Assembly: GCA_013141415.1 (NCBI GenBank)
Contig: JABFQY010000005.1
Coordinates: 62,001-126,000 of the forward strand
Direction: 5' to 3'
DNA: 64,000 nt
From: Kiritimatiellaceae bacterium
GTDB lineage: Bacteria; Verrucomicrobiota; Kiritimatiellia; Kiritimatiellales; Tichowtungiaceae
Shown: positions 1-64,000 of the stretch, piece by piece
Position numbering within the stretch: the first letter of the stretch is position 1
Layout: every line of letters starts with the position of its first letter
Notes under the pieces: model-generated
What the model was told of the DNA's origin: nothing
Databases searched by the model: none
What the model saw: only the letters and a program-made list of their open reading frames with translations
Translations under genes and position numbers: made by a program

Positions 1-1061
1 CCGCCGAGAGCGTCCCATGCCTCGGCGATCAGTTTTATTTTTTTGAGTGCCGGTTCGGCCTCAATGGCTTTGATGACCGGCGGATGTTCCAGCAGTTCTC
101 CGTCCGGGTCGCGGCACAGCACGGTGGCGAGGTCGAAGCGGAATCCGTCCACATGCATTTCCTGCGCCCAGTATTTGAGACAGTCAACGATCAGCTGTTT
201 CGCAATCGGGTGGTTGCAGTTGAAGGTGTTGCCGCATCCACTCCAGTCGGGATAAGTGCCGTCCGGCTTGATCATATAATACGCCGGTTCATCCAGTCCG
301 CGGAAGCTGTACACCGGACCGTTAAACGGCCCCTCGGCGGTGTGGTTGAAGACGATGTCGAGAATGACTTCAATCCCGGCATTATGCAGCGCTTTGACCA
401 GCGTTTTGAATTCCGTGATTGCCGCGCCGGGCTCGCGCGAGGCGGCGTAACGGCTCATCGGCGCGAAAAAGGCGAGGGTGCTGTAGCCCCAGAAGTTGAG
501 CAGATGTTTGCGCGCCGCGCCTTCGAGTAGGAATTCCAGCTCGTTAAATTCCATGACCGGCATAAATTCCACAGCGGTGATGCCGAGCGACTGCAGGTGC
601 GGAATTTTTTCAATGAAGTCGAGATAGGTTCCGCCGCCGGTGAGGCCGCGCAGATGCGCTTCATAGATGATGGTTTTTTCGAGCGGAGTTTCCGGACGTT
701 TTTCGCCGCGCCAGTCGAAGTGATCATCCGTGATGATGCCTTTCGGAAAGTGCCTGCCGGTGCGGATGTGCTGTCCCGGTTCGATCCCGGCTGATTCTCC
801 CCAGCTCCGCGAAAAGTGAACGGCGCGGGCATACGGATCGAGCAGCCACTGTTCGGGAACGGCGTCGGTGCGGTAAAGATACAATGTGCCGGAATGAACG
901 CCGGAAACGGTTGTATGCCAGAGCGGCCCGCCGGTCATTTCAATTTCGCGCGTTGGTGTTTCGGCGTCGGCGGAATCAAAGAGCAGCAGCCAGAGCCGGT
1001 TGGCACGGCTGTGTACGACGAATTGAGTTTCCTCTTTGCGGATGTGTACGCCGAGTTTCAT
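1..1061 (-). CDS. glgX: Glycogen debranching enzyme (GH13), 3' end beyond window
   Basis: Alpha-amylase-superfamily enzyme that hydrolyses alpha-1,6 branches of glycogen or limit dextrins. Translating the minus strand from the ATG at 1061 gives 353 residues with no stop before the window edge. The N-terminal beta-sandwich (about 1-115) is followed by the catalytic barrel. Conserved region I (DIVFNHT, 234-240), region II (DGFRFDLA, nucleophile Asp309) and region III (LIAEAWD, acid Glu346) are all visible. The catalytic His/Asp region IV and the C-terminal domain lie outside. It is divergent from rlmD with a gap of about 100 bp. The GlgX/isoamylase subfamily is favoured over pullulanase from the spacing and the N-terminal domain, but the missing C-terminus prevents certainty. 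Confidence 0.88.
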   Translation of the reverse strand, partial: MKLGVHIRKEETQFVVHSRANRLWLLLFDSADAETPTREIEMTGGPLWHTTVSGVHSGTLYLYRTDAVPEQWLLDPYARAVHFSRSWGESAGIEPGQHIRTGRHFPKGIITDDHFDWRGEKRPETPLEKTIIYEAHLRGLTGGGTYLDFIEKIPHLQSLGITAVEFMPVMEFNELEFLLEGAARKHLLNFWGYSTLAFFAPMSRYAASREPGAAITEFKTLVKALHNAGIEVILDIVFNHTAEGPFNGPVYSFRGLDEPAYYMIKPDGTYPDWSGCGNTFNCNHPIAKQLIVDCLKYWAQEMHVDGFRFDLATVLCRDPDGELLEHPPVIKAIEAEPALKKIKLIAEAWDALG

Positions 1062-1159
1062 GGCAGACAGTGTACGCCGCCCGGGCTGAATTTCAACAGT
1101 TCCATATCGATTGAAAAGCTTCGACAGCGCGGGGCGTTCCGTGGTTTAACTTCGCGCTC

Positions 1160-2587
1160 ATGTACAAAAAAGGACAGATCATCGAGACGGAGCTTTTCGA
1201 CACGGCGGACAAAAACCGCTGCGTCGGGAAGATGGAAGACGGCATCCGCGTATTTGTCGAAGGGACAGCCGCCGTCGGCGACACCGTCCGCGCCGAAGTT
1301 TATAAAATCAAAAAGCGTTATCTGGTCGCTCAGCTGAAAGAGATTCTGAAATTTTCCGACCGGCGCACGGAGCCGCGCTGTAAGTACTTTGGTGTGTGCG
1401 GCGGATGCAAATGGCAGCATCTCGACTATGCCGAACAGTTGCGCATCAAACGCAAACAGGTAGTCGATGCACTCGAACATCTCGGTAACTTTGAAAGCCC
1501 GGTCGTCGGCGAATGTATTCCAGCGGAAGAAGTTTTCGGCTACCGCAATAAGATCGATATGGATTTTACCGACCGGCGCTACCTGACCGCCGACGAGATG
1601 AATATCCCAGAGGCTGAGCTGAGTAAGCCGCTCGATTTCGCGCTCGGCTTTCATGCGCCGGGTTGCTTTGCCAAAGCCATCGACATCGACCATTGCGATC
1701 TGGCGTCGGAAGAAATGAATCTGGCGGTTGAAACGGTCCGCCGCTTCTGTCGCGACCGGAAGATTCCGGTCTATTCCACCTTCACGCACGAAGGCTTCCT
1801 GCGCAATCTGGTTGTCCGGCGCGGACAGCGCACCGGCGAGCTGATGGTGAATCTGATCACGCTGACGCACGATGCGGCGCTGATGGGCGAACTGTATGCG
1901 GAATTGAAGTCGGCACTCGGCGAAAAGCTGACGACGTTTATTAATGCCACGACCGACCGGAAAAACATGGTGGCGTTCGGCGATCAGGAATATGTGCTGT
2001 GCGGCGAAGGAAGTATCTCCGACCGGCTTGGCGAATACACCTACCGCATTTCGCCCAACTCGTTTTTCCAGACCAACACCGTGCAGGCCGAAAAACTTTA
2101 TAACGAAATCCTGACCGCCGCGCGGTTCAAAGGCGATGAGACGGTTTACGATCTCTTTTGTGGAACCGGTTCCATCGCGCTGTTCGCCGCGAAGCACTGC
2201 GCCCGCATCCTCGGCATTGAACTGGTCGAGGCCGCCGTGGCCGATGCACAGAAAAATGCGCAGGAACACGGCGCGAAAAACTGTACGTTCCGGCAGATGG
2301 ATTTGATGCACTTCGGGAAAATCCGTGCGGAACTCGAAGCGTTCGGTCTGCCGGATGTCGTTATCACCGATCCGCCGCGCGCCGGAATGCATCCCAAGGC
2401 GGTGGAAATGCTGCGCGAGCTCGCGCCGCCGGTCGTGATTTATGTGAGTTGCAATCCGGCTTCGCTGGCGCGTGACGGACAGCTGCTTTGCGAAGGCGGA
2501 CTTTATAAACTCATCAGCGCCCAGCCGGTCGATCTTTTCCCGCAAACCAATCACGTCGAAAGCGTCGCCCGCTTTGAACGGGTTTAA
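1160..2587 (+). CDS. rlmD: 23S rRNA (uracil-5-)-methyltransferase RlmD/RumA family
   Basis: SAM-dependent TrmA/RumA-family enzyme that makes 5-methyluridine in RNA (U1939 of 23S rRNA in E. coli). The 475 residues are normal length. A TRAM domain covers about 1-60. The 4Fe-4S ligands are Cys74, Cys80 and Cys83 (CKYFGVCGGC) with a fourth candidate at Cys179. The SAM motif is YDLFCGTGSIALFAA, the DPPRAGMHPKA motif follows, and VSCNPASLARD near residue 432 holds the catalytic cysteine. The ATG at 1160 is the first start in the frame and begins directly with the TRAM domain. The exact target base could differ from E. coli, since this family includes several 23S and tRNA paralogues. Confidence 0.9.
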   Translation: MYKKGQIIETELFDTADKNRCVGKMEDGIRVFVEGTAAVGDTVRAEVYKIKKRYLVAQLKEILKFSDRRTEPRCKYFGVCGGCKWQHLDYAEQLRIKRKQVVDALEHLGNFESPVVGECIPAEEVFGYRNKIDMDFTDRRYLTADEMNIPEAELSKPLDFALGFHAPGCFAKAIDIDHCDLASEEMNLAVETVRRFCRDRKIPVYSTFTHEGFLRNLVVRRGQRTGELMVNLITLTHDAALMGELYAELKSALGEKLTTFINATTDRKNMVAFGDQEYVLCGEGSISDRLGEYTYRISPNSFFQTNTVQAEKLYNEILTAARFKGDETVYDLFCGTGSIALFAAKHCARILGIELVEAAVADAQKNAQEHGAKNCTFRQMDLMHFGKIRAELEAFGLPDVVITDPPRAGMHPKAVEMLRELAPPVVIYVSCNPASLARDGQLLCEGGLYKLISAQPVDLFPQTNHVESVARFERV

Positions 2588-2656
2588 TCGCTCTGTTCGC
2601 TTGCGGAAATCCGGCGAAAGGTCTATCACTTTGTCTTTTTAACGGAGGGAAATTTT

Positions 2657-3622
2657 ATGCCGCTACTGTTCGATATGCCGTTTGAAAAGCTGAAGGAATA
2701 CCGCGGAACCAATCCGAAGCCGGTAGACTTTGACGCATACTGGGAAAAAGCGCTGGCTGAAATGTGCGCAGTCGATCCGCAGATTGAAATTATCCCTGAC
2801 GCAGAGTTTCAGACTCCGTTTGCGATCTGCTCTCATCTTTGGTTCACCGGCGTCGGCGGCGCGCGGATTCACGCTAAACTGCTCCAGCCGAAAAACGGCT
2901 TAAAAAAGCATCCGGCGGTTCTGCACTTTCACGGCTACACCGGCAATTGCGGAGACTGGCACGATAAGCTGAGTTACGCCGCCGCCGGGTTCACCGTTGC
3001 GGCGCTCGATTGCCGCGGGCAGGGCGGCCGTTCCGAAGACGTCGGCGGAGTGAAGGGGAATACGCATCAGGGACAGATTATCCGCGGGCTGGATGACTCA
3101 CCTGAAAAACTGCTTTACCGATCCATCTATCTCGACACGGCGCAACTGGCGAAAATTGTCATGGAGATGCCGGACGTGGACGCGACGAGGGTCGGCGCGA
3201 TGGGCGGCAGTCAGGGCGGTGGACTCACGCTGGCTTGCGCTTCGCTGGAACCGCGCATTAAACGGATTGCTCCGCAGTATCCGTTCCTTTCCGACTATCG
3301 CCGGGTCTGGGATATGGATCAGGCGAAGGATGCCTACTTTGAGCTGAAAAATTTCTTCCGCCACTTTGATCCGCAGCATAAACGGGAAGATGAAGTTTTT
3401 ACCCGGCTCGGCTACATCGATGTGCAGCACCTCGCGCCGCGCATTAAGGCCGAAGTCATGATGGGCGTCGGATTTTCCGACACGATCTGTCCGCCCTCCA
3501 CGCAGTTCGCGGCCTATAACAAAATCACTTCGAAGAAATCACTGGAGACCTATCCCGACTTCGGACACGAAAACCTGCCCGGCTTCTGGGACAAGGCGTT
3601 CCAGTTTATGCTGGAGCTTTAG
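2657..3622 (+). CDS. Acetyl xylan esterase / cephalosporin-C deacetylase (CE7)
   Basis: Alpha/beta-hydrolase of carbohydrate esterase family 7, which removes acetyl groups from xylo-oligosaccharides and other small acetylated molecules. At 321 aa it has family length and no signal peptide, so it is expected to act in the cytoplasm on imported oligosaccharides. The catalytic triad is visible: Ser185 in GGSQGGG, Asp275 in VGFSDTICPPST, His304 in YPDFGHENLPG. The oxyanion RGQGGRSED loop (about 120-128) is also typical. The start has a clear GGAGG site 8 nt upstream. It is 70 bp downstream of rlmD and 8 bp upstream of the nitroreductase gene, so the latter two are probably co-transcribed. Confidence 0.88.
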   Translation: MPLLFDMPFEKLKEYRGTNPKPVDFDAYWEKALAEMCAVDPQIEIIPDAEFQTPFAICSHLWFTGVGGARIHAKLLQPKNGLKKHPAVLHFHGYTGNCGDWHDKLSYAAAGFTVAALDCRGQGGRSEDVGGVKGNTHQGQIIRGLDDSPEKLLYRSIYLDTAQLAKIVMEMPDVDATRVGAMGGSQGGGLTLACASLEPRIKRIAPQYPFLSDYRRVWDMDQAKDAYFELKNFFRHFDPQHKREDEVFTRLGYIDVQHLAPRIKAEVMMGVGFSDTICPPSTQFAAYNKITSKKSLETYPDFGHENLPGFWDKAFQFMLEL

Positions 3623-3630
3623 GAAACCAA

Positions 3631-4143
3631 ATGGAAACCATCCAAACCATTATGACGCGCCGGAGCATCCGTGCATTCAAGGATACGCCGGTGACGGATG
3701 CGCAGATCAACGTTCTGCTCGAAGCGGCGATGAATGCGCCGAGCGCTGGCGACGGGCGTCCGTGGCATTTTGTAGTGACGACCGACCGCACGAAACTTGA
3801 CGCGCTGGCCGATGCGCTGGACGAAGGTAAGCCGATGTTTAAGCAGGCGCAGGCCGCCATCCTGATTTGTCTGGATGAGTCGCGCGAAAAATTTAAAGGC
3901 TTCGGCCCGCAGGATTGTTCCTGCGCGGCGCAGAATCTCCAGCTTGCCGCGCACGACATGGGGCTGGGTACCGTTTGGATCGCGGTGATCGGCGTGCCGC
4001 CGCGCGTCGCGGGCTGCCGCAAGGTGCTGGGCGTGCCGGAACCGATTATTCCATTCGCCGTTTTCCCGCTCGGTGTGCCGGGCGAAAGTTTGCCTGCTGA
4101 GTACCGTTATGATTCATCCCGTGTTCACACGGATCGCTGGTAA
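3631..4143 (+). CDS. Nitroreductase family protein
   Basis: Short FMN-dependent nitroreductase-fold oxidoreductase of 170 aa. The N-terminal FMN-binding signature TRRSIRAFKDTPV (about 9-21) and the NAPSAGDGRPWHFVV segment (about 36-50) are clear. The C-terminal half has MGLGTVWIAVIGVPPRV, typical of the substrate and flavin pocket. The physiological substrate cannot be assigned; such proteins reduce nitroaromatics, quinones or enals using NAD(P)H. The gene follows the CE7 esterase after 8 bp, with AGGAA before the ATG, and is followed by the CpXC gene 5 bp later, so all three may form one transcript. Confidence 0.85.
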   Translation: METIQTIMTRRSIRAFKDTPVTDAQINVLLEAAMNAPSAGDGRPWHFVVTTDRTKLDALADALDEGKPMFKQAQAAILICLDESREKFKGFGPQDCSCAAQNLQLAAHDMGLGTVWIAVIGVPPRVAGCRKVLGVPEPIIPFAVFPLGVPGESLPAEYRYDSSRVHTDRW

Positions 4144-4148
4144 ATTTT

Positions 4149-4838
4149 ATGAGCGCACAAAAAACCTATCCCATTCGCTGTCCGCAGTGCCGCCACGAGC
4201 AGAAGGTGGAACTTTATGAGTCCATCAATGTGACGCAGCAGCCGGAGCTTAAAACTGCGCTGTTCGAAAACCGTCTGAACCGTATCGTCTGCGGATCGTG
4301 CGAAGCGTCGTTCCGCATCGACAAGCCGCTGCTGTACCACGACCCAGAGCGCAATATTCTGATTCACTGGATGCCCGACACGGTGGTTTCGCGCGAAGAG
4401 ATTCTCGATGAGTTTGATAAAGGCATGGAAGATCTGCGCGCCGCGCTACCGCCGGATATCGAACCGCCGCGCGTGCGGCTGGTTTTCACCCGCGCCGAGC
4501 TGGTCGAGCTGATTTTTATCATTGAAGCGGGGATGGAGGAGCGGGTGGTGGAATATATTAAATACACCATTCACACGCAGAATTCGGGTCGCGTGCCGCC
4601 CGCCACGAAACAATTGCTGCTCAATGTACAGGATTCAACCGCCGACGAATTGCTTTTTGCGGTGCAGAATACGGAGACGTTTGAACTGGAGGACGTTTTA
4701 CGTTATCCGCGCGCGGCGTATCACAACATCCGGAAGCTGTATAAAAAGAATCCGGAGGAGTTTACCGAGCTGTTTCCCGGACCGTACATCAGTGCACGCG
4801 GTGCGCTGATGGCCGAAGAAGATTCAAATGAGCAATAA
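4149..4838 (+). CDS. CpXC domain protein
   Basis: A 229-aa cytoplasmic protein whose N-terminus matches the CpXC domain: a CPQC pair at about 14-17 and a CGSC pair at about 52-55 form a probable zinc ribbon, followed by HDPERNILIHWMP. The C-terminal 150 residues are acidic and helical with no motif I recognise. CpXC proteins have no established biochemical role. The ribosome-binding site is weak (TTTT before ATG). The last codons and the stop lie at the edge of a small inverted repeat (AAATGAGCA at 4826-4834, TGCTCATTT at 4857-4865), so the C-terminal SNEQ may be repeat-derived. Confidence 0.75.
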   Translation: MSAQKTYPIRCPQCRHEQKVELYESINVTQQPELKTALFENRLNRIVCGSCEASFRIDKPLLYHDPERNILIHWMPDTVVSREEILDEFDKGMEDLRAALPPDIEPPRVRLVFTRAELVELIFIIEAGMEERVVEYIKYTIHTQNSGRVPPATKQLLLNVQDSTADELLFAVQNTETFELEDVLRYPRAAYHNIRKLYKKNPEEFTELFPGPYISARGALMAEEDSNEQ

Positions 4839-4876
4839 TCAATTCTCAATCAGCAATGCTCATTTGAACATTGAAT
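4826..4876. repeat. Small inverted repeat at convergent gene ends
   Basis: Perfect 9-bp arms AAATGAGCA (4826-4834) and TGCTCATTT (4857-4865) enclose the CpXC stop codon. The flank GAACATTGAATATTG resembles the GAATATTGAACA repeats found at 48.9 and 51.7 kb. It lies between the CpXC gene and the oppositely oriented TPR gene and might also work as a weak bidirectional terminator. Confidence 0.45.
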
Positions 4877-4881
4877 ATTGT

Positions 4882-5529
4882 TTATTTGGTCAGTTGTTTC
4901 AGCGCGTTTTCGGCTGAGCTGGCCCATGAAGTTCCGGCGTTTTCCGCCAGGAAATCTTCGAGCACGATGCGTGCGTCGCTAATCTGTCCGGCCTGTTCCA
5001 TGCAGCGTGCGACGCTCAGGATGGCGATCGGATGCAGATAGCTGGTGCTGTGTTTTTTGGCGAACTCAGAAAATTGTGCTGCTGCGCCAGCGAAGTTGCC
5101 ATCGGCTTCTGTACAGTAGGCTAGACCCAGTTCCGCCACCGGACGCAGATCGTGGTTGTTATATTTTTTCAGGAAGCGTTCGTATTGAACGCGGGCCTGC
5201 GCCGGGTCGCCGGAGTTAAAGAAAAGTTTGGCCAGATTGAGCAGGGCGATCGGGCCGGTTGGAGTGGAACCGTATTTGCTCACCACTTCTTCAAGCTGCT
5301 GAGGAGTCCGGGCGGACATCAGCATCTGTTCGGCTTTAGCCAGATTGGAGGCTTTATAATTTGCAAAACCTCTGGACGCGATCACGGCGATGATTGCAGC
5401 GAGAAGCCCTGTGCCGATCAGTTTGCCGTAGCGTTTCAGGAATCCGAGAACTTCATGCACTTCCTGTTCTTTAAGTGCCTGTTTCTTTAGCAGATCCTCA
5501 TGTCCCGGGGTATGTTCACGATCCATCAT
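4882..5529 (-). CDS. Membrane-anchored tetratricopeptide-repeat protein (YfgM-like)
   Basis: A 215-aa protein with a short charged N-terminus, one transmembrane helix (about 33-53, IGTGLLAAIIAVIASRGF) and a periplasmic TPR-like region. This is the architecture of YfgM/TPR_21 proteins, which associate with the Sec translocon and periplasmic chaperones in proteobacteria. The ATG at 5529 is preferred over the upstream TTG at 5535 because AGGAG lies 7 nt before it. The repeats (LNLAKLFFNSGDPAQARVQYERFL, GLAYCTEADGNFAGAAAQF and others) have TPR helix spacing. The Sec association is inferred from the family. It lies 40 bp downstream of aroK on the same strand. Confidence 0.7.
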   Translation of the reverse strand: MMDREHTPGHEDLLKKQALKEQEVHEVLGFLKRYGKLIGTGLLAAIIAVIASRGFANYKASNLAKAEQMLMSARTPQQLEEVVSKYGSTPTGPIALLNLAKLFFNSGDPAQARVQYERFLKKYNNHDLRPVAELGLAYCTEADGNFAGAAAQFSEFAKKHSTSYLHPIAILSVARCMEQAGQISDARIVLEDFLAENAGTSWASSAENALKQLTK

Positions 5530-5568
5530 AGTCAAACTCCTGTTTTGAAGGCGGGTACTCTTATCTTT

Positions 5569-6087
5569 TCAGCCGCATGATTCAAGCGCGTACAGCTCCA
5601 TAATCCGGTCGGCGGTCTGTTCGTCGGTCAGCCCGTCGGTGTTGACGAGGTGCTTAATGGATTCATAAAGCGGTTTGCGCCGCGCCAGCAGCGCTTCGAT
5701 CTGGCTTTTCTTGTCGCCGGAGAGAAGCGGGCGGTTAGTGTCTTTTTCCACCCGTTGAAAAACGGTGGCTGGCGATGCGGTCAGGCAGACGACCAGTCCG
5801 CTTTTTTCAAAATCGGCAATATTGTCCGGATTCAGCACGATGCCGCCGCCGGTGGAGACAACGATTCCGTCGCGGTTCGACAGCTCTTTGACCAGCTCAC
5901 GTTCTAATGCACGGAAGGCGGCTTCGCCGTCCTGAGCAAAAATTTCGGAGATTGGCTTCCCCTGACGGCTTTCGATGATCGAATCCATATCGACCAGTTC
6001 CAGTCCAGTGCGTTTTGCCAGTACGCGGCCTGTCACTGTTTTGCCGGTTCCCATGAACCCGATCAGGATGATGTTCTGTTTTTTCAT
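5569..6087 (-). CDS. aroK: Shikimate kinase
   Basis: Phosphorylates shikimate at the 3-hydroxyl with ATP in the chorismate pathway. The 172-aa length is normal. The P-loop GFMGTGKT (about 10-17), the DMDSIIE shikimate/Mg segment (about 33-39), RALERE (about 58-63), the GGGIVL loop (about 80-85) and the lid arginine in NRPLL (about 118) are all present. Translation starts at the ATG at 6087 behind GGAAGAAAG. A rho-independent terminator (6105-6128) separates it from the small basic protein gene upstream, so aroK probably has its own promoter or depends on readthrough. Confidence 0.93.
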   Translation of the reverse strand: MKKQNIILIGFMGTGKTVTGRVLAKRTGLELVDMDSIIESRQGKPISEIFAQDGEAAFRALERELVKELSNRDGIVVSTGGGIVLNPDNIADFEKSGLVVCLTASPATVFQRVEKDTNRPLLSGDKKSQIEALLARRKPLYESIKHLVNTDGLTDEQTADRIMELYALESCG

Positions 6088-6104
6088 CTTTCTTCCAAAA
6101 AGAA

Positions 6105-6128
6105 AACGCCCCGAAGCTTCGGGGCGTT
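6105..6128 (-). terminator. Rho-independent terminator after the small basic protein gene
   Basis: A perfect palindrome with the half-site AACGCCCCGAAG, followed on the minus strand by TTTTCTTTTT. It sits 29 bp after the stop codon of the 60-aa gene and 17 bp before the aroK start, so it should end that transcript. Confidence 0.85.
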
Positions 6129-6157
6129 ATACAGAAGCGAAACCGCTAAAACCAGCC

Positions 6158-6340
6158 TTAGGCTTTGGTTTTCTGCAGTGCTTCGCGGATGTCTTTGTTG
6201 GTCATCCGGCGAAGGACGGCTTCAGTGATTCCGGCTCCGACCAGACGTTTTTTCTGCTGGGCGATACGGTAGCGCTTGGGGCCGGCTTTTTTAGTCGGAC
6301 GGCGAAGCGGTTTTTTACGCATTGAACGGCGAATTCTCAT
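6158..6340 (-). CDS. Small highly basic protein of unknown function
   Basis: A 60-residue protein with about 20 Arg/Lys, starting MRIRRSMRKKPLRRPTKKAG and ending in a helix around ITEAVLRRMTNKDIREALQ. It has a strong GGAG site, a dedicated terminator and no overlap with a real opposite-strand gene, so it is very likely translated. The composition suggests RNA or ribosome binding, but I do not recognise it as a known ribosomal protein. It differs from the small basic protein described in Chlamydiae and Verrucomicrobia as I recall it. Function unknown. Confidence 0.7.
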   Translation of the reverse strand: MRIRRSMRKKPLRRPTKKAGPKRYRIAQQKKRLVGAGITEAVLRRMTNKDIREALQKTKA

Positions 6341-6430
6341 TTTTCTTCTCCAAAGGCTTATCGTTTTTAAACGAGCGGTGTAAGCTACACAGGCCGGTTG
6401 AGTGAATCAACTTAAAAAAGGAGCTTTTCC

Positions 6431-6856
6431 ATGGCCCGTATAAAACTTGAAATGCCGAGCGTCTATCCGTTCAAAACCGAACTGACCGTCCGTATCACCG
6501 ACATCAACTATGGAGGGCATCTGGGGAATGCCGATGTACTGGCCTTAATGCACGAAGCCCGCGTCCGCTTCCTGAAATCCTTCGGCTACAGCGAAATCAA
6601 CGTCGAGGGGTTCGGCACCATCATGCTCGACTCGGTTGTCATCTATAAAGCGCAGGCGTTTGCCGGTGATGTGTTGCAGATCGAGGTGGCCGCCGGGGAC
6701 TTCAGCCGTCTCGGGTGCGACATCTTTTACCGCATGACCCGCAAAGAAACCGGCGCGGAGATCGCGCTGGCCAAAACCGGCATCGCCGTTTTTGACTACG
6801 CCAACCAGAAGCGCGTTTCGCCGCCGGAAGCTTTTGTCAAAAAACTCGGCGGATAA
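6431..6856 (+). CDS. Hotdog-fold acyl-CoA thioesterase family protein
   Basis: A 141-aa 4HBT-type hotdog thioesterase, probably hydrolysing an acyl-CoA. The segment RITDINYGGHLGNADVLALM (about 22-41) corresponds to the family active-site loop and the start of the long central helix; the family Asp is at ITDINYGGHLGN. It has a strong AAGGAG site 8 nt before the ATG. It is divergent from the small basic gene, the shared 90-bp gap holding several short dyads. Substrate not predictable. Confidence 0.8.
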   Translation: MARIKLEMPSVYPFKTELTVRITDINYGGHLGNADVLALMHEARVRFLKSFGYSEINVEGFGTIMLDSVVIYKAQAFAGDVLQIEVAAGDFSRLGCDIFYRMTRKETGAEIALAKTGIAVFDYANQKRVSPPEAFVKKLGG

Positions 6857-6930
6857 TCAGGGCGCTTTTATTTGTTTCCCAAGGTTAGAGAAACCGTTTA
6901 TAAAGCAGGCTTTCCAACGGGAGAAGAAAA

Positions 6931-7410
6931 ATGGATGAACTGCTCAAACAGCTGAAAAACAACGCCAAAGAGAGCCCCGAAAATCTGGCTAAACTGCTCG
7001 GCACCACCGTGGCTGAAGTCAACGCCAAGATCGCCGCCTACGAAAAGTCCGGCATCATTCAGGGCTATCAGGCCATCATCAACGAAGACAAGCTCGACGG
7101 CGCGCCCGTCACCGCCGTCATCGAAGTCCGTCTTACCGCCGAACGCGAAGGCGGCTTCAACCGTACGGCGGAACGTATCAGCCGTTTTCCAGAAGTCCGT
7201 TCCGCCTTCCTGATGTCCGGCGGTTACGATCTGCTCCTTTTCGTTAGCGGAAAAACCCTGAACGAAGTGGCCAGTTTCGTCAGCGAAAAGCTTGCGACGC
7301 AGTGCGGCGTCGTCGGCACCGCGACCCATTTTATGCTCAAAGCTTACAAGAAAAACGATGTCCTCATGCGTGGATCCGATGAAAACGAACGACCCCAAAT
7401 CTCTGCGTAA
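6931..7410 (+). CDS. Lrp/AsnC family transcriptional regulator
   Basis: A 159-aa Lrp-type regulator with an N-terminal winged helix-turn-helix (about 1-50, LAKLLGTTVAEVNAKIAAYEKSGIIQGY) and a C-terminal RAM/ASNC effector domain (about 65-145) with VTAVIEVRL and SGGYDLLLFVSG. GGGAG precedes the ATG. Its 3' end overlaps the downstream aminotransferase start by about 32 bp, a tight coupling also seen for the Bacillus yugG-yugH pair. It probably controls that gene in response to an amino acid. Confidence 0.88.
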   Translation: MDELLKQLKNNAKESPENLAKLLGTTVAEVNAKIAAYEKSGIIQGYQAIINEDKLDGAPVTAVIEVRLTAEREGGFNRTAERISRFPEVRSAFLMSGGYDLLLFVSGKTLNEVASFVSEKLATQCGVVGTATHFMLKAYKKNDVLMRGSDENERPQISA

Positions 7411-8563
7411 CCGCATCGCCGGCCACGTGCGCGACATTCCGCGCTCCGGTATCCGCGACTTCTTCGACATCGTCAGCACCCGTGCCGACGTGATCAGTCT
7501 CGGCGTCGGTGAGCCGGATTTTGTCACGCCCTGGCATATCCGCGAAGCCGCCATCACGGCGCTGGAGCAGGGCGTTACCAGCTATACATCTAATTTGGGC
7601 CTGCTGGCTCTGCGCAAAGAGATTTCCGGCTACGTCCAGAAAATCACCGGCGTTACCTATAATCCGGAAAATGAAATCCTGATCGCCGTCGGTGTCAGCG
7701 AAGCGATGGATCTGGCCGTTCGCGCGCTGATTGAACCCGGCGACGAAGTGCTTTACCACGAGCCGTGCTACGTTTCGTACAGCCCGGTCGTGATTTTTGC
7801 CCACGGCGTGCCGGTCAAAGTCGAGACTTCCGCCGAAAACGGATTCAAACCGACCCGCGCCCAGCTCGAAGCCAAGGTCACCAAAAAGACCAAACTACTG
7901 ATGCTCAACTTTCCGACCAACCCGACCGGCGCGGTTCTTACGAAACAGGAAGTTGAAGAGATTGCCGCCTTCGCCATCGAGCACGACCTGATTGTCCTCA
8001 CCGACGAAATCTACGGCGAACTCACCTACGACCAGCAGCACATCAGCCTGCTTTCCGTTCCCGGCATGAAAGAACGGACGGTTTACCTGCACGGCTTTTC
8101 CAAGGCCTGGGCCATGACCGGTTTCCGCATGGGCTTTTCCTGCGCGCCGCCGGAACTCACCGAAGCCATGATGAAAATTCATCAGTACACCATGCTTTGC
8201 GCGCCGGTACTCAGCCAGAAAGCCGCCATCGAAGCGCTGCGCGATCCGGAACGCGATATTGCCGGAATGCGCGACTCGTACTGCGTACGCCGCAACTACA
8301 TGCATGCCGCCTTTCAGGAAATGGGCATCGACTGCCATTTGCCCGGCGGAGCCTTCTACATGTTTCCGAATATCGAAAAATTCGGACTGTCGTCCTACGA
8401 CTTCGCCATGAAACTGCTCGAAGCGGAAAATGTCGCCGTCGTCCCCGGAACCGCCTTCGGTTCCTGCGGGCAGGGCTTCGTCCGCTGTTGCTACGCCACC
8501 GCGCTCGACGACATCAAAGAAGCCATGACCCGCATCGCCCGCTTCGTCTCGAAGTTGAAATAA
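7379..8563 (+). CDS. PLP-dependent aminotransferase, class I/II
   Basis: Fold-type I aminotransferase of 394 aa. SLGVGEPDFVTPWHI near the N-terminus, the TNPTG motif (FPTNPTGAVL), the VLTDEIYGEL aspartate and LHGFSKAWAMTGFRMG with the PLP lysine are all present; the substrate-binding arginine is in GFVRCCYA. The start at 7379 is chosen because the protein then begins like its family; a longer frame from 7292 would add a tail translated inside the Lrp gene. It resembles the B. subtilis YugH/PatA branch. Amino-acid specificity is not clear. Its 3' end is duplicated beyond the toxin-antitoxin module. Confidence 0.87.
   Translation: MKTNDPKSLRNRIAGHVRDIPRSGIRDFFDIVSTRADVISLGVGEPDFVTPWHIREAAITALEQGVTSYTSNLGLLALRKEISGYVQKITGVTYNPENEILIAVGVSEAMDLAVRALIEPGDEVLYHEPCYVSYSPVVIFAHGVPVKVETSAENGFKPTRAQLEAKVTKKTKLLMLNFPTNPTGAVLTKQEVEEIAAFAIEHDLIVLTDEIYGELTYDQQHISLLSVPGMKERTVYLHGFSKAWAMTGFRMGFSCAPPELTEAMMKIHQYTMLCAPVLSQKAAIEALRDPERDIAGMRDSYCVRRNYMHAAFQEMGIDCHLPGGAFYMFPNIEKFGLSSYDFAMKLLEAENVAVVPGTAFGSCGQGFVRCCYATALDDIKEAMTRIARFVSKLK
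8510..8560 (+). repeat. Direct repeat, copy 1 (aminotransferase 3' end)
   Basis: The last 16 or so codons of the aminotransferase gene. The segment starting GACATCAAAGAAGCCATGAC recurs at 9130-9178 with about 85 percent identity by eye. It is the upstream member of a pair that brackets the toxin-antitoxin genes. Confidence 0.7.
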
Positions 8564-8565
8564 TT

Positions 8566-8590
8566 CCGCGATCAAGGATCGCGGCTACAA
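8566..8590. terminator. Hairpin after the aminotransferase gene
   Basis: CCGCGATC-AAG-GATCGCGG followed by CTACAATTTTT, just after the stop codon. It could act as a terminator. The same core (CCGCGATCGCGG) recurs at about 9206-9217 on the far side of the toxin-antitoxin module, so it may be a repeat rather than a dedicated terminator. Confidence 0.5.
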
Positions 8591-8679
8591 TTTTTCTGTG
8601 GGTGCGGACGGTGGCTGCACACCCAACCGGGTTTTTCATTCGCCTTGAAAACAACAAGGTTCGGCTCTATAAAGCGGGC

Positions 8680-8880
8680 ATGACAACGGTAAAAGAAATT
8701 GAGAGCGCGGTGGAGCATCTTCCACCCAAAGATTTAAGCCAGTTTCGTAGCTGGTTTGAAGCGTTCGAATCTGCGTCATGGGATCGGCAGTTTGAAGCGG
8801 ATGCCCTCAACGGACGTCTTGAGTCGCTGGTTAACGAGGCTCGCGCCGAATACAAAACGGGAAAAACCTCGTCGCTGTGA
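8680..8880 (+). CDS. Probable antitoxin of a type II toxin-antitoxin pair
   Basis: A 66-aa protein beginning MTTVKEIESAVEHLPPKDLS and ending EARAEYKTGKTSSL. This is the pattern of short antitoxins that precede RelE/ParE toxins: an N-terminal helical element then a C-terminal segment that wraps the toxin. The ATG at 8680 is chosen over a long upstream frame that merely reads through the aminotransferase gene. Its stop overlaps the toxin start by 4 nt (GTGA), indicating translational coupling. Identity as an antitoxin rests on context and general resemblance. Confidence 0.75.
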   Translation: MTTVKEIESAVEHLPPKDLSQFRSWFEAFESASWDRQFEADALNGRLESLVNEARAEYKTGKTSSL

Positions 8881-9131
8881 ATCACCAAGCCACATCCCGT
8901 TTCTGGGCCTGCTACGAGCAGCTTCCGGCGGCGGTGCGCGATCTGGCCGACACCTCCTTCGATCTGCTCAAAGAAAATCCCCGTCATCCATCATTGCACC
9001 TCAAGAAAGTGAATCAACTGTGGTCGGTGCGTGTCGGCAGGAGATATCGGGCTCTGGCGGTGCAGGAAGAAGATGCCTTGATCTGGTTCTGGATTGGAAC
9101 CCACGCTGAATACGACCGGTTGATCGGCTGA
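8877..9131 (+). CDS. RelE/ParE-superfamily toxin
   Basis: An 84-aa protein with the RelE/ParE fold pattern: HPSLHLKKVNQLWSVRVGRRYRAL followed by WFWIGTHAEYDRLI, typical of small toxins of this superfamily. It starts with GTG at 8877 overlapping the antitoxin stop. The superfamily includes mRNA interferases and gyrase poisons; this sequence does not decide which. The stop codon (9129-9131) sits exactly at the start of the duplicated aminotransferase tail, suggesting arrival of the module by a recombination that copied the host gene end. Confidence 0.8.
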   Translation: MNHQATSRFWACYEQLPAAVRDLADTSFDLLKENPRHPSLHLKKVNQLWSVRVGRRYRALAVQEEDALIWFWIGTHAEYDRLIG

Positions 9132-9178
9132 CATCAGGAAGCCATGACCCGCTTCGCCCTCTTCGTCTCGAAATTACA
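9130..9178 (+). repeat. Direct repeat, copy 2 (duplicated aminotransferase tail)
   Basis: GACATCAGGAAGCCATGACC and the following bases match the aminotransferase 3' end at 8510-8560. It begins within the toxin stop codon. It is followed by a GGCGGGG/CCCCGCC hairpin (9180-9200) and CCGCGATCGCGG, echoing the hairpin after copy 1. Confidence 0.7.
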
Positions 9179-9239
9179 GGGCGGGGGGCTTGACCCCGCC
9201 GCAAACCGCGATCGCGGCATTATTCAGTTGCCCGAACTT

Positions 9240-9518
9240 TCACGCGGCAGGGTTGGTTTTGATGACATTTTGCAGGAACGTTTTTGCCAAAGTCTGCTGT
9301 GTGCCAACCAACTTTTTGATAGGGCCTCCGGTAATCTGATCTTTGGTTTCCCAGTCATATATGGCTTCGACGGTTCCGGTGATTTGGTCATTATCAACCG
9401 ATGTAACGATGAGTTTTACAAGGAAGCTAAATCCACCAGTGATTTTGAATTGGGCAATGTCCCCTTGTGATGGCATCACAAGGTTTTTCCAGTTGGGGTT
9501 TGGTATCCAAGCGTTCAT
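9240..9518 (-). CDS. Small protein of unknown function
   Basis: A 92-aa protein (MNAWIPNPNWKNLVMPSQGD...), predicted mainly beta, with SFLVKLIVTSVDNDQITG and AIYDWETKDQITGGPIKK. I recognise no family. The ATG at 9518 is preferred to an upstream start at 9557 because it falls 1 bp after the stop of the upstream 74-aa gene, giving a coupled pair. Base composition is more AT-rich than the housekeeping genes, which hints at transfer. No signal peptide is visible. Confidence 0.6.
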   Translation of the reverse strand: MNAWIPNPNWKNLVMPSQGDIAQFKITGGFSFLVKLIVTSVDNDQITGTVEAIYDWETKDQITGGPIKKLVGTQQTLAKTFLQNVIKTNPAA

Positions 9519-9519
9519 A

Positions 9520-9744
9520 TTAATTCCCGAAGTCCTTAAACCCTGACGATAGAACACCGTCTTCTTTGATTTTTTTGTTTGAGAACTTAACGTTGATACT
9601 ATGAGGGTTTTTTAATGGCGGGGTGCCATCCTCCCCAGCCGTTTTCATCCTGTTTTCTATTTCATTCTGAAAATAGTTCTGCGCGATTCCTTTATCATCG
9701 GCTGTAATTTCAACTTCAATTTCTGCTCTTACAGTATATTTCAT
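9520..9744 (-). CDS. Small protein of unknown function
   Basis: A 74-aa acidic/basic mixed protein (MKYTVRAEIEVEITADDKGI...) with a beta strand-helix-strand pattern and no recognised motif. AAGGACAATATT precedes the ATG at 9744. It lies 23 bp after the large secreted-protein gene and directly before the 92-aa gene on the same strand, so the three may be one transcript. AT-richer than surrounding genes. Confidence 0.6.
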   Translation of the reverse strand: MKYTVRAEIEVEITADDKGIAQNYFQNEIENRMKTAGEDGTPPLKNPHSINVKFSNKKIKEDGVLSSGFKDFGN

Positions 9745-9767
9745 AATATTGTCCTTGGTTATGATGT

Positions 9768-11192
9768 TTACTCCGCCATGTTCACGTTGACTCGGTAAAA
9801 CCGTTGTTGACCGATGTTGTAGTCTTTGAGATTCAGCGGCGAACCGGAGCCGGGGAGGGTGACGAGCGGTTGCCAGAAACCTTCTGTCAGCGAAGTGCGG
9901 TATTCAACTGTGTAATCCCGTCCGGTGGCGGTGGTGAAATAGATTCCGGCATAGTTATTGGTAACCGGAGCGCGGCATAGAAATTCGAACCGCGACAGCG
10001 CGTTGGTCGGATCGGTGCCGAACCGGTATTCCTGATACGCCGTATAGCCGTCGTTGTCGTTATCCGCCGACGCAACCGCACCGGTGGCATGGCCGTAATA
10101 CTGGTCCGCCCAAGTGTCTGGAATCCCGTCGCTATCCAGATCGCCGGACAGTTGCCAGTTCCATGTGATGGACGAATTCAGATTGGTCAGCACAATCAAG
10201 CCGGTTTTATTATCATTTCCTGATGCCGGGACAGCTCCGGTTCCCGTCCAGCCAATACAGGTGTAGTTCGTGCCGTCATTGCTCGCAACCGATACTGCGG
10301 AACAGGGCACAGAGGCTCCATATGCGTAAAGATTGGTTCCGGAGGGCGGTTCATATGCCCCAAAAGGATTGTCTACAATCAGCTTTAGTCCGGTTGTTCC
10401 GATAACATCTTTGGCTACAATTACGCCGTCGCTGATGACATTGACCGACTGTGTATGTATTCCTTCTGATAAAGGGGTATAACGAACAGTAATATTTTGA
10501 CTGGTACCGGACGCGAGACTGTATGTGTTGGAGGCGGATAAAGGTTCAAATTCCGACAGCTGAAAATAATAACCACTACTGATACTGTCCATGCGCAGCT
10601 TCGTAGCAACCATACGCACATAACGAGCTGATACAGCGCCATTGTTAAATATATGAGTAACGATGCCGGTTGGGTTTGGCTGATTAATATATGAAGCTCC
10701 TGAAACAGCAGCCCAGATAGTGCCATTCGTGCTGTATTCAAAAAAATAATCAGATGGATATCCATTGGGCACTTCGCCATTAAAACGAGCTGTTATGCGA
10801 ACCCCGGCAACCGAAACTATCTGTTCAAAATTTAATTGAATCCACTCTGTTTGGCTGGCTGATAAATGGTGAACTGAAGACCAGTTTCCAAACGAACCAT
10901 AGACGACATTAGAAGCGGCCCAAGAAGATGAATAAGTCGAAGATGCTGCGGCGGCCATGTTCAGTGAACGATAGTCTCCGGTAGTGATGATGCTGTACGG
11001 AGCATCTGTGCAGACTGAATAAACCAGCGGGGAGTCTCCGGTATTTTGCACGGTAAAAATCTGATCGGCGGATTCTCCAGAGCGAACGATCCCGAAGTTC
11101 CGGCTATCCGGAGTCGCATTATACGCTGTTGCATAAACAAAACCTCCCAACAAAACCGGAAGCAGATAGGAACTCCATGTACATTTTTTCAT
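9768..11192 (-). CDS. Secreted multidomain protein (discoidin-like, thrombospondin-3-like)
   Basis: A 474-aa exported protein. The ATG at 11192 is chosen because AAGGAG precedes it and it gives a signal peptide (MKKCTWSSYLLPVLLGGFVYA). In order: an ASH-like beta domain (about 25-60, FGIVRSGESADQIFTVQNTG), a discoidin/F5-8C-like galactose-binding domain (about 75-225), a linking beta region, a calcium-type segment DLDSDGIPDTWADQYYG with DNDNDGYTAYQEY (about 360-400), and a C-terminal strand-rich domain ending RFYRVNV. Such proteins are common in PVC genomes and probably act on or outside the envelope, perhaps binding carbohydrate. No catalytic domain is visible and no PEP-CTERM tail is present. 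Confidence 0.72.
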   Translation of the reverse strand: MKKCTWSSYLLPVLLGGFVYATAYNATPDSRNFGIVRSGESADQIFTVQNTGDSPLVYSVCTDAPYSIITTGDYRSLNMAAAASSTYSSSWAASNVVYGSFGNWSSVHHLSASQTEWIQLNFEQIVSVAGVRITARFNGEVPNGYPSDYFFEYSTNGTIWAAVSGASYINQPNPTGIVTHIFNNGAVSARYVRMVATKLRMDSISSGYYFQLSEFEPLSASNTYSLASGTSQNITVRYTPLSEGIHTQSVNVISDGVIVAKDVIGTTGLKLIVDNPFGAYEPPSGTNLYAYGASVPCSAVSVASNDGTNYTCIGWTGTGAVPASGNDNKTGLIVLTNLNSSITWNWQLSGDLDSDGIPDTWADQYYGHATGAVASADNDNDGYTAYQEYRFGTDPTNALSRFEFLCRAPVTNNYAGIYFTTATGRDYTVEYRTSLTEGFWQPLVTLPGSGSPLNLKDYNIGQQRFYRVNVNMAE

Positions 11193-11526
11193 CGGCGATA
11201 CTCCTTGTTTGCGGAGTCCGCCCAAAAAAAGAGCGCGAACTCCAAGTCCACATCTCATCTGAGGTATCGCCAGACACCTTGTCGGAAACATGAACAAGGA
11301 GCCGCGCCCACAGGGGCGCGTTCCCGTTCAGTTCGTTTCCGACATAAAAACTGGCGATTTTCAGATGAAACAACACTGCGCGTTAACGCATTTAAAATTT
11401 TTGATTATTGGTTATTCGATATTTGCTCGTTGGTTCCTTTTTAAAAATGATGCTTTTGCACCACAGGAGCCGAAAATAGTCCGCCGCGCCGGTTTTGGAT
11501 AGGCTTTTCAATGGGAAATTTGGTTC

Positions 11527-11608
11527 TGGAGTGCGGCGGCAAGTGTAACGCGACGCCGCTTTGGACGGGGAAAGCGGCCTCGCGCCTGCGGCTTGCGTCC
11601 GCACTCCA
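11527..11608. repeat. GGAGTGCGG inverted-repeat element, copy 1
   Basis: Outer arms TGGAGTGCGG (11527-11536) and CCGCACTCCA (11599-11608) enclose a GC-rich core with GAAAGCGGCCTCGCGC. A second copy with the same arms and core lies at 13322-13394, so this is a repeat family flanking purH on both sides. Confidence 0.8.
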
Positions 11609-11615
11609 AAAAATG

Positions 11616-11632
11616 TTTCCAAACCTTGGAAA
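11616..11632. repeat. Palindrome TTTCCAA-N3-TTGGAAA
   Basis: Perfect 7-bp arms with a 3-nt spacer. The same 15-17 bp motif recurs at 29582-29596 and 61099-61113, with near matches at 24774 and 39291. Confidence 0.6.
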
Positions 11633-11700
11633 ATTGGTTTGTCGGCTCTGCGGTTCGTGGTTAAATCCAGCGTTAACTAATTTCCCAAACAGGAGCACTC

Positions 11701-13314
11701 ATGACAAAGATTACACGGGCGCTGTTGAGCGTCTCAGACAAAGCCGGAATTGTTGAATTTGCCAAGGCGCTGGCCGCGCGCGGCGTCGAACTGCTTTCAA
11801 CCGGCGGAACCGCCAAAGCGTTGCGCGACGCGGGCATTACCGTCAAAGATGTCTCCGAGTTTACCGGCTTCCCGGAAATGCTCGACGGCCGCGTCAAGAC
11901 GCTGACGCCGCAGGTTCACGCTGGTCTGCTTCATTTGCGCGACAGCGAAGAGCACATGGCCACGATGAAAAAGCACGGCCTTCAGCCGATCGATCTGGTT
12001 TGCGTGAATCTCTATCCGTTCGAAGCCACCATCGCTAAAGCCGGCGTACCGCTGCACGAAGCCATTGAGCAGATCGATATCGGCGGCCCAACGATGATCC
12101 GTTCCGCTGCCAAAAACATGAAGTTTGTTACCGTCATCACCGATCCGGCTGACTACGCCCGCGTTCTCGAATCCATGGATGCCAACGGCGGCGGCACGAC
12201 CGAAGAACTTCGCTTCGAACTCGGCCAGAAAGTTTTCGCCCGCACGGCGGCCTACGACGCCACGATTGCCGGGTATCTTGCCGGACAGATGAAGACCGCC
12301 GCGCCGCGCCCGTTCGTTAAAACCGCCGCCAATGGCGTCGAACTGCGCTACGGCGAAAACGCCCACCAGAAAGCGTGGCTCTACACCAATCCGCTTTCGG
12401 ACGAAGCCTGCATCGCCCACACCGATGTCCTGCACGGCAAGGAAATGAGCTATAACAACTATGTGGACGGCGAAGGGGCGCTCGAAGCGGTTAAAGAACT
12501 TTCCGGCAAGCCCGGCGTGGCGGTGATCAAGCACACCAATCCGTGCGGATTCGCCACCGGCGCGACGCTGGCCGAAGCCTTCGAAGCCGCCTGGAACGGC
12601 GACCCCGTTTCCGCTTTCGGTTCCGTGATTGCGGTAACGCAGAAAGTCGATATGGCGACCGCTGAACTTCTGAAAGGCCGCTTTATCGAAGCATTGATTG
12701 CGCCGGATTTCGAACCTGCCGCGCTCGAACTGCTCAAAGCCAAGAGCAAAAATATCCGTCTGCTCAAACTGCGCAAGCCGATGTCTAAAGCCGCGCCGCG
12801 TAAAATGATCAAAGATATCAACGGCGGCATTCTGGTGCAGGATGTGGACACCGACGCAATTGCCGAGTGGAAGGACGTTACGAAGACCGCGTTTGATCAA
12901 TCCAAGCGGGCGCTGGCCGAATTCGGTATCGCCGCCGCCAAGCATACCAAGTCGAATGCCATCATGGTGGTGCAGGAATACAAGCCGGGACAGTTCCGTG
13001 TGCTCGGTATGGGCGCCGGTCAGCCGAACCGTGTAGATTCGCTGCGCAAGCTGGCCGTTCCGAAAGCAGTTGAAAATCTGAAGCTCCAGAACCCGAAAAT
13101 CACTGAAGCTGAAATCGCCAAAACCATCGGCGAATGCGTATTTGTTTCCGAAGCGTTCTTTCCGTTCGCCGACAGCATCGACGAAGCCCACGCCGTCGGC
13201 GCGCGCTTTATCGTTCAGCCCGGCGGCTCGATCCGCGACGACGAAGTCATCGCCGCCTGCGACAAATACGGCATCGCGATGGCGTTTACCGGAATGAGAC
13301 ATTTTAAACATTAG
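11701..13314 (+). CDS. purH: Bifunctional AICAR formyltransferase / IMP cyclohydrolase
   Basis: Catalyses the last two steps of IMP synthesis: formylation of AICAR with 10-formyl-THF and ring closure. The 537-aa length is normal. The N-terminal MGS-like cyclohydrolase domain starts [18 protein letters not shown] and contains [14 protein letters not shown] and [16 protein letters not shown]. The C-terminal transformylase has [24 protein letters not shown] (catalytic Lys-His) and the TKSNAIMVV segment. AGGAG precedes the ATG. It is flanked on both sides by copies of the same GGAGTGCGG inverted repeat. purL and purQ lie about 4 kb downstream. Confidence 0.96.
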
Positions 13315-13321
13315 AAATTTC

Positions 13322-13394
13322 TGGAGTGCTCCAGCAAACGCAGTGCGACGGAGCTTTGAAAGCGGCCTCGCGCTTTGCTTGCGGCCGCACTCCA
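13322..13394. repeat. GGAGTGCGG inverted-repeat element, copy 2
   Basis: TGGAGTGC (13322-13329) and GCACTCCA (13387-13394) enclose GAAAGCGGCCTCGCGC, as in the copy at 11527-11608. It occupies the purH-phosphomutase gap and may also serve as a terminator-like hairpin. Confidence 0.8.
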
Positions 13395-13416
13395 AAACAG
13401 ATCAAGGAGAATTCGT

Positions 13417-14931
13417 ATGGCCCAAACATGGTTTAAGCTTCAAAACGGTAGTGATGTGCGCGGCGTTGCGCTTGAGGGCGTACTCGGCGAGCCGGTCACG
13501 CTGACACCCGAAATCGTTCGTCCGATCGGCTATGCCTTCGCGCAGTGGCTGGCGGAAAAGAAAGGCGTTCCGACCGATCATCTCAAAGTCGTCGTCGGCA
13601 ACGACTCCCGGCTTTCAGCGGAAAAAATCAAAATGGCGGTTTTTCAGGGATTGGAAAAGGCTGGTTGCAAAATGGCCGACAGCGGACTCTCTTCAACGCC
13701 TGCCATGTTTATGGCGACGGTTTTTGAAAACCACGCCTACGACGGTTCGATTATGCTGACGGCTAGTCACCTGCCGTTCAACCGCAACGGGCTGAAATTT
13801 TTCACTCGCGACGGCGGACTCGAAAAGGCCGATATCAAAAAGATTCTGACCATCGCCACGGAGGCTGGCTCGGCCACCTTCAAGCCGGTGAAGAAAGTCG
13901 TGAAGATCAATCTGATGGACGATTACTCCGCGTCGCTGGTCGCTGCGATTCGCAAGGGCGCGGGGCAAGGCGATAAACCGCTGGCCGGACTGAAAATTAT
14001 TGTCGATGCCGGTAACGGCGGCGGCGGATTTTTTGTGGACCAAGTGCTGAAGCCGCTGGGCGCGAATACCAAAGGTAGTCAGTTTCTCGAGCCGGACGGT
14101 TCGTTCCCGAACCACGCGCCGAATCCGGAAGATGACGTTGCGATGGCGGCGATCATTGACGCCGTTAAAAACAATCAGGCAGATCTCGGCATCATTTTCG
14201 ACACGGACGTGGATCGCGCCGGCGCGGTCGATAAAAACGGCGCGCCGATCAACCGCAGCCGCTTTATCGCGCTGATGGCTTCCATCGTACTCGAAGAGCA
14301 TCCCGGCTCGGTCATCGTGACCGATTCCATTACCTCGACCGGTTTGAAATACTGGATCGAAGAAAAACTCGGCGGCGTTCACCACCGCTTCAAACGCGGC
14401 TACAAGAACGTCATCAACGAATCCGTTCGGCTGAACAGCGAAGGTAAAGAGTCGTGGCTGGCGATGGAAACTTCCGGCCACGGCGCGCTGAAAGAAAACT
14501 ATTTTCTCGATGACGGCGCGTACCAGATTGCCAAAGTGCTGATCAAAGTCGCACAGCTCCATGCCGCCGGTAAAGGTTCGGTGGACGAACTGCTGGCCGG
14601 TGTGCCGGAGCCGAAGGAAGTCCGCGAGTTCCGCGCGAAAATCAAAGCGGAAGATTTCGGTGCCTACGGCGGCGACGTGCTCAAAAAGTTTGAGCAGTTT
14701 GTGGCTGACGAACCGGGCTGGTCGCTTACGCCGAATAACTACGAAGGCATTCATGTGACGGTTGACGCGGCGCACGGCAACGGCTGGGCGCTGTTGCGTA
14801 AATCGCTGCACGATCCGGTGCTGCCGCTGAACATCGAAAGCGAAGAAGATAGCGGCGTGGCTAAAATCGCCGCGCGGATGAAAGTTTTCCTGTCGCAGTT
14901 CGATCAGCTCGAACTGCCGAAAATTTGGTAA
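13417..14931 (+). CDS. Phosphomannomutase / phosphoglucomutase family (alpha-D-phosphohexomutase)
   Basis: Interconverts hexose 1- and 6-phosphates. The ATG at 13417 is preferred because AAGGAG lies 7 nt upstream and the longer frame runs into a repeat; this gives 504 aa. The four-domain signature is intact: phosphoserine loop LTASHLPFNRNGLKFF (about 112-127), Mg-binding DTDVDRAGAVDKNG (about 263-276), sugar loop ETSGHGALKENYF (about 350-362), and phosphate-binding C-terminal domain. Phosphomannomutase, phosphoglucomutase and phosphoglucosamine mutase cannot be separated with certainty; the ManB/PgcA-like branch looks likeliest. A short-chain dehydrogenase gene follows after 13 bp. Confidence 0.88.
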   Translation: MAQTWFKLQNGSDVRGVALEGVLGEPVTLTPEIVRPIGYAFAQWLAEKKGVPTDHLKVVVGNDSRLSAEKIKMAVFQGLEKAGCKMADSGLSSTPAMFMATVFENHAYDGSIMLTASHLPFNRNGLKFFTRDGGLEKADIKKILTIATEAGSATFKPVKKVVKINLMDDYSASLVAAIRKGAGQGDKPLAGLKIIVDAGNGGGGFFVDQVLKPLGANTKGSQFLEPDGSFPNHAPNPEDDVAMAAIIDAVKNNQADLGIIFDTDVDRAGAVDKNGAPINRSRFIALMASIVLEEHPGSVIVTDSITSTGLKYWIEEKLGGVHHRFKRGYKNVINESVRLNSEGKESWLAMETSGHGALKENYFLDDGAYQIAKVLIKVAQLHAAGKGSVDELLAGVPEPKEVREFRAKIKAEDFGAYGGDVLKKFEQFVADEPGWSLTPNNYEGIHVTVDAAHGNGWALLRKSLHDPVLPLNIESEEDSGVAKIAARMKVFLSQFDQLELPKIW

Positions 14932-14944
14932 GCGGAGGATTCTT

Positions 14945-15628
14945 ATGAGCCGGACGGTGCTGGTGACTGGAGCGACGCGCGGCATCGGGCGCGAGGTGAC
15001 GAAGCAACTCTGCGAGCAGGGATTTACTGTTTTTGCCACCGGACGCGATCAGCAGTTACTGGACGATCTGAAAAAAGAAACCGGCTGTCTCGGCGCGGTT
15101 TGTGATCTGGCGGATTCAGATGCAGTCGTCGCTTTGTACGCGACGGCGCAGAAGGCCCTCGGACAGATTGATGTGCTGATCAACAACGCAGGCTTTAATC
15201 CCGGCAAAGAACCGCTGACGAAAGTAGATGTCGCCCGGATCGATGCTTCATATGCCGTTAACTTGCGTGCGCCGTATTTGCTCTGCCGCGAAGCGCTCAA
15301 GGAAATGAGTGCGCGCAAAAGCGGCCATATTCTGAATGTGGTCAGCACGGTCGCCCGCACCAGTCTGGAAAACTATTCGACGTACAGCACGATGAAGTAT
15401 GCGCTGCACGGCTTTACACTTTGCCTGATTAAAGAGGCGCGGCAGTTTGGTGTTAAGGTCACCGGCGTTTATCCCGGCGGAACCGATACCGATTTCCGGA
15501 CGGAAGAGCGTCCGGACTATATGCGGCCGGAATCCGCCGCGCAGATGATCGTTCATTGCATCAATGCACCGGCGGATGTGGTGGTACACGAACTGGTTTG
15601 CAGGCCGATGATTGAATCAAACTTCTGA
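14945..15628 (+). CDS. Short-chain dehydrogenase/reductase
   Basis: A 227-aa classical SDR. The NAD(P) motif TGATRGIG (about 8-15), the NNAG motif (about 79-82), catalytic Ser near 138 (NVVSTVA) and YSTYSTMK with the Tyr-x3-Lys pair (about 146-153) are present. The PGGTDTDF stretch follows the active site. The substrate is unknown. GCGGAGG precedes the start. It sits 13 bp after the phosphohexomutase gene and 20 bp before a Gfo/Idh oxidoreductase gene, so the three probably share a transcript and may act in a sugar or polyol pathway. Confidence 0.88.
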   Translation: MSRTVLVTGATRGIGREVTKQLCEQGFTVFATGRDQQLLDDLKKETGCLGAVCDLADSDAVVALYATAQKALGQIDVLINNAGFNPGKEPLTKVDVARIDASYAVNLRAPYLLCREALKEMSARKSGHILNVVSTVARTSLENYSTYSTMKYALHGFTLCLIKEARQFGVKVTGVYPGGTDTDFRTEERPDYMRPESAAQMIVHCINAPADVVVHELVCRPMIESNF

Positions 15629-15648
15629 TATTGGAAAGGAGCGTGGTT

Positions 15649-16629
15649 ATGAGTTTTCGTTGGGGAATTATCGGTTGCGGCGGAATTGCACATGCTTTCG
15701 CCCGCGGAATACAGTCGCTGCCCGGCACGGAACTGGTTGCCGTTGCGTCAAAATCGTTAAGACGGGCGCAGGATTTCGGTCTTGAACACAGCGTGCCGCA
15801 GGCCTATGGCGATTACGAAGAAATGCTGACCAGCGAAAGTCTGGACGCGGTGTATATCGCCACCACGCATAACTTTCATTACGAGAACGCCAAACTCTGT
15901 CTGAATCACGGACATTCGGTGCTGTGCGAAAAAGCCTTCACTGTGAATGCCAAACAAGCGGCGGAACTGATTGCGCTGGCGCGGACAAAAAACCTTTTCC
16001 TGATGGAAGCGATGTGGACGCGGTTTTTGCCTTGTATCGTCAAGCTGCGCGAGCTGCTCGCTGATGGCGCGATTGGTGATGTGACGCACTTGAAAGCCTC
16101 CTTTGGCATTCGCACAAAGAAATTGCTTCCGTGGCAGCGCATGCGAAGTAAAAAACTGGCGGGCGGCGCGCTCCTTGATCTCGGTATCTATCCGGTTTCC
16201 TTTGCCCGTATGGTATTTGGTCGTCCGCCGGCGGAAATCACCAGCCGCGCGAAGATCGGCTGGACCGGCGTGGATGAAACCTCAGAATATTTTTTCAGTT
16301 ATCCGAACGGCGCCCGCGCCGAACTGTTTGCTTCGTTCCGGAAAGCCGTGCCGCACGATGCCGTGCTGACCGGTACAAAGGGATCGATTCATATACCTAA
16401 TTTCTTTCATCCGCATCGCATGACCATCACCCGTCATGGTGCCGCGCCGGAAACGCTGGAAATACCTTATGCACCGACCGGCTACCAGTATGAAGCCGTC
16501 GAAGTTGCCGCCTGTCTGAATGACGGACGTATCGAAAGCGCCGTGATGCCGCTCGCCGAAACCATCGAAATCATGCGGACGCTCGACACGCTTCGTGCTC
16601 AGTGGAAGATGAAATATCCCGGCGAATAA
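15649..16629 (+). CDS. Gfo/Idh/MocA family oxidoreductase
   Basis: A 326-aa NAD(P)-dependent oxidoreductase. The Rossmann motif GIIGCGGIAHAFARG is at the N-terminus, and the family signature ALCEKAFTVNAKQAAEL carries the catalytic-site EK pair (about 91-92). The C-terminal alpha/beta domain has GGALLDLGIYPVSFARMV. The ATG at 15649 is selected because AAAGGAG lies 7 nt before it; an earlier ATG at 15631 would place that site inside the gene. Closest in style to glucose-fructose oxidoreductase or dihydrodiol-dehydrogenase-like members; substrate not assigned. Confidence 0.88.
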   Translation: MSFRWGIIGCGGIAHAFARGIQSLPGTELVAVASKSLRRAQDFGLEHSVPQAYGDYEEMLTSESLDAVYIATTHNFHYENAKLCLNHGHSVLCEKAFTVNAKQAAELIALARTKNLFLMEAMWTRFLPCIVKLRELLADGAIGDVTHLKASFGIRTKKLLPWQRMRSKKLAGGALLDLGIYPVSFARMVFGRPPAEITSRAKIGWTGVDETSEYFFSYPNGARAELFASFRKAVPHDAVLTGTKGSIHIPNFFHPHRMTITRHGAAPETLEIPYAPTGYQYEAVEVAACLNDGRIESAVMPLAETIEIMRTLDTLRAQWKMKYPGE

Positions 16630-16696
16630 GGCCGGTATTTTGTCCGCCGGACGTTCTCCGGCTGTCTTGAAAAGAAATTCTATACGGCGGGTTGCA

Positions 16697-17025
16697 ATGA
16701 GCGAAGCAAATGCGCTGGCGGTATTTGAAAACTATAAAATTCGGCGGGTGTACGATGAGGCGGCGGAAATCTGGTTTTTTTGGTGATCGATGTGGTCGCC
16801 GCGCTGATTCAGCAGCCGGACTATCAGGCCGCCCGGAACTACTGGAAAGTTCTAAAAAACCGGCTGACAAAAGAAGGCAGTCAATCGGTTACAAATTGTA
16901 ACCGGTTGAAAATGGTTGCCGAAGACGGGAAGATGCGATTTACCGATGTGGCTGATCCGGAAACACTTCTGCGGATTATCCAGTCGGTTCCGAGTTCGCG
17001 CGCCGAACCGATCAAGCTGCCGATG
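16697..17025 (+). pseudogene. BRO-N/antirepressor-like gene remnant, frameshifted and truncated
   Basis: Frame 1 from 16697 reads SEANALAVFENYKIRRVYDE and AAEIWFF, then stops at 16784. Shifting at 16780 continues VIDVVAALIQQPDYQAARNY, then WKVLKNRLTKEGSQSVTNC, RLKMVAEDGKMRFTDVAD and LLRIIQSVPSSRAEPIKLP. Together these match the N-terminal BRO domain of phage-antirepressor or DinD-like proteins. One base is missing in the TTTTTTT run, and the gene is cut after about 110 residues. It is probably the relic of a mobile or phage-derived gene. Confidence 0.75.
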
Positions 17026-17089
17026 GGCTCCGGCGCGACACGAAGGTTGGAAAGAAACTTGGCGGCTCTGCGCTTTCGGCCTTTGGATT

Positions 17090-17134
17090 GGCTCACAGAG
17101 CCAACGCTACAGTGTAGAGTCGGCTCTATGAGCC
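17090..17134. repeat. 45-bp near-perfect palindrome
   Basis: Left arm GGCTCACAGAGCCAACGCTA (plus CA) at 17090-17111 and right arm TGTAGAGTCGGCTCTATGAG (plus CC) at 17113-17134 pair over 22 bp with 3 mismatches and a 1-nt centre. The TGTAG/CTACA ends resemble those of elements at 21601 and 46688. Confidence 0.75.
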
Positions 17135-17264
17135 GATTGCGGCGGAGCGGTTGCTCGGGAGTTTTTAGCCACAAAAAACACAAAAAGCTGTGGAGCGGGG
17201 AGTCCTTGTGGGTTTTTGGTGGCGAATCCCCGGGTTCGCCTTCCTAAACATCGGAAAATCGGGT

Positions 17265-17292
17265 TTGGCATCCCTCTTCATTCGTGTACATT
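17265..17292 (+). promoter_or_regulatory. Possible sigma-70-type promoter for purL
   Basis: TTGGCA (17265-17270), a 16-bp spacer and TACATT (17287-17292), about 30 bp upstream of the purL ATG. Assigned from consensus similarity only; spacing is slightly short. Confidence 0.3.
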
Positions 17293-17320
17293 TGCGGCCT
17301 CTTTTGAAAAAGGAATTCCT

Positions 17321-20300
17321 ATGATTTACCGTATTGAAATCGGACTGAAACAGGGTGTACCGGATGCACGCGGACGCGGCGTGATCGGCCGGGCGAAAAG
17401 TGCGCTCGGCATGAAGATTAAAGCCTGCCAGACGCGCGACGTTTATAAAGTGGACGCCAATATTAAGCGCGCCGAAGCGAAAGCCGTTCAGCTCGGCTTT
17501 GCCGATGCTGTAGTCGCCCGTTCCGCCCTTGGCCGTCTGAAAGCGCCTGGAACTTTCGACTGGATGCTTGAAATCGGCTTCAAGCCGGGCGTGACCGATA
17601 ACGTCGGGCGCACCGCCCGCGGCGCGATGGCCGATATTCTCGGCCGCGAACTGGCGTGGGAAGAGCAGGTTTACACCTCACTTCAGTATTTCCTCAAAGG
17701 CGACCTGACCCGCGAAGATATTTTGCATCTCGGCAAAGACCTGCTGGCCAATACGCTGATTCAGACCATTCAGGTTTTTTCCAAAGAAGAATGGCTGGCC
17801 GCCGAGCCTGACCTGACCGTTCCGGCCTTTACCGATCATCAGGAAATCAAAGTCAACGTCATCGAGCTGCCGGACGACGATGCCGCGCTGATGAAGATTT
17901 CCAGCGACGGCATCCTGTCGCTCTCACTCGACGAACTGCGCGTGATCCGTAATCACTACTTGAGTGATTCTGTGAAAGCCCATCGCGCCGAACTCGGCAT
18001 GCCCGTCTGGCCGACCGACGTCGAACTGGAGTGTATCGCCCAGACCTGGTCGGAGCACTGCTCTCACAAGGTGTTTGCCGGAACGATCGAATACAAGGAC
18101 GAAGAAACCGGCAAAGAAGAGATCATCAACTCGCTCTACAAAACCTATGTCAAAGCTTCGACGAAGAAGGTGGCTGAGAAAATCGACTGGCTGGTTTCGG
18201 TCTTCACCGACAACGCGGGCGTAATCAAATTTAACGAAGACCTCCATCTGGTCTATAAAGTTGAAACCCACAACTCGCCGTCGGCGCTCGATCCGTTCGG
18301 CGGTTCGATGACCGGTATTGTCGGCGTCAACCGCGACCCGATGGGCACCGGTATGGGTGCGCAGCTGGTTTCCAACGTCTGGGGCTACTGCCTCGGCTCG
18401 CCGTTCTATGATAAAGAAATTCCCGCCGGCCTGATGCATCCGCGCCGCATTCGCGACGGCGTGCACGACGGCGTAATCGCCGGCGGCAACGAATCGGGCG
18501 TTCCGTACAGCCGCGGCTTTGAATGTTTTGACGAGCGCTACCTCGGCAAGCCGCTGGTTTATTGCGGCACGATGGGAACCCTGCCGGTCAACGTCGGCGG
18601 ACGTCCTTCCGAGCGTAAAGAAATCAAGGTCGGCGACTGGACTGTCATGTGCGGCGGCCGTATCGGCAAAGACGGTATTCACGGCGCAACCTTTTCATCC
18701 GAAGAACTCCGCACGGAATCGCCGGCGCAGGCGGTGCAGATCGGCGACCCGCTCACCCAGCGCAAGCTCTACGAATTCCTGATGGAAGCGCGCGACCTCG
18801 GTCTCTTCCGCTGTATCACCGACAACGGCGCGGGCGGCATTTCCTGCTCGTTCGGCGAAATGGGCAAATATTCCGGCGGCTGCGAGTGCGAACTCAAAGA
18901 CGCGCCGCTCAAATATGAAGGACTCCAGCCGTGGGAAATTCTGGTTTCCGAAGCGCAGGAGCGCATGACGCTGGCCGTGCAACCCGAATGCCGCGACGCG
19001 TTTGAAAAATTGGCCAAACAACGCGATGTCGAAGCCGCCTTTATGGGCAAATACAACGACTCTGGCTACTTCACCGTGAAGTACGACGGCAAAGTGGTCG
19101 CCAGTCTCGACATGAATTTCCTCTACGAAACCGGCTGTCCGAAACTCCACATGAAGGGCGTCTGGAAGAAACCCGAAATTCCGGTGCCGGAAAAAGCGCG
19201 CGGCGGAAACCGCACCAAATCGCTCCGGCAGATGATGGGCCGCCTGAACATTTGCTCTCGCGAATACAAGAGCCGTATCTACGACGGCGAGGTCAAAGGT
19301 CTTTCCGTGGTGAAACCGTTTGTCGGCGTCAACGCCGACGTGCCGTCCGACGCGACGGTCATGCGCATTGAATACAACAAGGATCGCGGCGCAATTCTGG
19401 CCGAAGGGATCAATCCGTGGTTTTCCGATATCGACACCTACCACATGACCGCATCGGTCATCGACGAATCAATTCGCCGCGTCATCAGCGTTGGCGGACG
19501 GCTCGACCGCATCGCCATTCTCGATAACTTCTGCTGGCCCGATCCGGTGCAGTCACCCAAGACGCCCGACGGTGAATACAAGATGGCACAGCTCGTCCGC
19601 TCCAACAAAGCGCTCTACGACTACACCATCGCGTTCGGCACGCCGGCGGTTTCCGGTAAGGACTCCTGCAAGAACGACTCGACGCGCGGCGGTAAGAAAA
19701 TCTCCATTCCGCCGACGCTTCTCATCTCCTCGATCGGTCAGATCGATGACGTGCGTAAGGCCGTTACCATGCCGCTGAAAGAAGCGGGCAGTTTGATCTA
19801 CATGGTCGGCGTGACGAAGAACGAGCTCGGCGCTTCGGAGTGGAACCGCATGCTTGCTGAAGAGCAGGGCAGTCCGTGGAACTACGGCGGCGACGTGCCG
19901 ACCGTGGATGCCAAAGCCGCGCTGGCGATTTACCGCGCGATGAATCAGGCGGCTGATCAGGGAATTCTGCTTTCGTCGCATACGCCGTCGAAAGGCGGAC
20001 TGGCTGTCGGCTTCGCACTCATCTGTATGGGCGGCGGACTCGGCGCGGAAATCGATCTCGCGAAAGTTCCGACCCCTGGAAAGCGAAAACTCAAAGACGA
20101 CCAGATTCTCTTCTCGGAATCCAACAGCCGTTTCATCGTTTCGGTAAAACCGGAAAACGTCGCACGGTTTGAATCGCTGTTCGCCAACCTGCCGGTCGCG
20201 CAGATCGGAACCGTCACCGCCGACAAAAAGCTGATCGTCAAAGGCGTTAAAGGTGCAACGCGCATCGACACCGATCTCGAAATGCTCCGCAAACCGTTCA

Positions 20301-20323
20301 AGAAAACGCTCTACGGCATTTAA
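17321..20323 (+). CDS. purL: Phosphoribosylformylglycinamidine synthase, PurL with N-terminal PurS-like domains
   Basis: ATP-dependent amidation of FGAR to FGAM in purine synthesis. AAAGGAATTCCT before the ATG at 17321 decides the start (1000 aa). Residues 1-80 (YRIEIGLKQGVPDARGRG) and about 85-165 (WMLEIGFKPGVTDNVGRTA) look like two PurS-type domains. The catalytic core follows: HSPSALDPFGG-type loop (ETHNSPSALDPFGGSMTGIV), GVPYSRGFECF, TDNGAGG and the second AIR-synthase-like half with SHTPSKGGLAVG. The glutaminase is absent here and encoded separately as purQ. The TAA stop overlaps the pabBC ATG (TAATG), so expression is coupled. Confidence 0.93.
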   Translation: MIYRIEIGLKQGVPDARGRGVIGRAKSALGMKIKACQTRDVYKVDANIKRAEAKAVQLGFADAVVARSALGRLKAPGTFDWMLEIGFKPGVTDNVGRTARGAMADILGRELAWEEQVYTSLQYFLKGDLTREDILHLGKDLLANTLIQTIQVFSKEEWLAAEPDLTVPAFTDHQEIKVNVIELPDDDAALMKISSDGILSLSLDELRVIRNHYLSDSVKAHRAELGMPVWPTDVELECIAQTWSEHCSHKVFAGTIEYKDEETGKEEIINSLYKTYVKASTKKVAEKIDWLVSVFTDNAGVIKFNEDLHLVYKVETHNSPSALDPFGGSMTGIVGVNRDPMGTGMGAQLVSNVWGYCLGSPFYDKEIPAGLMHPRRIRDGVHDGVIAGGNESGVPYSRGFECFDERYLGKPLVYCGTMGTLPVNVGGRPSERKEIKVGDWTVMCGGRIGKDGIHGATFSSEELRTESPAQAVQIGDPLTQRKLYEFLMEARDLGLFRCITDNGAGGISCSFGEMGKYSGGCECELKDAPLKYEGLQPWEILVSEAQERMTLAVQPECRDAFEKLAKQRDVEAAFMGKYNDSGYFTVKYDGKVVASLDMNFLYETGCPKLHMKGVWKKPEIPVPEKARGGNRTKSLRQMMGRLNICSREYKSRIYDGEVKGLSVVKPFVGVNADVPSDATVMRIEYNKDRGAILAEGINPWFSDIDTYHMTASVIDESIRRVISVGGRLDRIAILDNFCWPDPVQSPKTPDGEYKMAQLVRSNKALYDYTIAFGTPAVSGKDSCKNDSTRGGKKISIPPTLLISSIGQIDDVRKAVTMPLKEAGSLIYMVGVTKNELGASEWNRMLAEEQGSPWNYGGDVPTVDAKAALAIYRAMNQAADQGILLSSHTPSKGGLAVGFALICMGGGLGAEIDLAKVPTPGKRKLKDDQILFSESNSRFIVSVKPENVARFESLFANLPVAQIGTVTADKKLIVKGVKGATRIDTDLEMLRKPFKKTLYGI

Positions 20324-22107
20324 TGAATGTTTTGCTCCAGCACGGAAACGGCTGGCTTCGATTTGCGGAGCCGGTCGAAGTGCTGACGGCGCGCACATCG
20401 GATGAAGTTTATGAATGTCTGAAGAAAATCGAAACCAGCGGACTGTGGGCCGCTGGCTTTGTTTCCTACGAAGCCTCCGTCACGTTTGATGATGCGCTGA
20501 AAACTCATGTGCAGGGCGGGCTGCCGCTTTTGCAGTTCGGGCTGTTTAAAAATGTGGAGCAGACATCCCTGTCTGCTCAAATGCACAGGCAAGGATGCCT
20601 GCGCCACTATCAGCTTGGTGAGTGGAAGCCATCGGTGTCGCGGGGCGAATACGGCGAGGCGATCACGAAGATCAAAGAGCACATCGCGGCAGGCGATACC
20701 TATCAGGTCAATTATACCTTCCGGCTGAACGCGGAATTTTCCGGTTCGCCGTTCGACTTTTTCTGTGATCTGGCCGCCGCCCAGCAGGGCCGCTACGCTG
20801 CATTCATTGAAACGGATGAGTTTGCGATTTGTTCGGCGTCGCCGGAACTTTTCTTCGAACTCAACGACGGCGTGATTACTTCCCGGCCGATGAAGGGAAC
20901 TAAGTCCCGTGCGCTGACGGCGGTAGCCGACCGCGCCGCCGCCGAAGCGTTGAAGAATTCGGCGAAGGACTGCGCGGAAAACATCATGATCGTCGATATG
21001 ATCCGTAACGATATCGGCCGCATCGCCGAGGCCGGTTCGGTCGAAACGGTTAGCCGGTTCGATGTAGAAAAATATCCAACCGTCTGGCAGTTGACTTCCA
21101 CCGTACGGGGTCAGGCCTTGACTTTTGCTAAACAGCAAAAGTCAAGGCCTGACCCCCTCCCGGTATTTAGGGCGCTGTTTCCTTGTGCGTCCATCACCGG
21201 TGCGCCGAAGGCGAAGACGATGGAGATTATCCGGAGTTTGGAAAAGTCGCCGCGCGGTGTTTATACCGGTGCAATCGGGTTTATCGCGCCGGACGGCGCG
21301 GCACAGTTCAGCGTAGCAATCCGTACAGCCGTAGTGGATCGGATTAATGGATCGGTGGAGTATGGGATTGGTGGAGGAATTGTGTGGGATTCCAATCCGG
21401 AAGATGAATATCGCGAGGCGTTGTCCAAGGCGGCGATCTTGACGAAGAAGATGCCAGAGTTCCAGCTTCTGGAAACAATGCGTTGGGAAAATGGAGAAAT
21501 CTTTTTGCTGGAGCGGCATTTAAAGCGGCTGGCGGAGTCGGCTGAGTATTTTGATTTTGAATGTGATCTGGCAAATATCCGTAGCGCATTGAATGAATGC
21601 TGTAGGCCCGGTGACCCCACCGGGCGGACGCCGTGTGAGGGCACACGGCCTACAAAGATTCGCCTGTTATTAAACCAGAGCGGTGCATTTGAAGTTCAGA
21701 CCTCTGAAATACAACGCGGTGAGGGCACCGCGTCTACGTTGGCGATCGCGAAAGAGCCGGTCGATTCCGGCGATGTGTTTCTTTATCACAAGACGACGAA
21801 CCGCGCTGTTTACGAAAAAGCGAAGGCCGATTTCCCTGAGGCTAACGATGTTCTGCTGTTCAATGAGCGCGGCGAGGTGACGGAGAGTTGTATTGCCAAT
21901 GTGGTGATCGAGCTGGATGGACGCAAGGTGACTCCGCCGGTTTCCTGCGGATTATTGGCAGGGACGTTTCGCGATGACCTGCTCGAACGGGGTGAAATCT
22001 GCGAGCAGGTTATAACATTGGATGATCTCAAGCGTGCAGATGCAATCTGCCTGATAAATTCTGTTCGCAAATGGCGGAAGGTTTCTGTTAACTGGGCGGC
22101 CTTATGA
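20323..22107 (+). CDS. pabBC: Aminodeoxychorismate synthase component I / aminodeoxychorismate lyase fusion
   Basis: Makes 4-aminobenzoate for folate. The PabB half (about 1-385) has SRPMKGTKSR, IVDMIRNDIGRIA, LFPCASITGAPKAKTMEII and GIGGGIVWDSNPEDE. The PabC half (about 390-594) is a fold-type IV PLP enzyme with the lysine in FLYHKTTNR and ERGEVTESCIANVV. Four palindromic segments lie inside the frame at about residues 77-95, 262-278, 427-444 and 464-470, all without stops. The gene sits between purL (TAATG overlap) and purQ (4-bp overlap), tying folate to purine synthesis. The amidotransferase PabA is not in the window. Confidence 0.92.
   Translation: MNVLLQHGNGWLRFAEPVEVLTARTSDEVYECLKKIETSGLWAAGFVSYEASVTFDDALKTHVQGGLPLLQFGLFKNVEQTSLSAQMHRQGCLRHYQLGEWKPSVSRGEYGEAITKIKEHIAAGDTYQVNYTFRLNAEFSGSPFDFFCDLAAAQQGRYAAFIETDEFAICSASPELFFELNDGVITSRPMKGTKSRALTAVADRAAAEALKNSAKDCAENIMIVDMIRNDIGRIAEAGSVETVSRFDVEKYPTVWQLTSTVRGQALTFAKQQKSRPDPLPVFRALFPCASITGAPKAKTMEIIRSLEKSPRGVYTGAIGFIAPDGAAQFSVAIRTAVVDRINGSVEYGIGGGIVWDSNPEDEYREALSKAAILTKKMPEFQLLETMRWENGEIFLLERHLKRLAESAEYFDFECDLANIRSALNECCRPGDPTGRTPCEGTRPTKIRLLLNQSGAFEVQTSEIQRGEGTASTLAIAKEPVDSGDVFLYHKTTNRAVYEKAKADFPEANDVLLFNERGEVTESCIANVVIELDGRKVTPPVSCGLLAGTFRDDLLERGEICEQVITLDDLKRADAICLINSVRKWRKVSVNWAAL
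20553..20608. repeat. In-frame inverted repeat in pabBC (GCAGGCATCC type)
   Basis: GGAGCAGACATCCCTGTCTG then CAGGCAAGGATGCCTGCGCC form an imperfect long palindrome; each half is itself a small hairpin. It is translated as NVEQTSLSAQMHRQGCLRHY in the PabB N-terminal domain. Related in plan to the GTAGGACAGGCTTCC elements at 22898 and 28091. Confidence 0.75.
21107..21156. repeat. In-frame perfect 23-bp inverted repeat in pabBC
   Basis: Left arm 21107-21129 (GGGGTCAGGCCTTGACTTTT plus GCT), loop AAAC, right arm 21134-21156, all 23 bp matching. It is translated as GQALTFAKQQKSRPDPL between the conserved TVRG and LFPCASITGAPK motifs, where family members usually have a shorter link. Confidence 0.85.
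21601..21654. repeat. In-frame compound inverted repeat in pabBC (TGTAGG...CCTACA)
   Basis: Outer arms TGTAGG and CCTACA enclose two hairpins, CCCGGTG-ACC-CCACCGGG and CCGTGTG-AGGG-CACACGG. It is translated as CCRPGDPTGRTPCEGTRPTK in the PabC half. The outer arms and CCGGTG core recur in the element before prmC (46688-46757). Confidence 0.8.
21714..21733. repeat. In-frame short hairpin in pabBC
   Basis: ACGCGGTG-AGGG-CACCGCGT, translated within IQRGEGTASTLAIAK. The GTGAGGGCAC centre matches the second hairpin of the 21601-21654 element, suggesting a shared origin. Confidence 0.6.
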
Positions 22108-22901
22108 AACCTAAGATTTTGATTATTACGGGCTACGGCGTGAACTGTGAAGCGGAGTCGGCGCGGGCATGGGAGCTGGCAGGCGGCGAACCGGTTAAGG
22201 TTCATCTGAATGACCTGCTGGACAATCCGGCGCAGATGCGCGGCTTTCAGGGGTTGATGTTCATCGGCGGCTTTTCCTACGGCGACCACATGACCAGCGG
22301 CCACGTTTTTGCCCTGCGGGTGAAACATCATCTGCGCGAAGAACTCCAGAAGTTTATCGACGATAAGAAAATCATCCTCGGCGTCTGCAACGGTTTCCAG
22401 ACCATGACGAAGATCGGTCTGCTTCCAGGGCTGAACGGCGAATACTTTGCGCCGAAGGTGTCGCTGATGCAGAACGACTGCGGCCACTTTCAGAATTTCT
22501 GGGTCAACCTGAAGTTTGAGGCCAAGTCGCCGTGCATCTTCACTAAAGGATTCGACACGATGCCGCTGCCGGTCCGCCACGGCGAAGGCAAGATTTTCAC
22601 CACCGACAAGACGGTGATTGAACAGATCGAATCGCTCGGCTGCGCCGCCGCGCGCTATGCGGACGGCTTCGGCAGTCCGACCATGGACTTTCCGGCCAAT
22701 CCGAACGGCTCGCTCAATGCGATTGCCGGACTATGCGACCCGACCGGACGCATCTTCGGCCTGATGCCGCATCCCGAGGCTTATCTTTTTCCGGAAAATC
22801 ATCCCAACTGGGATATTCAAAAACTGAACGGCACGCTTCCCGCGCAGGGGCTCGGCCTGAAGTTCTTCGAGAACGGCGTGAAGTATCTCGCCGGAAAGTA
22901 G
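22104..22901 (+). CDS. purQ: Phosphoribosylformylglycinamidine synthase glutaminase subunit
   Basis: Class I glutamine amidotransferase that supplies ammonia to PurL. The 265 aa are somewhat longer than compact PurQ (about 225) and closer to the glutaminase domain of large PurL. It begins ILIITGYGVNCEAESARAWE; the catalytic Cys is in LGVCNGFQ (about 94) and the His-Glu pair in LMPHPEAY (about 216-218). Start overlaps pabBC by 4 bp (ATGA). The TAG stop (22899-22901) lies inside the GTAGGACAGCC repeat, so the repeat itself ends the gene. Part of the purL-pabBC-purQ coupled unit. Confidence 0.93.
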   Translation: MKPKILIITGYGVNCEAESARAWELAGGEPVKVHLNDLLDNPAQMRGFQGLMFIGGFSYGDHMTSGHVFALRVKHHLREELQKFIDDKKIILGVCNGFQTMTKIGLLPGLNGEYFAPKVSLMQNDCGHFQNFWVNLKFEAKSPCIFTKGFDTMPLPVRHGEGKIFTTDKTVIEQIESLGCAAARYADGFGSPTMDFPANPNGSLNAIAGLCDPTGRIFGLMPHPEAYLFPENHPNWDIQKLNGTLPAQGLGLKFFENGVKYLAGK

Positions 22902-22945
22902 GACAGCCATCTTGGCTGTCCAGACAGGCTTGAAGCCTGTCCTAC
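22898..22945. repeat. GTAGGACAG inverted-repeat element supplying the purQ stop
   Basis: GTAGGACAGCCATCTTGGCT plus GTCC, then AGACAGGCTTGAAGCCTGTC plus CTAC. Outer arms GTAGGACAG and CTGTCCTAC pair; each half forms an internal hairpin. The purQ TAG is bases 2-4 of the element. Related to the in-frame element at 28091-28162. Confidence 0.85.
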
Positions 22946-23043
22946 GTTGATTTTCCCAAAAGAGGCATTGACGGAACGGGGCTTTCCACGTAAAACGCCC
23001 GCTTGCTTAGGGGATAGGCCCACCATACTAAAGGAGAAATACC

Positions 23044-24144
23044 ATGGCAGTTATTGATTTCGGCGGCACAAAAGAAACCGTCGTCACCCGCAAAGAGTTT
23101 TCGCTGGCGAAGGCTCGCAAAGTTCTGAAAAACGAAGTGATCGCGGTGATCGGCTACGGCGTACAGGGCCCGGCTCAGGCGCTCAACCTGCGCGACAACG
23201 GCTTCAACGTCATCATCGGCCAGTCCAAGCAGTTCATGCAGGACTGGAACCGCGCCATCAAAGACGGGTTCGTCCCCGGCAAAACGCTGTTTGAAATCGA
23301 AGAAGCGGTTCAGAAGGGAACGGTTATTCAGTACCTTCTTTCCGACGCCGCCCAGAAACTTTGCTGGCCGCAGATTAAGAAAAACCTGAAAGCGGGCGAC
23401 GCCCTCTACTTCAGCCACGGCTTCTCGATCGTTTATAAAGATCTGACCAAAATCATCCCGCCGACCAACGTCGATGTTCTGCTGGTCGCCCCGAAAGGTT
23501 CCGGCCTGAACGTTCGCCGTAACTTCCTGACCGGCGCAGGCATCAACTCCAGCTTCGGCGTATTCCAAGATGCCACCGGCCGCGCCGAAGAGCGCTGCAT
23601 GGCTCTGGGTATCGGTATCGGTTCCGGCTACCTATTCCCGACCACCTTCGAAAAAGAAGTGACTTCCGACCTCGTCGGCGAACGCGGCGTCCTGATGGGC
23701 TGTCTCGCTGGTGTCATGGAAGCGCAGTACGAAGTGCTCCGCAAGAACGGCCATAGCCCGTCCGAAGCGTTTAACGAAACGGTTGAAGAGCTCACCCAGA
23801 GCCTGATCCGCCTCGTCGACGAAAACGGCATGGACTGGATGTTTTCGAACTGCTCCGCCACCGCCCAGCGCGGCGCGCTGGACTGGGCTCCGAAGTTCAA
23901 GAAAGCCACGCTGCCGGTATTCAATGACCTCTACAAAGCGGTCAAAACGAAATCCGAAGCCAAGCGCGTGCTGAAAGTCTGCGGCGCCAAGGACTACAAA
24001 GTCCGTCTGACCGCAGAACTGAAAGCCATCCACGACTCCGAAATGTGGCAGGCTGGTGCAGCTTCCCGCTCGCTCCGTCCGAAAGGCGAAGCCAAAGTGA
24101 TTGCCAAAGGCACCAAAGGTGTCGGCGGTCGCGCCACCAACTAA
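23044..24144 (+). CDS. ilvC: Ketol-acid reductoisomerase
   Basis: Converts acetolactate or acetohydroxybutyrate to dihydroxy acids with NADPH and Mg in branched-chain amino acid synthesis. The Rossmann motif VIGYGVQGPAQALNLRD (about 34-50) and the KGSG loop (VAPKGSGLNVRRNF) are clear, followed by two acidic metal-binding helices (SDLVGERGVLMG; NETVEELTQSLIRLVDENG). The first part and length (366 aa) place it near class I enzymes. AAAGGAG precedes the ATG. A strong terminator follows. Confidence 0.95.
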   Translation: MAVIDFGGTKETVVTRKEFSLAKARKVLKNEVIAVIGYGVQGPAQALNLRDNGFNVIIGQSKQFMQDWNRAIKDGFVPGKTLFEIEEAVQKGTVIQYLLSDAAQKLCWPQIKKNLKAGDALYFSHGFSIVYKDLTKIIPPTNVDVLLVAPKGSGLNVRRNFLTGAGINSSFGVFQDATGRAEERCMALGIGIGSGYLFPTTFEKEVTSDLVGERGVLMGCLAGVMEAQYEVLRKNGHSPSEAFNETVEELTQSLIRLVDENGMDWMFSNCSATAQRGALDWAPKFKKATLPVFNDLYKAVKTKSEAKRVLKVCGAKDYKVRLTAELKAIHDSEMWQAGAASRSLRPKGEAKVIAKGTKGVGGRATN

Positions 24145-24168
24145 AGTCTGACTCCATCAGACGACGAA

Positions 24169-24198
24169 ACGGGCTCTCAATCGAGAGCCCGTTTTTTT
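24169..24198 (+). terminator. Rho-independent terminator of ilvC
   Basis: ACGGGCTCTC-AATC-GAGAGCCCGT, perfect 10-bp stem with a 4-nt loop, followed by TTTTTTT, 25 bp after the ilvC stop. Confidence 0.93.
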
Positions 24199-24219
24199 GT
24201 GAGGCTTGTGGGGCCATTC

Positions 24220-24636
24220 CTAATCGGTCTGTTTTGCAAAATCAGCTGAGAATAGATATTTCAGGCGAATTCGAACTGGTACATCATTAATAGCTGGAAT
24301 GTAGGGATGTGTCGTGACGACTGCCTCTATTCGATCTTCAAATGGGCAGTTCGTACACTTCCGAATATTTTTGACGGTCAGAATATTATTGGTACTTAGT
24401 ATGTGCCTGCTGATTAACTCCGGCCCGCTCCACGTCGGGTGTATCGGGCTAATTTTATAGTAATCGATTTCTGATCCATATCCCGGTGGTGCATTAACTC
24501 CCGAAATATACATATCACTCGTTAGCACGTAATGCTTCCCAATGAGGGAGCTGTATTCTGGAAGACGGCTGATATCTTTGTATCTCGCGATACAGCCGTT
24601 CAGCAACAGCAGGACGAGACAGATCAGTTTTTTCAT
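24220..24636 (-). CDS. Lipoprotein of unknown function
   Basis: A 138-aa protein starting MKKLICLVLLLLNGCIARYK. The lipobox LLNGC places the lipidated Cys at about residue 15, so the mature protein is predicted to be membrane-anchored outside the cytoplasm. It contains a CTNC pair (about 92-95) that could be a disulfide or metal site and is otherwise beta-rich with no recognised domain. AAGGG precedes the ATG. It is convergent with ilvC and AT-richer than its neighbours. Confidence 0.7.
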   Translation of the reverse strand: MKKLICLVLLLLNGCIARYKDISRLPEYSSLIGKHYVLTSDMYISGVNAPPGYGSEIDYYKISPIHPTWSGPELISRHILSTNNILTVKNIRKCTNCPFEDRIEAVVTTHPYIPAINDVPVRIRLKYLFSADFAKQTD

Positions 24637-24705
24637 TCGGATGCCCTTCTGTTTGTTGCGGCCGAAGGGTAGGAGGCTGGCGGGCGGCTGTCAATTCGCA
24701 TGAAT

Positions 24706-24771
24706 GTAGACGCGACGCCCTCGTCGCGTTGTCTGTTGAGGGGGGGGACGCGACGAGGGCGTCGCGTCTAC
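24706..24771. repeat. VDATPS-type palindromic element, intergenic copy
   Basis: Arms of 24 bp, GTAGACGCGACGCCCTCGTC plus GCGT at 24706-24729 and the exact reverse complement at 24748-24771, around an 18-nt G-rich loop. This is the only copy in the window outside a gene; five others are inside prmC and the AddB-like gene. Confidence 0.9.
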
Positions 24772-24867
24772 GCTTCCAAACATTGGGAATCCAGCCCCCG
24801 GCCCAGTCATCAATCCACCCTTCCAGTATTCCATTCTCCACCCCCGGTTTTTTATTGGATATTGCAG

Positions 24868-24896
24868 TTTACAAGGGCGGGGGGCGTCTATATATT
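24868..24896 (+). promoter_or_regulatory. Probable rpsO promoter
   Basis: TTTACA (24868-24873), 17-bp spacer, TATATT (24891-24896), about 55 bp upstream of the rpsO start. Assigned by consensus only. Confidence 0.45.
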
Positions 24897-24950
24897 GTCG
24901 CGCTCAACGATAGAAGTAGTAAGAAGAAGAGAGTTAAGAAGGAGCCGTAA

Positions 24951-25214
24951 GTGGATACAGCAGTTAAAGCGGAAACCAGAAAAGAATATCAGCGCAGCGA
25001 CCGGGATACCGGATCCGTTGAAGTGCAGGTTGCACTGCTGACGAAGCATGTAGAAGCACTCACCGTGCATCTCCAGAGCCACAAAAAGGACAACAGCACC
25101 CGTCGCGGTTTGATCACCATGGTCAACAACCGCAAAAAGCTGCTGAGCTATCTGTCCAGAACAGATAACCCGCGCTATAAAGAGCTGATTCAGCGTCTTG
25201 GTTTGCGCCACTAA
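24951..25214 (+). CDS. rpsO: 30S ribosomal protein S15
   Basis: Primary 16S rRNA-binding protein of the small subunit platform, 87 aa. The signature LTKHVEALTVHLQSHKKDNS and RRGLITMVNNRKKLLSYL is unmistakable. It starts with GTG at 24951 behind AAGGAG. A terminator follows, then pnp, the usual rpsO-pnp order of bacteria. Confidence 0.97.
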   Translation: MDTAVKAETRKEYQRSDRDTGSVEVQVALLTKHVEALTVHLQSHKKDNSTRRGLITMVNNRKKLLSYLSRTDNPRYKELIQRLGLRH

Positions 25215-25228
25215 GAATACCGAGGACG

Positions 25229-25255
25229 GCCCCGTTCACGACGGGGCTGTTTTGT
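25229..25255 (+). terminator. Terminator or attenuator between rpsO and pnp
   Basis: GCCCCGT-TCACG-ACGGGGC followed by TGTTTTG. The T-run is short, so partial readthrough into pnp is likely. Confidence 0.65.
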
Positions 25256-25376
25256 TTCCGGGGAATCCCCCGTTCCAACACAGCGCCCTTTGCGGGCCGC
25301 CCGTTAATCCACCTCAGAGGCACGCATCCGCCTCGCCCGGCTCCCGGAAGTCATGGATGCAGAAGGAAAAAGAGAA

Positions 25377-27491
25377 ATGAAAGATACAGTCAAAATACAG
25401 TTCGAAGTCGGCGGCAAGCCGATGTTCTTCGAGTCCGGCCTCCTTGCACAGCAGGCAGCCGGCGCAGTGAGCTGCGGCCTGGGCGATAACATCGTCTTCT
25501 CCGCCGTTACCGCCACCAATACCCCCCGTGAAGGCGTGGATTTCTTCCCGCTTCAGGTTGAATACCGCGAAAAATTCTACGCCGCAGGCCGTTTCCCCGG
25601 CGGATTTTTCAAACGCGAAGCCCGTCCGTCCGAAAAAGAAATTCTGACCGCCCGCGTCACCGACCGTCCGCTCCGTCCGCTGTTCCCGAAAGGGTATTGC
25701 AACGACGTGCAGATCAATAACATGCTGCTCAGCTGCGATGGCCAGATCGACACCGACTTCCTCAGCGTCAACGCTTCCAGCGCCGCACTGACGCTTTCCG
25801 AAGTTCCTTTTATGGGCCCGATCGCCGCCGTACGCATCGCCCGTGTCAACGGCAAGTTTATCGTTTGCCCGACACACGCCGAACTTGCTCAGGGCGACCT
25901 CGACCTGACCTACGCCGGAACCGCCGCTCTGCCGCTCATGATTGAAGGTAGCGCCAAGGAAATCAGCGAAGCCGATTTCGTCGCCGCCATGAAACTGGCG
26001 CACGAAGCGATTCAGCCGATCATCAAAGCCCAGCTCGAACTGCGTAAGCAGCTCGGACTGCCGGAAAAGAAAGTCGAAATTGCCGTCGCCGACGAAACCA
26101 AGCTGGTGAAAGCCCGCGAAATCGCCGGTGCCGAGCTGCTCGCCGCTCTGGCGACCAGCGACAAACTCGCCCGTCAGGAAAAAATCAGCGCGATCAAGAA
26201 GTCGCTCAAAGTCAGCCTGCTCGCCGTGTTCCCGGAAATGGCCGACAACGAATATTTCCACCTGTTCGACGAACTCGAAATCGAAACCCTCCGCAAAAAC
26301 GTGCTCGAACACAAGACACGCGTTGGCGGACGTGGCTTCAACGAACTGCGCGAACTCAAAGCGCAGGTCGGTGTACTGCCGCGCGTTCACGGTTCGGCGG
26401 TGTTCAACCGCGGCGAAACCCAGTCGCTGGCGATCGTCACGCTTGGCCCGAAGAAAGATTCGCAGTCGATCGACGCCGTAACCGGCGGCGAAACCGAAAA
26501 GAACTTCATGCTGCACTACAACTTCCCGCCGTACAGCGTCGGTGAAGTCGGACGTCTGGGTAACACCGGACGCCGCGAAATCGGCCACGGTAATCTAGCC
26601 GAGCGCAGCCTGCGCCCGGTTCTGCCGGACAACTATCCCTACGCCGTGCGCCTTGTTTCTGAAATCATGGGCTCCAACGGTTCGTCCTCCATGGCTTCTG
26701 TTTGCGTAGGCACACTGGCTCTGATGGATGCCGGCGTTCCGATCAAGAAACCGGTCGGCGGAATTTCCGTCGGTCTCTTCACTGGCGACAACGGTAAGGC
26801 TGATCTCGTGCTCGACATTCTCGGCACCGAAGACCATTGCGGTGACATGGACTTCAAAGTCTGCGGTACCCGCGAAGGGATCACCGGCTTCCAGGTCGAC
26901 CTCAAGATCGACGGCCTGCGCTGGGATCTCGTCGAAGGTGCCTTCGAAATGGCCCGCGCCGGACGCATGAAAATTCTCGACTACATGGAAAGCGTCATCG
27001 CTGCTCCGCGTGAAGAAATGTCCGAGTTTGCTCCGCGTATCACCGTCATCAAAATTGATCCGGAAAAGATCGGCGCGCTGATCGGCCCCGGCGGCAAAGT
27101 CATTCGTGGCATCACCGACACCTACGGCGTGCAGATCGACATCGAAGAAGACGGCACCGTCAACGTATTCAGCGCCGATGCCAACGCCATGAAGGCTGCG
27201 GTTAAAGCGGTTAACGCCATCACGGCGGAAGCCGAAATCGGTCAGCTTTACGAAGGAACCGTCCGCACCATCCGCGACTTCGGTGCGTTCGTCGAAATCA
27301 TGCCCGGTAAAGACGGCCTCGTGCACATCTCCGAACTGGCTGACTTCCGCGTCAACAAAGTCGAAGACATCTGCAAAGAAGGCGACATCATGTGGGTCAA
27401 GGTTCTCGATGTGGACCGTGACGGTAAAATCCGCCTCAGCCGCCGTGCGGCCATGGCAGAAAAAGATGCTCAGGCATCCACCACTGACTAA
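25377..27491 (+). CDS. pnp: Polyribonucleotide nucleotidyltransferase (PNPase)
   Basis: Phosphorolytic 3'-5' exoribonuclease of the RNA decay machinery, 704 aa. Two RNase PH cores flank a helical domain; [17 protein letters not shown] and the phosphate-site segment [19 protein letters not shown] are conserved, with [17 protein letters not shown] carrying catalytic Asps. The KH domain has [15 protein letters not shown] (about 566-580), and the S1 domain starts near 620 ([20 protein letters not shown]). The ATG at 25377 behind AAGGAAAAAGAGA is preferred to one at 25353. Confidence 0.96.
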
Positions 27492-27512
27492 TCATCGCAC
27501 CGGTGTTAGACG

Positions 27513-27545
27513 AAAAGCCCTTCCGTTCGCGGAGGGGCTTTTTTG
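27513..27545 (+). terminator. Rho-independent terminator of pnp
   Basis: AAAGCCC-TTCCG-TTCG-CGGAGGGGCTT followed by TTTTTTG, about 22 bp after the stop codon; the stem is extended with a tetraloop. Confidence 0.88.
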
Positions 27546-27556
27546 TTGGAGATTTT

Positions 27557-27616
27557 TACCACAGAGGGCACAGCGGCTCTTTTTTTCTCTGTGAACCTCC
27601 GTGACCTCCGTGGTTA
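27557..27616. repeat. ACCACAGAGG / CCTCCGTGGT inverted repeat overlapping the AddB-like stop
   Basis: ACCACAGAGGGCACAGCGG pairs imperfectly with CCTCCGTGACCTCCGTGGT. Read on the minus strand, its end TTAACCACGG contains the stop codon of the AddB-like gene. The same arrangement occurs at the dinB stop (59085-59159). Confidence 0.7.
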
Positions 27617-30600
27617 ACCCTCTTTCAGAAGTTCCTTCGGGTCGATGGCTTCGGTTCGGCAGATGTGGGAATAGTCGTCGTAACCATCGATGAGCGGTTC
27701 GGTGGCGAGGTCGCCGGCGCGCAGTTTCCGGATATTGGAAAAGAGCGTTTCGAGGAACGCTTCCGTCAGTTCCGGATTCATTGAAAGCCGCTTGCCGGTG
27801 AAATGTTTCTGCATCTTTTCGAGGTTGCGTTCCTGCAGGTGATAGACCGCCAGTGTCTTTTCATTCAGTTCCGGCGTGTTGTGCGCGCCGAAAAACTTTT
27901 CCTGAGCTGCGAAAGTATAGAGCGGGATCTGGCAGTCGAGATTCAGTCCAATCTCTTTTTCGAGTTGCGATACCGGAACGCCGCGCGACTTGCTCTTGTA
28001 GTCCACCACCAGCAGCCGGTCGAGTTCACCGTCTTTGTTGAAGATGAGGTCGATGCGGTCGATTTTGCCTTTCAGTCGAATGGAATTAACGTAGGACAGG
28101 CTTCCAGCCTGTTCCCCGTCGCTTGGCCATTCAGGTGTGGACAGGCTGGAAGCCTGTCCTACATTGTAGAGGGTTAGCGGCAGATCGTGTTTGGTATCGA
28201 ACTTCATTTCGAACAGCGCCGGATAACGGTTTTCAGCCTGAGCGGTTTCAATATCCATGCAGACAAAGTTTTCGATCATCTGCAGCAGCTTGCGCTTTTC
28301 GGCTTCCCAGATGGATGGATGGCCGAGGTGGCGGCTAGGTCGCCGCTCCGCTTTTTTGAATTCTTCTTCCGCAATGCTGCGCGCCAGCATCAGCAACTCA
28401 TCAGCTTTGTTCGGATCAAACACCGCCAACGGAATTTCACCGCTCTGCGCAATTTTCCAACGTAGATGCGACGCCCTCGTCGCGTTTTCCTCCTGTTGCG
28501 AACGCGACGAGGGCGTCGCGTCTACGTTAAATCTCTCTGCATACCAGCCGCTCTGTTTGGCGATTGCGGTGTAAATCTGTTCGAGGATGTCGTGGATGAC
28601 TACGCCGCGATCCATCGGCGCGATGTCGTCTTCGTGCGTGAGATCGGGCCGGATGCTCAGCACCTTTTCGAGGAAGAAAACAAACCGGTTGCGGGCCAGC
28701 GATTCCAACGCCGTCGCGCTGAACTCCGGATTCTTCGCAATCCATTTATTGATCGTAGACGCGACGCCCTCGTCGCTCTCTTTTCCTTTGGAGGGTTCCG
28801 CTCCGTCGGAACCGGTCGCGACGGAGCGCGACCCTCCAGACCGCGCCGAGGGCGTCGCGTCTACGTTAAAAGCCAGCTTCGCTCTTGTTTGACGGACTTC
28901 ATCTTCGGCGCGGCAGAGTTCCGGCGGCAGGATGGTATGAAATGATTCGCCCAGCGCCGGTTTTTCAATGCCGGTCAGTCCGCGCATCCGTTCGAAAAAC
29001 TCGCCCGGCGCGCGCTCCTTGCCGTCGGCTCCGGTGCGGGTGTAAGAAAGCGTCAGCCGTTCCCGAGCCGCGCTCATTGCGGTGAGGAAAAGAATCTCTT
29101 CCTGAATCAGCGCCGCGCCGGTTTCGGAAAGCGCGAGCCGCGGACAGGGAATCTTCCGTTCGTCCAGAAAGGCCCGCAGCGCTTTGCGCTCGGCGTCGTT
29201 CAGCAGAGAATCGGTCTTCGGAATCTGCGGGAAGGTGCGGTCGTCCATGCCGGCGATATAAACTGATTCGAAGCGCAGGCCCGCCGCGTCCATCGGATTG
29301 ACAATCCAGACGCCGCTTTCGGTTCCGGCTTCGTCTTTGAGCGTGACGTTATCCAGCAGTTCCTCAAACAGCGCGGTCAACCGTTCCGGCGCAACCGGCC
29401 GACTGGTGACCTCGGCAATTTCTTCAATCAGCGTCAGTACTTCATCGGGCAGGGCGAGTTCGTGCTGTTCGATGATTACTCCGATGTGTTTAGAGAACTC
29501 CAGATGCGTAAAACGTAGACGCGACGCCCTCGTCGCGTTTTCCTGTGTGAGGGACGCGACGAGGGCGTCGCGTCTACGTTCTTCCAAGAATTGGAACCCT
29601 TGGAGTTCTTTCGGCAGGCGGCGCAGGCGCGGCGGTTCTTTCAGGCGGATTTCCTGTACGAGCGTTTGCCGCGCTTCGGCGTCGAGGCCGGGCCACTGAA
29701 TACCGGGCATTAACAGCAGGTCGCAGAGCCGGTCGCGCGAAAAGTTCTGCGGGAAGGCGAGCAGAGCGAGCAGTGCTTTAACCGGCGGATGAGCGGCGGC
29801 GGGTGTGCCGCGCCGGAAGTGGTACGGAATGCCGAAGCGCTGGAAGACGTCCGGGATGATGTCGGTGTACGGACTCAGATCGCGCAGGATCAGCGCGATG
29901 TCATCCGGCGCGGTACCTTTCTCTATTTCGCCGACGATGCGCCGTGCGGCATCTTCGATTTCACCGTACGGATGAGCCGAAACAAAAACCGAAACCCGCT
30001 CACGCGATTCCGACTCGAGAATATTGCTGTCGTCGGCTTCGAAGGCATCGGCGAAATCTTCCAGCCACGGTTTCCACTCTTCTTCGGATCCGCGCATCAG
30101 TTCGCTACGCACGACGGCGCAGAGCCGGTCTTCGGCGGCTTCGGCGTGCGCGCCCGGCAGGACGGAATAGATTTGTACCCGATCCGGGCCGAGCCGTTTT
30201 TTGAGCGCAACGGCGAAGCGTTCCTCGAACGGATTAAACCAGCGGACGGCGCGGAAATGAATTTCTCCGTCCAGCTCACGCGGCAACTCGCCGGATTCAA
30301 TCAGCCGGAGCAGGGATGTATTGACGATAAAGCGGTCGGCGATGTCCATTTTTGTACACAGCGCCCGCCATGCAATCAGAAGTTGACCGATGCCGTGCAG
30401 TTTATGATCCGGCGCGTGAGCCAGCAGCCATTCGGTAATGGCCGGTTCGTTTTCGGCGAAAACGGAAAACGCTTCAATTATCTGCCGGAGCAGTCCGGCC
30501 AGCGCGGCGGGCGAGAGGTTCGCGAGCGGCTGGCCGGTCGCGAACGCGACATTCCCGGCGGCTTCTTCGAGGAGCAGCCGGGTTTCGGGTTGACCGGGTA

Positions 30601-30778
30601 ATCGGCCCTTCAGCAGTCCGGCGCGGCGGGCAGACCGTTCGCACAGGGCGAGGAGTTTTTTCTGGGTGAAAAGCCGGGATGTGTCGAGGACTCCGGCATC
30701 CAGAACGCGGCGGCGCTCGGTCCGGCGTTTCGCCAGTTCGGTCGGAAAAATCATCAACGCCTCGCCGCTTATCTTCAT
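27614..30778 (-). CDS. AddB-like PD-(D/E)XK nuclease / inactivated helicase
   Basis: A 1054-aa protein with the layout of AddB/RexB or RecC-like recombination nucleases. The helicase-like part shows VSVFVSAHPYGEIEDAARRI, VYIAGMDDRTFP and AARERLTLSYTRT. The C-terminal nuclease has GVVIHDILEQIY and LLVVDYKSKSRGVP (D...DYK motif), then a late Cys in HICRTEA. I see no Walker A motif, so the helicase part is probably not an active motor, as in AddB relatives that retain only scaffolding. No AddA-like partner is adjacent. Four palindromic elements lie in frame at about residues 399-423, 637-675, 750-773 and 872-896. The start at 30778 is uncertain; MIFPTELAK at 30754 has a better ribosome-binding site. 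Confidence 0.8.
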   Translation of the reverse strand: MKISGEALMIFPTELAKRRTERRRVLDAGVLDTSRLFTQKKLLALCERSARRAGLLKGRLPGQPETRLLLEEAAGNVAFATGQPLANLSPAALAGLLRQIIEAFSVFAENEPAITEWLLAHAPDHKLHGIGQLLIAWRALCTKMDIADRFIVNTSLLRLIESGELPRELDGEIHFRAVRWFNPFEERFAVALKKRLGPDRVQIYSVLPGAHAEAAEDRLCAVVRSELMRGSEEEWKPWLEDFADAFEADDSNILESESRERVSVFVSAHPYGEIEDAARRIVGEIEKGTAPDDIALILRDLSPYTDIIPDVFQRFGIPYHFRRGTPAAAHPPVKALLALLAFPQNFSRDRLCDLLLMPGIQWPGLDAEARQTLVQEIRLKEPPRLRRLPKELQGFQFLEERRRDALVASLTQENATRASRLRFTHLEFSKHIGVIIEQHELALPDEVLTLIEEIAEVTSRPVAPERLTALFEELLDNVTLKDEAGTESGVWIVNPMDAAGLRFESVYIAGMDDRTFPQIPKTDSLLNDAERKALRAFLDERKIPCPRLALSETGAALIQEEILFLTAMSAARERLTLSYTRTGADGKERAPGEFFERMRGLTGIEKPALGESFHTILPPELCRAEDEVRQTRAKLAFNVDATPSARSGGSRSVATGSDGAEPSKGKESDEGVASTINKWIAKNPEFSATALESLARNRFVFFLEKVLSIRPDLTHEDDIAPMDRGVVIHDILEQIYTAIAKQSGWYAERFNVDATPSSRSQQEENATRASHLRWKIAQSGEIPLAVFDPNKADELLMLARSIAEEEFKKAERRPSRHLGHPSIWEAEKRKLLQMIENFVCMDIETAQAENRYPALFEMKFDTKHDLPLTLYNVGQASSLSTPEWPSDGEQAGSLSYVNSIRLKGKIDRIDLIFNKDGELDRLLVVDYKSKSRGVPVSQLEKEIGLNLDCQIPLYTFAAQEKFFGAHNTPELNEKTLAVYHLQERNLEKMQKHFTGKRLSMNPELTEAFLETLFSNIRKLRAGDLATEPLIDGYDDYSHICRTEAIDPKELLKEG
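28091..28162. repeat. In-frame GTAGGACAGGCTTCC element in the AddB-like gene
   Basis: Perfect 22-bp arms at 28091-28112 (GTAGGACAGGCTTCCAGCCT plus GT) and 28141-28162. Translated as NVGQASSLSTPEWPSDGEQA and GSLSYVN. Same family as 22898-22945. Confidence 0.88.
28459..28528. repeat. In-frame VDATPS-type element in the AddB-like gene
   Basis: Arms of 28 bp with one mismatch (AACGTAGATGCGACGCCCTC... at 28459-28486 and its complement at 28501-28528). On the coding strand they read NVDATPSSR and NATRASHLR. Confidence 0.9.
28754..28866. repeat. In-frame VDATPS-type element with nested palindrome
   Basis: Outer arms of 23 bp with one mismatch (CGTAGACGCGACGCCCTCGT... and GCGCCGAGGGCGTCGCGTCT...). 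The loop is itself a palindrome, GGAGGGTTCCGCTCCGTCGG paired with a GACGGAGCGCGACCCTCC arm. Translated as NVDATPSARSGGS...SDEGVAST in the AddB-like protein. Confidence 0.88.
29512..29580. repeat. In-frame VDATPS-type element in the AddB-like gene
   Basis: Perfect 27-bp arms at 29512-29538 and 29554-29580 with a 15-nt loop. Here the coding strand uses a different frame, RRRDALVASLTQENATRASR, still without a stop. A TTCCAAGAATTGGAA palindrome follows immediately at 29582. Confidence 0.9.
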
Positions 30779-30850
30779 GGTTGATGAAACTAGCAGAGAG
30801 CGGTAGGGTTTGCCACCGTTTTAGAACGGGTCAGCAAACAAGGAATTAAA

Positions 30851-31822
30851 ATGAATTTTCAGAAGCGCGCCAAAGAAGTGATGGATGTCGAAATCGCCGG
30901 TATGGAGAAAGTCCGCGACAGCATCAACGGCAATTTCAGTACGGCCATTGAGTGGATTCTCGCGACCATAAAGAACGGCGGCAAGGTGATTGTCTCCGGC
31001 GTCGGCAAAAACTTTCATATCGGCCAGAAAATGGTCGCCACGTTTAACAGCACCGGCACACCTTCCGCGCTACTCCATCCGATTGAAGCCATGCATGGCG
31101 ACTTCGGGATCGTCGGTGAAAAAGATATTGTGCTGGCGCTCAGCTACAGCGGCGGATCCGATGAACTTCTCGCCCTGCTTCCGGCGCTCAAACGGCGCGG
31201 TTTGAAAATCATTGGTATGACCGGCGACGAAACCAGTCCGCTCGGGAAACAGAGCGATCTCGTTCTGACGATCACGGTGGATAAAGAAGCCTGTCCGTTC
31301 GGTATGGCGCCGACCACCAGTACGACGGTGACGCTGGCGCTCGGCGACGCGCTGGCCATCGTTCTGCTCGAAGCGCGCGGCTTCAAAAAAGAAGATTACG
31401 CCAAGTTGCATCCCGGCGGCGCAATCGGCCGCACACTGCTTCTCAAAGTTTCTGATGTCATGCGCACCAAAGACCGTCTTGCCAAAGTTCAAAGCGGCGC
31501 CAAAGTGAAGGAAGCGGTGCTGGCGATGACCGGCGCGCGCGCCGGTTGTGTCGCGGTGGTGGACGGAAACGACCAGCTTCTCGGAATTTTCACCGACGGC
31601 GACCTGCGCCGTCACTTGATTGAAACGCCGGACATCACGGAAGTTTCTATAGACTCTGTCATGACGCGTAAGCCGGTTACGCTTAAGCCGGATCAACTTG
31701 CCGTGGATATTCTGAAAATCTACGAAGAGAAAAACATCGACGACCTGATGGTGGTGGACGACGCCGGCCATATTGTCGGTGCGGTTGATATTCAGGATTT
31801 GCCGAAGCTGAAGATTCTTTGA
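30851..31822 (+). CDS. kdsD: Arabinose-5-phosphate isomerase, KpsF/GutQ family
   Basis: Converts ribulose-5-phosphate to arabinose-5-phosphate, the first step toward Kdo of lipopolysaccharide. The 323-aa protein has an N-terminal SIS domain (IVSGVGKNFHIGQKMVATF, ALSYSGGSDELL, about 40-180) with HPGGAIGR at the domain end, then two CBS domains (about 205-260 and 270-323: VMTRKPVTLKPDQLAVDILK). CAAGGAATTAAA precedes the ATG. The family name and architecture are clear, but GutQ-like paralogues cannot be excluded. It is divergent from the AddB-like gene. Confidence 0.92.
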   Translation: MNFQKRAKEVMDVEIAGMEKVRDSINGNFSTAIEWILATIKNGGKVIVSGVGKNFHIGQKMVATFNSTGTPSALLHPIEAMHGDFGIVGEKDIVLALSYSGGSDELLALLPALKRRGLKIIGMTGDETSPLGKQSDLVLTITVDKEACPFGMAPTTSTTVTLALGDALAIVLLEARGFKKEDYAKLHPGGAIGRTLLLKVSDVMRTKDRLAKVQSGAKVKEAVLAMTGARAGCVAVVDGNDQLLGIFTDGDLRRHLIETPDITEVSIDSVMTRKPVTLKPDQLAVDILKIYEEKNIDDLMVVDDAGHIVGAVDIQDLPKLKIL

Positions 31823-31830
31823 TCTTCCGG

Positions 31831-32061
31831 TTACTCTTTGACCGGTTCGTTCTGTTTTCCGCATTTCGGGCAGCGGGCGAGCGGAGTGCGACTGGGTGCA
31901 ATGTAGATATGGCGGCAGGTATCACAGCGGTAGATTGCTTCGCCGCTGTTTTTGCGTCGTCGCCGGAAGGTGACGAAATCATAGACTGCCGCCGCCGCGA
32001 AAAGGGCGGTCAGCGCCAGTGCGAGCTGAATCACAAATAGATTGAGCGGTTCAACCGGCAT
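31831..32061 (-). CDS. Small membrane protein with C-terminal zinc ribbon
   Basis: A 76-aa protein: one hydrophobic helix (about 8-30, FVIQLALALTALFAAAAVYDF), a basic RRRRK stop-transfer segment, then a two-pair cysteine ribbon YRCDTCRHIYI and ARCPKCGKQ. The ribbon should face the cytoplasm. Its ATG overlaps the stop of the upstream TonB-like gene (TAATG), making it the last gene of the TPR-exbB-exbD operon. Function unknown; the coupling suggests it works with that system. Confidence 0.7.
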   Translation of the reverse strand: MPVEPLNLFVIQLALALTALFAAAAVYDFVTFRRRRKNSGEAIYRCDTCRHIYIAPSRTPLARCPKCGKQNEPVKE

Positions 32062-32735
32062 TATTTTTTATCCTCCTGCGCAAAGCGGATGTCGATCCAG
32101 CCTTCGATCTTTTCCGCCGCCGGTTTAAAGCGTAGCTGCCGGACGGCGCTGAGCAGGGCGGCGTTGGTTACCGGTGTTTCAAAAAGCGCGTGTTCGACGG
32201 TTCCGTCCGCGCGGACGGTCAGATTCACACGGACGGTTTCGGGCCGTCCGGTCAGGGCGATATTGAGCTGGAGTGTGTCGGCCCGTGATTTCAGTTCAGG
32301 GGACAGAAACAGCTGGATGCCTGCCGCAGGTTGCGAGATCAGACGTTGTGTTGCGCCGGGAACCGGCAGAGGGCTTTGCGGAAGCGCAGTTTCACCGCTC
32401 AGGAGCGCGCGGTCTATGCTTGGCGCGGCGGCGGTCGTTTGTGGCAGATAGCGAACGGGACTGGCTGGCTTTTCAAGTGAAAGGTGCAGATCAACACGGT
32501 TCCCGACAAAACGACCGCTGAAGCCTTCATCGGCCGGAAGCGCGAAGAGCGTCGGATCTTTGAATTTATGCAGGGTTTGATCGTCGACAATCATGCGGGC
32601 AACTCTGGGGTGTGCAGCGGAAGCAAATGTGCGGATGGGCGCGGGCCGGAAAGCGAACAGCCAGAAAAGAAACCAGCCGGCGGCGCAAAGCAGCGCGCCG
32701 GTAAGCAGGGGTGTAAACTGGATACGGTTTTTCAC
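32061..32735 (-). CDS. TonB-like membrane-anchored protein
   Basis: A 224-aa protein with an N-terminal transmembrane helix (about 10-29, LLTGALLCAAGWFLFWLFAF), a Pro/Ala-rich periplasmic stretch and a C-terminal domain VRVNLTVRADGTVEHALFET ... LRFKPAAEKIEGWIDIRF. The last part follows the TonB C-terminal pattern (V-x-G-x-V followed by FxPA and a final strand). Position after exbB and exbD supports an energy-transducer role. Starts 4 bp inside the exbD end (ATGA overlap). Similarity is modest, so this is a context-supported call. Confidence 0.65.
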   Translation of the reverse strand: MKNRIQFTPLLTGALLCAAGWFLFWLFAFRPAPIRTFASAAHPRVARMIVDDQTLHKFKDPTLFALPADEGFSGRFVGNRVDLHLSLEKPASPVRYLPQTTAAAPSIDRALLSGETALPQSPLPVPGATQRLISQPAAGIQLFLSPELKSRADTLQLNIALTGRPETVRVNLTVRADGTVEHALFETPVTNAALLSAVRQLRFKPAAEKIEGWIDIRFAQEDKK

Positions 32736-33220
32736 GGTGCGGGCACGACCGGTGCAGCGGAGACTGCCGGAATTTTCGGGGCCGGGTTTCGGGTGGCGAT
32801 GAAAATCTGCCGGAATCCGGCGTGAGCGGCCGCATCGTAAACGGCGGCGGCAGTCGTTTGCGGCGTAGTGGCGTCGGCTTCCAGAATAAGTGCGGTGCCG
32901 GGGCGCTCGATTATTGCGGCGCGCAGAACCGGTTCCAGTTGTGCGGACTGAATCTGTTCGTCGTTGAAGAAAAAGAGGCCTTCACGCGAAACGCTCAGAA
33001 CCATGTCGTTAAACTGTATGCCTCCGGTCTGCGAGACGACGGGCAGCTCCAACGTGATTCCCGGTTTGAGAACAAAATGCGAGGTGCCCAGCACAAAGGC
33101 GCAGAACAGAAGTGCCGCGTTAAGAAAAACGATGCCGGTCAGAAATCCGCGTCCGGTCCGGCGGCGCGGAATGAACGTGCGGTGCAGGTGAAGTACGGCT
33201 TCGCAGTCGTTACGGTTCAT
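32732..33220 (-). CDS. exbD: ExbD/TolR-type biopolymer transport protein
   Basis: A 162-aa inner-membrane protein with one transmembrane helix (about 25-48, LTGIVFLNAALLFCAFVLGT) and a periplasmic domain containing LELPVVSQTGG and MVLSVSREGLFFFNDEQI, typical of ExbD. The usual membrane Asp that binds protons is not obvious in this helix, which may mean a divergent or non-canonical subunit. The start at 33220 places the membrane helix correctly and overlaps exbB by 11 bp; an upstream start at 33301 lies within exbB. Confidence 0.78.
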   Translation of the reverse strand: MNRNDCEAVLHLHRTFIPRRRTGRGFLTGIVFLNAALLFCAFVLGTSHFVLKPGITLELPVVSQTGGIQFNDMVLSVSREGLFFFNDEQIQSAQLEPVLRAAIIERPGTALILEADATTPQTTAAAVYDAAAHAGFRQIFIATRNPAPKIPAVSAAPVVPAP

Positions 33221-33839
33221 GGCGCTCTCCGGTGGAAGGATGAGAGAGAAAGTAAATGATTTCTCCGGCGGTCTGTTCCATGTCGAGCGCGATGGATTCA
33301 ACGCGGCTGATGAGAAAGTGGTAGCCCGCGTAGGCGGGAATGCCCGTGATGAGTCCGGCGGCGGTCGTGAGCAGAGCCTTCCAGAGTCCGCCGGTCAGCG
33401 TGCCGATTTCGGCGAGCGGCGATCCGGCCTGCATGGCGGTGAGAATACTGAGCAGTCCGAGCACGGTGCCGAGCAGTCCGAGCATCGGAAGAACCTGTGC
33501 AAGCGTGATGAGCAGATTCGTATGACGTTCCAGGCGCGGAATTTCACGGATGCCGGCCTGCTGTACCGCCTTGATCATTTCATCTTTCGAATCGTTGCGG
33601 TGCAGCAGCGCTGTGCGGACGAGGTGGGCGGCGGGGCCGGGCGTCTGGTCGCAGATACTGATGGCCTCAAGGTCGTTGCCTCGTGTGAGGTTGATGATGA
33701 TGCCGTTGAGGAAGTCATCGATTTTAATCTGGGCGCGGTGCAGGTGGAAGAGACGCTCCAGGAAAATCACCAGAGCAATGAAGCCGCACCCCAGAATCAG
33801 CCACATGACGGCGCCGCCGCTATTTATCCATCCAACCAT
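33210..33839 (-). CDS. exbB: ExbB/TolQ/MotA proton channel family protein
   Basis: A 209-aa integral membrane protein that with ExbD uses the proton gradient to drive a periplasmic partner. The first helix is GAVMWLILGCGFIALVIFLERLF (about 8-30); two later helices carry LGLLGTVLGLLSILTAM and GLWKALLTTAAGLITGIPAY, the ExbB/TolQ signature. The ATG at 33839 has AAAAGGAG upstream; a longer frame from 34085 runs into the TPR gene and is rejected. It is 16 bp downstream of the TPR gene in the same operon. Confidence 0.9.
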   Translation of the reverse strand: MVGWINSGGAVMWLILGCGFIALVIFLERLFHLHRAQIKIDDFLNGIIINLTRGNDLEAISICDQTPGPAAHLVRTALLHRNDSKDEMIKAVQQAGIREIPRLERHTNLLITLAQVLPMLGLLGTVLGLLSILTAMQAGSPLAEIGTLTGGLWKALLTTAAGLITGIPAYAGYHFLISRVESIALDMEQTAGEIIYFLSHPSTGERHEP

Positions 33840-33855
33840 AACTGCTCCTTTTCTG

Positions 33856-36339
33856 TTAAAGTGCCGAGGCGTGTTCGCGCTCGATCTTTTCGATTCGTTT
33901 TTGTGCTTCGTCTTTGGCAGGCACTCCAGCCTGAATAATCCGGTTGTAAATATTGATCGCCTCTTTCCACTGCTGCTGCTGTTCCTGAAATTCGGCGGCA
34001 TCGAAAGCGGCGCGCGTGAACCACGGCGCGGCTTCCGGCGAGAGAGTTTCTGTCTGACCGGTGACGCTGTAAACAACCTCGACATAGTGCGCGAAGGATT
34101 TTTCTTTCAGACCGAGCTTGGCCTCACAGCGGGCCGTTTTATAAAGCGCCTGTAAGCGGAGCGCGAACGGCGCGGCGGGCCGTTTGTAAAGAGCCTGATA
34201 GGCGTCGAGCGCCGCCTGATAACGCGCAACTTCGGATGTGCCGAGAGTGAAAAGACAGTCAGCGAGGCGCCCTCGGGCGCGGTCGGCCAGCGGATCGTCC
34301 GGCGCGGTCTTAATGACTTCTTCGTAGGCGAGAATGGCGCGCGGAAATTCGCCGAGTTCGGTGAGCGTCTCGCCCTGCGCGAAGCGGGTTTTCAGCATCA
34401 GCGGACTGTCGGGAATTTCTTTGGCGAGACGGCTGTACAGGGTGAAGGCATCAAGAAAGCTGTTCTGCTTGACCAGCGAATTGCCAGCCCAGAAGAGAGC
34501 GTCGTCGGCCAGTTCGTGTTTCGGGAAACGCGCGGCGATGTCAAGGAAGGTGGCTTTTGCCTGCGCGTAGCTGCCGCGGTTATAGTAATGCTCGCCAAGC
34601 CAGAAAAGCACTTCGGGCGTCCAGACTGATCCGGGATATTTTTCGATGAAGGTCTGGCAGATCGCCAGTGCACCTTCGGTGTCGCCCTGCATATAACGGC
34701 AGAATCCGCGCATGTATAAAGCCTGCGGCGCTTCAGGCATATCGGGATAGTTGGTGCTGACAACCTGAAAGTTTTTTAGCGCGTCGTCCCATTTTCCGAG
34801 GCGATAGAAAATCAGTCCCTGCTGGTTCAGCGCGGAGGCTTTGGTGGCGGCGTTGGTGTATTGCGCGGCGATGCGGCGGTACTGTTCAAGTGCGGAATCC
34901 CACTGCTGTCCGCGTTTCAGCAGTTCCGCCTGTTGCAGTGCAGCCTGCGGAGCAAACCCGCTCTGCGGAAAATTCTTTTCTGTATCGTGGAAACAAAGGG
35001 TCGCCGCATTGGTTTGTCCGGCGAGCAGATTGGCAACGCCGCACTGGTACATCGCTTGAGCGGCGAACGGATGATTCGGATAGTTTTCCGTGACGCGGCG
35101 GTAATTGTCGCGGGCTTTTTCATACTGTGCTGCGGCGAGGCGCGCGTCGCCCGCCTTGATGGACGCTGTGACACAGCGATCGGGCTGCGTGCACTTAAGG
35201 GTGGCGTTTTCAAAAGCGGCGGCGGATTCTTCATAGCGCTTCTGTTCCCAGAGACTCCAACCTTTACCGGCCTGTGCGCGGGTTTGCACGGCGGGATCGA
35301 CGGTAATGTCGAGTCCGGCCTGAAACGCTTTTTCGGCGGCGGCGTACTGCTGTGTCTTCAGCAGTGCTTCTGCTTTCTGAATCAGGATTTCGGCGGCGGT
35401 CGCAGTGTTCGGCGATTCTTTGACGGCTTCATCGAAGAGCAGGAAAGCTTCCTTGGTTTTAGTTTCGTCAACCAGCAGAGTGGCGCGGGCAGCTTTCTGG
35501 CGGACTCGTAGCGCAGCTTCGCCGGTCAGCTTTTCGGCTTTAGCGAGCGCGTCGGAGGCTCCGGCGGAATTTCCGGCGCGCTGTTCAATTGCGGAAAGTT
35601 CGACCCAGGCGGCGGAACGCAGACGCGGATGAGCCAATTCATTTGCACCGAGCGTCGCGAGCAGAGCGGAGGTTTCGCTCAGTTCGTCTTTACCGCCGGT
35701 TGTGATCAGCTGGCGCGACAGTTCAAGGCGGGCGTTATTCGCCAGAACATGATTCGGGAAACGCTCCAGCAGTTCGTGCAGTGCCTTGGCTGAGTCGCTC
35801 TTTTTGCTGCGCTCCAGATAAATTCCGGCCAGATCGAGCAGGTTTTGCGCGGCGTTTTCGTCGACAGGAAATCTTTCGCGGAAGGTTTCAAAGGTTTTTT
35901 GCGCCGACTTGGAATCGCCAGCCGCCAATTCAGCGCGGCCTTTCAACCGCAGGGCGGCGGGAGCATACGCGCTGTCCGCCGGAATTTTTTCCAAAGCCTG
36001 AATGACGGCATTTGAATTGCCGGCTTCAAAAAAAGTGCGGGCGCGCCAGTAGGCGAAAGCGTCCTGCTTCGGCAGGCTGGTGGACTCGTCGGCAAGAATC
36101 ATGGCGTCGTTGAATTTTTGCTGACCGGCCAGTGCGCGGATCAGCAGGATTGTCAGCGTCGCCTCATCGTTCGGCGCACGCTGTGTACTGAGCACTTCCC
36201 AGATCTGCTGCTCGGCCAGTGGATAAAGCCCGTCCTCCAGCGCCGCCTCGATTTGACGGGTCGGAAGCGGCTCCTGCGCAAACAGCGCAGGCGCAAGCAG
36301 AAGCAATAAAGCAGAAAGCCTGAAAACCCGGAAATTCAT
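33856..36339 (-). CDS. Exported tetratricopeptide-repeat protein
   Basis: An 827-aa protein with a signal peptide (MNFRVFRLSALLLLLAPALF, cleavage likely after AQ) and about 15-18 TPR-like units through to the C-terminus, e.g. ALYMRGFCRYMQGDTEGALA and ALFWAGNSLVKQNSFLDAFT. It resembles the large periplasmic TPR proteins, related to YbgF/CpoB, that accompany Tol/Exb systems. Position as first gene of an operon with exbB, exbD and a TonB-like gene supports such a role. No catalytic domain. Partner proteins are unknown. Confidence 0.82.
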   Translation of the reverse strand: MNFRVFRLSALLLLLAPALFAQEPLPTRQIEAALEDGLYPLAEQQIWEVLSTQRAPNDEATLTILLIRALAGQQKFNDAMILADESTSLPKQDAFAYWRARTFFEAGNSNAVIQALEKIPADSAYAPAALRLKGRAELAAGDSKSAQKTFETFRERFPVDENAAQNLLDLAGIYLERSKKSDSAKALHELLERFPNHVLANNARLELSRQLITTGGKDELSETSALLATLGANELAHPRLRSAAWVELSAIEQRAGNSAGASDALAKAEKLTGEAALRVRQKAARATLLVDETKTKEAFLLFDEAVKESPNTATAAEILIQKAEALLKTQQYAAAEKAFQAGLDITVDPAVQTRAQAGKGWSLWEQKRYEESAAAFENATLKCTQPDRCVTASIKAGDARLAAAQYEKARDNYRRVTENYPNHPFAAQAMYQCGVANLLAGQTNAATLCFHDTEKNFPQSGFAPQAALQQAELLKRGQQWDSALEQYRRIAAQYTNAATKASALNQQGLIFYRLGKWDDALKNFQVVSTNYPDMPEAPQALYMRGFCRYMQGDTEGALAICQTFIEKYPGSVWTPEVLFWLGEHYYNRGSYAQAKATFLDIAARFPKHELADDALFWAGNSLVKQNSFLDAFTLYSRLAKEIPDSPLMLKTRFAQGETLTELGEFPRAILAYEEVIKTAPDDPLADRARGRLADCLFTLGTSEVARYQAALDAYQALYKRPAAPFALRLQALYKTARCEAKLGLKEKSFAHYVEVVYSVTGQTETLSPEAAPWFTRAAFDAAEFQEQQQQWKEAINIYNRIIQAGVPAKDEAQKRIEKIEREHASAL

Positions 36340-36508
36340 TGGCGCGGAGTATCACGTTTCCATCCGCCTTCTTCCAGTCTTTTTCCAAAGCTCATTTCCG
36401 GCTGGCGGCTTGATGTCCGGGTTCCGGGCCTCCCTGATTTTTTTTGCCTTCAGACCGGAGCCTGCTACGATGCGGAACACTGTTAGTATGAATGTTGTAA
36501 GGGGTATT

Positions 36509-37483
36509 ATGAACCGGGTTGCTATTCCGCATACTGATCTTCTCGCCGCGCCGCTGGCGCTGGGAACCGCCAATCTGGGCGTTAATGTCAGTGAAGAAGA
36601 GGGGAAAAGGATTCTCGACCGCTTTGTCGGGCAGGGCGGCAATCTGATCGACACGGCGCGGGTTTATTCGGACTGGATTCCGGGCGAGAAAAACCGCAGC
36701 GAGCGGATTCTTGGCGACTGGCTGGCGGAACGGAAGGCTCGTGATCGGGTGCTCATTTCCACCAAAGGCGGGCATCCTTTTCTTCCCCCTTGCGCCGACA
36801 CGGTGCCGCGCCTTGCACCTGCGCAGCTGGACGAGGACATCAGTGGAAGTCTGAAAAGCCTGCGCGCTGAAACCATTGATCTCTACTGGCTTCACCGGGA
36901 CGATCCGGCTCTGCCGGTCGGCCCGATCATGGACAGCCTGCACCGATTCCAGAAGTCGGGGCGGATTCGTTTTTACGCGGCATCGAACTGGACACCCGAA
37001 CGCATGGAAGAGGCCAATGCCTATGCGTATGGGTGCGGCTATGACGGATTCGTTGCCTCACAGGTGGAATGGAATCCGGGCGTTTTTCACCGGCTGCCGG
37101 GCGGCGATCCCACGATGCTTAATTTTTCCGCCGGGTTCCTGCGCCTTCATCGGGAGACCGGCCTCGCCGCTATTCCTTATGCGTCGCAGGCCGGCGGCTA
37201 CTTCAGCAAGCGGAGCCGCGACGCCGGTTCGGTCAGCGGCAGTCCGTACGACACGCCGGAGAATCGTGCGCTGCACGCCGTCCTCGCAGAGATTGCGGAA
37301 GAGCTGCGGTTCTCCATGACGCAGGTCGTGCTGGCCTATCTCTGGTCGCATCCGTTTCCGGTTATCCCGATCGTCGGTTGCCGGACGCTGGAGCAGTTGA
37401 ATGACAGTCTGAGCGCCGCCGGTTGCCGCCTGCCGGAAGAGGCGATGTTTAAAATAAACCGCCTGATCAATCTGAACGGGTGA
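36509..37483 (+). CDS. Aldo/keto reductase
   Basis: NADPH-dependent (beta/alpha)8 oxidoreductase of 324 aa. The catalytic Asp and Tyr lie in NLIDTARVYSDW (about 48-59), Lys in STKGG and His in YWLHRDDP. The ATG at 36509 is selected because AAGGGGTATT precedes it; earlier ATGs at 36410 and 36488 lack a good site and add unconserved residues. The variable loop has cysteines not typical of the family. Substrate unknown. The gene is divergent from the TPR gene and is followed by crcB. Confidence 0.88.
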   Translation: MNRVAIPHTDLLAAPLALGTANLGVNVSEEEGKRILDRFVGQGGNLIDTARVYSDWIPGEKNRSERILGDWLAERKARDRVLISTKGGHPFLPPCADTVPRLAPAQLDEDISGSLKSLRAETIDLYWLHRDDPALPVGPIMDSLHRFQKSGRIRFYAASNWTPERMEEANAYAYGCGYDGFVASQVEWNPGVFHRLPGGDPTMLNFSAGFLRLHRETGLAAIPYASQAGGYFSKRSRDAGSVSGSPYDTPENRALHAVLAEIAEELRFSMTQVVLAYLWSHPFPVIPIVGCRTLEQLNDSLSAAGCRLPEEAMFKINRLINLNG

Positions 37484-37499
37484 TCTGTGCGGGAAGCAA

Positions 37500-37546
37500 G
37501 GTTTGAATTTGACAGGGAATCAGATGAGGTTAGGCTCGCCATCAAG
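37500..37546 (+). repeat. Degenerate leader repeat, copy 1 (before crcB)
   Basis: GGTTTGAATTTGACAGGGAA through TAGGCTCGCCATCAAG. A similar stretch lies at 38004-38050 before the nuclease gene; by eye about 60 percent of positions agree, best in TTTGA.TTTGAC and GGCTCG.CA.CAAG. May contain a TTGACA promoter element (37509-37514). Confidence 0.4.
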
Positions 37547-37547
37547 T

Positions 37548-37988
37548 ATGTATGAGTTGAAATCCATCCTGCTGGTTGCCCTGGGCGGAGCACTCGGTTC
37601 CGTGGTGCGCTATAAGCTTTCCGGCTATGTGCTTCACCACACCATCGACTGGCAGTTTCCGGCGGGAACATTCGTCGTAAATGTCATCGGATGTTTTGTT
37701 ATCGGTATACTGGCCGGACTCGCCGTCAAAGAAGATTTTTTCTCCGCCGAAACCCGCATCTTCCTTTTCACCGGAATCATGGGCGGCTTCACAACCTTTT
37801 CCGCTTTCGGCCTCGAAACCTTCTACCTGCTCCGCCGTGGCGAACTTCTGGCGGCGGGAAGTAATATTGTACTCAGTGTCATTGTCGGCCTGATCGCTCT
37901 CTGGATCGGCTTCATCTGCGTCCCGCACAGCGGCAGCGGTTTTTCTAAAGAACCTGCTCCGGCTGACGCTGCGAAAAACGACAGATGA
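37548..37988 (+). CDS. crcB: Fluoride channel CrcB/Fluc
   Basis: Small dual-topology membrane protein exporting fluoride. With the ATG at 37548 it has 146 residues and four helices; LLVALGGALGSVVRYKLSGY, FPAGTFVVNVIGCFVIG, and GIMGGFTTFSAFGLET (the ion-lining Phe/Thr motif) are conserved. An alternative start at 37524 has a better AGGGA site. The C-terminal tail (SKEPAPADAAKNDR) is longer than usual. I looked for a crcB (fluoride) riboswitch upstream and did not see its conserved pieces. Confidence 0.92.
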   Translation: MYELKSILLVALGGALGSVVRYKLSGYVLHHTIDWQFPAGTFVVNVIGCFVIGILAGLAVKEDFFSAETRIFLFTGIMGGFTTFSAFGLETFYLLRRGELLAAGSNIVLSVIVGLIALWIGFICVPHSGSGFSKEPAPADAAKNDR

Positions 37989-38003
37989 GTCTCTGTTGGG
38001 ACA

Positions 38004-38050
38004 AGTTTTGATTTGACGAGGGAAGATATTGGCTCAGGCTCGGCAGCAAG
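38004..38050 (+). repeat. Degenerate leader repeat, copy 2 (before the nuclease gene)
   Basis: AGTTTTGATTTGACGAGGGA through CAGGCTCGGCAGCAAG, matching 37500-37546 in its two ends. Lies 28 bp upstream of the Mrr-like gene. Confidence 0.4.
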
Positions 38051-38077
38051 CCACAAACAAATGGCGGAGCATAGTTC

Positions 38078-39277
38078 ATGGAAGGCATTCTTGTAATTAT
38101 TGGCATAGGCGCTGTTATAGCCCTGATTTCTTGGATTAATAGCGTAGTCGAAAAGGGGCGCAGATACGATACCCTTAAGCCTCGCCTTGATAACCTTGAC
38201 CGTGCTGAGCGGGAATTTTCCATAAAAACCACGCAGACGGAACAAAAACTCGCGGCTTGGATGAAGCAAACTGAGCAGAGTTTTTCGGATCGGACAAAGC
38301 AACTCGACAACAGAGAACAGGGTGTGCTGGCCCTATCAAATCAAAAAGCTATCGGATTCCCATGGTTGGCTAATGCATACGCAGATTTTTTTCACCTAGA
38401 AGAAATGAAACTCGCACGTGCGCTTGAGACAAAAAAACATCCAGCGTTCACCGCTGCTGAAAAAGTGCGTGAATCTGCTTTGCGGCGACGCGAGGCGGAA
38501 CGTGTTGCCCGAATATTAAAATATCAAATTGAATTTTATGAGAATCTATTTCCGTGGCTTGCCGATCTAAAAAGTGAGGACATTGAGGATGAGATCATAC
38601 GAATACGGGTAGGCAGTATCGAAGATCCCGTCGATGATGATGCGGCGCGAAAGTGGCTTACCCCAGAGGAATACTCTCGCCTTCCTTCCCGTGAAAAATA
38701 CCAGACGGCACTAGACAGGTATTGGACGAAGAAAAAGAGCAAGTGGGAGATAGGTCGGGATTATGAAAGATATATAGGCTGGCGATATGAAAGTCAGGGG
38801 TCAGTTGTCTACTACCAAGGGATTATTGAGGGCTTTGACGACTTGGGAAGAGACCTAATCGTATCAAATGGAAATCGTGTGCAAATCGTTCAGTGCAAGT
38901 ATTGGTCGAGGGGAAAGACTATTCACGAAAAACATATTTTCCAGTTATATGGGACAATGATTGCATACAAGATGGATCATCCAGAAAAAGATGTTCTTGG
39001 CCATTTTATCACATTGACTACGCTTTCGGAGCGCGCTCGACAGTTTGCGAACTACTTGGGGATAAAGGTTACCGAATCTACGGCTCTTGAACGCTATCCG
39101 TGCATCAAGTGCAACATATCGCGGGGGAATAAAGAAAAGATATATCACCTGCCGTTTGACCAACAGTACGATAAGACGATGGTTGAGCTCGGCCAAGGGG
39201 AATGTTTCGTATCAACCATTGCGGAGGCTGAGGATAAGGGCTTTCGGCGCGCTTTTAGATATCACGGAACGAAATAA
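38078..39277 (+). CDS. Membrane-anchored Mrr-like restriction endonuclease
   Basis: A 399-aa protein: an N-terminal transmembrane helix (about 4-22, ILVIIGIGAVIALISWINS), a long coiled coil (about 25-180), then a PD-(D/E)XK nuclease domain of the Mrr/restriction-endonuclease type (about 225-320: GRDYERYIGWRYESQG, DLGRDLIVSNGNRVQIVQCK with the D...QCK catalytic core). The C-terminal 70 residues include CIKC and GEKIYHLPFDQ-type sequence (here NKEKIYHLPFDQQYDKT) seen in other nuclease-associated tails. Composition is clearly AT-richer than neighbours, suggesting transfer. A defence role is plausible but not shown; no modification methyltransferase is nearby. Confidence 0.75.
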   Translation: MEGILVIIGIGAVIALISWINSVVEKGRRYDTLKPRLDNLDRAEREFSIKTTQTEQKLAAWMKQTEQSFSDRTKQLDNREQGVLALSNQKAIGFPWLANAYADFFHLEEMKLARALETKKHPAFTAAEKVRESALRRREAERVARILKYQIEFYENLFPWLADLKSEDIEDEIIRIRVGSIEDPVDDDAARKWLTPEEYSRLPSREKYQTALDRYWTKKKSKWEIGRDYERYIGWRYESQGSVVYYQGIIEGFDDLGRDLIVSNGNRVQIVQCKYWSRGKTIHEKHIFQLYGTMIAYKMDHPEKDVLGHFITLTTLSERARQFANYLGIKVTESTALERYPCIKCNISRGNKEKIYHLPFDQQYDKTMVELGQGECFVSTIAEAEDKGFRRAFRYHGTK

Positions 39278-39330
39278 TAAAAAACGCTGTTTCCAATCAT
39301 TGGGAATCATTCGCGTTAATTCGCGGTTTC

Positions 39331-42153
39331 TCAATTCCTCAGCATTTCAGCCAGATATTTGCCGGTATAGGATTCGGGAGTTCTGGCAACTTTCTCCGGC
39401 GTTCCGGCGACGACAATTCTTCCGCCGCGCTCGCCGCCTTCGGGGCCGAGGTCGATCAGCCAGTCAGCGCGTTTAATGACGTCGAGATTATGTTCAATCA
39501 CCAGCACGGTGTTGCCGCCGTCGCGCAAGGTTTCCAATACCTGGATGAGTTTATGAACATCGGCGAAGTGCAGACCGGTGGTCGGCTCGTCGAGGATGTA
39601 GAGTGTTTTGCCAGTCGCTTTTTTGCTGAGCTCAGCTGACAGCTTGATGCGCTGGGCTTCGCCGCCGGAAAGCGTGGTGGCGGACTGACCGAGGCAGAGA
39701 TAGCCGAGGCCGACTTCGCGGAGCGTACGCAGTTTGCGTTCGATGCCGGGAATGGCGGCGAAAAATTCGCACGCTTCGTTGATGGTCATCGCGAGCACTT
39801 CGGCGATGTTTTTACCGCCATAATGCACCTCCAGCGTTTCGCGGTTATAGCGTTTACCGGTGCACTGCGGGCAGGTGACATAAACGTCCGGCAGGAAATG
39901 CATTTCGATTTTCAGCAAGCCGTCGCCCTGACAGTGTTCGCACCGTCCGCCTTTGACGTTAAAGCTGAAACGGCCTGGCCCGTAGCCGCGCACTTTGGAG
40001 GCGGGCAGTTGTGTAAACAGGTCGCGGATGATGGAGAACGCGCCGGTATAAGTCACTGGATTGCTGCGCGGCGTACGGCCGATCGGCGACTGGTCGATGA
40101 CGATCACCTTGTCGATCTGCTCGACGCCGAGCAGTTCTTTGTGTTTGCCGGGGCGCTCTTTGGAGCCGAAGAAGCGACGGTAGAGGGCGCGTCGCAGCAC
40201 GTCATCTACCAGCGTGCTCTTGCCGGAACCGGAAACTCCGGTGACGCAGGTGAGCAGTCCGAGCGGAATTTTGACGTTGATGTTCTTGAGGTTATTTTCT
40301 GTCGCACCGCGAATCTCGATGAACCCGGCGGCGGCTTTATTCCGCGCGGCGGGCAGTTCGATTTCAATTTCGCGGCGCATATATTGTGAGGTCAGCGAGT
40401 TTTTGGCTTTGAGCAGTTGCGCCGGTGTTCCGGCAAAAACAATTTCGCCGCCGTGGACGCCCGCGCCGGGGCCGAGGTCGATCACATAGTCGGCTTCGCG
40501 GATCGTTTGCTCGTCGTGTTCAACGACGACGACCGTATTGCCGAGATCGCGCAGTTCCTTGAGCGTGGCGAGCAGGCGGTCGTTATCGCGCTGGTGCAGA
40601 CCGATACTCGGTTCGTCGAGAACATAGAGCACGCCGGTCAGGCGCGAGCCGATCTGTGTGGCGAGCCGGATGCGTTGCGCTTCTCCGCCGGAGAGCGTAC
40701 CGCTTTCACGGTCGAGCGTGAGGTAGTCGAGGCCGACATCCATCATGAAGCCGAGGCGCGCCTGGATTTCCTTCAGGATATCGCGGGCGATGACGGCCTC
40801 TTCTTTTGTCAGGTTCAGGCCGGCGAAAAATTTCTGCGCCTGTTCGATGGAGAGGGTGCAGATTTCGTAAATGTTTTTTCCGCCGACGGTGCAGGCCAGC
40901 GTTTCGGGGCGCAGGCGCGCGCCGTTACAGGCGGTGCAGCGCTGGTTGCCCATGTAAGCTCGCAGCCGTTCTTGATTGGTTTCGCTTTCGGAATCGGTGT
41001 AGCTCCGCTGGAGATTCGGGATGAGTCCCTCAAACGGCTTTTGAATTTTGTGGCGGCGCAGGAAATAGCTGATCGGCTCGTCGCCGGAGCCGTAGAAGAG
41101 AATTTTTTTGAACGAGGCGGGCAGTTCGTTAAACGGTGTGCTGAGCGGAATGCCATACTGGTCGGCGACGGCGGCCAGCAGTTTTTTGTGATAGATGATG
41201 GCGCGGCGTCCGCCGCGCCGCCACGGATGGATGGCTTCTTCGAGCGGCAGTGTTTCGTCGGGAATGACCAGCTCTTCATCGAACGTGAGCATATTGCCGA
41301 GGCCGTGGCAGGTCGGGCAGGCGCCGTACGGACTGTTGAAAGAAAAGTGTTTCGGCGTGAACGTTTCAAAACTGATGTTGCAATCAAGGCAGGCGTTCTT
41401 TTCGGAGTAGAGGCGGTCCGCCCATTTGTCGCCGCTTTGAATCATCGCGATCATCAGCCCTTCGCCGGTGGCGAGCGCCAGTTCGACGGAGTCGTTGATC
41501 CGGCTGCGCGCGGCGGGATCAATCACCAGCCGGTCGATGACGGCTTCGATCGTGTGCTTTTTATTTTTGTCGAGATTGGGAATGGCGTCGAGCTCGTAGA
41601 GTTCGCCGTTGACGCGGACGCGGACAAATCCCTGCCGTCCGGCGGCGGCGAAAATTTCCTCGTGTTTTCCTTTCCGTCCGCGCACCAGCGGCGCAAGCAG
41701 CATCACTTTTGTTTTTTCCGGAAACTGTAAAAGCTGCTCGGTGATGTTTTCGGCGCTCTGCCGCTGGATCGGTTTGCCGCAGGAAGGGCAGTGGACTTTT
41801 CCAATGCTCGGAAACAGCAGGCGGAGATAGTCGTGGATTTCGGTGGTGGTGGCGACGATGGAGCGCGGGTTGGATCCGGCGGTACGCTGTTCAATCGAAA
41901 TGGCGGGCGAAAGACCTTCGATGGTGTCCACGTCCGGCTTTTGCATCTGTTCGAGAAACTGGCGGGCGTAGGCGGAGAGGCTTTCGACGTATTTGCGCTG
42001 TCCCTCGGCATAAAGCGTGTCGAAAGCCAGCGACGACTTGCCGGAACCGCTTAGTCCGGTAATGACGGTGAGTTTATTGCGGGGAATGCGCACCGTGATG
42101 TTCTTCAGGTTGTGCTCCCGCGCCCCGCTGACAGTAATCCACTGAGTGTTCAT
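39331..42153 (-). CDS. uvrA: Excinuclease ABC subunit A
   Basis: DNA-damage recognition ATPase of nucleotide excision repair, 940 aa. First Walker [15 protein letters not shown] (about 31-44), zinc-finger pairs CPSCGKP and later CxxC repeats ([15 protein letters not shown]), first signature [13 protein letters not shown], second Walker [15 protein letters not shown]-terminal zinc finger CEHCQGDG...CPQCTGKRY and the last [15 protein letters not shown] with [12 protein letters not shown]. The ATG at 42153 starts the conserved protein; a longer frame from 42186 adds eleven unconserved residues. Confidence 0.97.
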
Positions 42154-42234
42154 GTGACCTTGATTTTCCTGAGCCTGTAACCGCAATGAACCCTAACACA
42201 GGCGGGTTCCGTTTGGGAAATTTTTATAACTAAC

Positions 42235-42264
42235 TTGCATTAATCCAGCATCCGAAAGTATAAA
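42235..42264 (+). promoter_or_regulatory. Probable promoter for the exported protein gene
   Basis: TTGCAT (42235-42240), 18-bp spacer, TATAAA (42259-42264), about 50 bp upstream of the ATG at 42314. Consensus-based. Confidence 0.4.
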
Positions 42265-42313
42265 CAAAACGGTTGTATTCGGTCGAATAGTGCAATAGTT
42301 GAAAGGGCTCGAT

Positions 42314-42979
42314 ATGCGTATTACAGCAAGTGTGGCGGGGATTTTATTAATAGCCGCAGCGGCGGTTGCTCTGGATGACAGCACCGATGCGGCGGCAGTT
42401 TCGCCGGATGATGTTGCTATTACCTCACAAATTCGAGCAGCGAAAAAACATGTTTCTGTCGGCACAGTCAGCATCAAGGAGACCAAAAATGCGAAGACTG
42501 GCGTAAAGTCTAAGGTCATTACAATCACGTCAGAACAGGATAAGGACAGTCCCTTTGTCGGCACCATGCGGTTAACTGCTGAGATACGGGACGGCACCAA
42601 TATTTGGTACGGCCAAAAGTTGCAGGTGCAGAAGAAGAAGTTCAGGACGGCAGGTAAGGTGGTGACGAGCGAGATTGATTATAGCGGCGAAGATGTCTGG
42701 AATTTCAGCGTACCGTTTGGCAAGGACAAGAATGTTGTACGTCCGGATATCAACGCATATGCCGCCGAGTACGGATTTGTGGTTAGTAACAAGGTGGCTG
42801 GCGGCAAGGCTGCCAGCAATAATTTTGTGGTTGTTGCTGCGAAATACAAAGATGTGGATAGCGCAGATGAGATTATGGCGCGCAATCAGGGATCCAAAAA
42901 CGTTCTCAAAAACGGATTGACCGGCAGGGCGTTCAAGCAGGGTGAAGGCGCTAGTGGCGATGGCGGCGGTGGCGAATGA
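42314..42979 (+). CDS. Exported protein of unknown function
   Basis: A 221-aa protein with a signal peptide (MRITASVAGILLIAAAAVAL) and a beta-rich body; the C-terminus is Gly-rich (GASGDGGGGE). No recognised domain. The ATG at 42314 is chosen because GAAAGGG lies 6 nt before it; a TTG at 42299 would put that site inside the coding region. The gene is divergent from uvrA and 25 bp upstream of a membrane-protein gene. Confidence 0.65.
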   Translation: MRITASVAGILLIAAAAVALDDSTDAAAVSPDDVAITSQIRAAKKHVSVGTVSIKETKNAKTGVKSKVITITSEQDKDSPFVGTMRLTAEIRDGTNIWYGQKLQVQKKKFRTAGKVVTSEIDYSGEDVWNFSVPFGKDKNVVRPDINAYAAEYGFVVSNKVAGGKAASNNFVVVAAKYKDVDSADEIMARNQGSKNVLKNGLTGRAFKQGEGASGDGGGGE

Positions 42980-43004
42980 TACCCTGTGGCCTGCGAGTGC
43001 TTTT

Positions 43005-43328
43005 ATGAAATTAACATACACGCAATTAATGGGAAAACCGGTCGTCGGCAGTGCACTGGCCGTGGCATCTGGAATTTCTTTCTTCTGCAACTGCGTCATG
43101 ATGCCGTTGGTGGGGCGGGCCGGCTCCAGAGCGCCGCATACCAACGTGAACTGGCTGGCGTTTTTGGCGGTGCTGGGGATGACCTTTACGCTGGCGGCGC
43201 TGGCAGCCTGGTCAAAGCTGATGCGCCGCGCAGACGATAAAAGCCCGCTGCCTTACTGGTCGCTGGGGCTGTGCGCAATCTGCGTGATCCTCTTCGTTCT
43301 GCTAATGACCGGTCGGCTGGCGATCTGA
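43005..43328 (+). CDS. Membrane protein of unknown function
   Basis: A 107-aa protein with three predicted helices (about 10-30 GKPVVGSALAVASGISFFC; 45-65 WLAFLAVLGMTFTLAALAAW; 82-103 LGLCAICVILFVLLMTGRL). No family recognised. The start at 43005 avoids overlap with the preceding gene, although a longer frame begins at 42942. Followed by a strong bidirectional terminator. Confidence 0.6.
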   Translation: MKLTYTQLMGKPVVGSALAVASGISFFCNCVMMPLVGRAGSRAPHTNVNWLAFLAVLGMTFTLAALAAWSKLMRRADDKSPLPYWSLGLCAICVILFVLLMTGRLAI

Positions 43329-43354
43329 CAGAGGAATCAGTGTTGTATGTATAA

Positions 43355-43384
43355 AAAAAGCGCTCCATTCGGAGCGCTTTTTGC
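43355..43384. terminator. Bidirectional rho-independent terminator
   Basis: AAAAAGCGCTCC-ATTC-GGAGCGCTTTTT, with A-rich and T-rich ends on both sides, between the convergent membrane-protein and PEP-CTERM genes. Confidence 0.9.
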
Positions 43385-43401
43385 TTTTGATAAGGAGCGG
43401 T

Positions 43402-44205
43402 TTAACACCGCTGTTTCAGTCGCAAGAGCCAGGTTAATCCGCCGCCGAGAGCCAGCAGAAGGGCTGTAGCCGGTTCGGGAACAGCGACGGGGCTGCTCCA
43501 GCCGACGGTTGGAGAATCTGAAAGATTGGCACCACCGCCGATATCAGCATTGAAGTTACTATGATCCGTCCCGCCGTTGATGCTGGCCAGTTGAATGCTC
43601 CAGCTCTGATTTTGTCTGAGGCTGGTATAGGTTTCCAGATAGCTCCAGGCTACGGCGAAGTCAATGAATGTAGTGTCGCTAAAATTGGCCGTAGCTTGGT
43701 TGTCGGTTGTGCGGATATAGCCGTCGGTTGTACGTCCGCCGCCATTGATATCGGTGGCTAGTTTGGATCCTTCACTGCCGTCATTATCCGTCACGTCAGT
43801 GGTGCCCCATGTCGATCCCACGGTGTGGCGGACGTTCATTTCCAGTCCGTGCCATGCATTATTTTTAGAGTAACTGTCCCATGAAAAGGCGTAGTCGATA
43901 CCACTTACGCCATTACCTAAAATATCAATCAGCACAAGGTGTGTGCCCAGATCCTCCTGATAGGGGCTTTGATCTACTCGCATGCGGAACATCACATAAG
44001 AGCCGTTGTTAGCGTAATAGAGGCCGGGGGTTGCGGCATTGCCGACAAATTCGGCTGTTGAATCTACCCCGTTATCGGCGTCATAGCCGCCAAGCGAAGT
44101 CCATGTTGAAGTCCAGTTGGTATAGGTTCCGATCTGATTGATCACTGTGCCGAAACTTGTTGCCGAGATAAGAACCGCCGCGACAAAAAAAGCTGATAAG
44201 CGCAT
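43402..44205 (-). CDS. PEP-CTERM sorted exported protein
   Basis: A 267-aa protein with an N-terminal signal peptide (MRLSAFFVAAVLISATSF) and a C-terminal sorting tail VPEPATALLLALGGGLTWLL followed by RLKQR, the PEP-CTERM signature recognised by exosortase. The body is a Thr/Ser/Asn/Gly-rich beta structure. GGGAGG precedes the ATG. No exosortase is in the window. Function unknown; such proteins are usually surface or matrix components. Confidence 0.9.
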   Translation of the reverse strand: MRLSAFFVAAVLISATSFGTVINQIGTYTNWTSTWTSLGGYDADNGVDSTAEFVGNAATPGLYYANNGSYVMFRMRVDQSPYQEDLGTHLVLIDILGNGVSGIDYAFSWDSYSKNNAWHGLEMNVRHTVGSTWGTTDVTDNDGSEGSKLATDINGGGRTTDGYIRTTDNQATANFSDTTFIDFAVAWSYLETYTSLRQNQSWSIQLASINGGTDHSNFNADIGGGANLSDSPTVGWSSPVAVPEPATALLLALGGGLTWLLRLKQRC

Positions 44206-44292
44206 AAATAACCTCCCGTTAAATGCGGATATATTGCCCGTATTTTGAAGTGGCGCAATGTCAAAATTCGGAACAGGGCGTAAGGAATTTCA

Positions 44293-44817
44293 TTACGAAT
44301 GCGCTTTGTAGAGCGCCCAGACGGCGAGGGTTTTGGCATCATCTACCTTTCCGGCGCGGATCATGGAATCCATTTCCTTTTCGGTGACGAGGACGGTTTC
44401 GATGTTTTCGTCCGGATCAAAGTCGGTTTCGCCGGGTTCATGAACGTCGGCATAGAAGATGTCAATCCGCTCGGTGCAGTAGCCGACCGACGGATAAATC
44501 GAGGAAAGAAAGCGGATGGAATCCGGCGAATAACCGGTTTCCTCTTTCAGTTCGCGGATAGCGGCGGCTTCCGCCGCCTCACCGAAATCGACATTTCCCG
44601 CCATCACTTCAAAACAAATCCGTTCCATGGCTTTGCGGAACTGGCGGATAAACACAAACCGGCCGTCGCGCCGCCGGGCGATTACTGCCACCGCCGGGCC
44701 GTGGCGGATAATCTCGCGCGTTCCGGTTCGCCCGCCCGCCAGTTCAACATCCAGCACATCCAGACTCAGGATGCGTCCTTCAAAAACCGTTTTCGTTCTA
44801 AGCGTTTTCTCGTACAT
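44293..44817 (-). CDS. Nudix hydrolase (ADP-ribose pyrophosphatase type)
   Basis: A 174-aa Nudix enzyme that probably cleaves ADP-ribose or a related nucleotide sugar. The Nudix box GNVDFGEAAEAAAIRELKEE followed by TGY is complete (G-x5-E-x7-REL-x-EE-x-GY). Upstream PAVAVIARRRDGRFVFIRQF and IYPSVGYCTERIDIFYA follow the ADPRase pattern. The ATG at 44817 has AAGGAG upstream; a longer frame from 44883 has no such support. Divergent from dgt. Confidence 0.85.
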   Translation of the reverse strand: MYEKTLRTKTVFEGRILSLDVLDVELAGGRTGTREIIRHGPAVAVIARRRDGRFVFIRQFRKAMERICFEVMAGNVDFGEAAEAAAIRELKEETGYSPDSIRFLSSIYPSVGYCTERIDIFYADVHEPGETDFDPDENIETVLVTEKEMDSMIRAGKVDDAKTLAVWALYKAHS

Positions 44818-44917
44818 ATTTTGTGTCTCCTTGTCGGCGATGCCACCAGATGCAGAATAGACGAAAAATCCTCGCCGTGTCATTTGTCAAATCGCGGCGA
44901 AAAGCTAGAATGCCGCC

Positions 44918-46063
44918 ATGACACACGCCCGACAGGAATGGGAAAAACTCGAAGCGCGCGACCTTGCGCCGTACGCCGCGCACAGCGCCCGCAGTCTGGG
45001 CCGCCTCTATCCGGAGCCGGATCATCCGGTTCGTCCCTGCTTTCAGCGCGACCGCGACCGTATTCTGCACAGCCGTTGCTTCCGTCGCTTGGAATATAAA
45101 ACGCAGGTTTTTGTCAACGGAACCGCTGACCACTACCGCACGCGCCTGACCCACACGATCGAAATGGCCGCCGTCGGACGGACGCTGGCCCGCGCCTTTC
45201 ACGTCAACGAAGACCTGACCGAAACCATTTGTCTGGCACACGATGTCGGCCACAGTCCGTTCGGCCACCGCGGCGAAGATGTGCTCGACGATCTGATGAA
45301 AGATCACGGCGGATTTGATCATAACCTGCAAAGCTTGCGCGCTGTCGAAAAACTCGAATATCAGTATCCCGGGTTCTGCGGACTGAACCTTTCATGGGAA
45401 GTACGCTCCGGACTGCTCAAACACGAAGCCTCCCGCCCCGACGCCGAACTCGACGGTCATCCGATCGGCCCGTTCCAATATCTGGAAGCCCAGATCGCCG
45501 ACGTCGCCGATGACATCACCTATCACGCTCACGACGTGGACGACGGACTTGAAGCCGGACTTATCACGCTCGACCAGCTCGAAAAGCAGGCCTTCTGGAA
45601 ACTGGCCGCCGCCCGCACCCGCGAGCAGTATGCCGCGCTCGACGCCGGACATTTCCTGCGCATCACCATCCGCAACCTGCTCGACCTGCAGGCGCAGGAC
45701 GTTCTGCGCGAAGGACATCTGCGCATTGAAAAGCACAATCCGAAGACAATCGCCGCCGTCATGACCGCGCCGGAACGGCTCATCACGTTCGGCAGTGAAA
45801 TGGGTGGACTGCTCGACGAATTTTCAAAGTTTATGTACCGCCAGCTCTACGAACATCCGACGGTTCTGGACGCCAACCATGAAGCCGTCGCCCTGATGCG
45901 CGGACTTTTCCTGCACTACGTCAAACATCCGGAAGCGATGGGGAAAAAAGCACAGACGCGGATTCCGGAAGAAGGACTCATGCGCACCGTCTGCGACTAC
46001 GTCGCCGGCTGCACCGACCGTTACGCCCTCGAAGAATGTATCAAGTACGGCATCGGCGCGTAG
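44918..46063 (+). CDS. dgt: dGTP triphosphohydrolase-like protein (HD domain)
   Basis: Hydrolyses dNTPs to deoxynucleosides and triphosphate, affecting dNTP pools. At 381 aa it is the shorter dGTPase-like form. HD-domain residues are visible: RDRILHSRCFRRLEYKTQVF, RLTHTIEMAAVGRTLAR (first His), LAHDVGHSPFGHRGE (HD pair), and NLQSLRAVEKLEYQYPGF. The later ADDITYHAHDVDDGL Asp completes the metal site. Translation starts at the ATG at 44918 with only a weak ribosome-binding site. Confidence 0.9.
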   Translation: MTHARQEWEKLEARDLAPYAAHSARSLGRLYPEPDHPVRPCFQRDRDRILHSRCFRRLEYKTQVFVNGTADHYRTRLTHTIEMAAVGRTLARAFHVNEDLTETICLAHDVGHSPFGHRGEDVLDDLMKDHGGFDHNLQSLRAVEKLEYQYPGFCGLNLSWEVRSGLLKHEASRPDAELDGHPIGPFQYLEAQIADVADDITYHAHDVDDGLEAGLITLDQLEKQAFWKLAAARTREQYAALDAGHFLRITIRNLLDLQAQDVLREGHLRIEKHNPKTIAAVMTAPERLITFGSEMGGLLDEFSKFMYRQLYEHPTVLDANHEAVALMRGLFLHYVKHPEAMGKKAQTRIPEEGLMRTVCDYVAGCTDRYALEECIKYGIGA

Positions 46064-46069
46064 TGATCA

Positions 46070-46126
46070 GGAGTCAGAGGTCAGACGCCAGCAGTCGGAG
46101 ATCAGACGGGATGAACGTCAGAGATC
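46070..46126. repeat. GGAGTCAGA-type low-complexity repeat
   Basis: CAGGAGTCAGAGGTCAGACG, CAGCAGTCGGAGATCAGACG and GTCAGAGATCATGG: tandem variants of GGAGTCAG. The same word forms an inverted repeat in the E3 linker (50258-50356). It lies between dgt and the convergent membrane-protein gene. Confidence 0.55.
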
Positions 46127-46567
46127 ATGGACGCGGTGCGAGTCCACGTTCCCGGAATCGATTTGTTCGCCTTTTTTACCACTACTGAGTTTCAAGTACA
46201 GCCACACAAACAACAACCCGAACACCGCGCTCATAATCAGAGTAAATGTGGCGTCAAAGACTCTGAACTGGCTCGGACGTTGGAACGCCGAGAGAGCAAG
46301 TCCAACCAGCACATTATAGGCAGCCCCTTTGCTGTATAGCGCACGACCAGGAATCAATCGGTGGAACAGTGAAAAGCCCAACCCAATGATCGCGCCCAGA
46401 GCTCCAACCAGCATGGTGATGAAAACAAAACCAACAACCATTCCCAGAGGCGGGAGATTGACGCCAGATGAAGTCATCCGACCAGAAACAAGTCCGTAGA
46501 AGAGACCGACTAGTTCAAGCAATGCGTATGTGATAAACCCAGCGAACGCCAGCTTCGACTTTTTCAT
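46118..46567 (-). CDS. Four-helix membrane protein of unknown function
   Basis: A 149-aa protein with four predicted transmembrane helices (about 6-28, 43-65, 88-100, 105-127), an N-terminal KKSK and a charged tail. No recognised family or motif. The ATG at 46567 is preceded by GGATAAATT. The C-terminal end borders the GGAGTCAGA repeat. AT-richer than dgt. Confidence 0.6.
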   Translation of the reverse strand: MKKSKLAFAGFITYALLELVGLFYGLVSGRMTSSGVNLPPLGMVVGFVFITMLVGALGAIIGLGFSLFHRLIPGRALYSKGAAYNVLVGLALSAFQRPSQFRVFDATFTLIMSAVFGLLFVWLYLKLSSGKKGEQIDSGNVDSHRVHDL

Positions 46568-46687
46568 AATTTATCCGGGGGACAGTGTTATTAGCCTTAC
46601 TTCAGTTTTGTACGGGTTAGATTAATATCGCCGTGAATGTAGCTTGAAGGCTCAAGGGCGGCAAACTGGAAATGGTTTGTTAATTTC

Positions 46688-46757
46688 TCGCCCGGTGAGG
46701 CCGCCGAGCCTACAGTTCTCCGGCTGAATTTGTAGGCTCGGTGGCCTCACCGGGCGA
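46688..46757. repeat. TCGCCCGGTGAGGCC inverted repeat directly before prmC
   Basis: Arms of 27 bp with one mismatch (46688-46714 and 46731-46757; left starts TCGCCCGGTGAGGCCGCCGA), loop of 16 nt. The right arm ends 6 bp before the prmC ATG, taking the place where a Shine-Dalgarno site would be. TGTAGGC and CCGGTG words are shared with 21601-21654. Confidence 0.85.
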
Positions 46758-46763
46758 AGTTAT

Positions 46764-47768
46764 ATGAATGATTTAATCAAACAACTTGAAGCGCGGCTGG
46801 CGGCGGCGGGTAGCGGGAACGCGAAGCGCGCCGCCGAGGAGCTTGCCGCGCATGTGATGGGTTGCAGGCCGCTCGAAATTTATTTCAAAACCATCACGCC
46901 GGAGCAGCAGGCGGAGCTCGAAAAACTGATTGTCCGCGCAGAGCAGGGCGAGCCGATCCAATACATTATCGGTCACGTCGATTTCCGAGGTTTGGAAATC
47001 CGCTGCGACCGCCGCGCGCTGATTCCCAGGCCCGAAACTGAACTTCTCGTTCAGGCTGTTTTGGATAACGTAGACGCGACGCCCTCGTCGCGTACAAAAC
47101 AGACGAAACGCGATCCGCCTTCGCCTAAGGCTACGGCGCGACGCGACGAGGGCGTCGCGTCTACGTTAAAGATCGTGGACGTTGGCTCTGGTACTGGTTG
47201 CATTGCGTTGGCGTTGCTTTCGGAACTGCCGAACGCTGAAGTTGTCGCGGTCGATGTTTCGTCGGATGCGCTGGCGCTGGCAAAAGAGAATGCCGAGCGG
47301 CTGGGATTCGGCGGCCGGTTTACTGCTGTGCAGGGAAATCTTCTCAATGTAGACGCGACGACCCCGTCGCGTTGTAAACAGGAGAAACGCGATCCGCCTT
47401 CGCCTGAGGCTACGGCGCGACGCGACGAGGGCGTCGCGTTTACATTTTTTGCGGAGGCTTCGCTCGACATCGTGGTTTCGAATCCGCCGTACATTCTTTC
47501 CGGTGTCTGCAAAACGTTGGATCCGTCTGTGCGCGACTTTGAGCCGAAGCTGGCGCTCGACGGCGGCGCGGACGGCCTCGATCTGGTTCGTCCGCTGGTT
47601 GAACAGGCGGCTTGGGTTCTGAAACCCGGCGGCGGCATCTTTCTTGAAATCGGTTACGACCAAGGTCTTGCCGTTGCCCTGATATTGAAAGATGCTGGTT
47701 TCCAACGGGTTGAGATCAAAAAAGACTACGCCGGACTCGATCGTATCGTCATCGGTTTCCGGCGCTAA
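46764..47768 (+). CDS. prmC: Peptide chain release factor N5-glutamine methyltransferase with two inserted palindromes
   Basis: Methylates the GGQ glutamine of release factors with SAM. The N-terminal helical domain (about 1-95, ending FRGLEIRCDRRALIPRPETE), motif I DVGSGTGCIALALL and the substrate-binding NPPY (IVVSNPPYIL) are intact, as is KPGGGIFLEIGYDQG. The protein has 334 aa where about 270-280 is usual. The excess is two inserts of about 34 residues, NVDATPSSRT...DEGVAST (101-135) and NVDATTPSRC...DEGVAFT (194-228), each encoded by a palindromic element. There is no clear ribosome-binding site because a hairpin element sits there. Confidence 0.92.
   Translation: MNDLIKQLEARLAAAGSGNAKRAAEELAAHVMGCRPLEIYFKTITPEQQAELEKLIVRAEQGEPIQYIIGHVDFRGLEIRCDRRALIPRPETELLVQAVLDNVDATPSSRTKQTKRDPPSPKATARRDEGVASTLKIVDVGSGTGCIALALLSELPNAEVVAVDVSSDALALAKENAERLGFGGRFTAVQGNLLNVDATTPSRCKQEKRDPPSPEATARRDEGVAFTFFAEASLDIVVSNPPYILSGVCKTLDPSVRDFEPKLALDGGADGLDLVRPLVEQAAWVLKPGGGIFLEIGYDQGLAVALILKDAGFQRVEIKKDYAGLDRIVIGFRR
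47067..47167. repeat. In-frame VDATPS-type element in prmC, copy 1
   Basis: Perfect 27-bp arms (47067-47093, start AACGTAGACGCGACGCCCTC; 47141-47167). The 47-nt loop has GCGATCCGCCTTCGCC and CTACGGCGCG. Falls between the helical domain and motif I of the methyltransferase. Confidence 0.93.
47346..47446. repeat. In-frame VDATPS-type element in prmC, copy 2
   Basis: Arms of 27 bp with a few mismatches (47346-47372 and 47420-47446); loop nearly identical to copy 1 (CGCGATCCGCCTTCGCCTGA). Falls just before the NPPY catalytic motif of the methyltransferase. Confidence 0.92.
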
Positions 47769-47879
47769 AGCCAAGCCCCACGGCTTCCGGCTGAAATAAA
47801 AAGAAGAAAAGCATTGAATAGAAGCGTCTTGGGCTGGTAAAAGAAAGCAATTGGATAGTTAAACGAAAGGCGCGTTGCA

Positions 47880-48641
47880 TTGACTTCAGCTTTTTCAGAC
47901 CGCAAGAAAGCCATTCTCGACATGCTTGCCGAGGATAGCAGCGTGAGTGTTTCGACGCTCGCGCAGGTGCTTGGCGTCAGCGTGGTCACAATCCGCACCG
48001 ATCTTGGCGCGCTGGAAGAAGAAGGTTTTATTGTTCGCACCCATGGCGGCGCCATGCCGGCTTTCCATCCGCACATTCTCGACCGGATGCGCCAGAGCAA
48101 AGACAGCAAAGCGGCGATTGCCAAAGTTGCGGCAGAAAAAATTCAGGACGGCGACACCGTCATTATTTCTGCGGGAACCACCACGGCGCTGATTGCCAAA
48201 TATCTGCTGGGCAAACGCAACATCCACATTGTCACCAACAACACGCTGCTGCTGACCTACGCCCGAACCAACCCGCAACTGCGCGTCACACTGGTCGGCG
48301 GCGAATTCCGTCCGTCGGAAGAAGGACTGGTCGGTCCGCTGGCGATCCAATCGCTGGATCAGGTTTTTGTTTCCAAAGCATTCATCGGCGTGGACGGAAT
48401 TTCCGTCAAGCACGGGTTTACGGCGCATCTGGTGGAAAGCGCTGATCTGGTGCGCAAAATGGCGCAGCAGGCGCAGCAGGTATATGCCATTTGCGATTCC
48501 AGCAAGTTCGGCAATCCGGGCTTTGCGCGGATTCTGCCGTTTGACGGCGTGGACGGACTGATCACGGATGCCGGGCTGAGCACTGAATTTGAAAAGGATC
48601 TGCGCGAAGCAGGTGTGAGTATTTACAAAGCGGAACTTTAA
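47880..48641 (+). CDS. DeoR/GlpR family transcriptional regulator
   Basis: A 253-aa sugar-phosphate-responsive repressor type. The N-terminal DeoR helix-turn-helix covers about 5-60 (VSTLAQVLGVSVVTIRTDLG, LEEEGFIVRTHGG) and the DeoR sensor domain follows (DTVIISAGTTTALIAKYL, LVGGEFRPSEEGLVGPLA). The frame opens with TTG at 47880 behind GAAAGG; no ATG gives the full HTH. It heads the E2-E3-E1 operon 12 bp away and is probably its local regulator, using a phosphorylated sugar or polyol as inducer. Confidence 0.88.
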   Translation: MTSAFSDRKKAILDMLAEDSSVSVSTLAQVLGVSVVTIRTDLGALEEEGFIVRTHGGAMPAFHPHILDRMRQSKDSKAAIAKVAAEKIQDGDTVIISAGTTTALIAKYLLGKRNIHIVTNNTLLLTYARTNPQLRVTLVGGEFRPSEEGLVGPLAIQSLDQVFVSKAFIGVDGISVKHGFTAHLVESADLVRKMAQQAQQVYAICDSSKFGNPGFARILPFDGVDGLITDAGLSTEFEKDLREAGVSIYKAEL

Positions 48642-48653
48642 GGAGCGTATTTT

Positions 48654-49976
48654 ATGGCAACAGAAATTTTGATGCCCCGGCAGGGTCAATCCGTTGAGTC
48701 CTGCATCATCGCCGGCTGGAAAGTGAAAGAGGGCGACACGGTTGCCGAAGGTCAGGCGCTGTGCGAAGTCGAAACCGACAAAGCGACCTTTGAAGTTCCA
48801 GCGCCTGCCGCCGGAACCATGCTTGGAATTTTTTATGCGGACGGCGCAGACGTGCCCGTTTTGAAAGTGATCGCAGCCATCGGCAAGCCGGGCGAAGATG
48901 TTTCCGGCCTGCGGCCGGAAGAACCGCAGAATATTGAACAGAAAACTTCGAAGGAAGAAGTGAAAGACCCTTCTGCGGTTCAGGTTTCAACATTCAATAT
49001 TCAGCGTTCTGGTTCAGTGACCGGATTGGCTTCGCCTCGGGCAAAGCGTTTGGCTGAGAGCAAAGGCGTCGATATCGCAGTAATTCCGGGAACTGGACCG
49101 GAAGGTCGCGTAATCGAACGCGACGTCAAAGCCGCGCTCGCCGGACAGGCTCCGCTTTCGCCCGCCGCCAAGGCGAAGATTGCCGCAATCGGTAGCGGTA
49201 TCGGCGGACGGATTCTTTCGTCTGACGTTCAGGCTCCGTCTGCCGCGCCCGCACCGGTTCCGGCGGCACCGGAAGTCAGCTATAGCGCTGAACAGATGGG
49301 TGCGCTGAAAGAAATTGCGGTCAAAGGTGTACGAAAACTTGTCGCCGGCCGGATGCTCAACTCCATGCAGACGACTGCGCAGCTCACCATGCACACGTCG
49401 GCGGATGCGCGCGCGATTCTTGCAGCCCGCAAACAGTTCAAGGATTCTACCGACAAAGCCGGAATCACCATCAACGATCTGGTGCTCTATGCTGTCGCAC
49501 AGACGCTGGTTAACTTTCCCGAACTCAACGCCTACTGGCTCGGTAGCAAAATGGTGCAGTTCGAAAACGTCCATCTCGGTTTTGCGGTCGATACACCGCG
49601 CGGCCTGATGGTGCCGGTTATCCGCTTCGCTAATAAACTTTCGCTCGAAGAGATCGCTGCGGAAGCCAAGCGGCTTGGCTCGGCCTGTATCAAAGGAACG
49701 GTTGATCCTGATGCGCTCAAAGGCGGAACGTTTACGGTCACCAACCTCGGCGCGGCGGGCATTGAAATGTTCACGCCGGTGCTGAACGCGCCGGAAGTCG
49801 GTATTCTCGGTATCTGCTCCGTGCAGCCCAAGCCGGTGATGAATAAAGAGGGCGGAGTCGGCTTCATTCCGCACATGGGACTTTCAATCACCTTTAACCA
49901 CTGCGCAACTGACGGAGCTCCCGCCGGACGCTTCCTCGCCGCTATGCGCGACACGCTTGCCGGTCTGAAATTTTAA
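48654..49976 (+). CDS. 2-oxoacid dehydrogenase complex E2 (dihydrolipoamide acyltransferase)
   Basis: Transfers an acyl group from lipoamide to CoA. The N-terminal lipoyl domain (about 1-80) has the lipoylated Lys43 in ETDKATFEV. Two E3/E1-binding-like segments follow (ASPRAKRLAESKGVDIAVIP about 124-160 and LSPAAKAKIAAIGSGIGGRI). The catalytic domain ends with SITFNHCATDGAPAGRFLAA; the usual HRxxDG is NHCATDG, keeping His and Asp. The linker at about 90-116 comes from an inverted repeat. AAGGAG precedes the ATG. The oxo-acid substrate is unknown. Confidence 0.9.
   Translation: MATEILMPRQGQSVESCIIAGWKVKEGDTVAEGQALCEVETDKATFEVPAPAAGTMLGIFYADGADVPVLKVIAAIGKPGEDVSGLRPEEPQNIEQKTSKEEVKDPSAVQVSTFNIQRSGSVTGLASPRAKRLAESKGVDIAVIPGTGPEGRVIERDVKAALAGQAPLSPAAKAKIAAIGSGIGGRILSSDVQAPSAAPAPVPAAPEVSYSAEQMGALKEIAVKGVRKLVAGRMLNSMQTTAQLTMHTSADARAILAARKQFKDSTDKAGITINDLVLYAVAQTLVNFPELNAYWLGSKMVQFENVHLGFAVDTPRGLMVPVIRFANKLSLEEIAAEAKRLGSACIKGTVDPDALKGGTFTVTNLGAAGIEMFTPVLNAPEVGILGICSVQPKPVMNKEGGVGFIPHMGLSITFNHCATDGAPAGRFLAAMRDTLAGLKF
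48922..49002. repeat. Inverted repeat in the E2 linker
   Basis: Two nested perfect 10-bp pairs: AACCGCAGAA (48922-48931) with TTCTGCGGTT (48971-48980), and GAATATTGAA (48929-48938) with TTCAATATTC (48993-49002). GAATATTGAACA and TTCGAAGGAAGAA also occur at the start of the four-helix-bundle gene (51721-51759). Confidence 0.7.
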
Positions 49977-49986
49977 GGAGACATTT

Positions 49987-51714
49987 ATGGCTACAGAAAT
50001 TTTAATGCCGCGGCAGGGACAATCCGTTGAGTCCTGCATCATCGCCGGCTGGAAAGTTAAAGAAGGCGATACCGTTGTCGCAGGTCAGGCGCTGTGCGAA
50101 GTCGAAACCGACAAAGCGACGTTTGAAGTTCCTGCTCCGGCGGCGGGAACGGTTCTCGGAATTTTTTATGCAGAGGGCGCGGACGTACCCGTTCTTAAAG
50201 TCATTGCCGCCATCGGCGCTCCCGGCGAGGATGTTTCGGGGCTGCGCCCCGCAACGGCAGGAGTCAGGAGTCAGGAATCAGAAGTCAGTAAGCCGGTTGA
50301 AACGCCGAAGGTTGAAATCAAAACGCCGACTCCTGCTCCCCGACTCCTGACTCCTGAAAATTCAGCGTCAGCTGAATTTGACATCATCATCATCGGCGCG
50401 GGCCCCGGCGGGTACGTCATGGCTGAGCGCGCCGGACACCTCGGCAAGAAAGTTCTGCTGGTTGAAAAAGAACATCTCGGCGGCGTCTGCCTGAACTGCG
50501 GCTGTATTCCGACCAAGACGCTACTCAACTCCGCCAAGCATTATGTCCACGCCAAGGAAGCGCCGGAATTCGGCGTGACCACCGGCGAAGTCAAATTCGA
50601 CATCACCAAGGCGATGGCCTGGAAAAAAGAAGTGATCGAAACACTGCGCGGCGGCATCGGCTTCATGATGAAGAAGAACAAGGTCACCGTGGTGACCGGC
50701 AGCGCGAAGCTCCTCGGCCCGCGCAAGGTGCAGGTTGGCGACAAAATTTACGAAGGCACCGACGTGGTGATCGCTACCGGTTCATCGCCGTTTGTTCCGC
50801 CGATTCCCGGCGCGAAGCAGCCGCACGTGATGACCAGCACGGAAATTCTGAACATCACCGAAATGCCGAAAACACTGACCGTCATCGGCGGCGGCGTGAT
50901 CGGTGTCGAGTTCGCCAGCTTCTTCAGCAGTCTCGGCGTCAAAGTCGACGTCATCGAAATGCTTGAAGAAATTATTCCGTTCATGGATCGCGCTCAGGCC
51001 AAGGAATTCCGCAAAGCGCTCAAAGGCAAAGTGGAATTCAATCTCGGCTGCAAAGTCACGGCGATTGACGGCCACGATGTGAAATACACAAACGCTAAAG
51101 GCGAATCGAACTCCATTCAGGCGGACATTGTGCTGATGTCGGTCGGCCGCGTTCCGAATCTGGCCGGTATGGGCTTTGAAGAAGCGAAGCTCGATTTCGA
51201 CCGGCGCGGCATCAAGGTGGACGAACAGCAGCGAACCAATCTGCCGAACGTTTACGCCATCGGCGACGTGACCGGTAAATCGCAGCTGGCGCACTCCGCG
51301 ACCCGCATGGGCGAAGTAGCGCTCAACACGATCTGCGGACAGCGCGACCGTTTCCGTATGAACGCGATTCCGTGGGCCGTTTATTCCATGCCCGAAGTGG
51401 CCGGTTGCGGTTATACCGAAGAACAGGCGCAGGCCGCCGGGCACAAAGTCAAAACCGCTTCACTGCCGCTGACGATGAGCGGGCGCTTCCTCGCCGAAAA
51501 CGGCAAGCGCGGCCCCGGCTCCGTCAAAGTCATCAAAGACGCCGATACCGACGTACTGCTCGGCGTTCACATGGTCGGCGCAGGCTGTTCCGAAATGATT
51601 TACGGCGCGGCGGTGATGATCGAAGCCGAGCTGCGGGTGAAAGACATCCGCGAAATTGTTTTCCCGCATCCGACGGTCGGCGAAGTGATTCGCGATACCA
51701 TGTTTGCACTGTAA
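49987..51714 (+). CDS. lpdA: Dihydrolipoyl dehydrogenase (E3) with N-terminal lipoyl domain
   Basis: Flavoenzyme that reoxidises dihydrolipoamide with NAD. The 575 aa include an N-terminal lipoyl domain (1-80, Lys43) almost identical to that of the preceding E2. The flavoprotein starts near 131 (FDIIIIGAGPGGYVMAERAG), the redox disulfide Cys168/Cys173 is in GGVCLNCGCIPTK, and the C-terminal interface has HPTVGEVIRDT. The linker (about 91-123, Pro/Thr/Glu-rich) is built from a GGAGTCAGGAGTC inverted repeat. AAGGAG precedes the ATG, 10 bp after E2. Confidence 0.95.
   Translation: MATEILMPRQGQSVESCIIAGWKVKEGDTVVAGQALCEVETDKATFEVPAPAAGTVLGIFYAEGADVPVLKVIAAIGAPGEDVSGLRPATAGVRSQESEVSKPVETPKVEIKTPTPAPRLLTPENSASAEFDIIIIGAGPGGYVMAERAGHLGKKVLLVEKEHLGGVCLNCGCIPTKTLLNSAKHYVHAKEAPEFGVTTGEVKFDITKAMAWKKEVIETLRGGIGFMMKKNKVTVVTGSAKLLGPRKVQVGDKIYEGTDVVIATGSSPFVPPIPGAKQPHVMTSTEILNITEMPKTLTVIGGGVIGVEFASFFSSLGVKVDVIEMLEEIIPFMDRAQAKEFRKALKGKVEFNLGCKVTAIDGHDVKYTNAKGESNSIQADIVLMSVGRVPNLAGMGFEEAKLDFDRRGIKVDEQQRTNLPNVYAIGDVTGKSQLAHSATRMGEVALNTICGQRDRFRMNAIPWAVYSMPEVAGCGYTEEQAQAAGHKVKTASLPLTMSGRFLAENGKRGPGSVKVIKDADTDVLLGVHMVGAGCSEMIYGAAVMIEAELRVKDIREIVFPHPTVGEVIRDTMFAL
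50258..50356. repeat. Inverted repeat in the E3 linker
   Basis: Perfect 15-bp arms CAGGAGTCAGGAGTC (50258-50272) and GACTCCTGACTCCTG (50342-50356), wholly inside the lipoyl-flavoprotein linker. Related words occur at 46070-46126. Confidence 0.8.
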
Positions 51715-51720
51715 AACGCA

Positions 51721-52142
51721 GAATATTGAACAAGGAATATTGAATGTCGAAGGAAGAAAAGTTTGACCTTGAAGAACGGCTGATTGATTTTGCGGCACGT
51801 TGCATCAAGGTTGCGAATTCCTTGCCGAACACGCAGGCAGGTCTGCATCTGTCCGGACAACTGACGCGCAGCGGTACTTCGCCGGCTTTGAATTACGGGG
51901 AAGCGCAAGGTGCTGAATCCCGTAAGGATTTTGTTCACAAGATGAGAATCTGTCTGAAAGAGCTTCGGGAGACTCGCATCTGTCTGAGGATTATTATTCG
52001 TTCCGAGATGTTCAGTGAAGAAAAGCTTCAAGCGCTTATCGATGAAACCAATGAGCTGATTTCAATTTTTGTAACCAGTATTAAAACCGCAAAGGCGAAT
52101 ATGAACCGAACTTCGTAATTCGAAATTCCCTGTTCAATATTC
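51721..52142. mobile_element. Possible inverted-repeat-bounded cassette carrying the four-helix-bundle gene
   Basis: Left end 51721-51752 (GAATATTGAACAAGGAATAT...CGAAG) and right end 52111-52142 (CTTCG...CCCTGTTCAATATTC) are imperfect inverted repeats of 32 bp with about 6 mismatches. They contain the start and stop codons of the single enclosed gene. No transposase is present and no target duplication is obvious, so mobility is an inference. Confidence 0.5.
51744..52118 (+). CDS. Four-helix bundle protein (S23/23S rRNA IVS family)
   Basis: A 124-aa protein of the family found in 23S rRNA intervening sequences and related to accessory variability determinant (Avd) proteins. Helical segments with [40 protein letters not shown] and [19 protein letters not shown] are diagnostic. 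Biochemical role unknown; members are basic pentamers that may bind nucleic acid. It lies inside the E3-E1 gap of a catabolic operon, bounded by inverted repeats, rather than beside rRNA. AAGGAATATTGA, part of the left repeat, serves as ribosome-binding site. Confidence 0.88.
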
Positions 52143-52164
52143 GATATTTAAAAGGAGTAAAACC

Positions 52165-54618
52165 ATGCCCAAGATTCAGAATGTTTGTCCCAAAGAAGTC
52201 CGCAAAGCGGGCGAAATCACTTTCAAGCCGATTCCGGTCAACCAGTACAAACCGGACTATAAGAAGGAAGTGAAAAAGTACGGCGTCGAGCGTCTGAAAA
52301 AGATGTACTACGACATGCTGGTTGTCCGCGAATTTGAAACCATGCTCAACCAAATCAAGGTGCAGGGCTCGTACGCGGGAATCGAATACAACCATCCCGG
52401 TCCGGCGCATCTTTCGATCGGTCAGGAAGCGGCCGCTGTCGGTCAGGCGGTTCACCTCACTACCGAAGACTACATCTTCGGCTCGCACCGCTCGCACGGC
52501 GAAATTCTCGCCAAGTGTCTCTCGGCGGTTTACCAGCTCGATGACGCTCAGCTTACCAAAATCATGGATGATTTTTTCGGCGGCGCCACGGTGAAGCCGG
52601 TGAAAGACGGCTCGCACAAGAGCGTCAAGGATCTCGCCGAAGATTTCGTACTCTACGGAACGCTGGCTGAAATTTTCGCCCGCCAGAACGGTTTCAATAA
52701 AGGTCTCGGCGGATCGATGCACGCGTTCTTTATTCCGTTTGGCTCTATGCCGAACAACGCGCTTGTCGGCGGCTCCGGCGACGTTTCTGTCGGCTCGGCA
52801 CTCTTCAAGCTGATCAACCGCAAGCCCGGCATCGTCATCGCTAACATCGGCGACGCGTCGCTCGGTTGCGGCCCGGTCTGGGAAGGTTTCTGGATGGCCG
52901 CGATGGATCAGTACCGCACGCTGTGGGACAAGAGCTTCGGTGCGCCGCCGGTGCTGTTCAACATCATGAACAACCACTACGGCATGGGCGGACAGACCGC
53001 CGGCGAAACGATGGGCTACGGCATGGTCGCGCGCATCGGCGCCGGGATTAATCCGGAGCAGATGCACGCCGAGCGCGTGGACGGCTACAATCCGCTGGCC
53101 GTTGCCGACGCCACTGAACGGCAGAAAAATATTCTGCTCGAAGGCAAAGGCCCGGCGCTGCTCGACGTCGTCACCTACCGCATCTCCGGTCACTCACCGT
53201 CCGATGCTTCCTCCTACCGCTCCAAGGAAGAAATCGAAGCGTGGGAAGCCAACGACTGCGTCAAGCTGTTCGGTGAATACCTGATCAGCAACGGCGCACT
53301 GACCGCCGATGATGCTGCCGCGCTGAAAGCAACGGTTGTTGCCAAGGTCACCAAGACGCTCAAACTGGCCACCGACAAAACCGTTTCGCCGTACACCGAT
53401 ATCAACATCATCGAAGGTGTGATGTACTCCAACGGCAAGGTTGAAAAATTCGACGACCGCAAGCCGGACGTTCTGATGCCGATGGAAGAGAATCCGCGCG
53501 TCAAGAAGCTGGCCGGCAAAGCCCGCTATGCGTTCGACGCCGACGGCAAGCCGATCGGGGCCAACAAACTGTACACCTACCGCGACGGCATTTTTGAAGC
53601 GATGATTCACCGTTTCTACACCGATCCGACGATGATTGCGTACGGTGAAGAAAACCGTGACTGGGGCGGAGCGTTCGCTTGTTACAATGGTTTGACCGAA
53701 GCGATTCCGTATCACCGTCTGTTCAACTCGCCGATTTCCGAAGGCGCGATTGTCGGTTCCGCCTGCGGTTACGCGCTGAGCGGCGGCCGCGTCTGCGTCG
53801 AGCTGATGTATTGCGACTTCATGGGCCGCGCCGGTGACGAAATTTTCAACCAGATTTCCAAATGGCAGTCGATGTCCGCCGGTATCTTGAAGATGCCGCT
53901 GGTTCTGCGTATTTCTGTCGGTAACAAATACGGCGCGCAGCATTCGCAGGACTGGACCGCGATGGTTAATCACATTCCCGGCCTGAAGGTTTACTATCCC
54001 GCCACGACCTACGACGCAAAGGGTATGCTCAACCTCGCGCTGGCCGGAACCGACCCCGTTATCTTCTTTGAATCGCAGAAGACCTACGGCATCGGCGAAA
54101 TGTTCGAGAAGAGCGGCGTACCGGAAGGCTACTACGAAACGCCGGAAGGCGAACCGGCTGTTCGTCGCGAAGGTAAAGACCTGACGATCATCACGGTCGG
54201 TCCGGTGCTTTACACCGGCATCAAGGCCGCTGACGCGCTGAAGGCCAAGTACGGCCTGGAAGCTGAAGTGATCGACCTGCGCTTCGTCAACCCGCTTAAC
54301 TACGACAAGATCGTGGCGTCGGTGAAGAAGACCGGCCGCGTGCTGCTGGCGTCGGACTCTGTGGAGCGCGGAAGCGCGCTGCACAACATCGCCAACAATA
54401 TTTCGCAGCTTTGCTTCGACCACCTCGACGCTCCGCCGGTTGTTGTCGGCGCCAAGAACTGGATTTCGCCCGCCGCCGAAATGGAAACGGATTATTATCC
54501 GCAGCCCGACTGGATGATCGATGCGATTCATCAGCGCATTCTGCCGCTGCCGGGCCATGTCGTGAAAAACAACTACACCACCGGCGAAATGCTGCGCGTT
54601 GCCCGCAAAGGAGTGTAA
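52165..54618 (+). CDS. Fused E1 alpha-beta subunit of a 2-oxoacid dehydrogenase complex
   Basis: Thiamine-diphosphate enzyme that decarboxylates a 2-oxoacid and acylates lipoamide. The 817 aa combine E1 alpha (about 40-400: [11 protein letters not shown], the ThDP motif GDASLG...FNIMNN) with E1 beta (about 465-817: [55 protein letters not shown]-type loop). Fusion of the two is less common than separate genes. AAAAGGAG precedes the ATG. With the adjacent E2 and E3 it gives a whole complex; pyruvate, acetoin or another 2-oxoacid could be the substrate. Confidence 0.9.
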
Positions 54619-54622
54619 GCGA

Positions 54623-55828
54623 ATGCAGGAAATCAATAATCACGTTCATTCGACTTACTCGTTCAGCCCTTACGCTCCGGCGGAAATTCCCGCCAAGGCG
54701 AAAGAGGCAGGGTTGGGTACGGTCGGAATTATGGATCATGATTCGGTTTCCGGTTGCGAAGAGTTTCTAGATGCGGCCAAGGCGGTCGGCATTGCCGCCA
54801 CCGCCGGTTGCGAAATCCGCGTCAACATGGATGGCACGTTGGTGGAAGGGCGCAAGACCAACAATCCGGACGAACCGAACGTCAGCTATATCGCTTTTCA
54901 CGGCATTCCGCGCACGCAGTTAAAAGCGGTCGAGAAATTCCTGAAACCGATTCACGACGCGCGGATCGCCCGTGATCGGAAAGAAGTTGGGTTGCTCAAC
55001 GCGAAGCTGGCGAAACTCGGCGCACCGCAACTCGATTTCGACGCGGACGTGATGGCGATTTCCGAAGCGGCCAACGGCGGGTCGATTACCGAGCGCCACA
55101 TTCTTTATGCGCTGTCGCTGAAACTGATCGCGGCGTATGGCAAAGGGCAGAAGTTGATCGATTTTGTCGAACAGCAGATGAAAATTCCAATGCCTGAAAA
55201 ATTGAAAACGGTTCTGCTGGATATGAACAACCCGCATTACGCTTATGACCTGCTCGGCGTGTTCAAATCGGCGCTGGTTCCGGAGTTTTTCATCCTGTCC
55301 GATAAAGACGAATGCATCAACGTCGTCAATGCCGTCAAATTCGCTAACGACATCGGCGCGATTCCGGCTTACGCCTATCTGGGCGACGTTGGCGAATCGC
55401 CGACCGGCGACAAGAAGGCTGAAAAATTTGAGGACGACTATCTCGACGAGTTAGTGCCGGAGCTGAAAAAGATCGGCTTCAAGGCGATCACCTACATGCC
55501 GCCGCGCAACACCAAGCCGCAGTTGCTTCGTTTGCAGAAACTCTGTCAGGCAAATGGCCTGATGGAAATCAGCGGCGTGGACATCAACAGCTCGCGGCAG
55601 GAGTTCAACTGCCCGATTCTACTTGAGCCGGAATTTCGCCATTTGGTGGATGCGGCGTGGGCGCTCATTGCGCATGAAAAACTGGCGGCGGAAAATCCGC
55701 AGCTTGGGATTTTTAATCCGCAGAATCCGCTGGCTGCCCAGCCTTTGGAAAAACGCATCGCGAAATATGCAGACATTGGAATGCGAATTGACCACACCCA
55801 ACCGGAAAGGGCGATCGAACTGATATGA
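54623..55828 (+). CDS. PHP-domain protein
   Basis: A 401-aa protein with an N-terminal PHP (polymerase/histidinol-phosphatase) metal site: NNHVHSTYSFSPY (about 4-16), GIMDHDSVSG (about 42-51) and EIRVNMDG. The remainder has VDINSSRQEFNCP at a likely metal-binding position. PHP proteins are usually phosphoesterases; here it could act on a sugar phosphate. The ATG at 54623 follows AAAGGAG and avoids overlap with E1. Its end overlaps the next gene by 4 bp. Neighbours point to a carbohydrate pathway. Confidence 0.8.
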   Translation: MQEINNHVHSTYSFSPYAPAEIPAKAKEAGLGTVGIMDHDSVSGCEEFLDAAKAVGIAATAGCEIRVNMDGTLVEGRKTNNPDEPNVSYIAFHGIPRTQLKAVEKFLKPIHDARIARDRKEVGLLNAKLAKLGAPQLDFDADVMAISEAANGGSITERHILYALSLKLIAAYGKGQKLIDFVEQQMKIPMPEKLKTVLLDMNNPHYAYDLLGVFKSALVPEFFILSDKDECINVVNAVKFANDIGAIPAYAYLGDVGESPTGDKKAEKFEDDYLDELVPELKKIGFKAITYMPPRNTKPQLLRLQKLCQANGLMEISGVDINSSRQEFNCPILLEPEFRHLVDAAWALIAHEKLAAENPQLGIFNPQNPLAAQPLEKRIAKYADIGMRIDHTQPERAIELI

Positions 55829-56898
55829 ACGCACTTGAAATTTCCCCGCTGTTGCGCGGCCTGACCTTTGACGGAGAAAAAGGCAATATCGTCGTCTTTA
55901 AAGACTGCATTGGAAATGCAGAGCTGAAATGCTCCGCCGAAAATCTGACGGCGCAGTTTAAGCCCGGAATGCGCTCGGTGAGCGTCGAAGGTGTTGGCGC
56001 TTTTCTGCTCGGCGAAGATTACGACGATGCGGTCACCGGAACTTCCAATGCTCGGAAAGCGACCGGCCGCGCGGCCGTGGTGAATAATAAGGTCTGCATA
56101 GTGACCGGCGGCGCGCAGGGCTTCGGCGAAGGAATCGTCCGCGAGCTGATCAAAAACGGTGCGCTCGTTTTTATTGCCGACATGAATGCGGACGGTGCGA
56201 AGAAGCTCGCTGCGAATCTTAATGCCGAAGCCGGACGCACGGTCGCCTTCGGCGTTGCCGTGAATGTGACCGATGAAGATTCCGTTAAAGCGATGGTGGA
56301 TCAAATTGTTCTGACCGTCGGAGGCATCGATCTGTTCGTCAGCAACGCCGGTGTGCTGAAGGCCGGCAGCGTCAAAGAAATGACGCTCAAAGATTTCCGG
56401 TTTGTCACCGACGTGAACTATATCGGCTTTTTTCTTTGCACCAAACATGCCGCGCCGGTGATGGCGGCGATGAATAAGCCGACCGGGAAATATTTCACCG
56501 ACATCGTGACGATCAGCTCTAAGTCGGCGCTGGAAGGCTCCAACAAGAACGGCGCTTATGCCGGTTCGAAATTCGGTTCCGTCGGCCTCGTGCAGAGCTT
56601 CGCCAAAGAGTTGGTGACCGATAACATCAAGGTCAACACCGTTTGCCCCGGCAACTTTTTTGACGGGCCGCTCTGGAGCGATCCGGAGCGAGGGCTGTTT
56701 GTTCAGTATCTGAATACCGGCAAGGTGCCGGGTGCGAAAACGGTGGTCGATGTCCGCCGGTTTTATGAAAAACAGGTTCCGATGAACCGCGGCTGTTTCG
56801 GCGACGACGTAACCAAAGCGATTCTTTACTCTGTGGAGCAGAAGTATGAAACGGGACAGGCAATTCCTGTGACCGGTGGACAGGTGATGTTGAACTGA
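55825..56898 (+). CDS. SDR-family oxidoreductase, sorbitol-6-phosphate-dehydrogenase-like
   Basis: A 357-aa protein with a classical SDR domain from about 88 (KVCIVTGGAQGFGEGIVREL; DADMN-type acidic residue; SNAGV; ISSKSALEGSNKNGAYAGSK with Ser and Tyr-x3-Lys). The first 85 residues form an extra N-terminal domain that I do not recognise but that recurs in some bacterial sugar-phosphate SDRs. The pairing with a SorE-like gene suggests a ketose or polyol phosphate substrate. Start overlaps the PHP gene by ATGA. Confidence 0.8.
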   Translation: MNALEISPLLRGLTFDGEKGNIVVFKDCIGNAELKCSAENLTAQFKPGMRSVSVEGVGAFLLGEDYDDAVTGTSNARKATGRAAVVNNKVCIVTGGAQGFGEGIVRELIKNGALVFIADMNADGAKKLAANLNAEAGRTVAFGVAVNVTDEDSVKAMVDQIVLTVGGIDLFVSNAGVLKAGSVKEMTLKDFRFVTDVNYIGFFLCTKHAAPVMAAMNKPTGKYFTDIVTISSKSALEGSNKNGAYAGSKFGSVGLVQSFAKELVTDNIKVNTVCPGNFFDGPLWSDPERGLFVQYLNTGKVPGAKTVVDVRRFYEKQVPMNRGCFGDDVTKAILYSVEQKYETGQAIPVTGGQVMLN

Positions 56899-56919
56899 TT
56901 TTTAAAACAAGGAGCAATC

Positions 56920-58191
56920 ATGAAAACCAAAGCAGTACGTTTATACGGCGAAAAAGATCTGAGACTCGAAGAATTTGATCTTCCGCCGATCAAGGATAAT
57001 GAAATTCTGGCGCGGGTGGTTTCCGACTCTATCTGCATGTCCTCCTATAAAGAAGCGGGTCAGGGTTCGCGCCATCAGCGCGTACCGAAAGATATTGCAA
57101 CGAACCCGGTCATCATCGGTCATGAGTTCTGCGGCGAAATTCTGGAGGTCGGATCCAAGTGGGCCGGACAGTTTAAGGTCGGTCAGAAATTTTCTATTCA
57201 GCCTGCAATAAACTATCCGCACGGCCCGGCTGGACTGCTGTCTGCTCCCGGCTATTCTTATCCGCACGTCGGCGGCGATGCACAGACGATCATTATTCCG
57301 AACGAGGTGATGGAAATGAATTGTCTGCTGCCGTTCAACGGCGAAGCGTATTATCACGGATCGCTGGCGGAACCGGTTTCCTGTATCGTCGGCGCATACC
57401 ACGCCAATTATCACACCAAGCCCGGAACCTATGTTCATAATATGGGAATTGTAGAAGGCGGCGCCGTGGCGATTCTGGCTGGCGTCGGCCCGATGGGTTT
57501 GGGCGCGATTGATTATGCGATTCATTGCGACCGGAAACCCGCTCTCGTGGTGGTAACCGACATCGACACCACCCGGCTTCAGCGGGCGGCATCCATCTAC
57601 ACGGTGGAAGAGGCTGCGAAAAACGGCGTGAAACTGCTCTATGTGAATACAGCGGAAGAGGGACATGGAACCGACTATCTCAAGTCGCTGACCCCGAACG
57701 GCGCCGGATTCAACGATGTGTTTGTTTACGCGCCGGTCAAACCGGTCGTAGAGCAGGGCGATAAAATTCTGGCCTTCGACGGTTGCCTGAATTTCTTTGC
57801 CGGCCCGACCGATCCGGAATTTTCCGCTGGCTTCAATTTCTTCCGCGTTCACTATGCAGCGACCCATCTGGTCGGAACCACCGGAGGGAATACCGACGAC
57901 ATGCTTGAAGCGTTGAAGATGATGGAGGCCGGAGACTTGAATCCATCGACTATGATTACGCACGTCGGCGGACTGGATGCCGTTATCGAAACCACGCTCA
58001 ACCTGCCGAAGATTCCCGGCGGCAAGAAGTTGATCTACACCGGTATTTCGATGCCGCTGACCGCACTGGCGGAACTGAAAGACAAAAACTGCCCGCTCTG
58101 CAAAAAGCTGGCGACGATTGTTGAAAAGCATAACGGACTCTGGAGTCCTGAGGCGGAGAAATATCTGCTCGCCAACGCTCCGACGATTTAA
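56920..58191 (+). CDS. Zinc-binding dehydrogenase, L-sorbose-1-phosphate-reductase-like
   Basis: A 423-aa medium-chain dehydrogenase. The start MKTKAVRLYGEKDLRLEEFD, GHEFCGEILEVGSKW, VIPNEVMEMNCLLPF and the Rossmann motif AGVGPMGLGAIDYA match the SorE (L-sorbose-1-phosphate reductase) branch rather than alcohol dehydrogenase. CPLCKK near the end is a possible metal pair. It would interconvert a ketose phosphate and a polyol phosphate with NAD(P)H. CAAGGAG precedes the ATG. It is the last gene of the operon, with a terminator after it. Confidence 0.85.
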   Translation: MKTKAVRLYGEKDLRLEEFDLPPIKDNEILARVVSDSICMSSYKEAGQGSRHQRVPKDIATNPVIIGHEFCGEILEVGSKWAGQFKVGQKFSIQPAINYPHGPAGLLSAPGYSYPHVGGDAQTIIIPNEVMEMNCLLPFNGEAYYHGSLAEPVSCIVGAYHANYHTKPGTYVHNMGIVEGGAVAILAGVGPMGLGAIDYAIHCDRKPALVVVTDIDTTRLQRAASIYTVEEAAKNGVKLLYVNTAEEGHGTDYLKSLTPNGAGFNDVFVYAPVKPVVEQGDKILAFDGCLNFFAGPTDPEFSAGFNFFRVHYAATHLVGTTGGNTDDMLEALKMMEAGDLNPSTMITHVGGLDAVIETTLNLPKIPGGKKLIYTGISMPLTALAELKDKNCPLCKKLATIVEKHNGLWSPEAEKYLLANAPTI

Positions 58192-58211
58192 TCCGCTGAC
58201 GATTCAAAGAG

Positions 58212-58246
58212 AAAAGGCGCTTCGGATATTCCGGAGCGCCTTTTTT
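58212..58246 (+). terminator. Rho-independent terminator ending the DeoR operon
   Basis: AAAAGGCGCTTCGGATATTCCGGAGCGCC followed by TTTTTT, about 20 bp after the SorE-like stop; also near the 3' end of the convergent methyltransferase gene. Confidence 0.9.
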
Positions 58247-59070
58247 CATGTTGGACGTTGCAGTGTAAGCAGGGTGAAGCTGACGGTGACCGTCAGTTGA
58301 TCGAGCCGCTGCACGCTAGCTTTTGCTTCCGGGCCGGAGCACCAGAAGATCGGCGTCATCTGGATCAGATCGGCGAGTTGCGCCGCGTCGAGTGTCTGCT
58401 GATAGCTCAACAGTTCCCGGTGCGTTTCCTTGAAGTGCGGCGCGCATTTGGCGGCGGCCTCATCGGCTTTTTTTTCGAAGTCACCGGCATTGGCCGTCAG
58501 CTGCGAACGCAGTTCAATCAAATGGTTCGGGCCGGGTACGCCGAGAATCAGTGCGCCATCGGGTTTTAGTACACGGACGAATTCGTCCGGATTACGCGGA
58601 GCGAGAACGCTGAGAATGACATCCATTGAGTGATCGGCGAACGGCAGTTTGCGCATTCCGTTGGCGACAATCCACTTTGCCTTTTTGTACCGCTTGGCCG
58701 CGCACCGGATAGCTTCTTTTGAAATATCCACGCCGAAAAATTGTCCATCGCGAGACTCGCTCAGTGCGCCGAGGAAATGACCTTCGCCGCAGCCGCAGTC
58801 GAGAATTGTCGATTGTGGATTGAGGATTGCTGATTGACGGATCAAGCCGGTGAGGGGATCAAAGGCGCCGGAATCGAGGAAACGGCGGCGCGCCTGAATC
58901 ATATTGTCGTCGTCGCCGGGATGGCTGGAGCGCCGCTGGTGGCTGAGCAACAGATTCAGGTAGCCCTCTTTTGCCGGATCGAAGGTGTGGCCGTTTTCAC
59001 AGCGACACTCCCGCCCGCTCCATGTCAGAGTTTTTTCGCAGGCTGGGCAAATGAGGGGTGATGGATTCAT
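58246..59070 (-). CDS. RlmA-like rRNA guanine-N1-methyltransferase
   Basis: A 274-aa SAM methyltransferase with an N-terminal zinc site (CPACEK...CENGHTFD, about 9-32) and KEGYLNLLL, the RlmA/RrmA pattern, then motif I ILDCGCGEGHFLGAL (about 89-103) and APRNPDEFVRVLKPDGALIL. RlmA methylates G745/G748 of 23S rRNA. The stretch IRQSAILNPQST (about 78-89) is encoded by a low-complexity repeat placed just before motif I. Two further Cys-rich sites seen in the family appear intact. Confidence 0.85.
   Translation of the reverse strand: MNPSPLICPACEKTLTWSGRECRCENGHTFDPAKEGYLNLLLSHQRRSSHPGDDDNMIQARRRFLDSGAFDPLTGLIRQSAILNPQSTILDCGCGEGHFLGALSESRDGQFFGVDISKEAIRCAAKRYKKAKWIVANGMRKLPFADHSMDVILSVLAPRNPDEFVRVLKPDGALILGVPGPNHLIELRSQLTANAGDFEKKADEAAAKCAPHFKETHRELLSYQQTLDAAQLADLIQMTPIFWCSGPEAKASVQRLDQLTVTVSFTLLTLQRPT
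58801..58836. repeat. In-frame GATTG-type repeat in the RlmA-like gene
   Basis: GATTGTGGATTGAGGATTGC plus TGATTG, a tandem of GATTG-like words within the coding region before SAM motif I. No clean inverted repeat; of the low-complexity class seen also at 4826 and 46070. Confidence 0.5.
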
Positions 59071-59084
59071 GCGGCGGAGATTTT

Positions 59085-59159
59085 AACCACGGAATACACT
59101 GAATACACAGAAGTATGTACATTCATTTGTTCCGTGTTTTCGGTGTATTCCGTGGTTAG
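59085..59159. repeat. ACCACGGAATACAC inverted repeat overlapping the dinB stop
   Basis: AACCACGGAATACACTGAAT and GGTGTATTCCGTGGTT are arms of an imperfect palindrome. On the minus strand the right end TAACCACGG holds the dinB stop codon. It resembles the repeat at 27557-27616. Confidence 0.75.
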
Positions 59160-60349
59160 CGATTTTTATTTTTCATGCTGGAACCGCGGTGAATGCTGGC
59201 TCGTCCAAACCTTTCGCGGATGCGGTCAACGGCGCGACTGAGACCTTCACGTTTTGTGGATGTTTGTTTGTTCGGGCTTTTGAATAGATCAAGTTGCGGA
59301 GCGTCGGCGGTACGGCGCAGTCCGCTGACGCCGAAGCCGATCAGTCGCACGGCGCTGTGCAGACTTTCTTTCCGGAACAGTTCGAGCGCGGTGTCGCGCA
59401 GAGTGATGTCGTCGCAGCAAGGCGGATCAAGCCGCCGCTGGCGGGTAATGGTGGAGAAATCGGTCCAGCGAAGTTTGATCTGCGCGGTAGCGGCATAATA
59501 ACCGGCACGGCGCAGTCGCGTGCCGACTTTATCAGCCAGATCGAGCAGGGCGGCTTCGACCACTCCGGCATCGCACTGATCTTTGTCGAAGGTAATTTCG
59601 TTGGAGATACTTTTCTCTTCGCTGTCCGTCGTGAGTTCGCGGTCATCCATGCCGAACGCCAGCCTCAGGAAACTCGCGGCGGAATTGTCACCGATCCATG
59701 CGGCGAGCTTTTCCGGTGCGACGGTTTGGAGATCGCCGATGGTACGGATCTTGTGCGCGTCCAGAATTGCCTGCGTCTTTTTACCGGCGCCCCACATCCG
59801 TTTAACCGGTAACGGCGCGAGGAATGCGGCGATGAGTTTTTCCGAAGCCGGAACGACGGTGAGCCCGTCAGGTTTATTGAGATCGCTGGCGATTTTGGCG
59901 AGGAACATATTGGAGGCAACGCCGACGGAGCAGGTCAGCCCGGTTTCTTGCAGTACGGCGGTTTTAATTTTTTTGGCGATGGCTGGGCCGTCGCCGAAAA
60001 GATAGCGCGCACCGGTGACGTCGAGGAACGCTTCGTCGGATGAGAGCGGTTCGACCAGCGGCGTGAAGCGCCGGAAGATTTCCATGATCTGTCCCGATAC
60101 TTCGTGGTAGCGCTTCATATTCGGCGGCAGAAAGACGGCGTGTGGGCAGAGTTTGAAGGCAGTGCGCGACGGCATGGCGGAATGGATGCCGAATTTGCGT
60201 GCCTCGTAGGAGCAGGTTGAAACCACGCCGCGCTTGTCCGGCGGCGAACCGATCACGACCGGTTTGCCCTTCAGTTCGGGATGGTCGTGCACCTCGACCG
60301 CCGCGAAAAAGGCGTCCATGTCGATATGAAGAATAGTTTTTTCAGACAT
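59156..60349 (-). CDS. dinB: DNA polymerase IV (Y family)
   Basis: Error-prone translesion polymerase, 397 aa. The palm motif LHIDMDAFFAAVE (catalytic Asp8 and nearby), CSYEARKFGIHSAMPS, SSDEAFLDVTG (catalytic Asp/Glu) and CSVGVASNMFLAKIASDLNK are conserved. The C-terminal little finger ends SKRGLSRAVDRI-like basic sequence. The ATG at 60349 starts the conserved protein; a frame from 60442 adds unconserved residues. The stop is within a TAACCACGG repeat. Confidence 0.95.
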   Translation of the reverse strand: MSEKTILHIDMDAFFAAVEVHDHPELKGKPVVIGSPPDKRGVVSTCSYEARKFGIHSAMPSRTAFKLCPHAVFLPPNMKRYHEVSGQIMEIFRRFTPLVEPLSSDEAFLDVTGARYLFGDGPAIAKKIKTAVLQETGLTCSVGVASNMFLAKIASDLNKPDGLTVVPASEKLIAAFLAPLPVKRMWGAGKKTQAILDAHKIRTIGDLQTVAPEKLAAWIGDNSAASFLRLAFGMDDRELTTDSEEKSISNEITFDKDQCDAGVVEAALLDLADKVGTRLRRAGYYAATAQIKLRWTDFSTITRQRRLDPPCCDDITLRDTALELFRKESLHSAVRLIGFGVSGLRRTADAPQLDLFKSPNKQTSTKREGLSRAVDRIRERFGRASIHRGSSMKNKNR

Positions 60350-60553
60350 CGGCGATGTGTTTAACACGTTTCCAACTTGTTGAAAACAAAGCTTCACGCT
60401 TTCGTCGCTGGACGGCTTGTCGGGAGGCTCATTACAGAACAATCAGGGAGTTTATTTTCTATAAAAACTTTGGTTTTTGCGAAGGGAGAGGAAAATGCGG
60501 GCATGCCGTGCGGATATTGCAAAGGCCGCCCGGTCGAAAACGAAAGGAAAAAA

Positions 60554-61093
60554 ATGAAAATCAGCCAATGGATTATTACGGTCTCGGTCGCAACAGTTTG
60601 CGTTGCGGCGCAAGCGGCTCCGGTTGAGTGGGGCGGGCATTATTACGAGCTAATCGGTTCAAACGGAACGTGGGATCAGGCAAAAACGGCGGCAGAGAGC
60701 CTGAGCTACAGCGGATACATAGGCCATTTGGCAACGTTGAATTCAGAGGCGGAATTTAATTTCGTTAAATCCATGTCGGCTCTTGGTGCTTGGAATATCA
60801 GCTGGGTCGGCGCTCATAAAGTTGGTAGCGATTACGTCTGGGTCAATGGAGAAGGAACGGTTGACTTCTCGGGGTGGTCGACCAGTCCATGGGCGTCCGG
60901 ACAGCCTGATGGTAATGTCGGCGTCGCAATAACCGGCAGCGGCTACGGGAGCAATCTCAGGACACAATCGGGAACTTGCGGCGAATACATGGTGGAATAT
61001 GGGGCTGCCATTCCCGAGCCGGCGAGCGCACTGATGATCGGGCTGGGCGGTCTGCTGATCGCCGGATACCGCCGCTTCTTCGGTCGCGTCTAA
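60554..61093 (+). CDS. PEP-CTERM protein with C-type-lectin fold
   Basis: A 179-aa exported protein: signal peptide (MKISQWIITVSVATVCVAAQA), a C-type-lectin-like domain (about 25-150: GGHYYELIGSNGTWDQAKTA, IGHLATLNSEAEFNFVKS, ISWVGAHKV, WVNGEGTVDFSGWS, CGEYMVEYGA), and PEP-CTERM tail IPEPASALMIGLGGLLIAGY RRFF. Binds carbohydrate or another surface ligand by family analogy. GAAAGGA decides the start at 60554; an upstream frame at 60377 is longer but lacks a signal peptide at its N-terminus. Confidence 0.9.
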   Translation: MKISQWIITVSVATVCVAAQAAPVEWGGHYYELIGSNGTWDQAKTAAESLSYSGYIGHLATLNSEAEFNFVKSMSALGAWNISWVGAHKVGSDYVWVNGEGTVDFSGWSTSPWASGQPDGNVGVAITGSGYGSNLRTQSGTCGEYMVEYGAAIPEPASALMIGLGGLLIAGYRRFFGRV

Positions 61094-61117
61094 TCTGGTT
61101 CCAAACGTTGGAAGAAC

Positions 61118-61143
61118 GCGCTCCGGAATTCCGGGGCGCTTTT

Positions 61144-61145
<2 letters not shown>
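61118..61145 (+). terminator. Terminator after the lectin-fold gene
   Basis: GCGCTCCGG-AATT-CCGGGGCGC then TTTTTT. It overlaps the glnS stop on the opposite strand. Confidence 0.85.
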
Positions 61146-62787
<1,642 letters not shown>

Positions 62788-62882
62788 AGTAATTCCTTAA
62801 AGGCAGTTATTTTTCTGCCCGATTTGACGCCGAATGGCAATCCTTTGCATGGAATATCGGACAGACCGTCCGGTTTTTAAAG

Positions 62883-62911
62883 TTGACTTATAAGGTGCTA
62901 ATTAATTAAAA
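62883..62911 (+). promoter_or_regulatory. Probable promoter of the Rrf2-cysK operon
   Basis: TTGACT (62883-62888), 17-bp spacer, TTAAAA (62906-62911), about 50 bp before the Rrf2 ATG. A small GTCCG hairpin with a T-run lies at 62858-62878 upstream. Consensus-based. Confidence 0.4.
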
Positions 62912-62958
62912 CCCGTAAATCTGATAATGATTTGTTAGTTTAACTCGGAGGGTGGATT

Positions 62959-63402
62959 ATGAAAATGTCAACCAAGGGTCGGTACGCGGTTCGTATTTTG
63001 CTCGGTATCGCCCGCTATCAGAAAAACGGGCCGGTTTCCAAAAAGATTGTTGCTGCGGAGGAATGCATCTCTGCCGACTATATTGAACAGATCATCGTTC
63101 CTCTCAAAAACGAAGGACTGGTGATTGGTCTGCGCGGCGTCAAAGGCGGGTTCGTGCTCGCCAAAGACCCTGCCAAAATCACGGTGTATGACATTCTCCG
63201 CGCTTCCGAAGGCGAAATGTCGCTGGTGGACTGCGCCCGTAATGACTGTAAAGGTCGTGACAAAAACCTTTGCGTAACCCGTCCGGTTTGGGAAGGTGCC
63301 TCACAGGTTCTTGAAGCCTATTTCTCAAAAATCACGCTCAAAGACCTGCTCAACAAAGAAGCGGATCTAATGAAAAACCGCGCCGCCAGTTACAGCATCT
63401 AA
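62959..63402 (+). CDS. Rrf2-family transcriptional regulator (IscR/CymR type)
   Basis: A 147-aa regulator with an N-terminal winged helix (about 1-80: STKGRYAVRILLGIARYQ, ISADYIEQIIVPLKNEGL, GVKGGFVLAKDP) and a C-terminal dimerisation helix. Three cysteines (DCARNDCKGRDKNLC) are spaced as in Fe-S-binding members. Position 15 bp before cysK recalls CymR, which controls cysteine genes with CysK. GGAGG precedes the ATG. Fe-S sensor or CymR-like role cannot be separated from sequence alone. Confidence 0.88.
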   Translation: MKMSTKGRYAVRILLGIARYQKNGPVSKKIVAAEECISADYIEQIIVPLKNEGLVIGLRGVKGGFVLAKDPAKITVYDILRASEGEMSLVDCARNDCKGRDKNLCVTRPVWEGASQVLEAYFSKITLKDLLNKEADLMKNRAASYSI

Positions 63403-63417
63403 GCGAGGAATTTTAAA

Positions 63418-64000
63418 ATGAAAATTTACGACAGCATAACGCAGACCATCGGCGGAACGCCGCTAATTCGGTTGAACCGTCTTGCCGCAGGACTCAAGGC
63501 AACCGTGGCGGTAAAACTGGAATCACGCAATCCGCTTGGCAGCGTCAAAGACCGTATCGGTATTGCGATGATCGAAGCGGCGGAAAAAAACGGTGATCTG
63601 AAACCCGGAGCAACCATCGTTGAGCCGACCAGCGGCAACACCGGCATCGCGCTGGCCTTCGCCGCCGCCGCCAAAGGCTACAAACTGATTCTCACCATGC
63701 CGGAAACCATGAGCATCGAGCGGCGCAAACTGCTCGCCGCGCTTGGCGCGGAGTTGATTCTCACGCCCGGCTCAGAAGGTATGCCGGGAGCGATCAAAAA
63801 AGCGGAAGCGCTGGTCGGAACACTGCCAGACGCATACATGCCGCAGCAGTTTGACAACGCCGCCAATCCCGAAATCCATCGCCAGACTACAGCGGTTGAA
63901 ATCTGGAACGACACCGACGGCTCCGTTGATCTGTTCGTCGCGGGAGTCGGAACCGGCGGAACGCTCACCGGTGTCGGCAGTGCGCTCAAGAAGCGCAAAG
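63418..64000 (+). CDS. cysK: Cysteine synthase, 3' end beyond window
   Basis: O-acetylserine sulfhydrylase, PLP fold-type II. 194 residues are visible from the ATG at 63418 (behind GAGGAATTTTAAA). The PLP lysine is in [11 protein letters not shown] (about 35-45), the substrate loop in [12 protein letters not shown], and the glycine-rich phosphate loop in [12 protein letters not shown]. The Rrf2 regulator gene lies 15 bp upstream, consistent with co-regulation of cysteine synthesis. Confidence 0.93.

Follow-up and report, generated by a model that had tools for sequence, protein, structure and literature searches.

Two in-frame REPINs, probably translated and tolerated, in prmC of a Kiritimatiellaceae bacterium

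The prmC gene of a Kiritimatiellaceae bacterium (assembly GCA_013141415.1) carries two inserts that are very probably in-frame REPINs, translated with the protein and tolerated by it; the REP-associated tyrosine transposase (RAYT) that mobilised them is most likely one embedded in PriA. PrmC, the release factor glutamine methyltransferase, acts in the maturation of the proteins that end translation. The gene (46764-47768, plus strand, 334 aa, single copy) lies in a 64,000-nucleotide stretch of contig JABFQY010000005.1, the whole of which is called the window here. A preliminary description of this DNA had proposed two element-encoded inserts in prmC. Both are present, with boundaries that had to be moved from residues 101-135 and 194-228 to residues 103-134 and 196-227, that is, 32 residues each. 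Beyond that description, the elements prove to be doublets of a REP that occurs throughout the genome; in-frame insertion is common in this family, and a matching transposase lies in priA.

The prmC gene

Inserts notwithstanding, the prmC reading frame scores 241.7 bits against the profile TIGR03534 (RF_mod_PrmC), which has a curated cut-off of 199.1 bits. Family profile, NPPY motif, SAM motif and fold all place the product among the PrmC/HemK release-factor methyltransferases. The homologues used for alignment come from related MAGs, with records named Verrucomicrobia or Kiritimatiellae; the nearest (G008/L017) is 88% identical over residues 1-104. The PrmC core aligns well to these homologues with all motifs kept, and the SAM-binding and NPPY motifs, which had been called intact, indeed line up with those of insert-free sequences.

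Two insertions in one gene might indicate that prmC is dying, its function being supplied elsewhere or dispensable. The preservation of the core and motifs, the score above the curated cut-off and the keeping of the frame at both insertions all argue against decay, and make it very improbable. The preliminary description had left three ways out, namely that the inserts are tolerated, that they are excised or that the gene is backed up. The search for a backup found no second prmC in the genome, which is 95.5% complete and so leaves a little room for a hidden copy. Upstream of the gene, window positions 46690-46755 hold a REPIN that belongs to another GTAG family (GTAGGCTCGGTGGCCTCACCGGGC); 8 nt separate its end from the start codon of prmC.

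Anatomy of the two elements

Each element consists of two inverted 24-nt units (GTAGACGCGACGCCCTCGTCGCGT: GTAG, then a hairpin of 8 bp) that enclose a 47-nt middle, which contains a further GTAG and hairpin, and each encodes 32 extra residues. REPIN 1 (95 nt, 47070-47164) encodes residues 103-134 (VDATPSSRTKQTKRDPPSPKATARRDEGVAST) in the interdomain linker. Its left REP (47070-47093, plus strand) is formed by GTAG and the hairpin ACGCGACG-CCCT-CGTCGCGT, and its right REP (47141-47164) is inverted, on the minus strand. The second GTAG with its small hairpin (GTAGCCTTAGGCGAAGGCGGATC) is nested in the middle at 47112-47134, minus strand, and to our reading resembles a REP. REPIN 2 (95 nt, 47349-47443) encodes residues 196-227 (VDATTPSRCKQEKRDPPSPEATARRDEGVAFT) in the loop before NPPY; at this site, hand alignment to the G008 sequence gives a net gain of 32 codons. 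Its arms are more mutated than those of REPIN 1, with two mismatches to the consensus in the left REP (47349-47372, plus strand) and one in the right REP (47420-47443, minus strand). Its nested GTAG and hairpin (47391-47413, minus strand) differs from the REPIN 1 counterpart by one mismatch.

The two copies are 89% identical over 101 nt. Their 47-nt middle has no match elsewhere in the genome, and the 95-nt form is confined to prmC. Since the shared middle is unique to them, one copy probably derives from the other, as had been suggested. Chance cannot account for the elements, since the window contains 12 matches to the 24-mer at three or fewer mismatches and 100 shuffles contain none. As single-stranded DNA the two elements fold with z = -7.5 and -4.4. 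Eight codons differ between the copies and seven of the eight differences are nonsynonymous, so the insert sequence shows no sign of selection as protein.

Insertion sites and tolerance

The nearest PrmC, that of G008, is without either insert. Neither is present in the homologues of the genus, except that G013 and G011 have a different REPIN at site 2, a 50-nt palindrome of GTGG type (GTGGAC..CCAC). The three carriers do not group on the PrmC tree, where the genome described here (G000) pairs with G008 (support 100/99); this scatter requires at least two separate insertion events at site 2. In relatives (L017, L018, L019 and L038), site 1 has short tandem heptamers (AATCGGC, GTTCAGA, GTGGAAG) and no REPIN, which indicates that the PrmC linker is variable in other ways too.

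Both sites had been described as structurally tolerant, and structure prediction agrees with this. An AlphaFold model of PrmC with its inserts, built from a 15-sequence alignment, keeps the PrmC fold, and Foldseek places it closest to the PrmC/HemK structures of E. coli and T. maritima. The mean pLDDT is 87; the core exceeds 90, and the two inserts, one in the interdomain linker and one in the loop before the NPPY strand, are low-confidence regions (about 47-61) with almost no predicted structure. In terms of the model, the inserts are most simply tolerated loops.

The inserts could instead have been recruited for PrmC function or regulation, with hairpins that tune the mRNA level or loops that bind a partner. 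That site 2 was struck in separate lineages would fit such a role, as would the effect on mRNA that is attributed to REP hairpins (PMC3733652). Recruitment is nevertheless improbable in view of the mostly nonsynonymous codon differences between the copies, the insert-free nearest relative and the low confidence of the inserts in the model. Nothing indicates a PrmC function for them.

In-frame REPs across the genome

With up to three mismatches, the 24-mer REP has 68 copies in the 2.2-Mb genome, and its reversed-pattern control has none. The copies are short hairpins with a terminal GTAG, as is characteristic of the GTAG superfamily. They mostly form inverted pairs, usually of 52-66 nt (range 52-143 nt), and thus show the REPIN anatomy of two inverted, closely spaced and dispersed REPs.

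About 17 of the roughly 36 element loci are in frame within 12 genes supported by Pfam. The host products are PrmC (two copies), an AddB/RecB-like nuclease (three), TilS (two), MetRS, PriA, DNA photolyase, a class-III aminotransferase, a HAD hydrolase, a Mur ligase and CoaB/DFP, together with LigA and an ABC ATPase, in which the REP is at the C-terminus. The MetRS copy lies between the anticodon-binding and tRNA-binding domains, and the PriA copy between the 3'BD and helicase domains. Most of the remaining loci are between ORFs. Long ORFs over elements at L053, L061, L064, L065 (4135-4893), L067 and L072 were left out of the gene count because they have no Pfam match.

The AddB/RecB-like nuclease gene lies in the window (27617-30778, minus strand, 1053 aa). 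Its three in-frame doublets of the prmC type are a REPIN at 28462-28525 (residues VDATPSSR...ATRASHLR), a 110-nt doublet at 28755-28864 and a REPIN at 29515-29577, which uses the other open phase (RRRDALVA...). One more prmC-type REPIN of the window (24706-24771) is outside any Pfam-verified gene. The window also contains a pabB/pabC-like fusion gene (chorismate-binding and aminotransferase IV), in which REP-like units are in frame at 21602-21737, in the aminotransferase part (CRPGDPTGR ... QRGEGTAST). In L075 (2289-4184, minus strand), an ORF for a restriction-modification methylase/specificity protein has its stop codon supplied by a REP end (TAG).

Of the three phases in which the left REP can be read, one contains TAG, and no in-gene copy uses it. 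The two open phases are used unequally (VDATPSSR 12, RRDALVA 2), a bias with p = 0.013 on the assumption of independent loci, which does not hold for the paired prmC copies.

These regularities bear on two further explanations. The inserts could be an assembly artefact of the metagenome bin, given that repeats are hard to assemble; such an error would not be expected to keep the frame in about 12 genes, and other REP families behave alike in separately assembled relatives. We regard it as the least probable of the alternatives. The elements could also be removed before or during protein synthesis, by RNA excision, ribosome bypass or protein splicing, which would leave mature PrmC insert-free. 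Their strong hairpins could in principle promote bypass. Removal would, however, require neither an open frame nor avoidance of the stop phase, both of which hold for all elements in verified genes, and the sites are loops where tolerance suffices. Inteins and self-splicing introns were rejected, as Pfam scans of the host ORFs revealed no splicing domain and a group I or II intron would not fit into 95 nt. Nothing points to splicing of the prmC inserts, and removal is, like decay of the gene, very improbable. The excision left open by the preliminary description is unlikely, given that frame keeping and avoidance of the GTAG stop phase hold throughout about 12 genes.

Translation with tolerance fits the prmC inserts best, judging from the DNA and its reading frames; that REPs generally lie outside genes speaks against it. 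REPINs would be non-autonomous mobile elements, mobilised by a RAYT that cleaves single-stranded DNA at REP hairpins and joins the product to new sites. In prmC they would have landed in frame at two surface-loop positions, one probably copied from the other, and would be expressed as loops of 32 residues that are hydrophilic and probably disordered. In essential single-copy genes the survivors would be frame-keeping insertions in permissive linkers and loops, and selection would remove the others. Survival of only frame-keeping, loop-sited insertions would explain the pattern across about 12 genes.

Intragenic dimers of GTAG REPs are known, most numerously from Opitutus terrae (Di Nocera et al., 2013, PMC3733652). 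Like those in prmC, the dimers of that study are GTAG-tagged hairpins in ORFs, code for 20-30 residues and sometimes occur twice per gene. Their hosts include DNA ligase, photolyase, a tRNA synthetase and recB, and in recB two species of Xanthomonas have different REPs at nearly the same position (PMC3733652). The present case differs in lineage and REP sequence, in prmC as host, in the 95-nt form with its nested second hairpin, and in the location of the matching RAYT gene, which is likewise embedded in frame in a core gene. The palindromic elements of Rickettsia (RPE) are also in-frame palindromes of core genes that are translated (PMC10969869). They are about 150 bp long and have no RAYT association in the literature consulted, whereas the prmC elements have GTAG-REP anatomy and a matching RAYT; it is by this description that the two are set apart. 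To this known kind of in-frame GTAG REPs and RPEs, the prmC inserts add a new member. Such palindromes illustrate how essential proteins can gain length from selfish DNA and remain intact. With known insert boundaries, an insert-free relative and the possibility of complementation in E. coli, prmC offers a simple case for testing their cost.

A RAYT within priA

The priA gene (L065, 239-3271, minus strand) encodes 1010 aa in one open frame, in the order 3'BD, REP, RAYT, REP, helicase. The RAYT within it has HUH and Tyr motifs, and the REPs at its flanks are the same as in prmC. No other priA was found in this genome. Two further REPs (GRDEGVVSTEDNVDATPSSH) lie in frame inside this RAYT, at about L065 2504-2561. 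RAYTs are also in frame in xseA (L079:1218-3137, plus strand) and in a B12/radical-SAM gene (L076:3187-5337, minus strand) of this genome.

Known RAYTs recognise the GTAG tetranucleotide and hairpin and cut single-stranded DNA (PMC8266576). In three genomes, the REP type that flanks the PriA-embedded RAYT matches the type in prmC species by species: GTAGACGCGACG in G000, and the GAGGCTTCC/GCGGCAGGGATGCCGCTTCCAC type in G011 and G013. The match, limited to these three genomes, ties the prmC inserts to the PriA-embedded RAYT. At least eight other Y1-type transposases of the genome are above the Pfam cut-off, so the PriA-embedded RAYT is not the sole candidate. On the evidence of the shared REP type, it is the most likely one to have moved the prmC REPINs, and the PriA-RAYT fusion would be expressed as a protein. 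Other Y1 transposases occur within about 1 kb of REP copies in L051, L057 and L074, and two of those REPs are in other genes.

The REPIN/RAYT systems (REPtrons) of Pseudomonas, E. coli and Stenotrophomonas share GTAG with a hairpin, inverted pairs, and a HUH/Tyr transposase with its REPs at the flanks (PMC3116915, PMC8266576). For these systems the RAYT is regarded as a separate gene and the REPs as mainly extragenic, whereas here most RAYTs of the subfamily are in frame within host genes, as follows.

RAYTs in core genes across the order

A search of 43 genomes of the order with a RAYT domain gave 65 matches of about 100 residues or more. Open frames of at least 435 aa hold 51 of them; 12 are in frames shorter than 300 aa. 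The hosts were recognised by motif, with a Pfam check on representatives, and are PriA (16), the CCA-adding enzyme (10), XseA (9), the B12/radical-SAM protein (9) and HypF (2), with single or few cases in CmoB-like, diphosphomevalonate decarboxylase, Fic and TatD proteins. All 51 embedded RAYTs have HUH and 50 have the catalytic Tyr; together with flanking REPs, which were read in the DNA for the PriA copies, these features identify them as RAYTs (TnpA-REP).

Embedded RAYTs cluster by host gene. Host labels change seven times on the RAYT tree (minimum five), as against 30 times after shuffling, and none of 200 shuffles was as low. Between species, the RAYT segments in PriA have pN/pS of 0.17-0.38, similar to or somewhat above the 0.10-0.24 of the host domains, which indicates that they evolve as protein. 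Their synonymous divergence is well above that of the host gene (G010-G003: pS 0.72 vs. 0.19-0.35). This suggests that the RAYT in PriA was replaced at the same site or evolves on a faster clock, as opposed to having descended simply by vertical inheritance; since synonymous sites are near saturation, we put little weight on the difference.

It is conceivable, though we hold this only tentatively, that across the order a RAYT lineage persists as passenger domains placed in frame in linkers of core genes, with mostly a single lineage for each host gene, and is translated within the host protein (priA, xseA, cca, hypF, B12/radical-SAM, cmoB-like and others). The need for the host would then keep the frame and shelter a transposase that spreads REPINs able to survive in frame, such as those in prmC. 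Joining to PriA and exonuclease VII might bring the RAYT to single-stranded DNA. The RAYT appears to share the hiding place of its REPINs, since most subfamily members in this order have open frames continuous with those of core genes. Should the fusions be produced and be active, they would represent a route of transposase persistence that is unreported as far as we found, and possibly an explanation for the long upkeep of REPIN populations.

Inteins provide an analogy only: they too are open frames that interrupt conserved genes of replication and tRNA function without breaking the frame, with lineages clustered by host. They differ in having a splicing domain, whereas here Pfam detects only Y1_Tnp in the insert and the sites are linkers. 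In open-access literature we did not find a RAYT or other transposase described in frame inside priA, xseA or cca, nor any account of RAYT genes that share the frame of core genes and cluster by host. One survey discarded "unexpectedly long" RAYT proteins as fusions or errors (PMC6006769), and annotators may wish to be cautious before doing so.

Two individual copies deserve mention. The RAYT in the priA of G003 (L084) is the sole embedded one with His at the position of the catalytic Tyr (HIEDNP) and is possibly a dead copy. In L130 (932-2677, minus strand), a Fic-domain protein has a RAYT in frame at its C-terminal end.

Follow-up and report, generated by a model that had tools for sequence, protein, structure and literature searches.

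In the window, by which the whole analysed stretch of 64,000 nucleotides is meant, the gene of a small four-helix-bundle protein (124 aa, 51744–52118, + strand) is found within a dehydrogenase operon, where it follows the gene of a lipoyl-domain E3 and precedes that of a fused E1, all three being on the + strand. This position and common orientation had been predicted from the sequence, and the profile matches agree with them. The protein matches PF05635 with 64.2 bits (cut-off 33.8) and TIGR02436, "four helix bundle protein", with 91.3 bits (cut-off 24) and thus belongs to the family. Four-helix genes of this kind (S23/IVP) have been known for decades in rRNA intervening sequences and beside retroelements; we know of no settled account of how they spread. 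The features considered below are:

48921–49006, + strand: gene-less copy with ends GAACCGCAGAATATTGAACAG ... TTCAATATTCAGCG, in frame in the E2 linker of the same operon (pattern search)
49987–51714, + strand: lipoyl-domain E3 (dihydrolipoamide dehydrogenase), upstream neighbour (open reading frame and profile match)
50258–50356, + strand: gene-less inverted pair of GAGTCAG heptads, in frame in the E3 linker (arms 50258–50286 and 50328–50356, 86% complementary)
51712–51716, + strand: TAAAA, candidate left copy of a target-site duplication, including the E3 stop codon at 51712–51714 (sequence, low-complexity)
51717–52148, + strand: whole cassette of left heptad arm, gene and right heptad arm, with probable boundaries
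51721–51752, + strand: left arm of the inverted repeat (inverted-repeat search; period-7 z 4.9)
51732–51737, + strand: ribosome-binding site AAGGAA in the left arm (sequence)
51744–52118, + strand: four-helix-bundle protein gene, 124 aa (PF05635, TIGR02436)
52111–52142, + strand: right arm of the inverted repeat, with the stop codon at 52116–52118 (inverted-repeat search)
52149–52153, + strand: TAAAA, candidate right copy of the target-site duplication (sequence)
52165–54618, + strand: fused E1 (alpha and beta) dehydrogenase, downstream neighbour (open reading frame and profile match)

The inverted repeat was found exactly where the original prediction had put it. Its arms (51721–51752 and 52111–52142) are 32 nt long, 84% complementary and 358 nt apart, the left arm containing the ribosome-binding site AAGGAA (51732–51737) and the ATG at 51744, and the right arm the TAA at 52116–52118. 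A refinement concerns the make-up of the arms, which do not form one unique 32-bp repeat: the left arm consists of the degenerate heptads GAATATT GAACAAG GAATATT GAATGTC GAAG and the right arm of the inverse, so that each arm is an array of GAAnnnn units, the period-7 z of the locus (L007) being 4.9. The arm pair has a score of 22 (matches minus mismatches); in 35 family loci, by comparison, swapped pairs reach 12 at their 95th percentile and shuffles 11.3 at their 99th.

As judged by comparison with the empty sites in three genomes of the same genus (G005, G008, G013) and with copies elsewhere, the element most likely extends from 51717 to 52148. At its borders TAAAA is found on both sides (51712–51716 and 52149–52153), a candidate 5-bp duplication of low complexity, the length of which is that of the plasmid duplications described below. 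The four-helix gene is the only family match within the element, and a transposase of its own, as in autonomous insertion sequences, or a Y1 transposase within the repeat-framed unit, as in REP/RAYT systems, is not among the matches. The arms frame the open reading frame as the terminal repeats of 23S rRNA intervening sequences do; the element lies, however, between E3 and E1, and the whole window gave no Rfam match at gathering score. A promoter was not identified within the cassette. In the same operon there is a 266-nt direct repeat (86%; 48651–48916 and 49984–50249), which stems from the lipoyl domains with which E2 and E3 start.

Heptad arrays at the edges of four-helix genes

In the genome to which the window belongs (G000, 2.2 Mb) PF05635 gave eight matches, of which seven exceed the cut-off of the profile search. 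All seven are framed by short-period arrays with units that differ between the loci, namely heptads such as GAGTCAG, GCGATT-type or TAAAGCC-type and, at one locus, an 8-nt unit. At the eighth match (L008), which is below the family cut-off, no arrays were found, and it was left out of the set of 36 family loci from relatives. In this set a short-period array (z > 3 at some period) is present beside the gene in 36 of 36 loci, 29 times at period 7. As controls, ParE genes were found near such arrays in 5 of 30 loci and E1 genes in 11 of 27 (L017, L023 and L034 being excluded since they are cut by contig ends), the latter number because the window element and gene-less arrays occur there. In a set from many phyla including archaea (best 80 of 575 loci) the array is found in 77 of 80, with period 7 in 68. 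The loci were chosen by match quality, either one per genome or the top 80 of 575, and the samples are non-random. The cleanest control for periodicity is to displace the test windows from the gene: period 7 is found at the gene edge in 112 of 136 family loci (subsets 28/35, 62/74 and 22/27) and in 10 of 126 loci at 350 nt and 10 of 123 loci at 700 nt.

The two arms of a locus are related to each other. Among the loci from relatives, 25 of 35 (L069, which is without upstream sequence, drops from the arm tests) have a score higher than the 95th percentile for swapped arms, as have 55 of 77 in the many-phyla set (from the best 80 of 575); in the swapped-arm controls 3 of 30 ParE and 1 of 27 E1 loci do so. 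Two loci of these sets are duplicates, L162 being the same record as L043, and L257 being L007; both were excluded from the displaced-window test and from the mismatch count given below, and L162 was counted in the many-phyla array and arm tests. The length of the arrays peaks at 4–5 units (84 of 181 flanks) with a median of 36.5 nt for period 7, and the tandem 7-nt units are a feature that the arrays have in common with STRR-type heptamer arrays.

The array unit varies between copies but goes with the protein subfamily. For example, of 25 readable members of the window subfamily at other sites, 17 have at least three in-phase [CG]AA (SAA) heptads on the left side of the gene, versus 4 of 113 other family members, and on the right side [CG]AA heptads are found in 17 of 26 versus 5 of 113. 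Across phyla, protein and array similarity are correlated (rho 0.153, a value reached in none of 300 permutations, after exclusion of 20 same-site-like pairs), and in the set of relatives alone they are not (rho 0.026; 99 of 300 permutations). Because subfamily members at unrelated sites retain the same type of ends, gene and ends travel together.

Occupied, empty and gene-less sites

If the gene and its ends form a mobile unit, empty sites should be found in relatives, and for such sites the original prediction had proposed to look. In 30 E1 loci, that of the own genome included, the spacer between E3 and E1 is at most 25 nt long in 18 (14–25 nt in 17, 5 nt in one), among them the three same-genus genomes G005, G008 and G013, whose E1 is 93–95% identical. 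Three junctions hold the window element or remnants of it, four hold other sequence and five are unreadable. The conserved presence of the gene at this junction, named beforehand as the outcome that would speak against a mobile unit, thus did not appear. The three are G000 with the full element, G006 with an element internally deleted to 170 nt that has retained both ends, and the same-genus genome G001, in which only the gene tail and the right arm follow after another gene. Junction spacings with negative values, and those of 1607 in G006 and 4001 in G001, were discarded, since they go back to genes that had been assigned wrongly. One of the four junctions with other sequence, that of G027 (locus L023), which belongs to another family, holds a gene-less period-9 array between E3 and E1.

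The other two junctions of the operon measure 10–12 nt in G000. Elsewhere in the same operon the closest copies are found between E2 and E3 (G008, 81% identical; G028, 67%) and between a DeoR-type regulator and E2 (G018, 75%). All three junctions are empty, among the 20 operon regions fetched, in the same-genus genomes G005, G009 and G010 and in the order-level genomes G015, G017, G019, G020, G024 and G025. A further 26 members of the window subfamily (50–61% identical; 30 loci fetched) are at unrelated sites. Several family copies remain at one site across relatives, from which it follows that movement of the cassette is infrequent; the genes downstream of these copies are, as read by eye, presumably those of glutamate synthase, dapA, fcl and rfbA.

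Insertions can be read to the base on plasmids. In a plasmid collection 40 of 72,556 records match the family member L043, most of them cyanobacterial. The 423-bp unit on plasmid C of Trichormus variabilis ATCC 29413 has an empty counterpart in Nostoc linckia NIES-25 and N. carneum NIES-2107; the alignments of the two flanks with the empty sites are 96–99% identical and overlap by exactly five bases, GTAAT. In Nostoc ATCC 53789 a unit related to that of Trichormus is found on pNsp_a with TTCTA on both sides, and the site is empty on pNsp_c. A 5-bp target-site duplication is thus present in two plasmid pairs, both times overlapping the stop codon of the upstream gene, and the insertion sites are without any array, the insertions being clean units. 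Over about 416 bp, heptad ends included, Trichormus, ATCC 53789 and Aulosira laxa have units that are 79–83% identical; no similarity was found between the flanks of these units, which means that related units stand at unrelated sites. Filled and empty sites of a DNA transposable element are hence seen both in the relatives' operons and in the plasmid pairs. At sites B–F and H presence and absence are visible, with junctions too diverged or unclear for a duplication to be read. In a search of the end windows of 99 loci a 5-bp duplication was found in 22, versus 13.7 for swapped pairs; 3 of 24 displaced controls reach this value, and the excess is thus not robust enough to carry weight by itself. 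As judged from these alignments, the plasmid elements of the relatives have spread by transposition.

Two other plasmid cases were considered and rejected as independent insertions: the copies on two plasmids of Calothrix NIES-22 have common neighbours, and the copy H104 of Nostoc C052 is at the same site as that of ATCC 53789. In the homologous operons of pNsp_a and pNsp_c (L325 and L326) different cassettes and arrays are found at neighbouring junctions. Carriage by phages was also rejected (no tblastn match of L043 in 50,697 phage records).

Some cassettes stand in CRISPR operons. In Picosynechococcus PCC 7003 (L322) a four-helix cassette separates cas10 from cmr3, where PCC 7002 has a 12-nt spacer, and in Anabaena sp. 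90 (L308) one is found at cas6/cas4. This may explain why the family is shown in a CRISPR-association figure in the part of PMC10910872 considered here. Membership in a defence system was rejected, the window protein having no PADLOC match and L001 a weak match to Cas11e (E 0.0064).

Ends without the gene were found as well, as the original prediction had proposed to check by a genome search. In the E2 linker of the operon (48921–49006) the ends of the window's own element stand in frame, the first being GAACCGCAGAATATTGAACAG and the second TTCAATATTCAGCG; the core pattern of these ends is expected by chance 0.09 times per window and was found twice. In the E2 genes of nine relatives no such copy was found. 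The GAGTCAG pair in the E3 linker has the same heptad as the four-helix locus L005 of G000; this linker looks similar in G005 and has a GAATATT-type look in G008. In 300 kb of contig C3 there are gene-less arrays of several of the unit types that also frame genes, and in the plasmid searches with the Trichormus unit both ends were found about 170–200 bp apart (H107, H109, H110), together with many single ends (34–45 bp, 91–100% identical). Since gene-less heptad arrays occur, the arrays could form a wider class of repeat.

Further repeats were observed in the window. Gene-less heptad arrays of the ATTGAAC / ATTTTTG type are present at 4827–4886 and 11390–11434, and a GATTG-type heptad array is in frame in a methyltransferase-like gene (58805–58836; ORF 58246–59070, − strand). 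An open reading frame that looks like PrmC (46764–47768) contains two in-frame palindromic inserts of 101 nt (47067–47167 and 47346–47446) that are 89% alike, the first with perfect 28-nt arms; they are reminiscent of the Rickettsia palindromic elements.

The probable cassette, rival readings and candidate mobilising enzymes

We consider it probable that the window element, about 430 bp long, is a transposable DNA cassette with a single gene and with terminal inverted repeats made of heptads; it is non-autonomous and would be mobilised in trans. The comparisons show that gene and ends move together, that sites are empty in relatives, that insertions on plasmids have 5-bp duplications and that deleted and gene-less copies exist. 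For the window copy itself, spread by transposition is inferred. The earlier proposal that a one-gene unit with its own ends accounts for the spread of the family is thereby supported, with transposition visible in the plasmid relatives and extended from these to the window.

It is unlikely that the gene is instead a resident regulator of the dehydrogenase operon. Such a gene would be passed on together with the operon, its product would control translation by binding to heptads close to start codons, and recombination between the duplicated lipoyl sequences would move it from one junction to another. The four closest copies (100, 81, 75 and 67%) are indeed all in the dehydrogenase operon, the arms overlap ribosome-binding sites, and E2 and E3 have the 266-nt direct repeat in common. 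However, the gene is missing from the operon in most relatives, the 26 further subfamily members (30 loci fetched) are at unrelated sites, and lipoyl recombination leaves the E3/E1 site unexplained.

Quite unlikely is also an element that acts at the level of RNA in the manner of a 23S rRNA intervening sequence, in which a stem in the operon mRNA is under selection and RNase III removes the hairpin that bears the gene. The window arms do pair in the predicted RNA fold (z −3.25), and the Coxiella intervening sequence has, in the section of PMC4990558 that describes it, the same layout with a 28-bp stem and excision by RNase III. The copies are co-directional with the upstream gene in 115 of 136 cases and with the downstream gene in 95 of 132, a bias that may reflect the need for read-through transcription but is weak evidence, because ParE genes show the upstream bias too (18 of 21). 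If an RNA stem were selected, wobble G-U mismatches should outnumber A-C mismatches, but among the transition-type mismatches of the arms (counted in those 92 of 144 loci whose inverted repeat could be read) there are 90 G-U and 107 A-C (p 0.25), and by this test the RNA stem was rejected as the selected feature although the RNA folds. Moreover, the copy in Nostoc edaphicum is antisense to both its neighbours, and the relatives have 5-bp target-site duplications. Dependence on a reverse transcriptase was rejected as well: there is no RVT_1 match in G000, and hence no linkage as for the Avd of diversity-generating retroelements, and the copy number of the family is uncorrelated with RVT_1 (partial rho 0.00). 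Because a G-U excess and an RT domain are both missing, one copy is antisense and the RT counts are uncorrelated, the arms look like DNA ends rather than like a kept RNA stem.

As to the mobilising enzyme, a transposase in the four-helix element or tied to it was not found. That Y1/HUH (REP-associated) transposases mobilise the cassettes, as they do REP elements, is very unlikely. It was considered since the copy numbers of the family and of Y1 transposases are correlated in 58 genomes when genome size is allowed for (partial rho 0.57, versus 0.40 for GxxExxY and 0.31 for ParE); all these values ignore relatedness. Of 26 Y1 transposase genes, 15 stand between inverted repeats (swapped pairs), as expected for REP systems, but their ends differ from those of the four-helix family, and in 2 of the 51 genomes that contain the family no Y1_Tnp match was found. 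Duplication of target sites, seen here with 5 bp, is not expected of HUH transposition.

That the arrays are ordinary slippage repeats (STRR-like) in which the gene merely tends to land is highly improbable and largely refuted by the clean plasmid empty sites without arrays, even though gene-less arrays are present in G000 and heptamer repeats are known, mostly from intergenic regions, in cyanobacteria, Xanthomonas and Beggiatoaceae (PMC4692102 and PMC4679880, in the parts that treat such repeats), for at the two gene edges one arm is the inverse of the other, and the arms overlap start and stop and go with the protein subfamily.

The one-gene transposable cassette would work as follows. Its terminal inverted repeats consist of 4–5 degenerate heptads. 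It would have entered the operon at the stop codon of E3, ahead of E1 and in operon orientation, and the four-helix gene is presumably read from the operon transcript via the ribosome-binding site in the left arm. Cutting and joining would be performed in trans by a recombinase encoded outside the element, and the protein would form a ring-like factor that binds nucleic acid and recognises the repeated heptads at the ends of its own cassette. The solved relatives 2gsc and 2rld have five chains each, 2rld matching the window protein with E 1.3e-18, and Avd is a five-membered ring; with about five heptads in each end, every subunit of such a ring could be matched by one unit. The PHROG Avd profile matches two other family members, and in PHROG no match was found for the window protein.

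GxxExxY (PF13366) genes are possibly a sister class of one-gene cassettes. In 24 of 30 loci (L072–L101) inverted repeats were found on both sides of them, the repeats being of another kind and often nonamer-like, and the genes stand in operons, mostly co-directional with their neighbours. Only the inverted framing is claimed here, because the four-unit periodicity test shows few arrays (9 of 30 at any period).

More tentatively, the four-helix genes of bacteria and some archaea may as a rule be one-gene transposons of an undescribed class, in which a pentameric ring reads about five heptads, one with each subunit, and passes the ends to a recombinase, either of the host or co-resident, for insertion at stop codons between genes; many orphan heptamer arrays might then be gene-less remains and the GxxExxY nuclease genes a sister class. 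The heptad-framed four-helix gene suggests that a type of very small mobile element has been overlooked. To the question of how four-helix genes spread, a testable answer is a cassette of one gene that ends in heptad arrays, has clean empty sites and is accompanied by duplications of 5 bp; many of the heptamer repeats described from bacterial genomes could have their source in such cassettes. Four-helix genes beside CRISPR, transport and metabolic genes are likely often passengers rather than parts of these systems.

Comparison with known systems

In the open-licence literature no link was found between four-helix genes and inverted heptad arrays. PMC4679880 contains neither "S23" nor "four helix" in its text, and in the portions of PMC4692102 and PMC4679880 that concern heptamer arrays these are not tied to a four-helix gene. 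With the STRR and heptamer arrays, as far as those portions describe them, the cassette shares the tandem 7-nt units, which here, however, form inverted pairs at gene edges. The family is related to the Avd of diversity-generating retroelements, a link also made for PF05635 in the relevant part of PMC10053308, but G000 is without reverse transcriptase.

RAYT encodes a Y1 enzyme. REP/RAYT systems resemble the cassette in that a gene is framed by inverted repeats and gene-less repeats are dispersed, but the sole gene in the window unit encodes a four-helix-bundle protein. MITEs and other non-autonomous DNA transposons share with it the terminal inverted repeats, the target-site duplication, the internally deleted derivatives and the lack of a transposase. 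Unlike MITEs, the cassette has one conserved gene of a single family and ends of iterated, drifting heptads, and an autonomous partner was not found.

Closest in build are the 23S rRNA intervening sequences of Leptospira and Coxiella, which have a PF05635 protein, a unit of about 430 nt and terminal inverted repeats of about 28–32 bp, and which were earlier suggested to be mobile or transposed (Ralph and McClelland 1993, as cited in the passage of PMC4990558 that deals with their origin). The window unit differs from them in lying between protein genes of an operon, in having heptad arrays as ends with arms that are not kept by RNA pairing, and in having relatives that are bordered by 5-bp target-site duplications.
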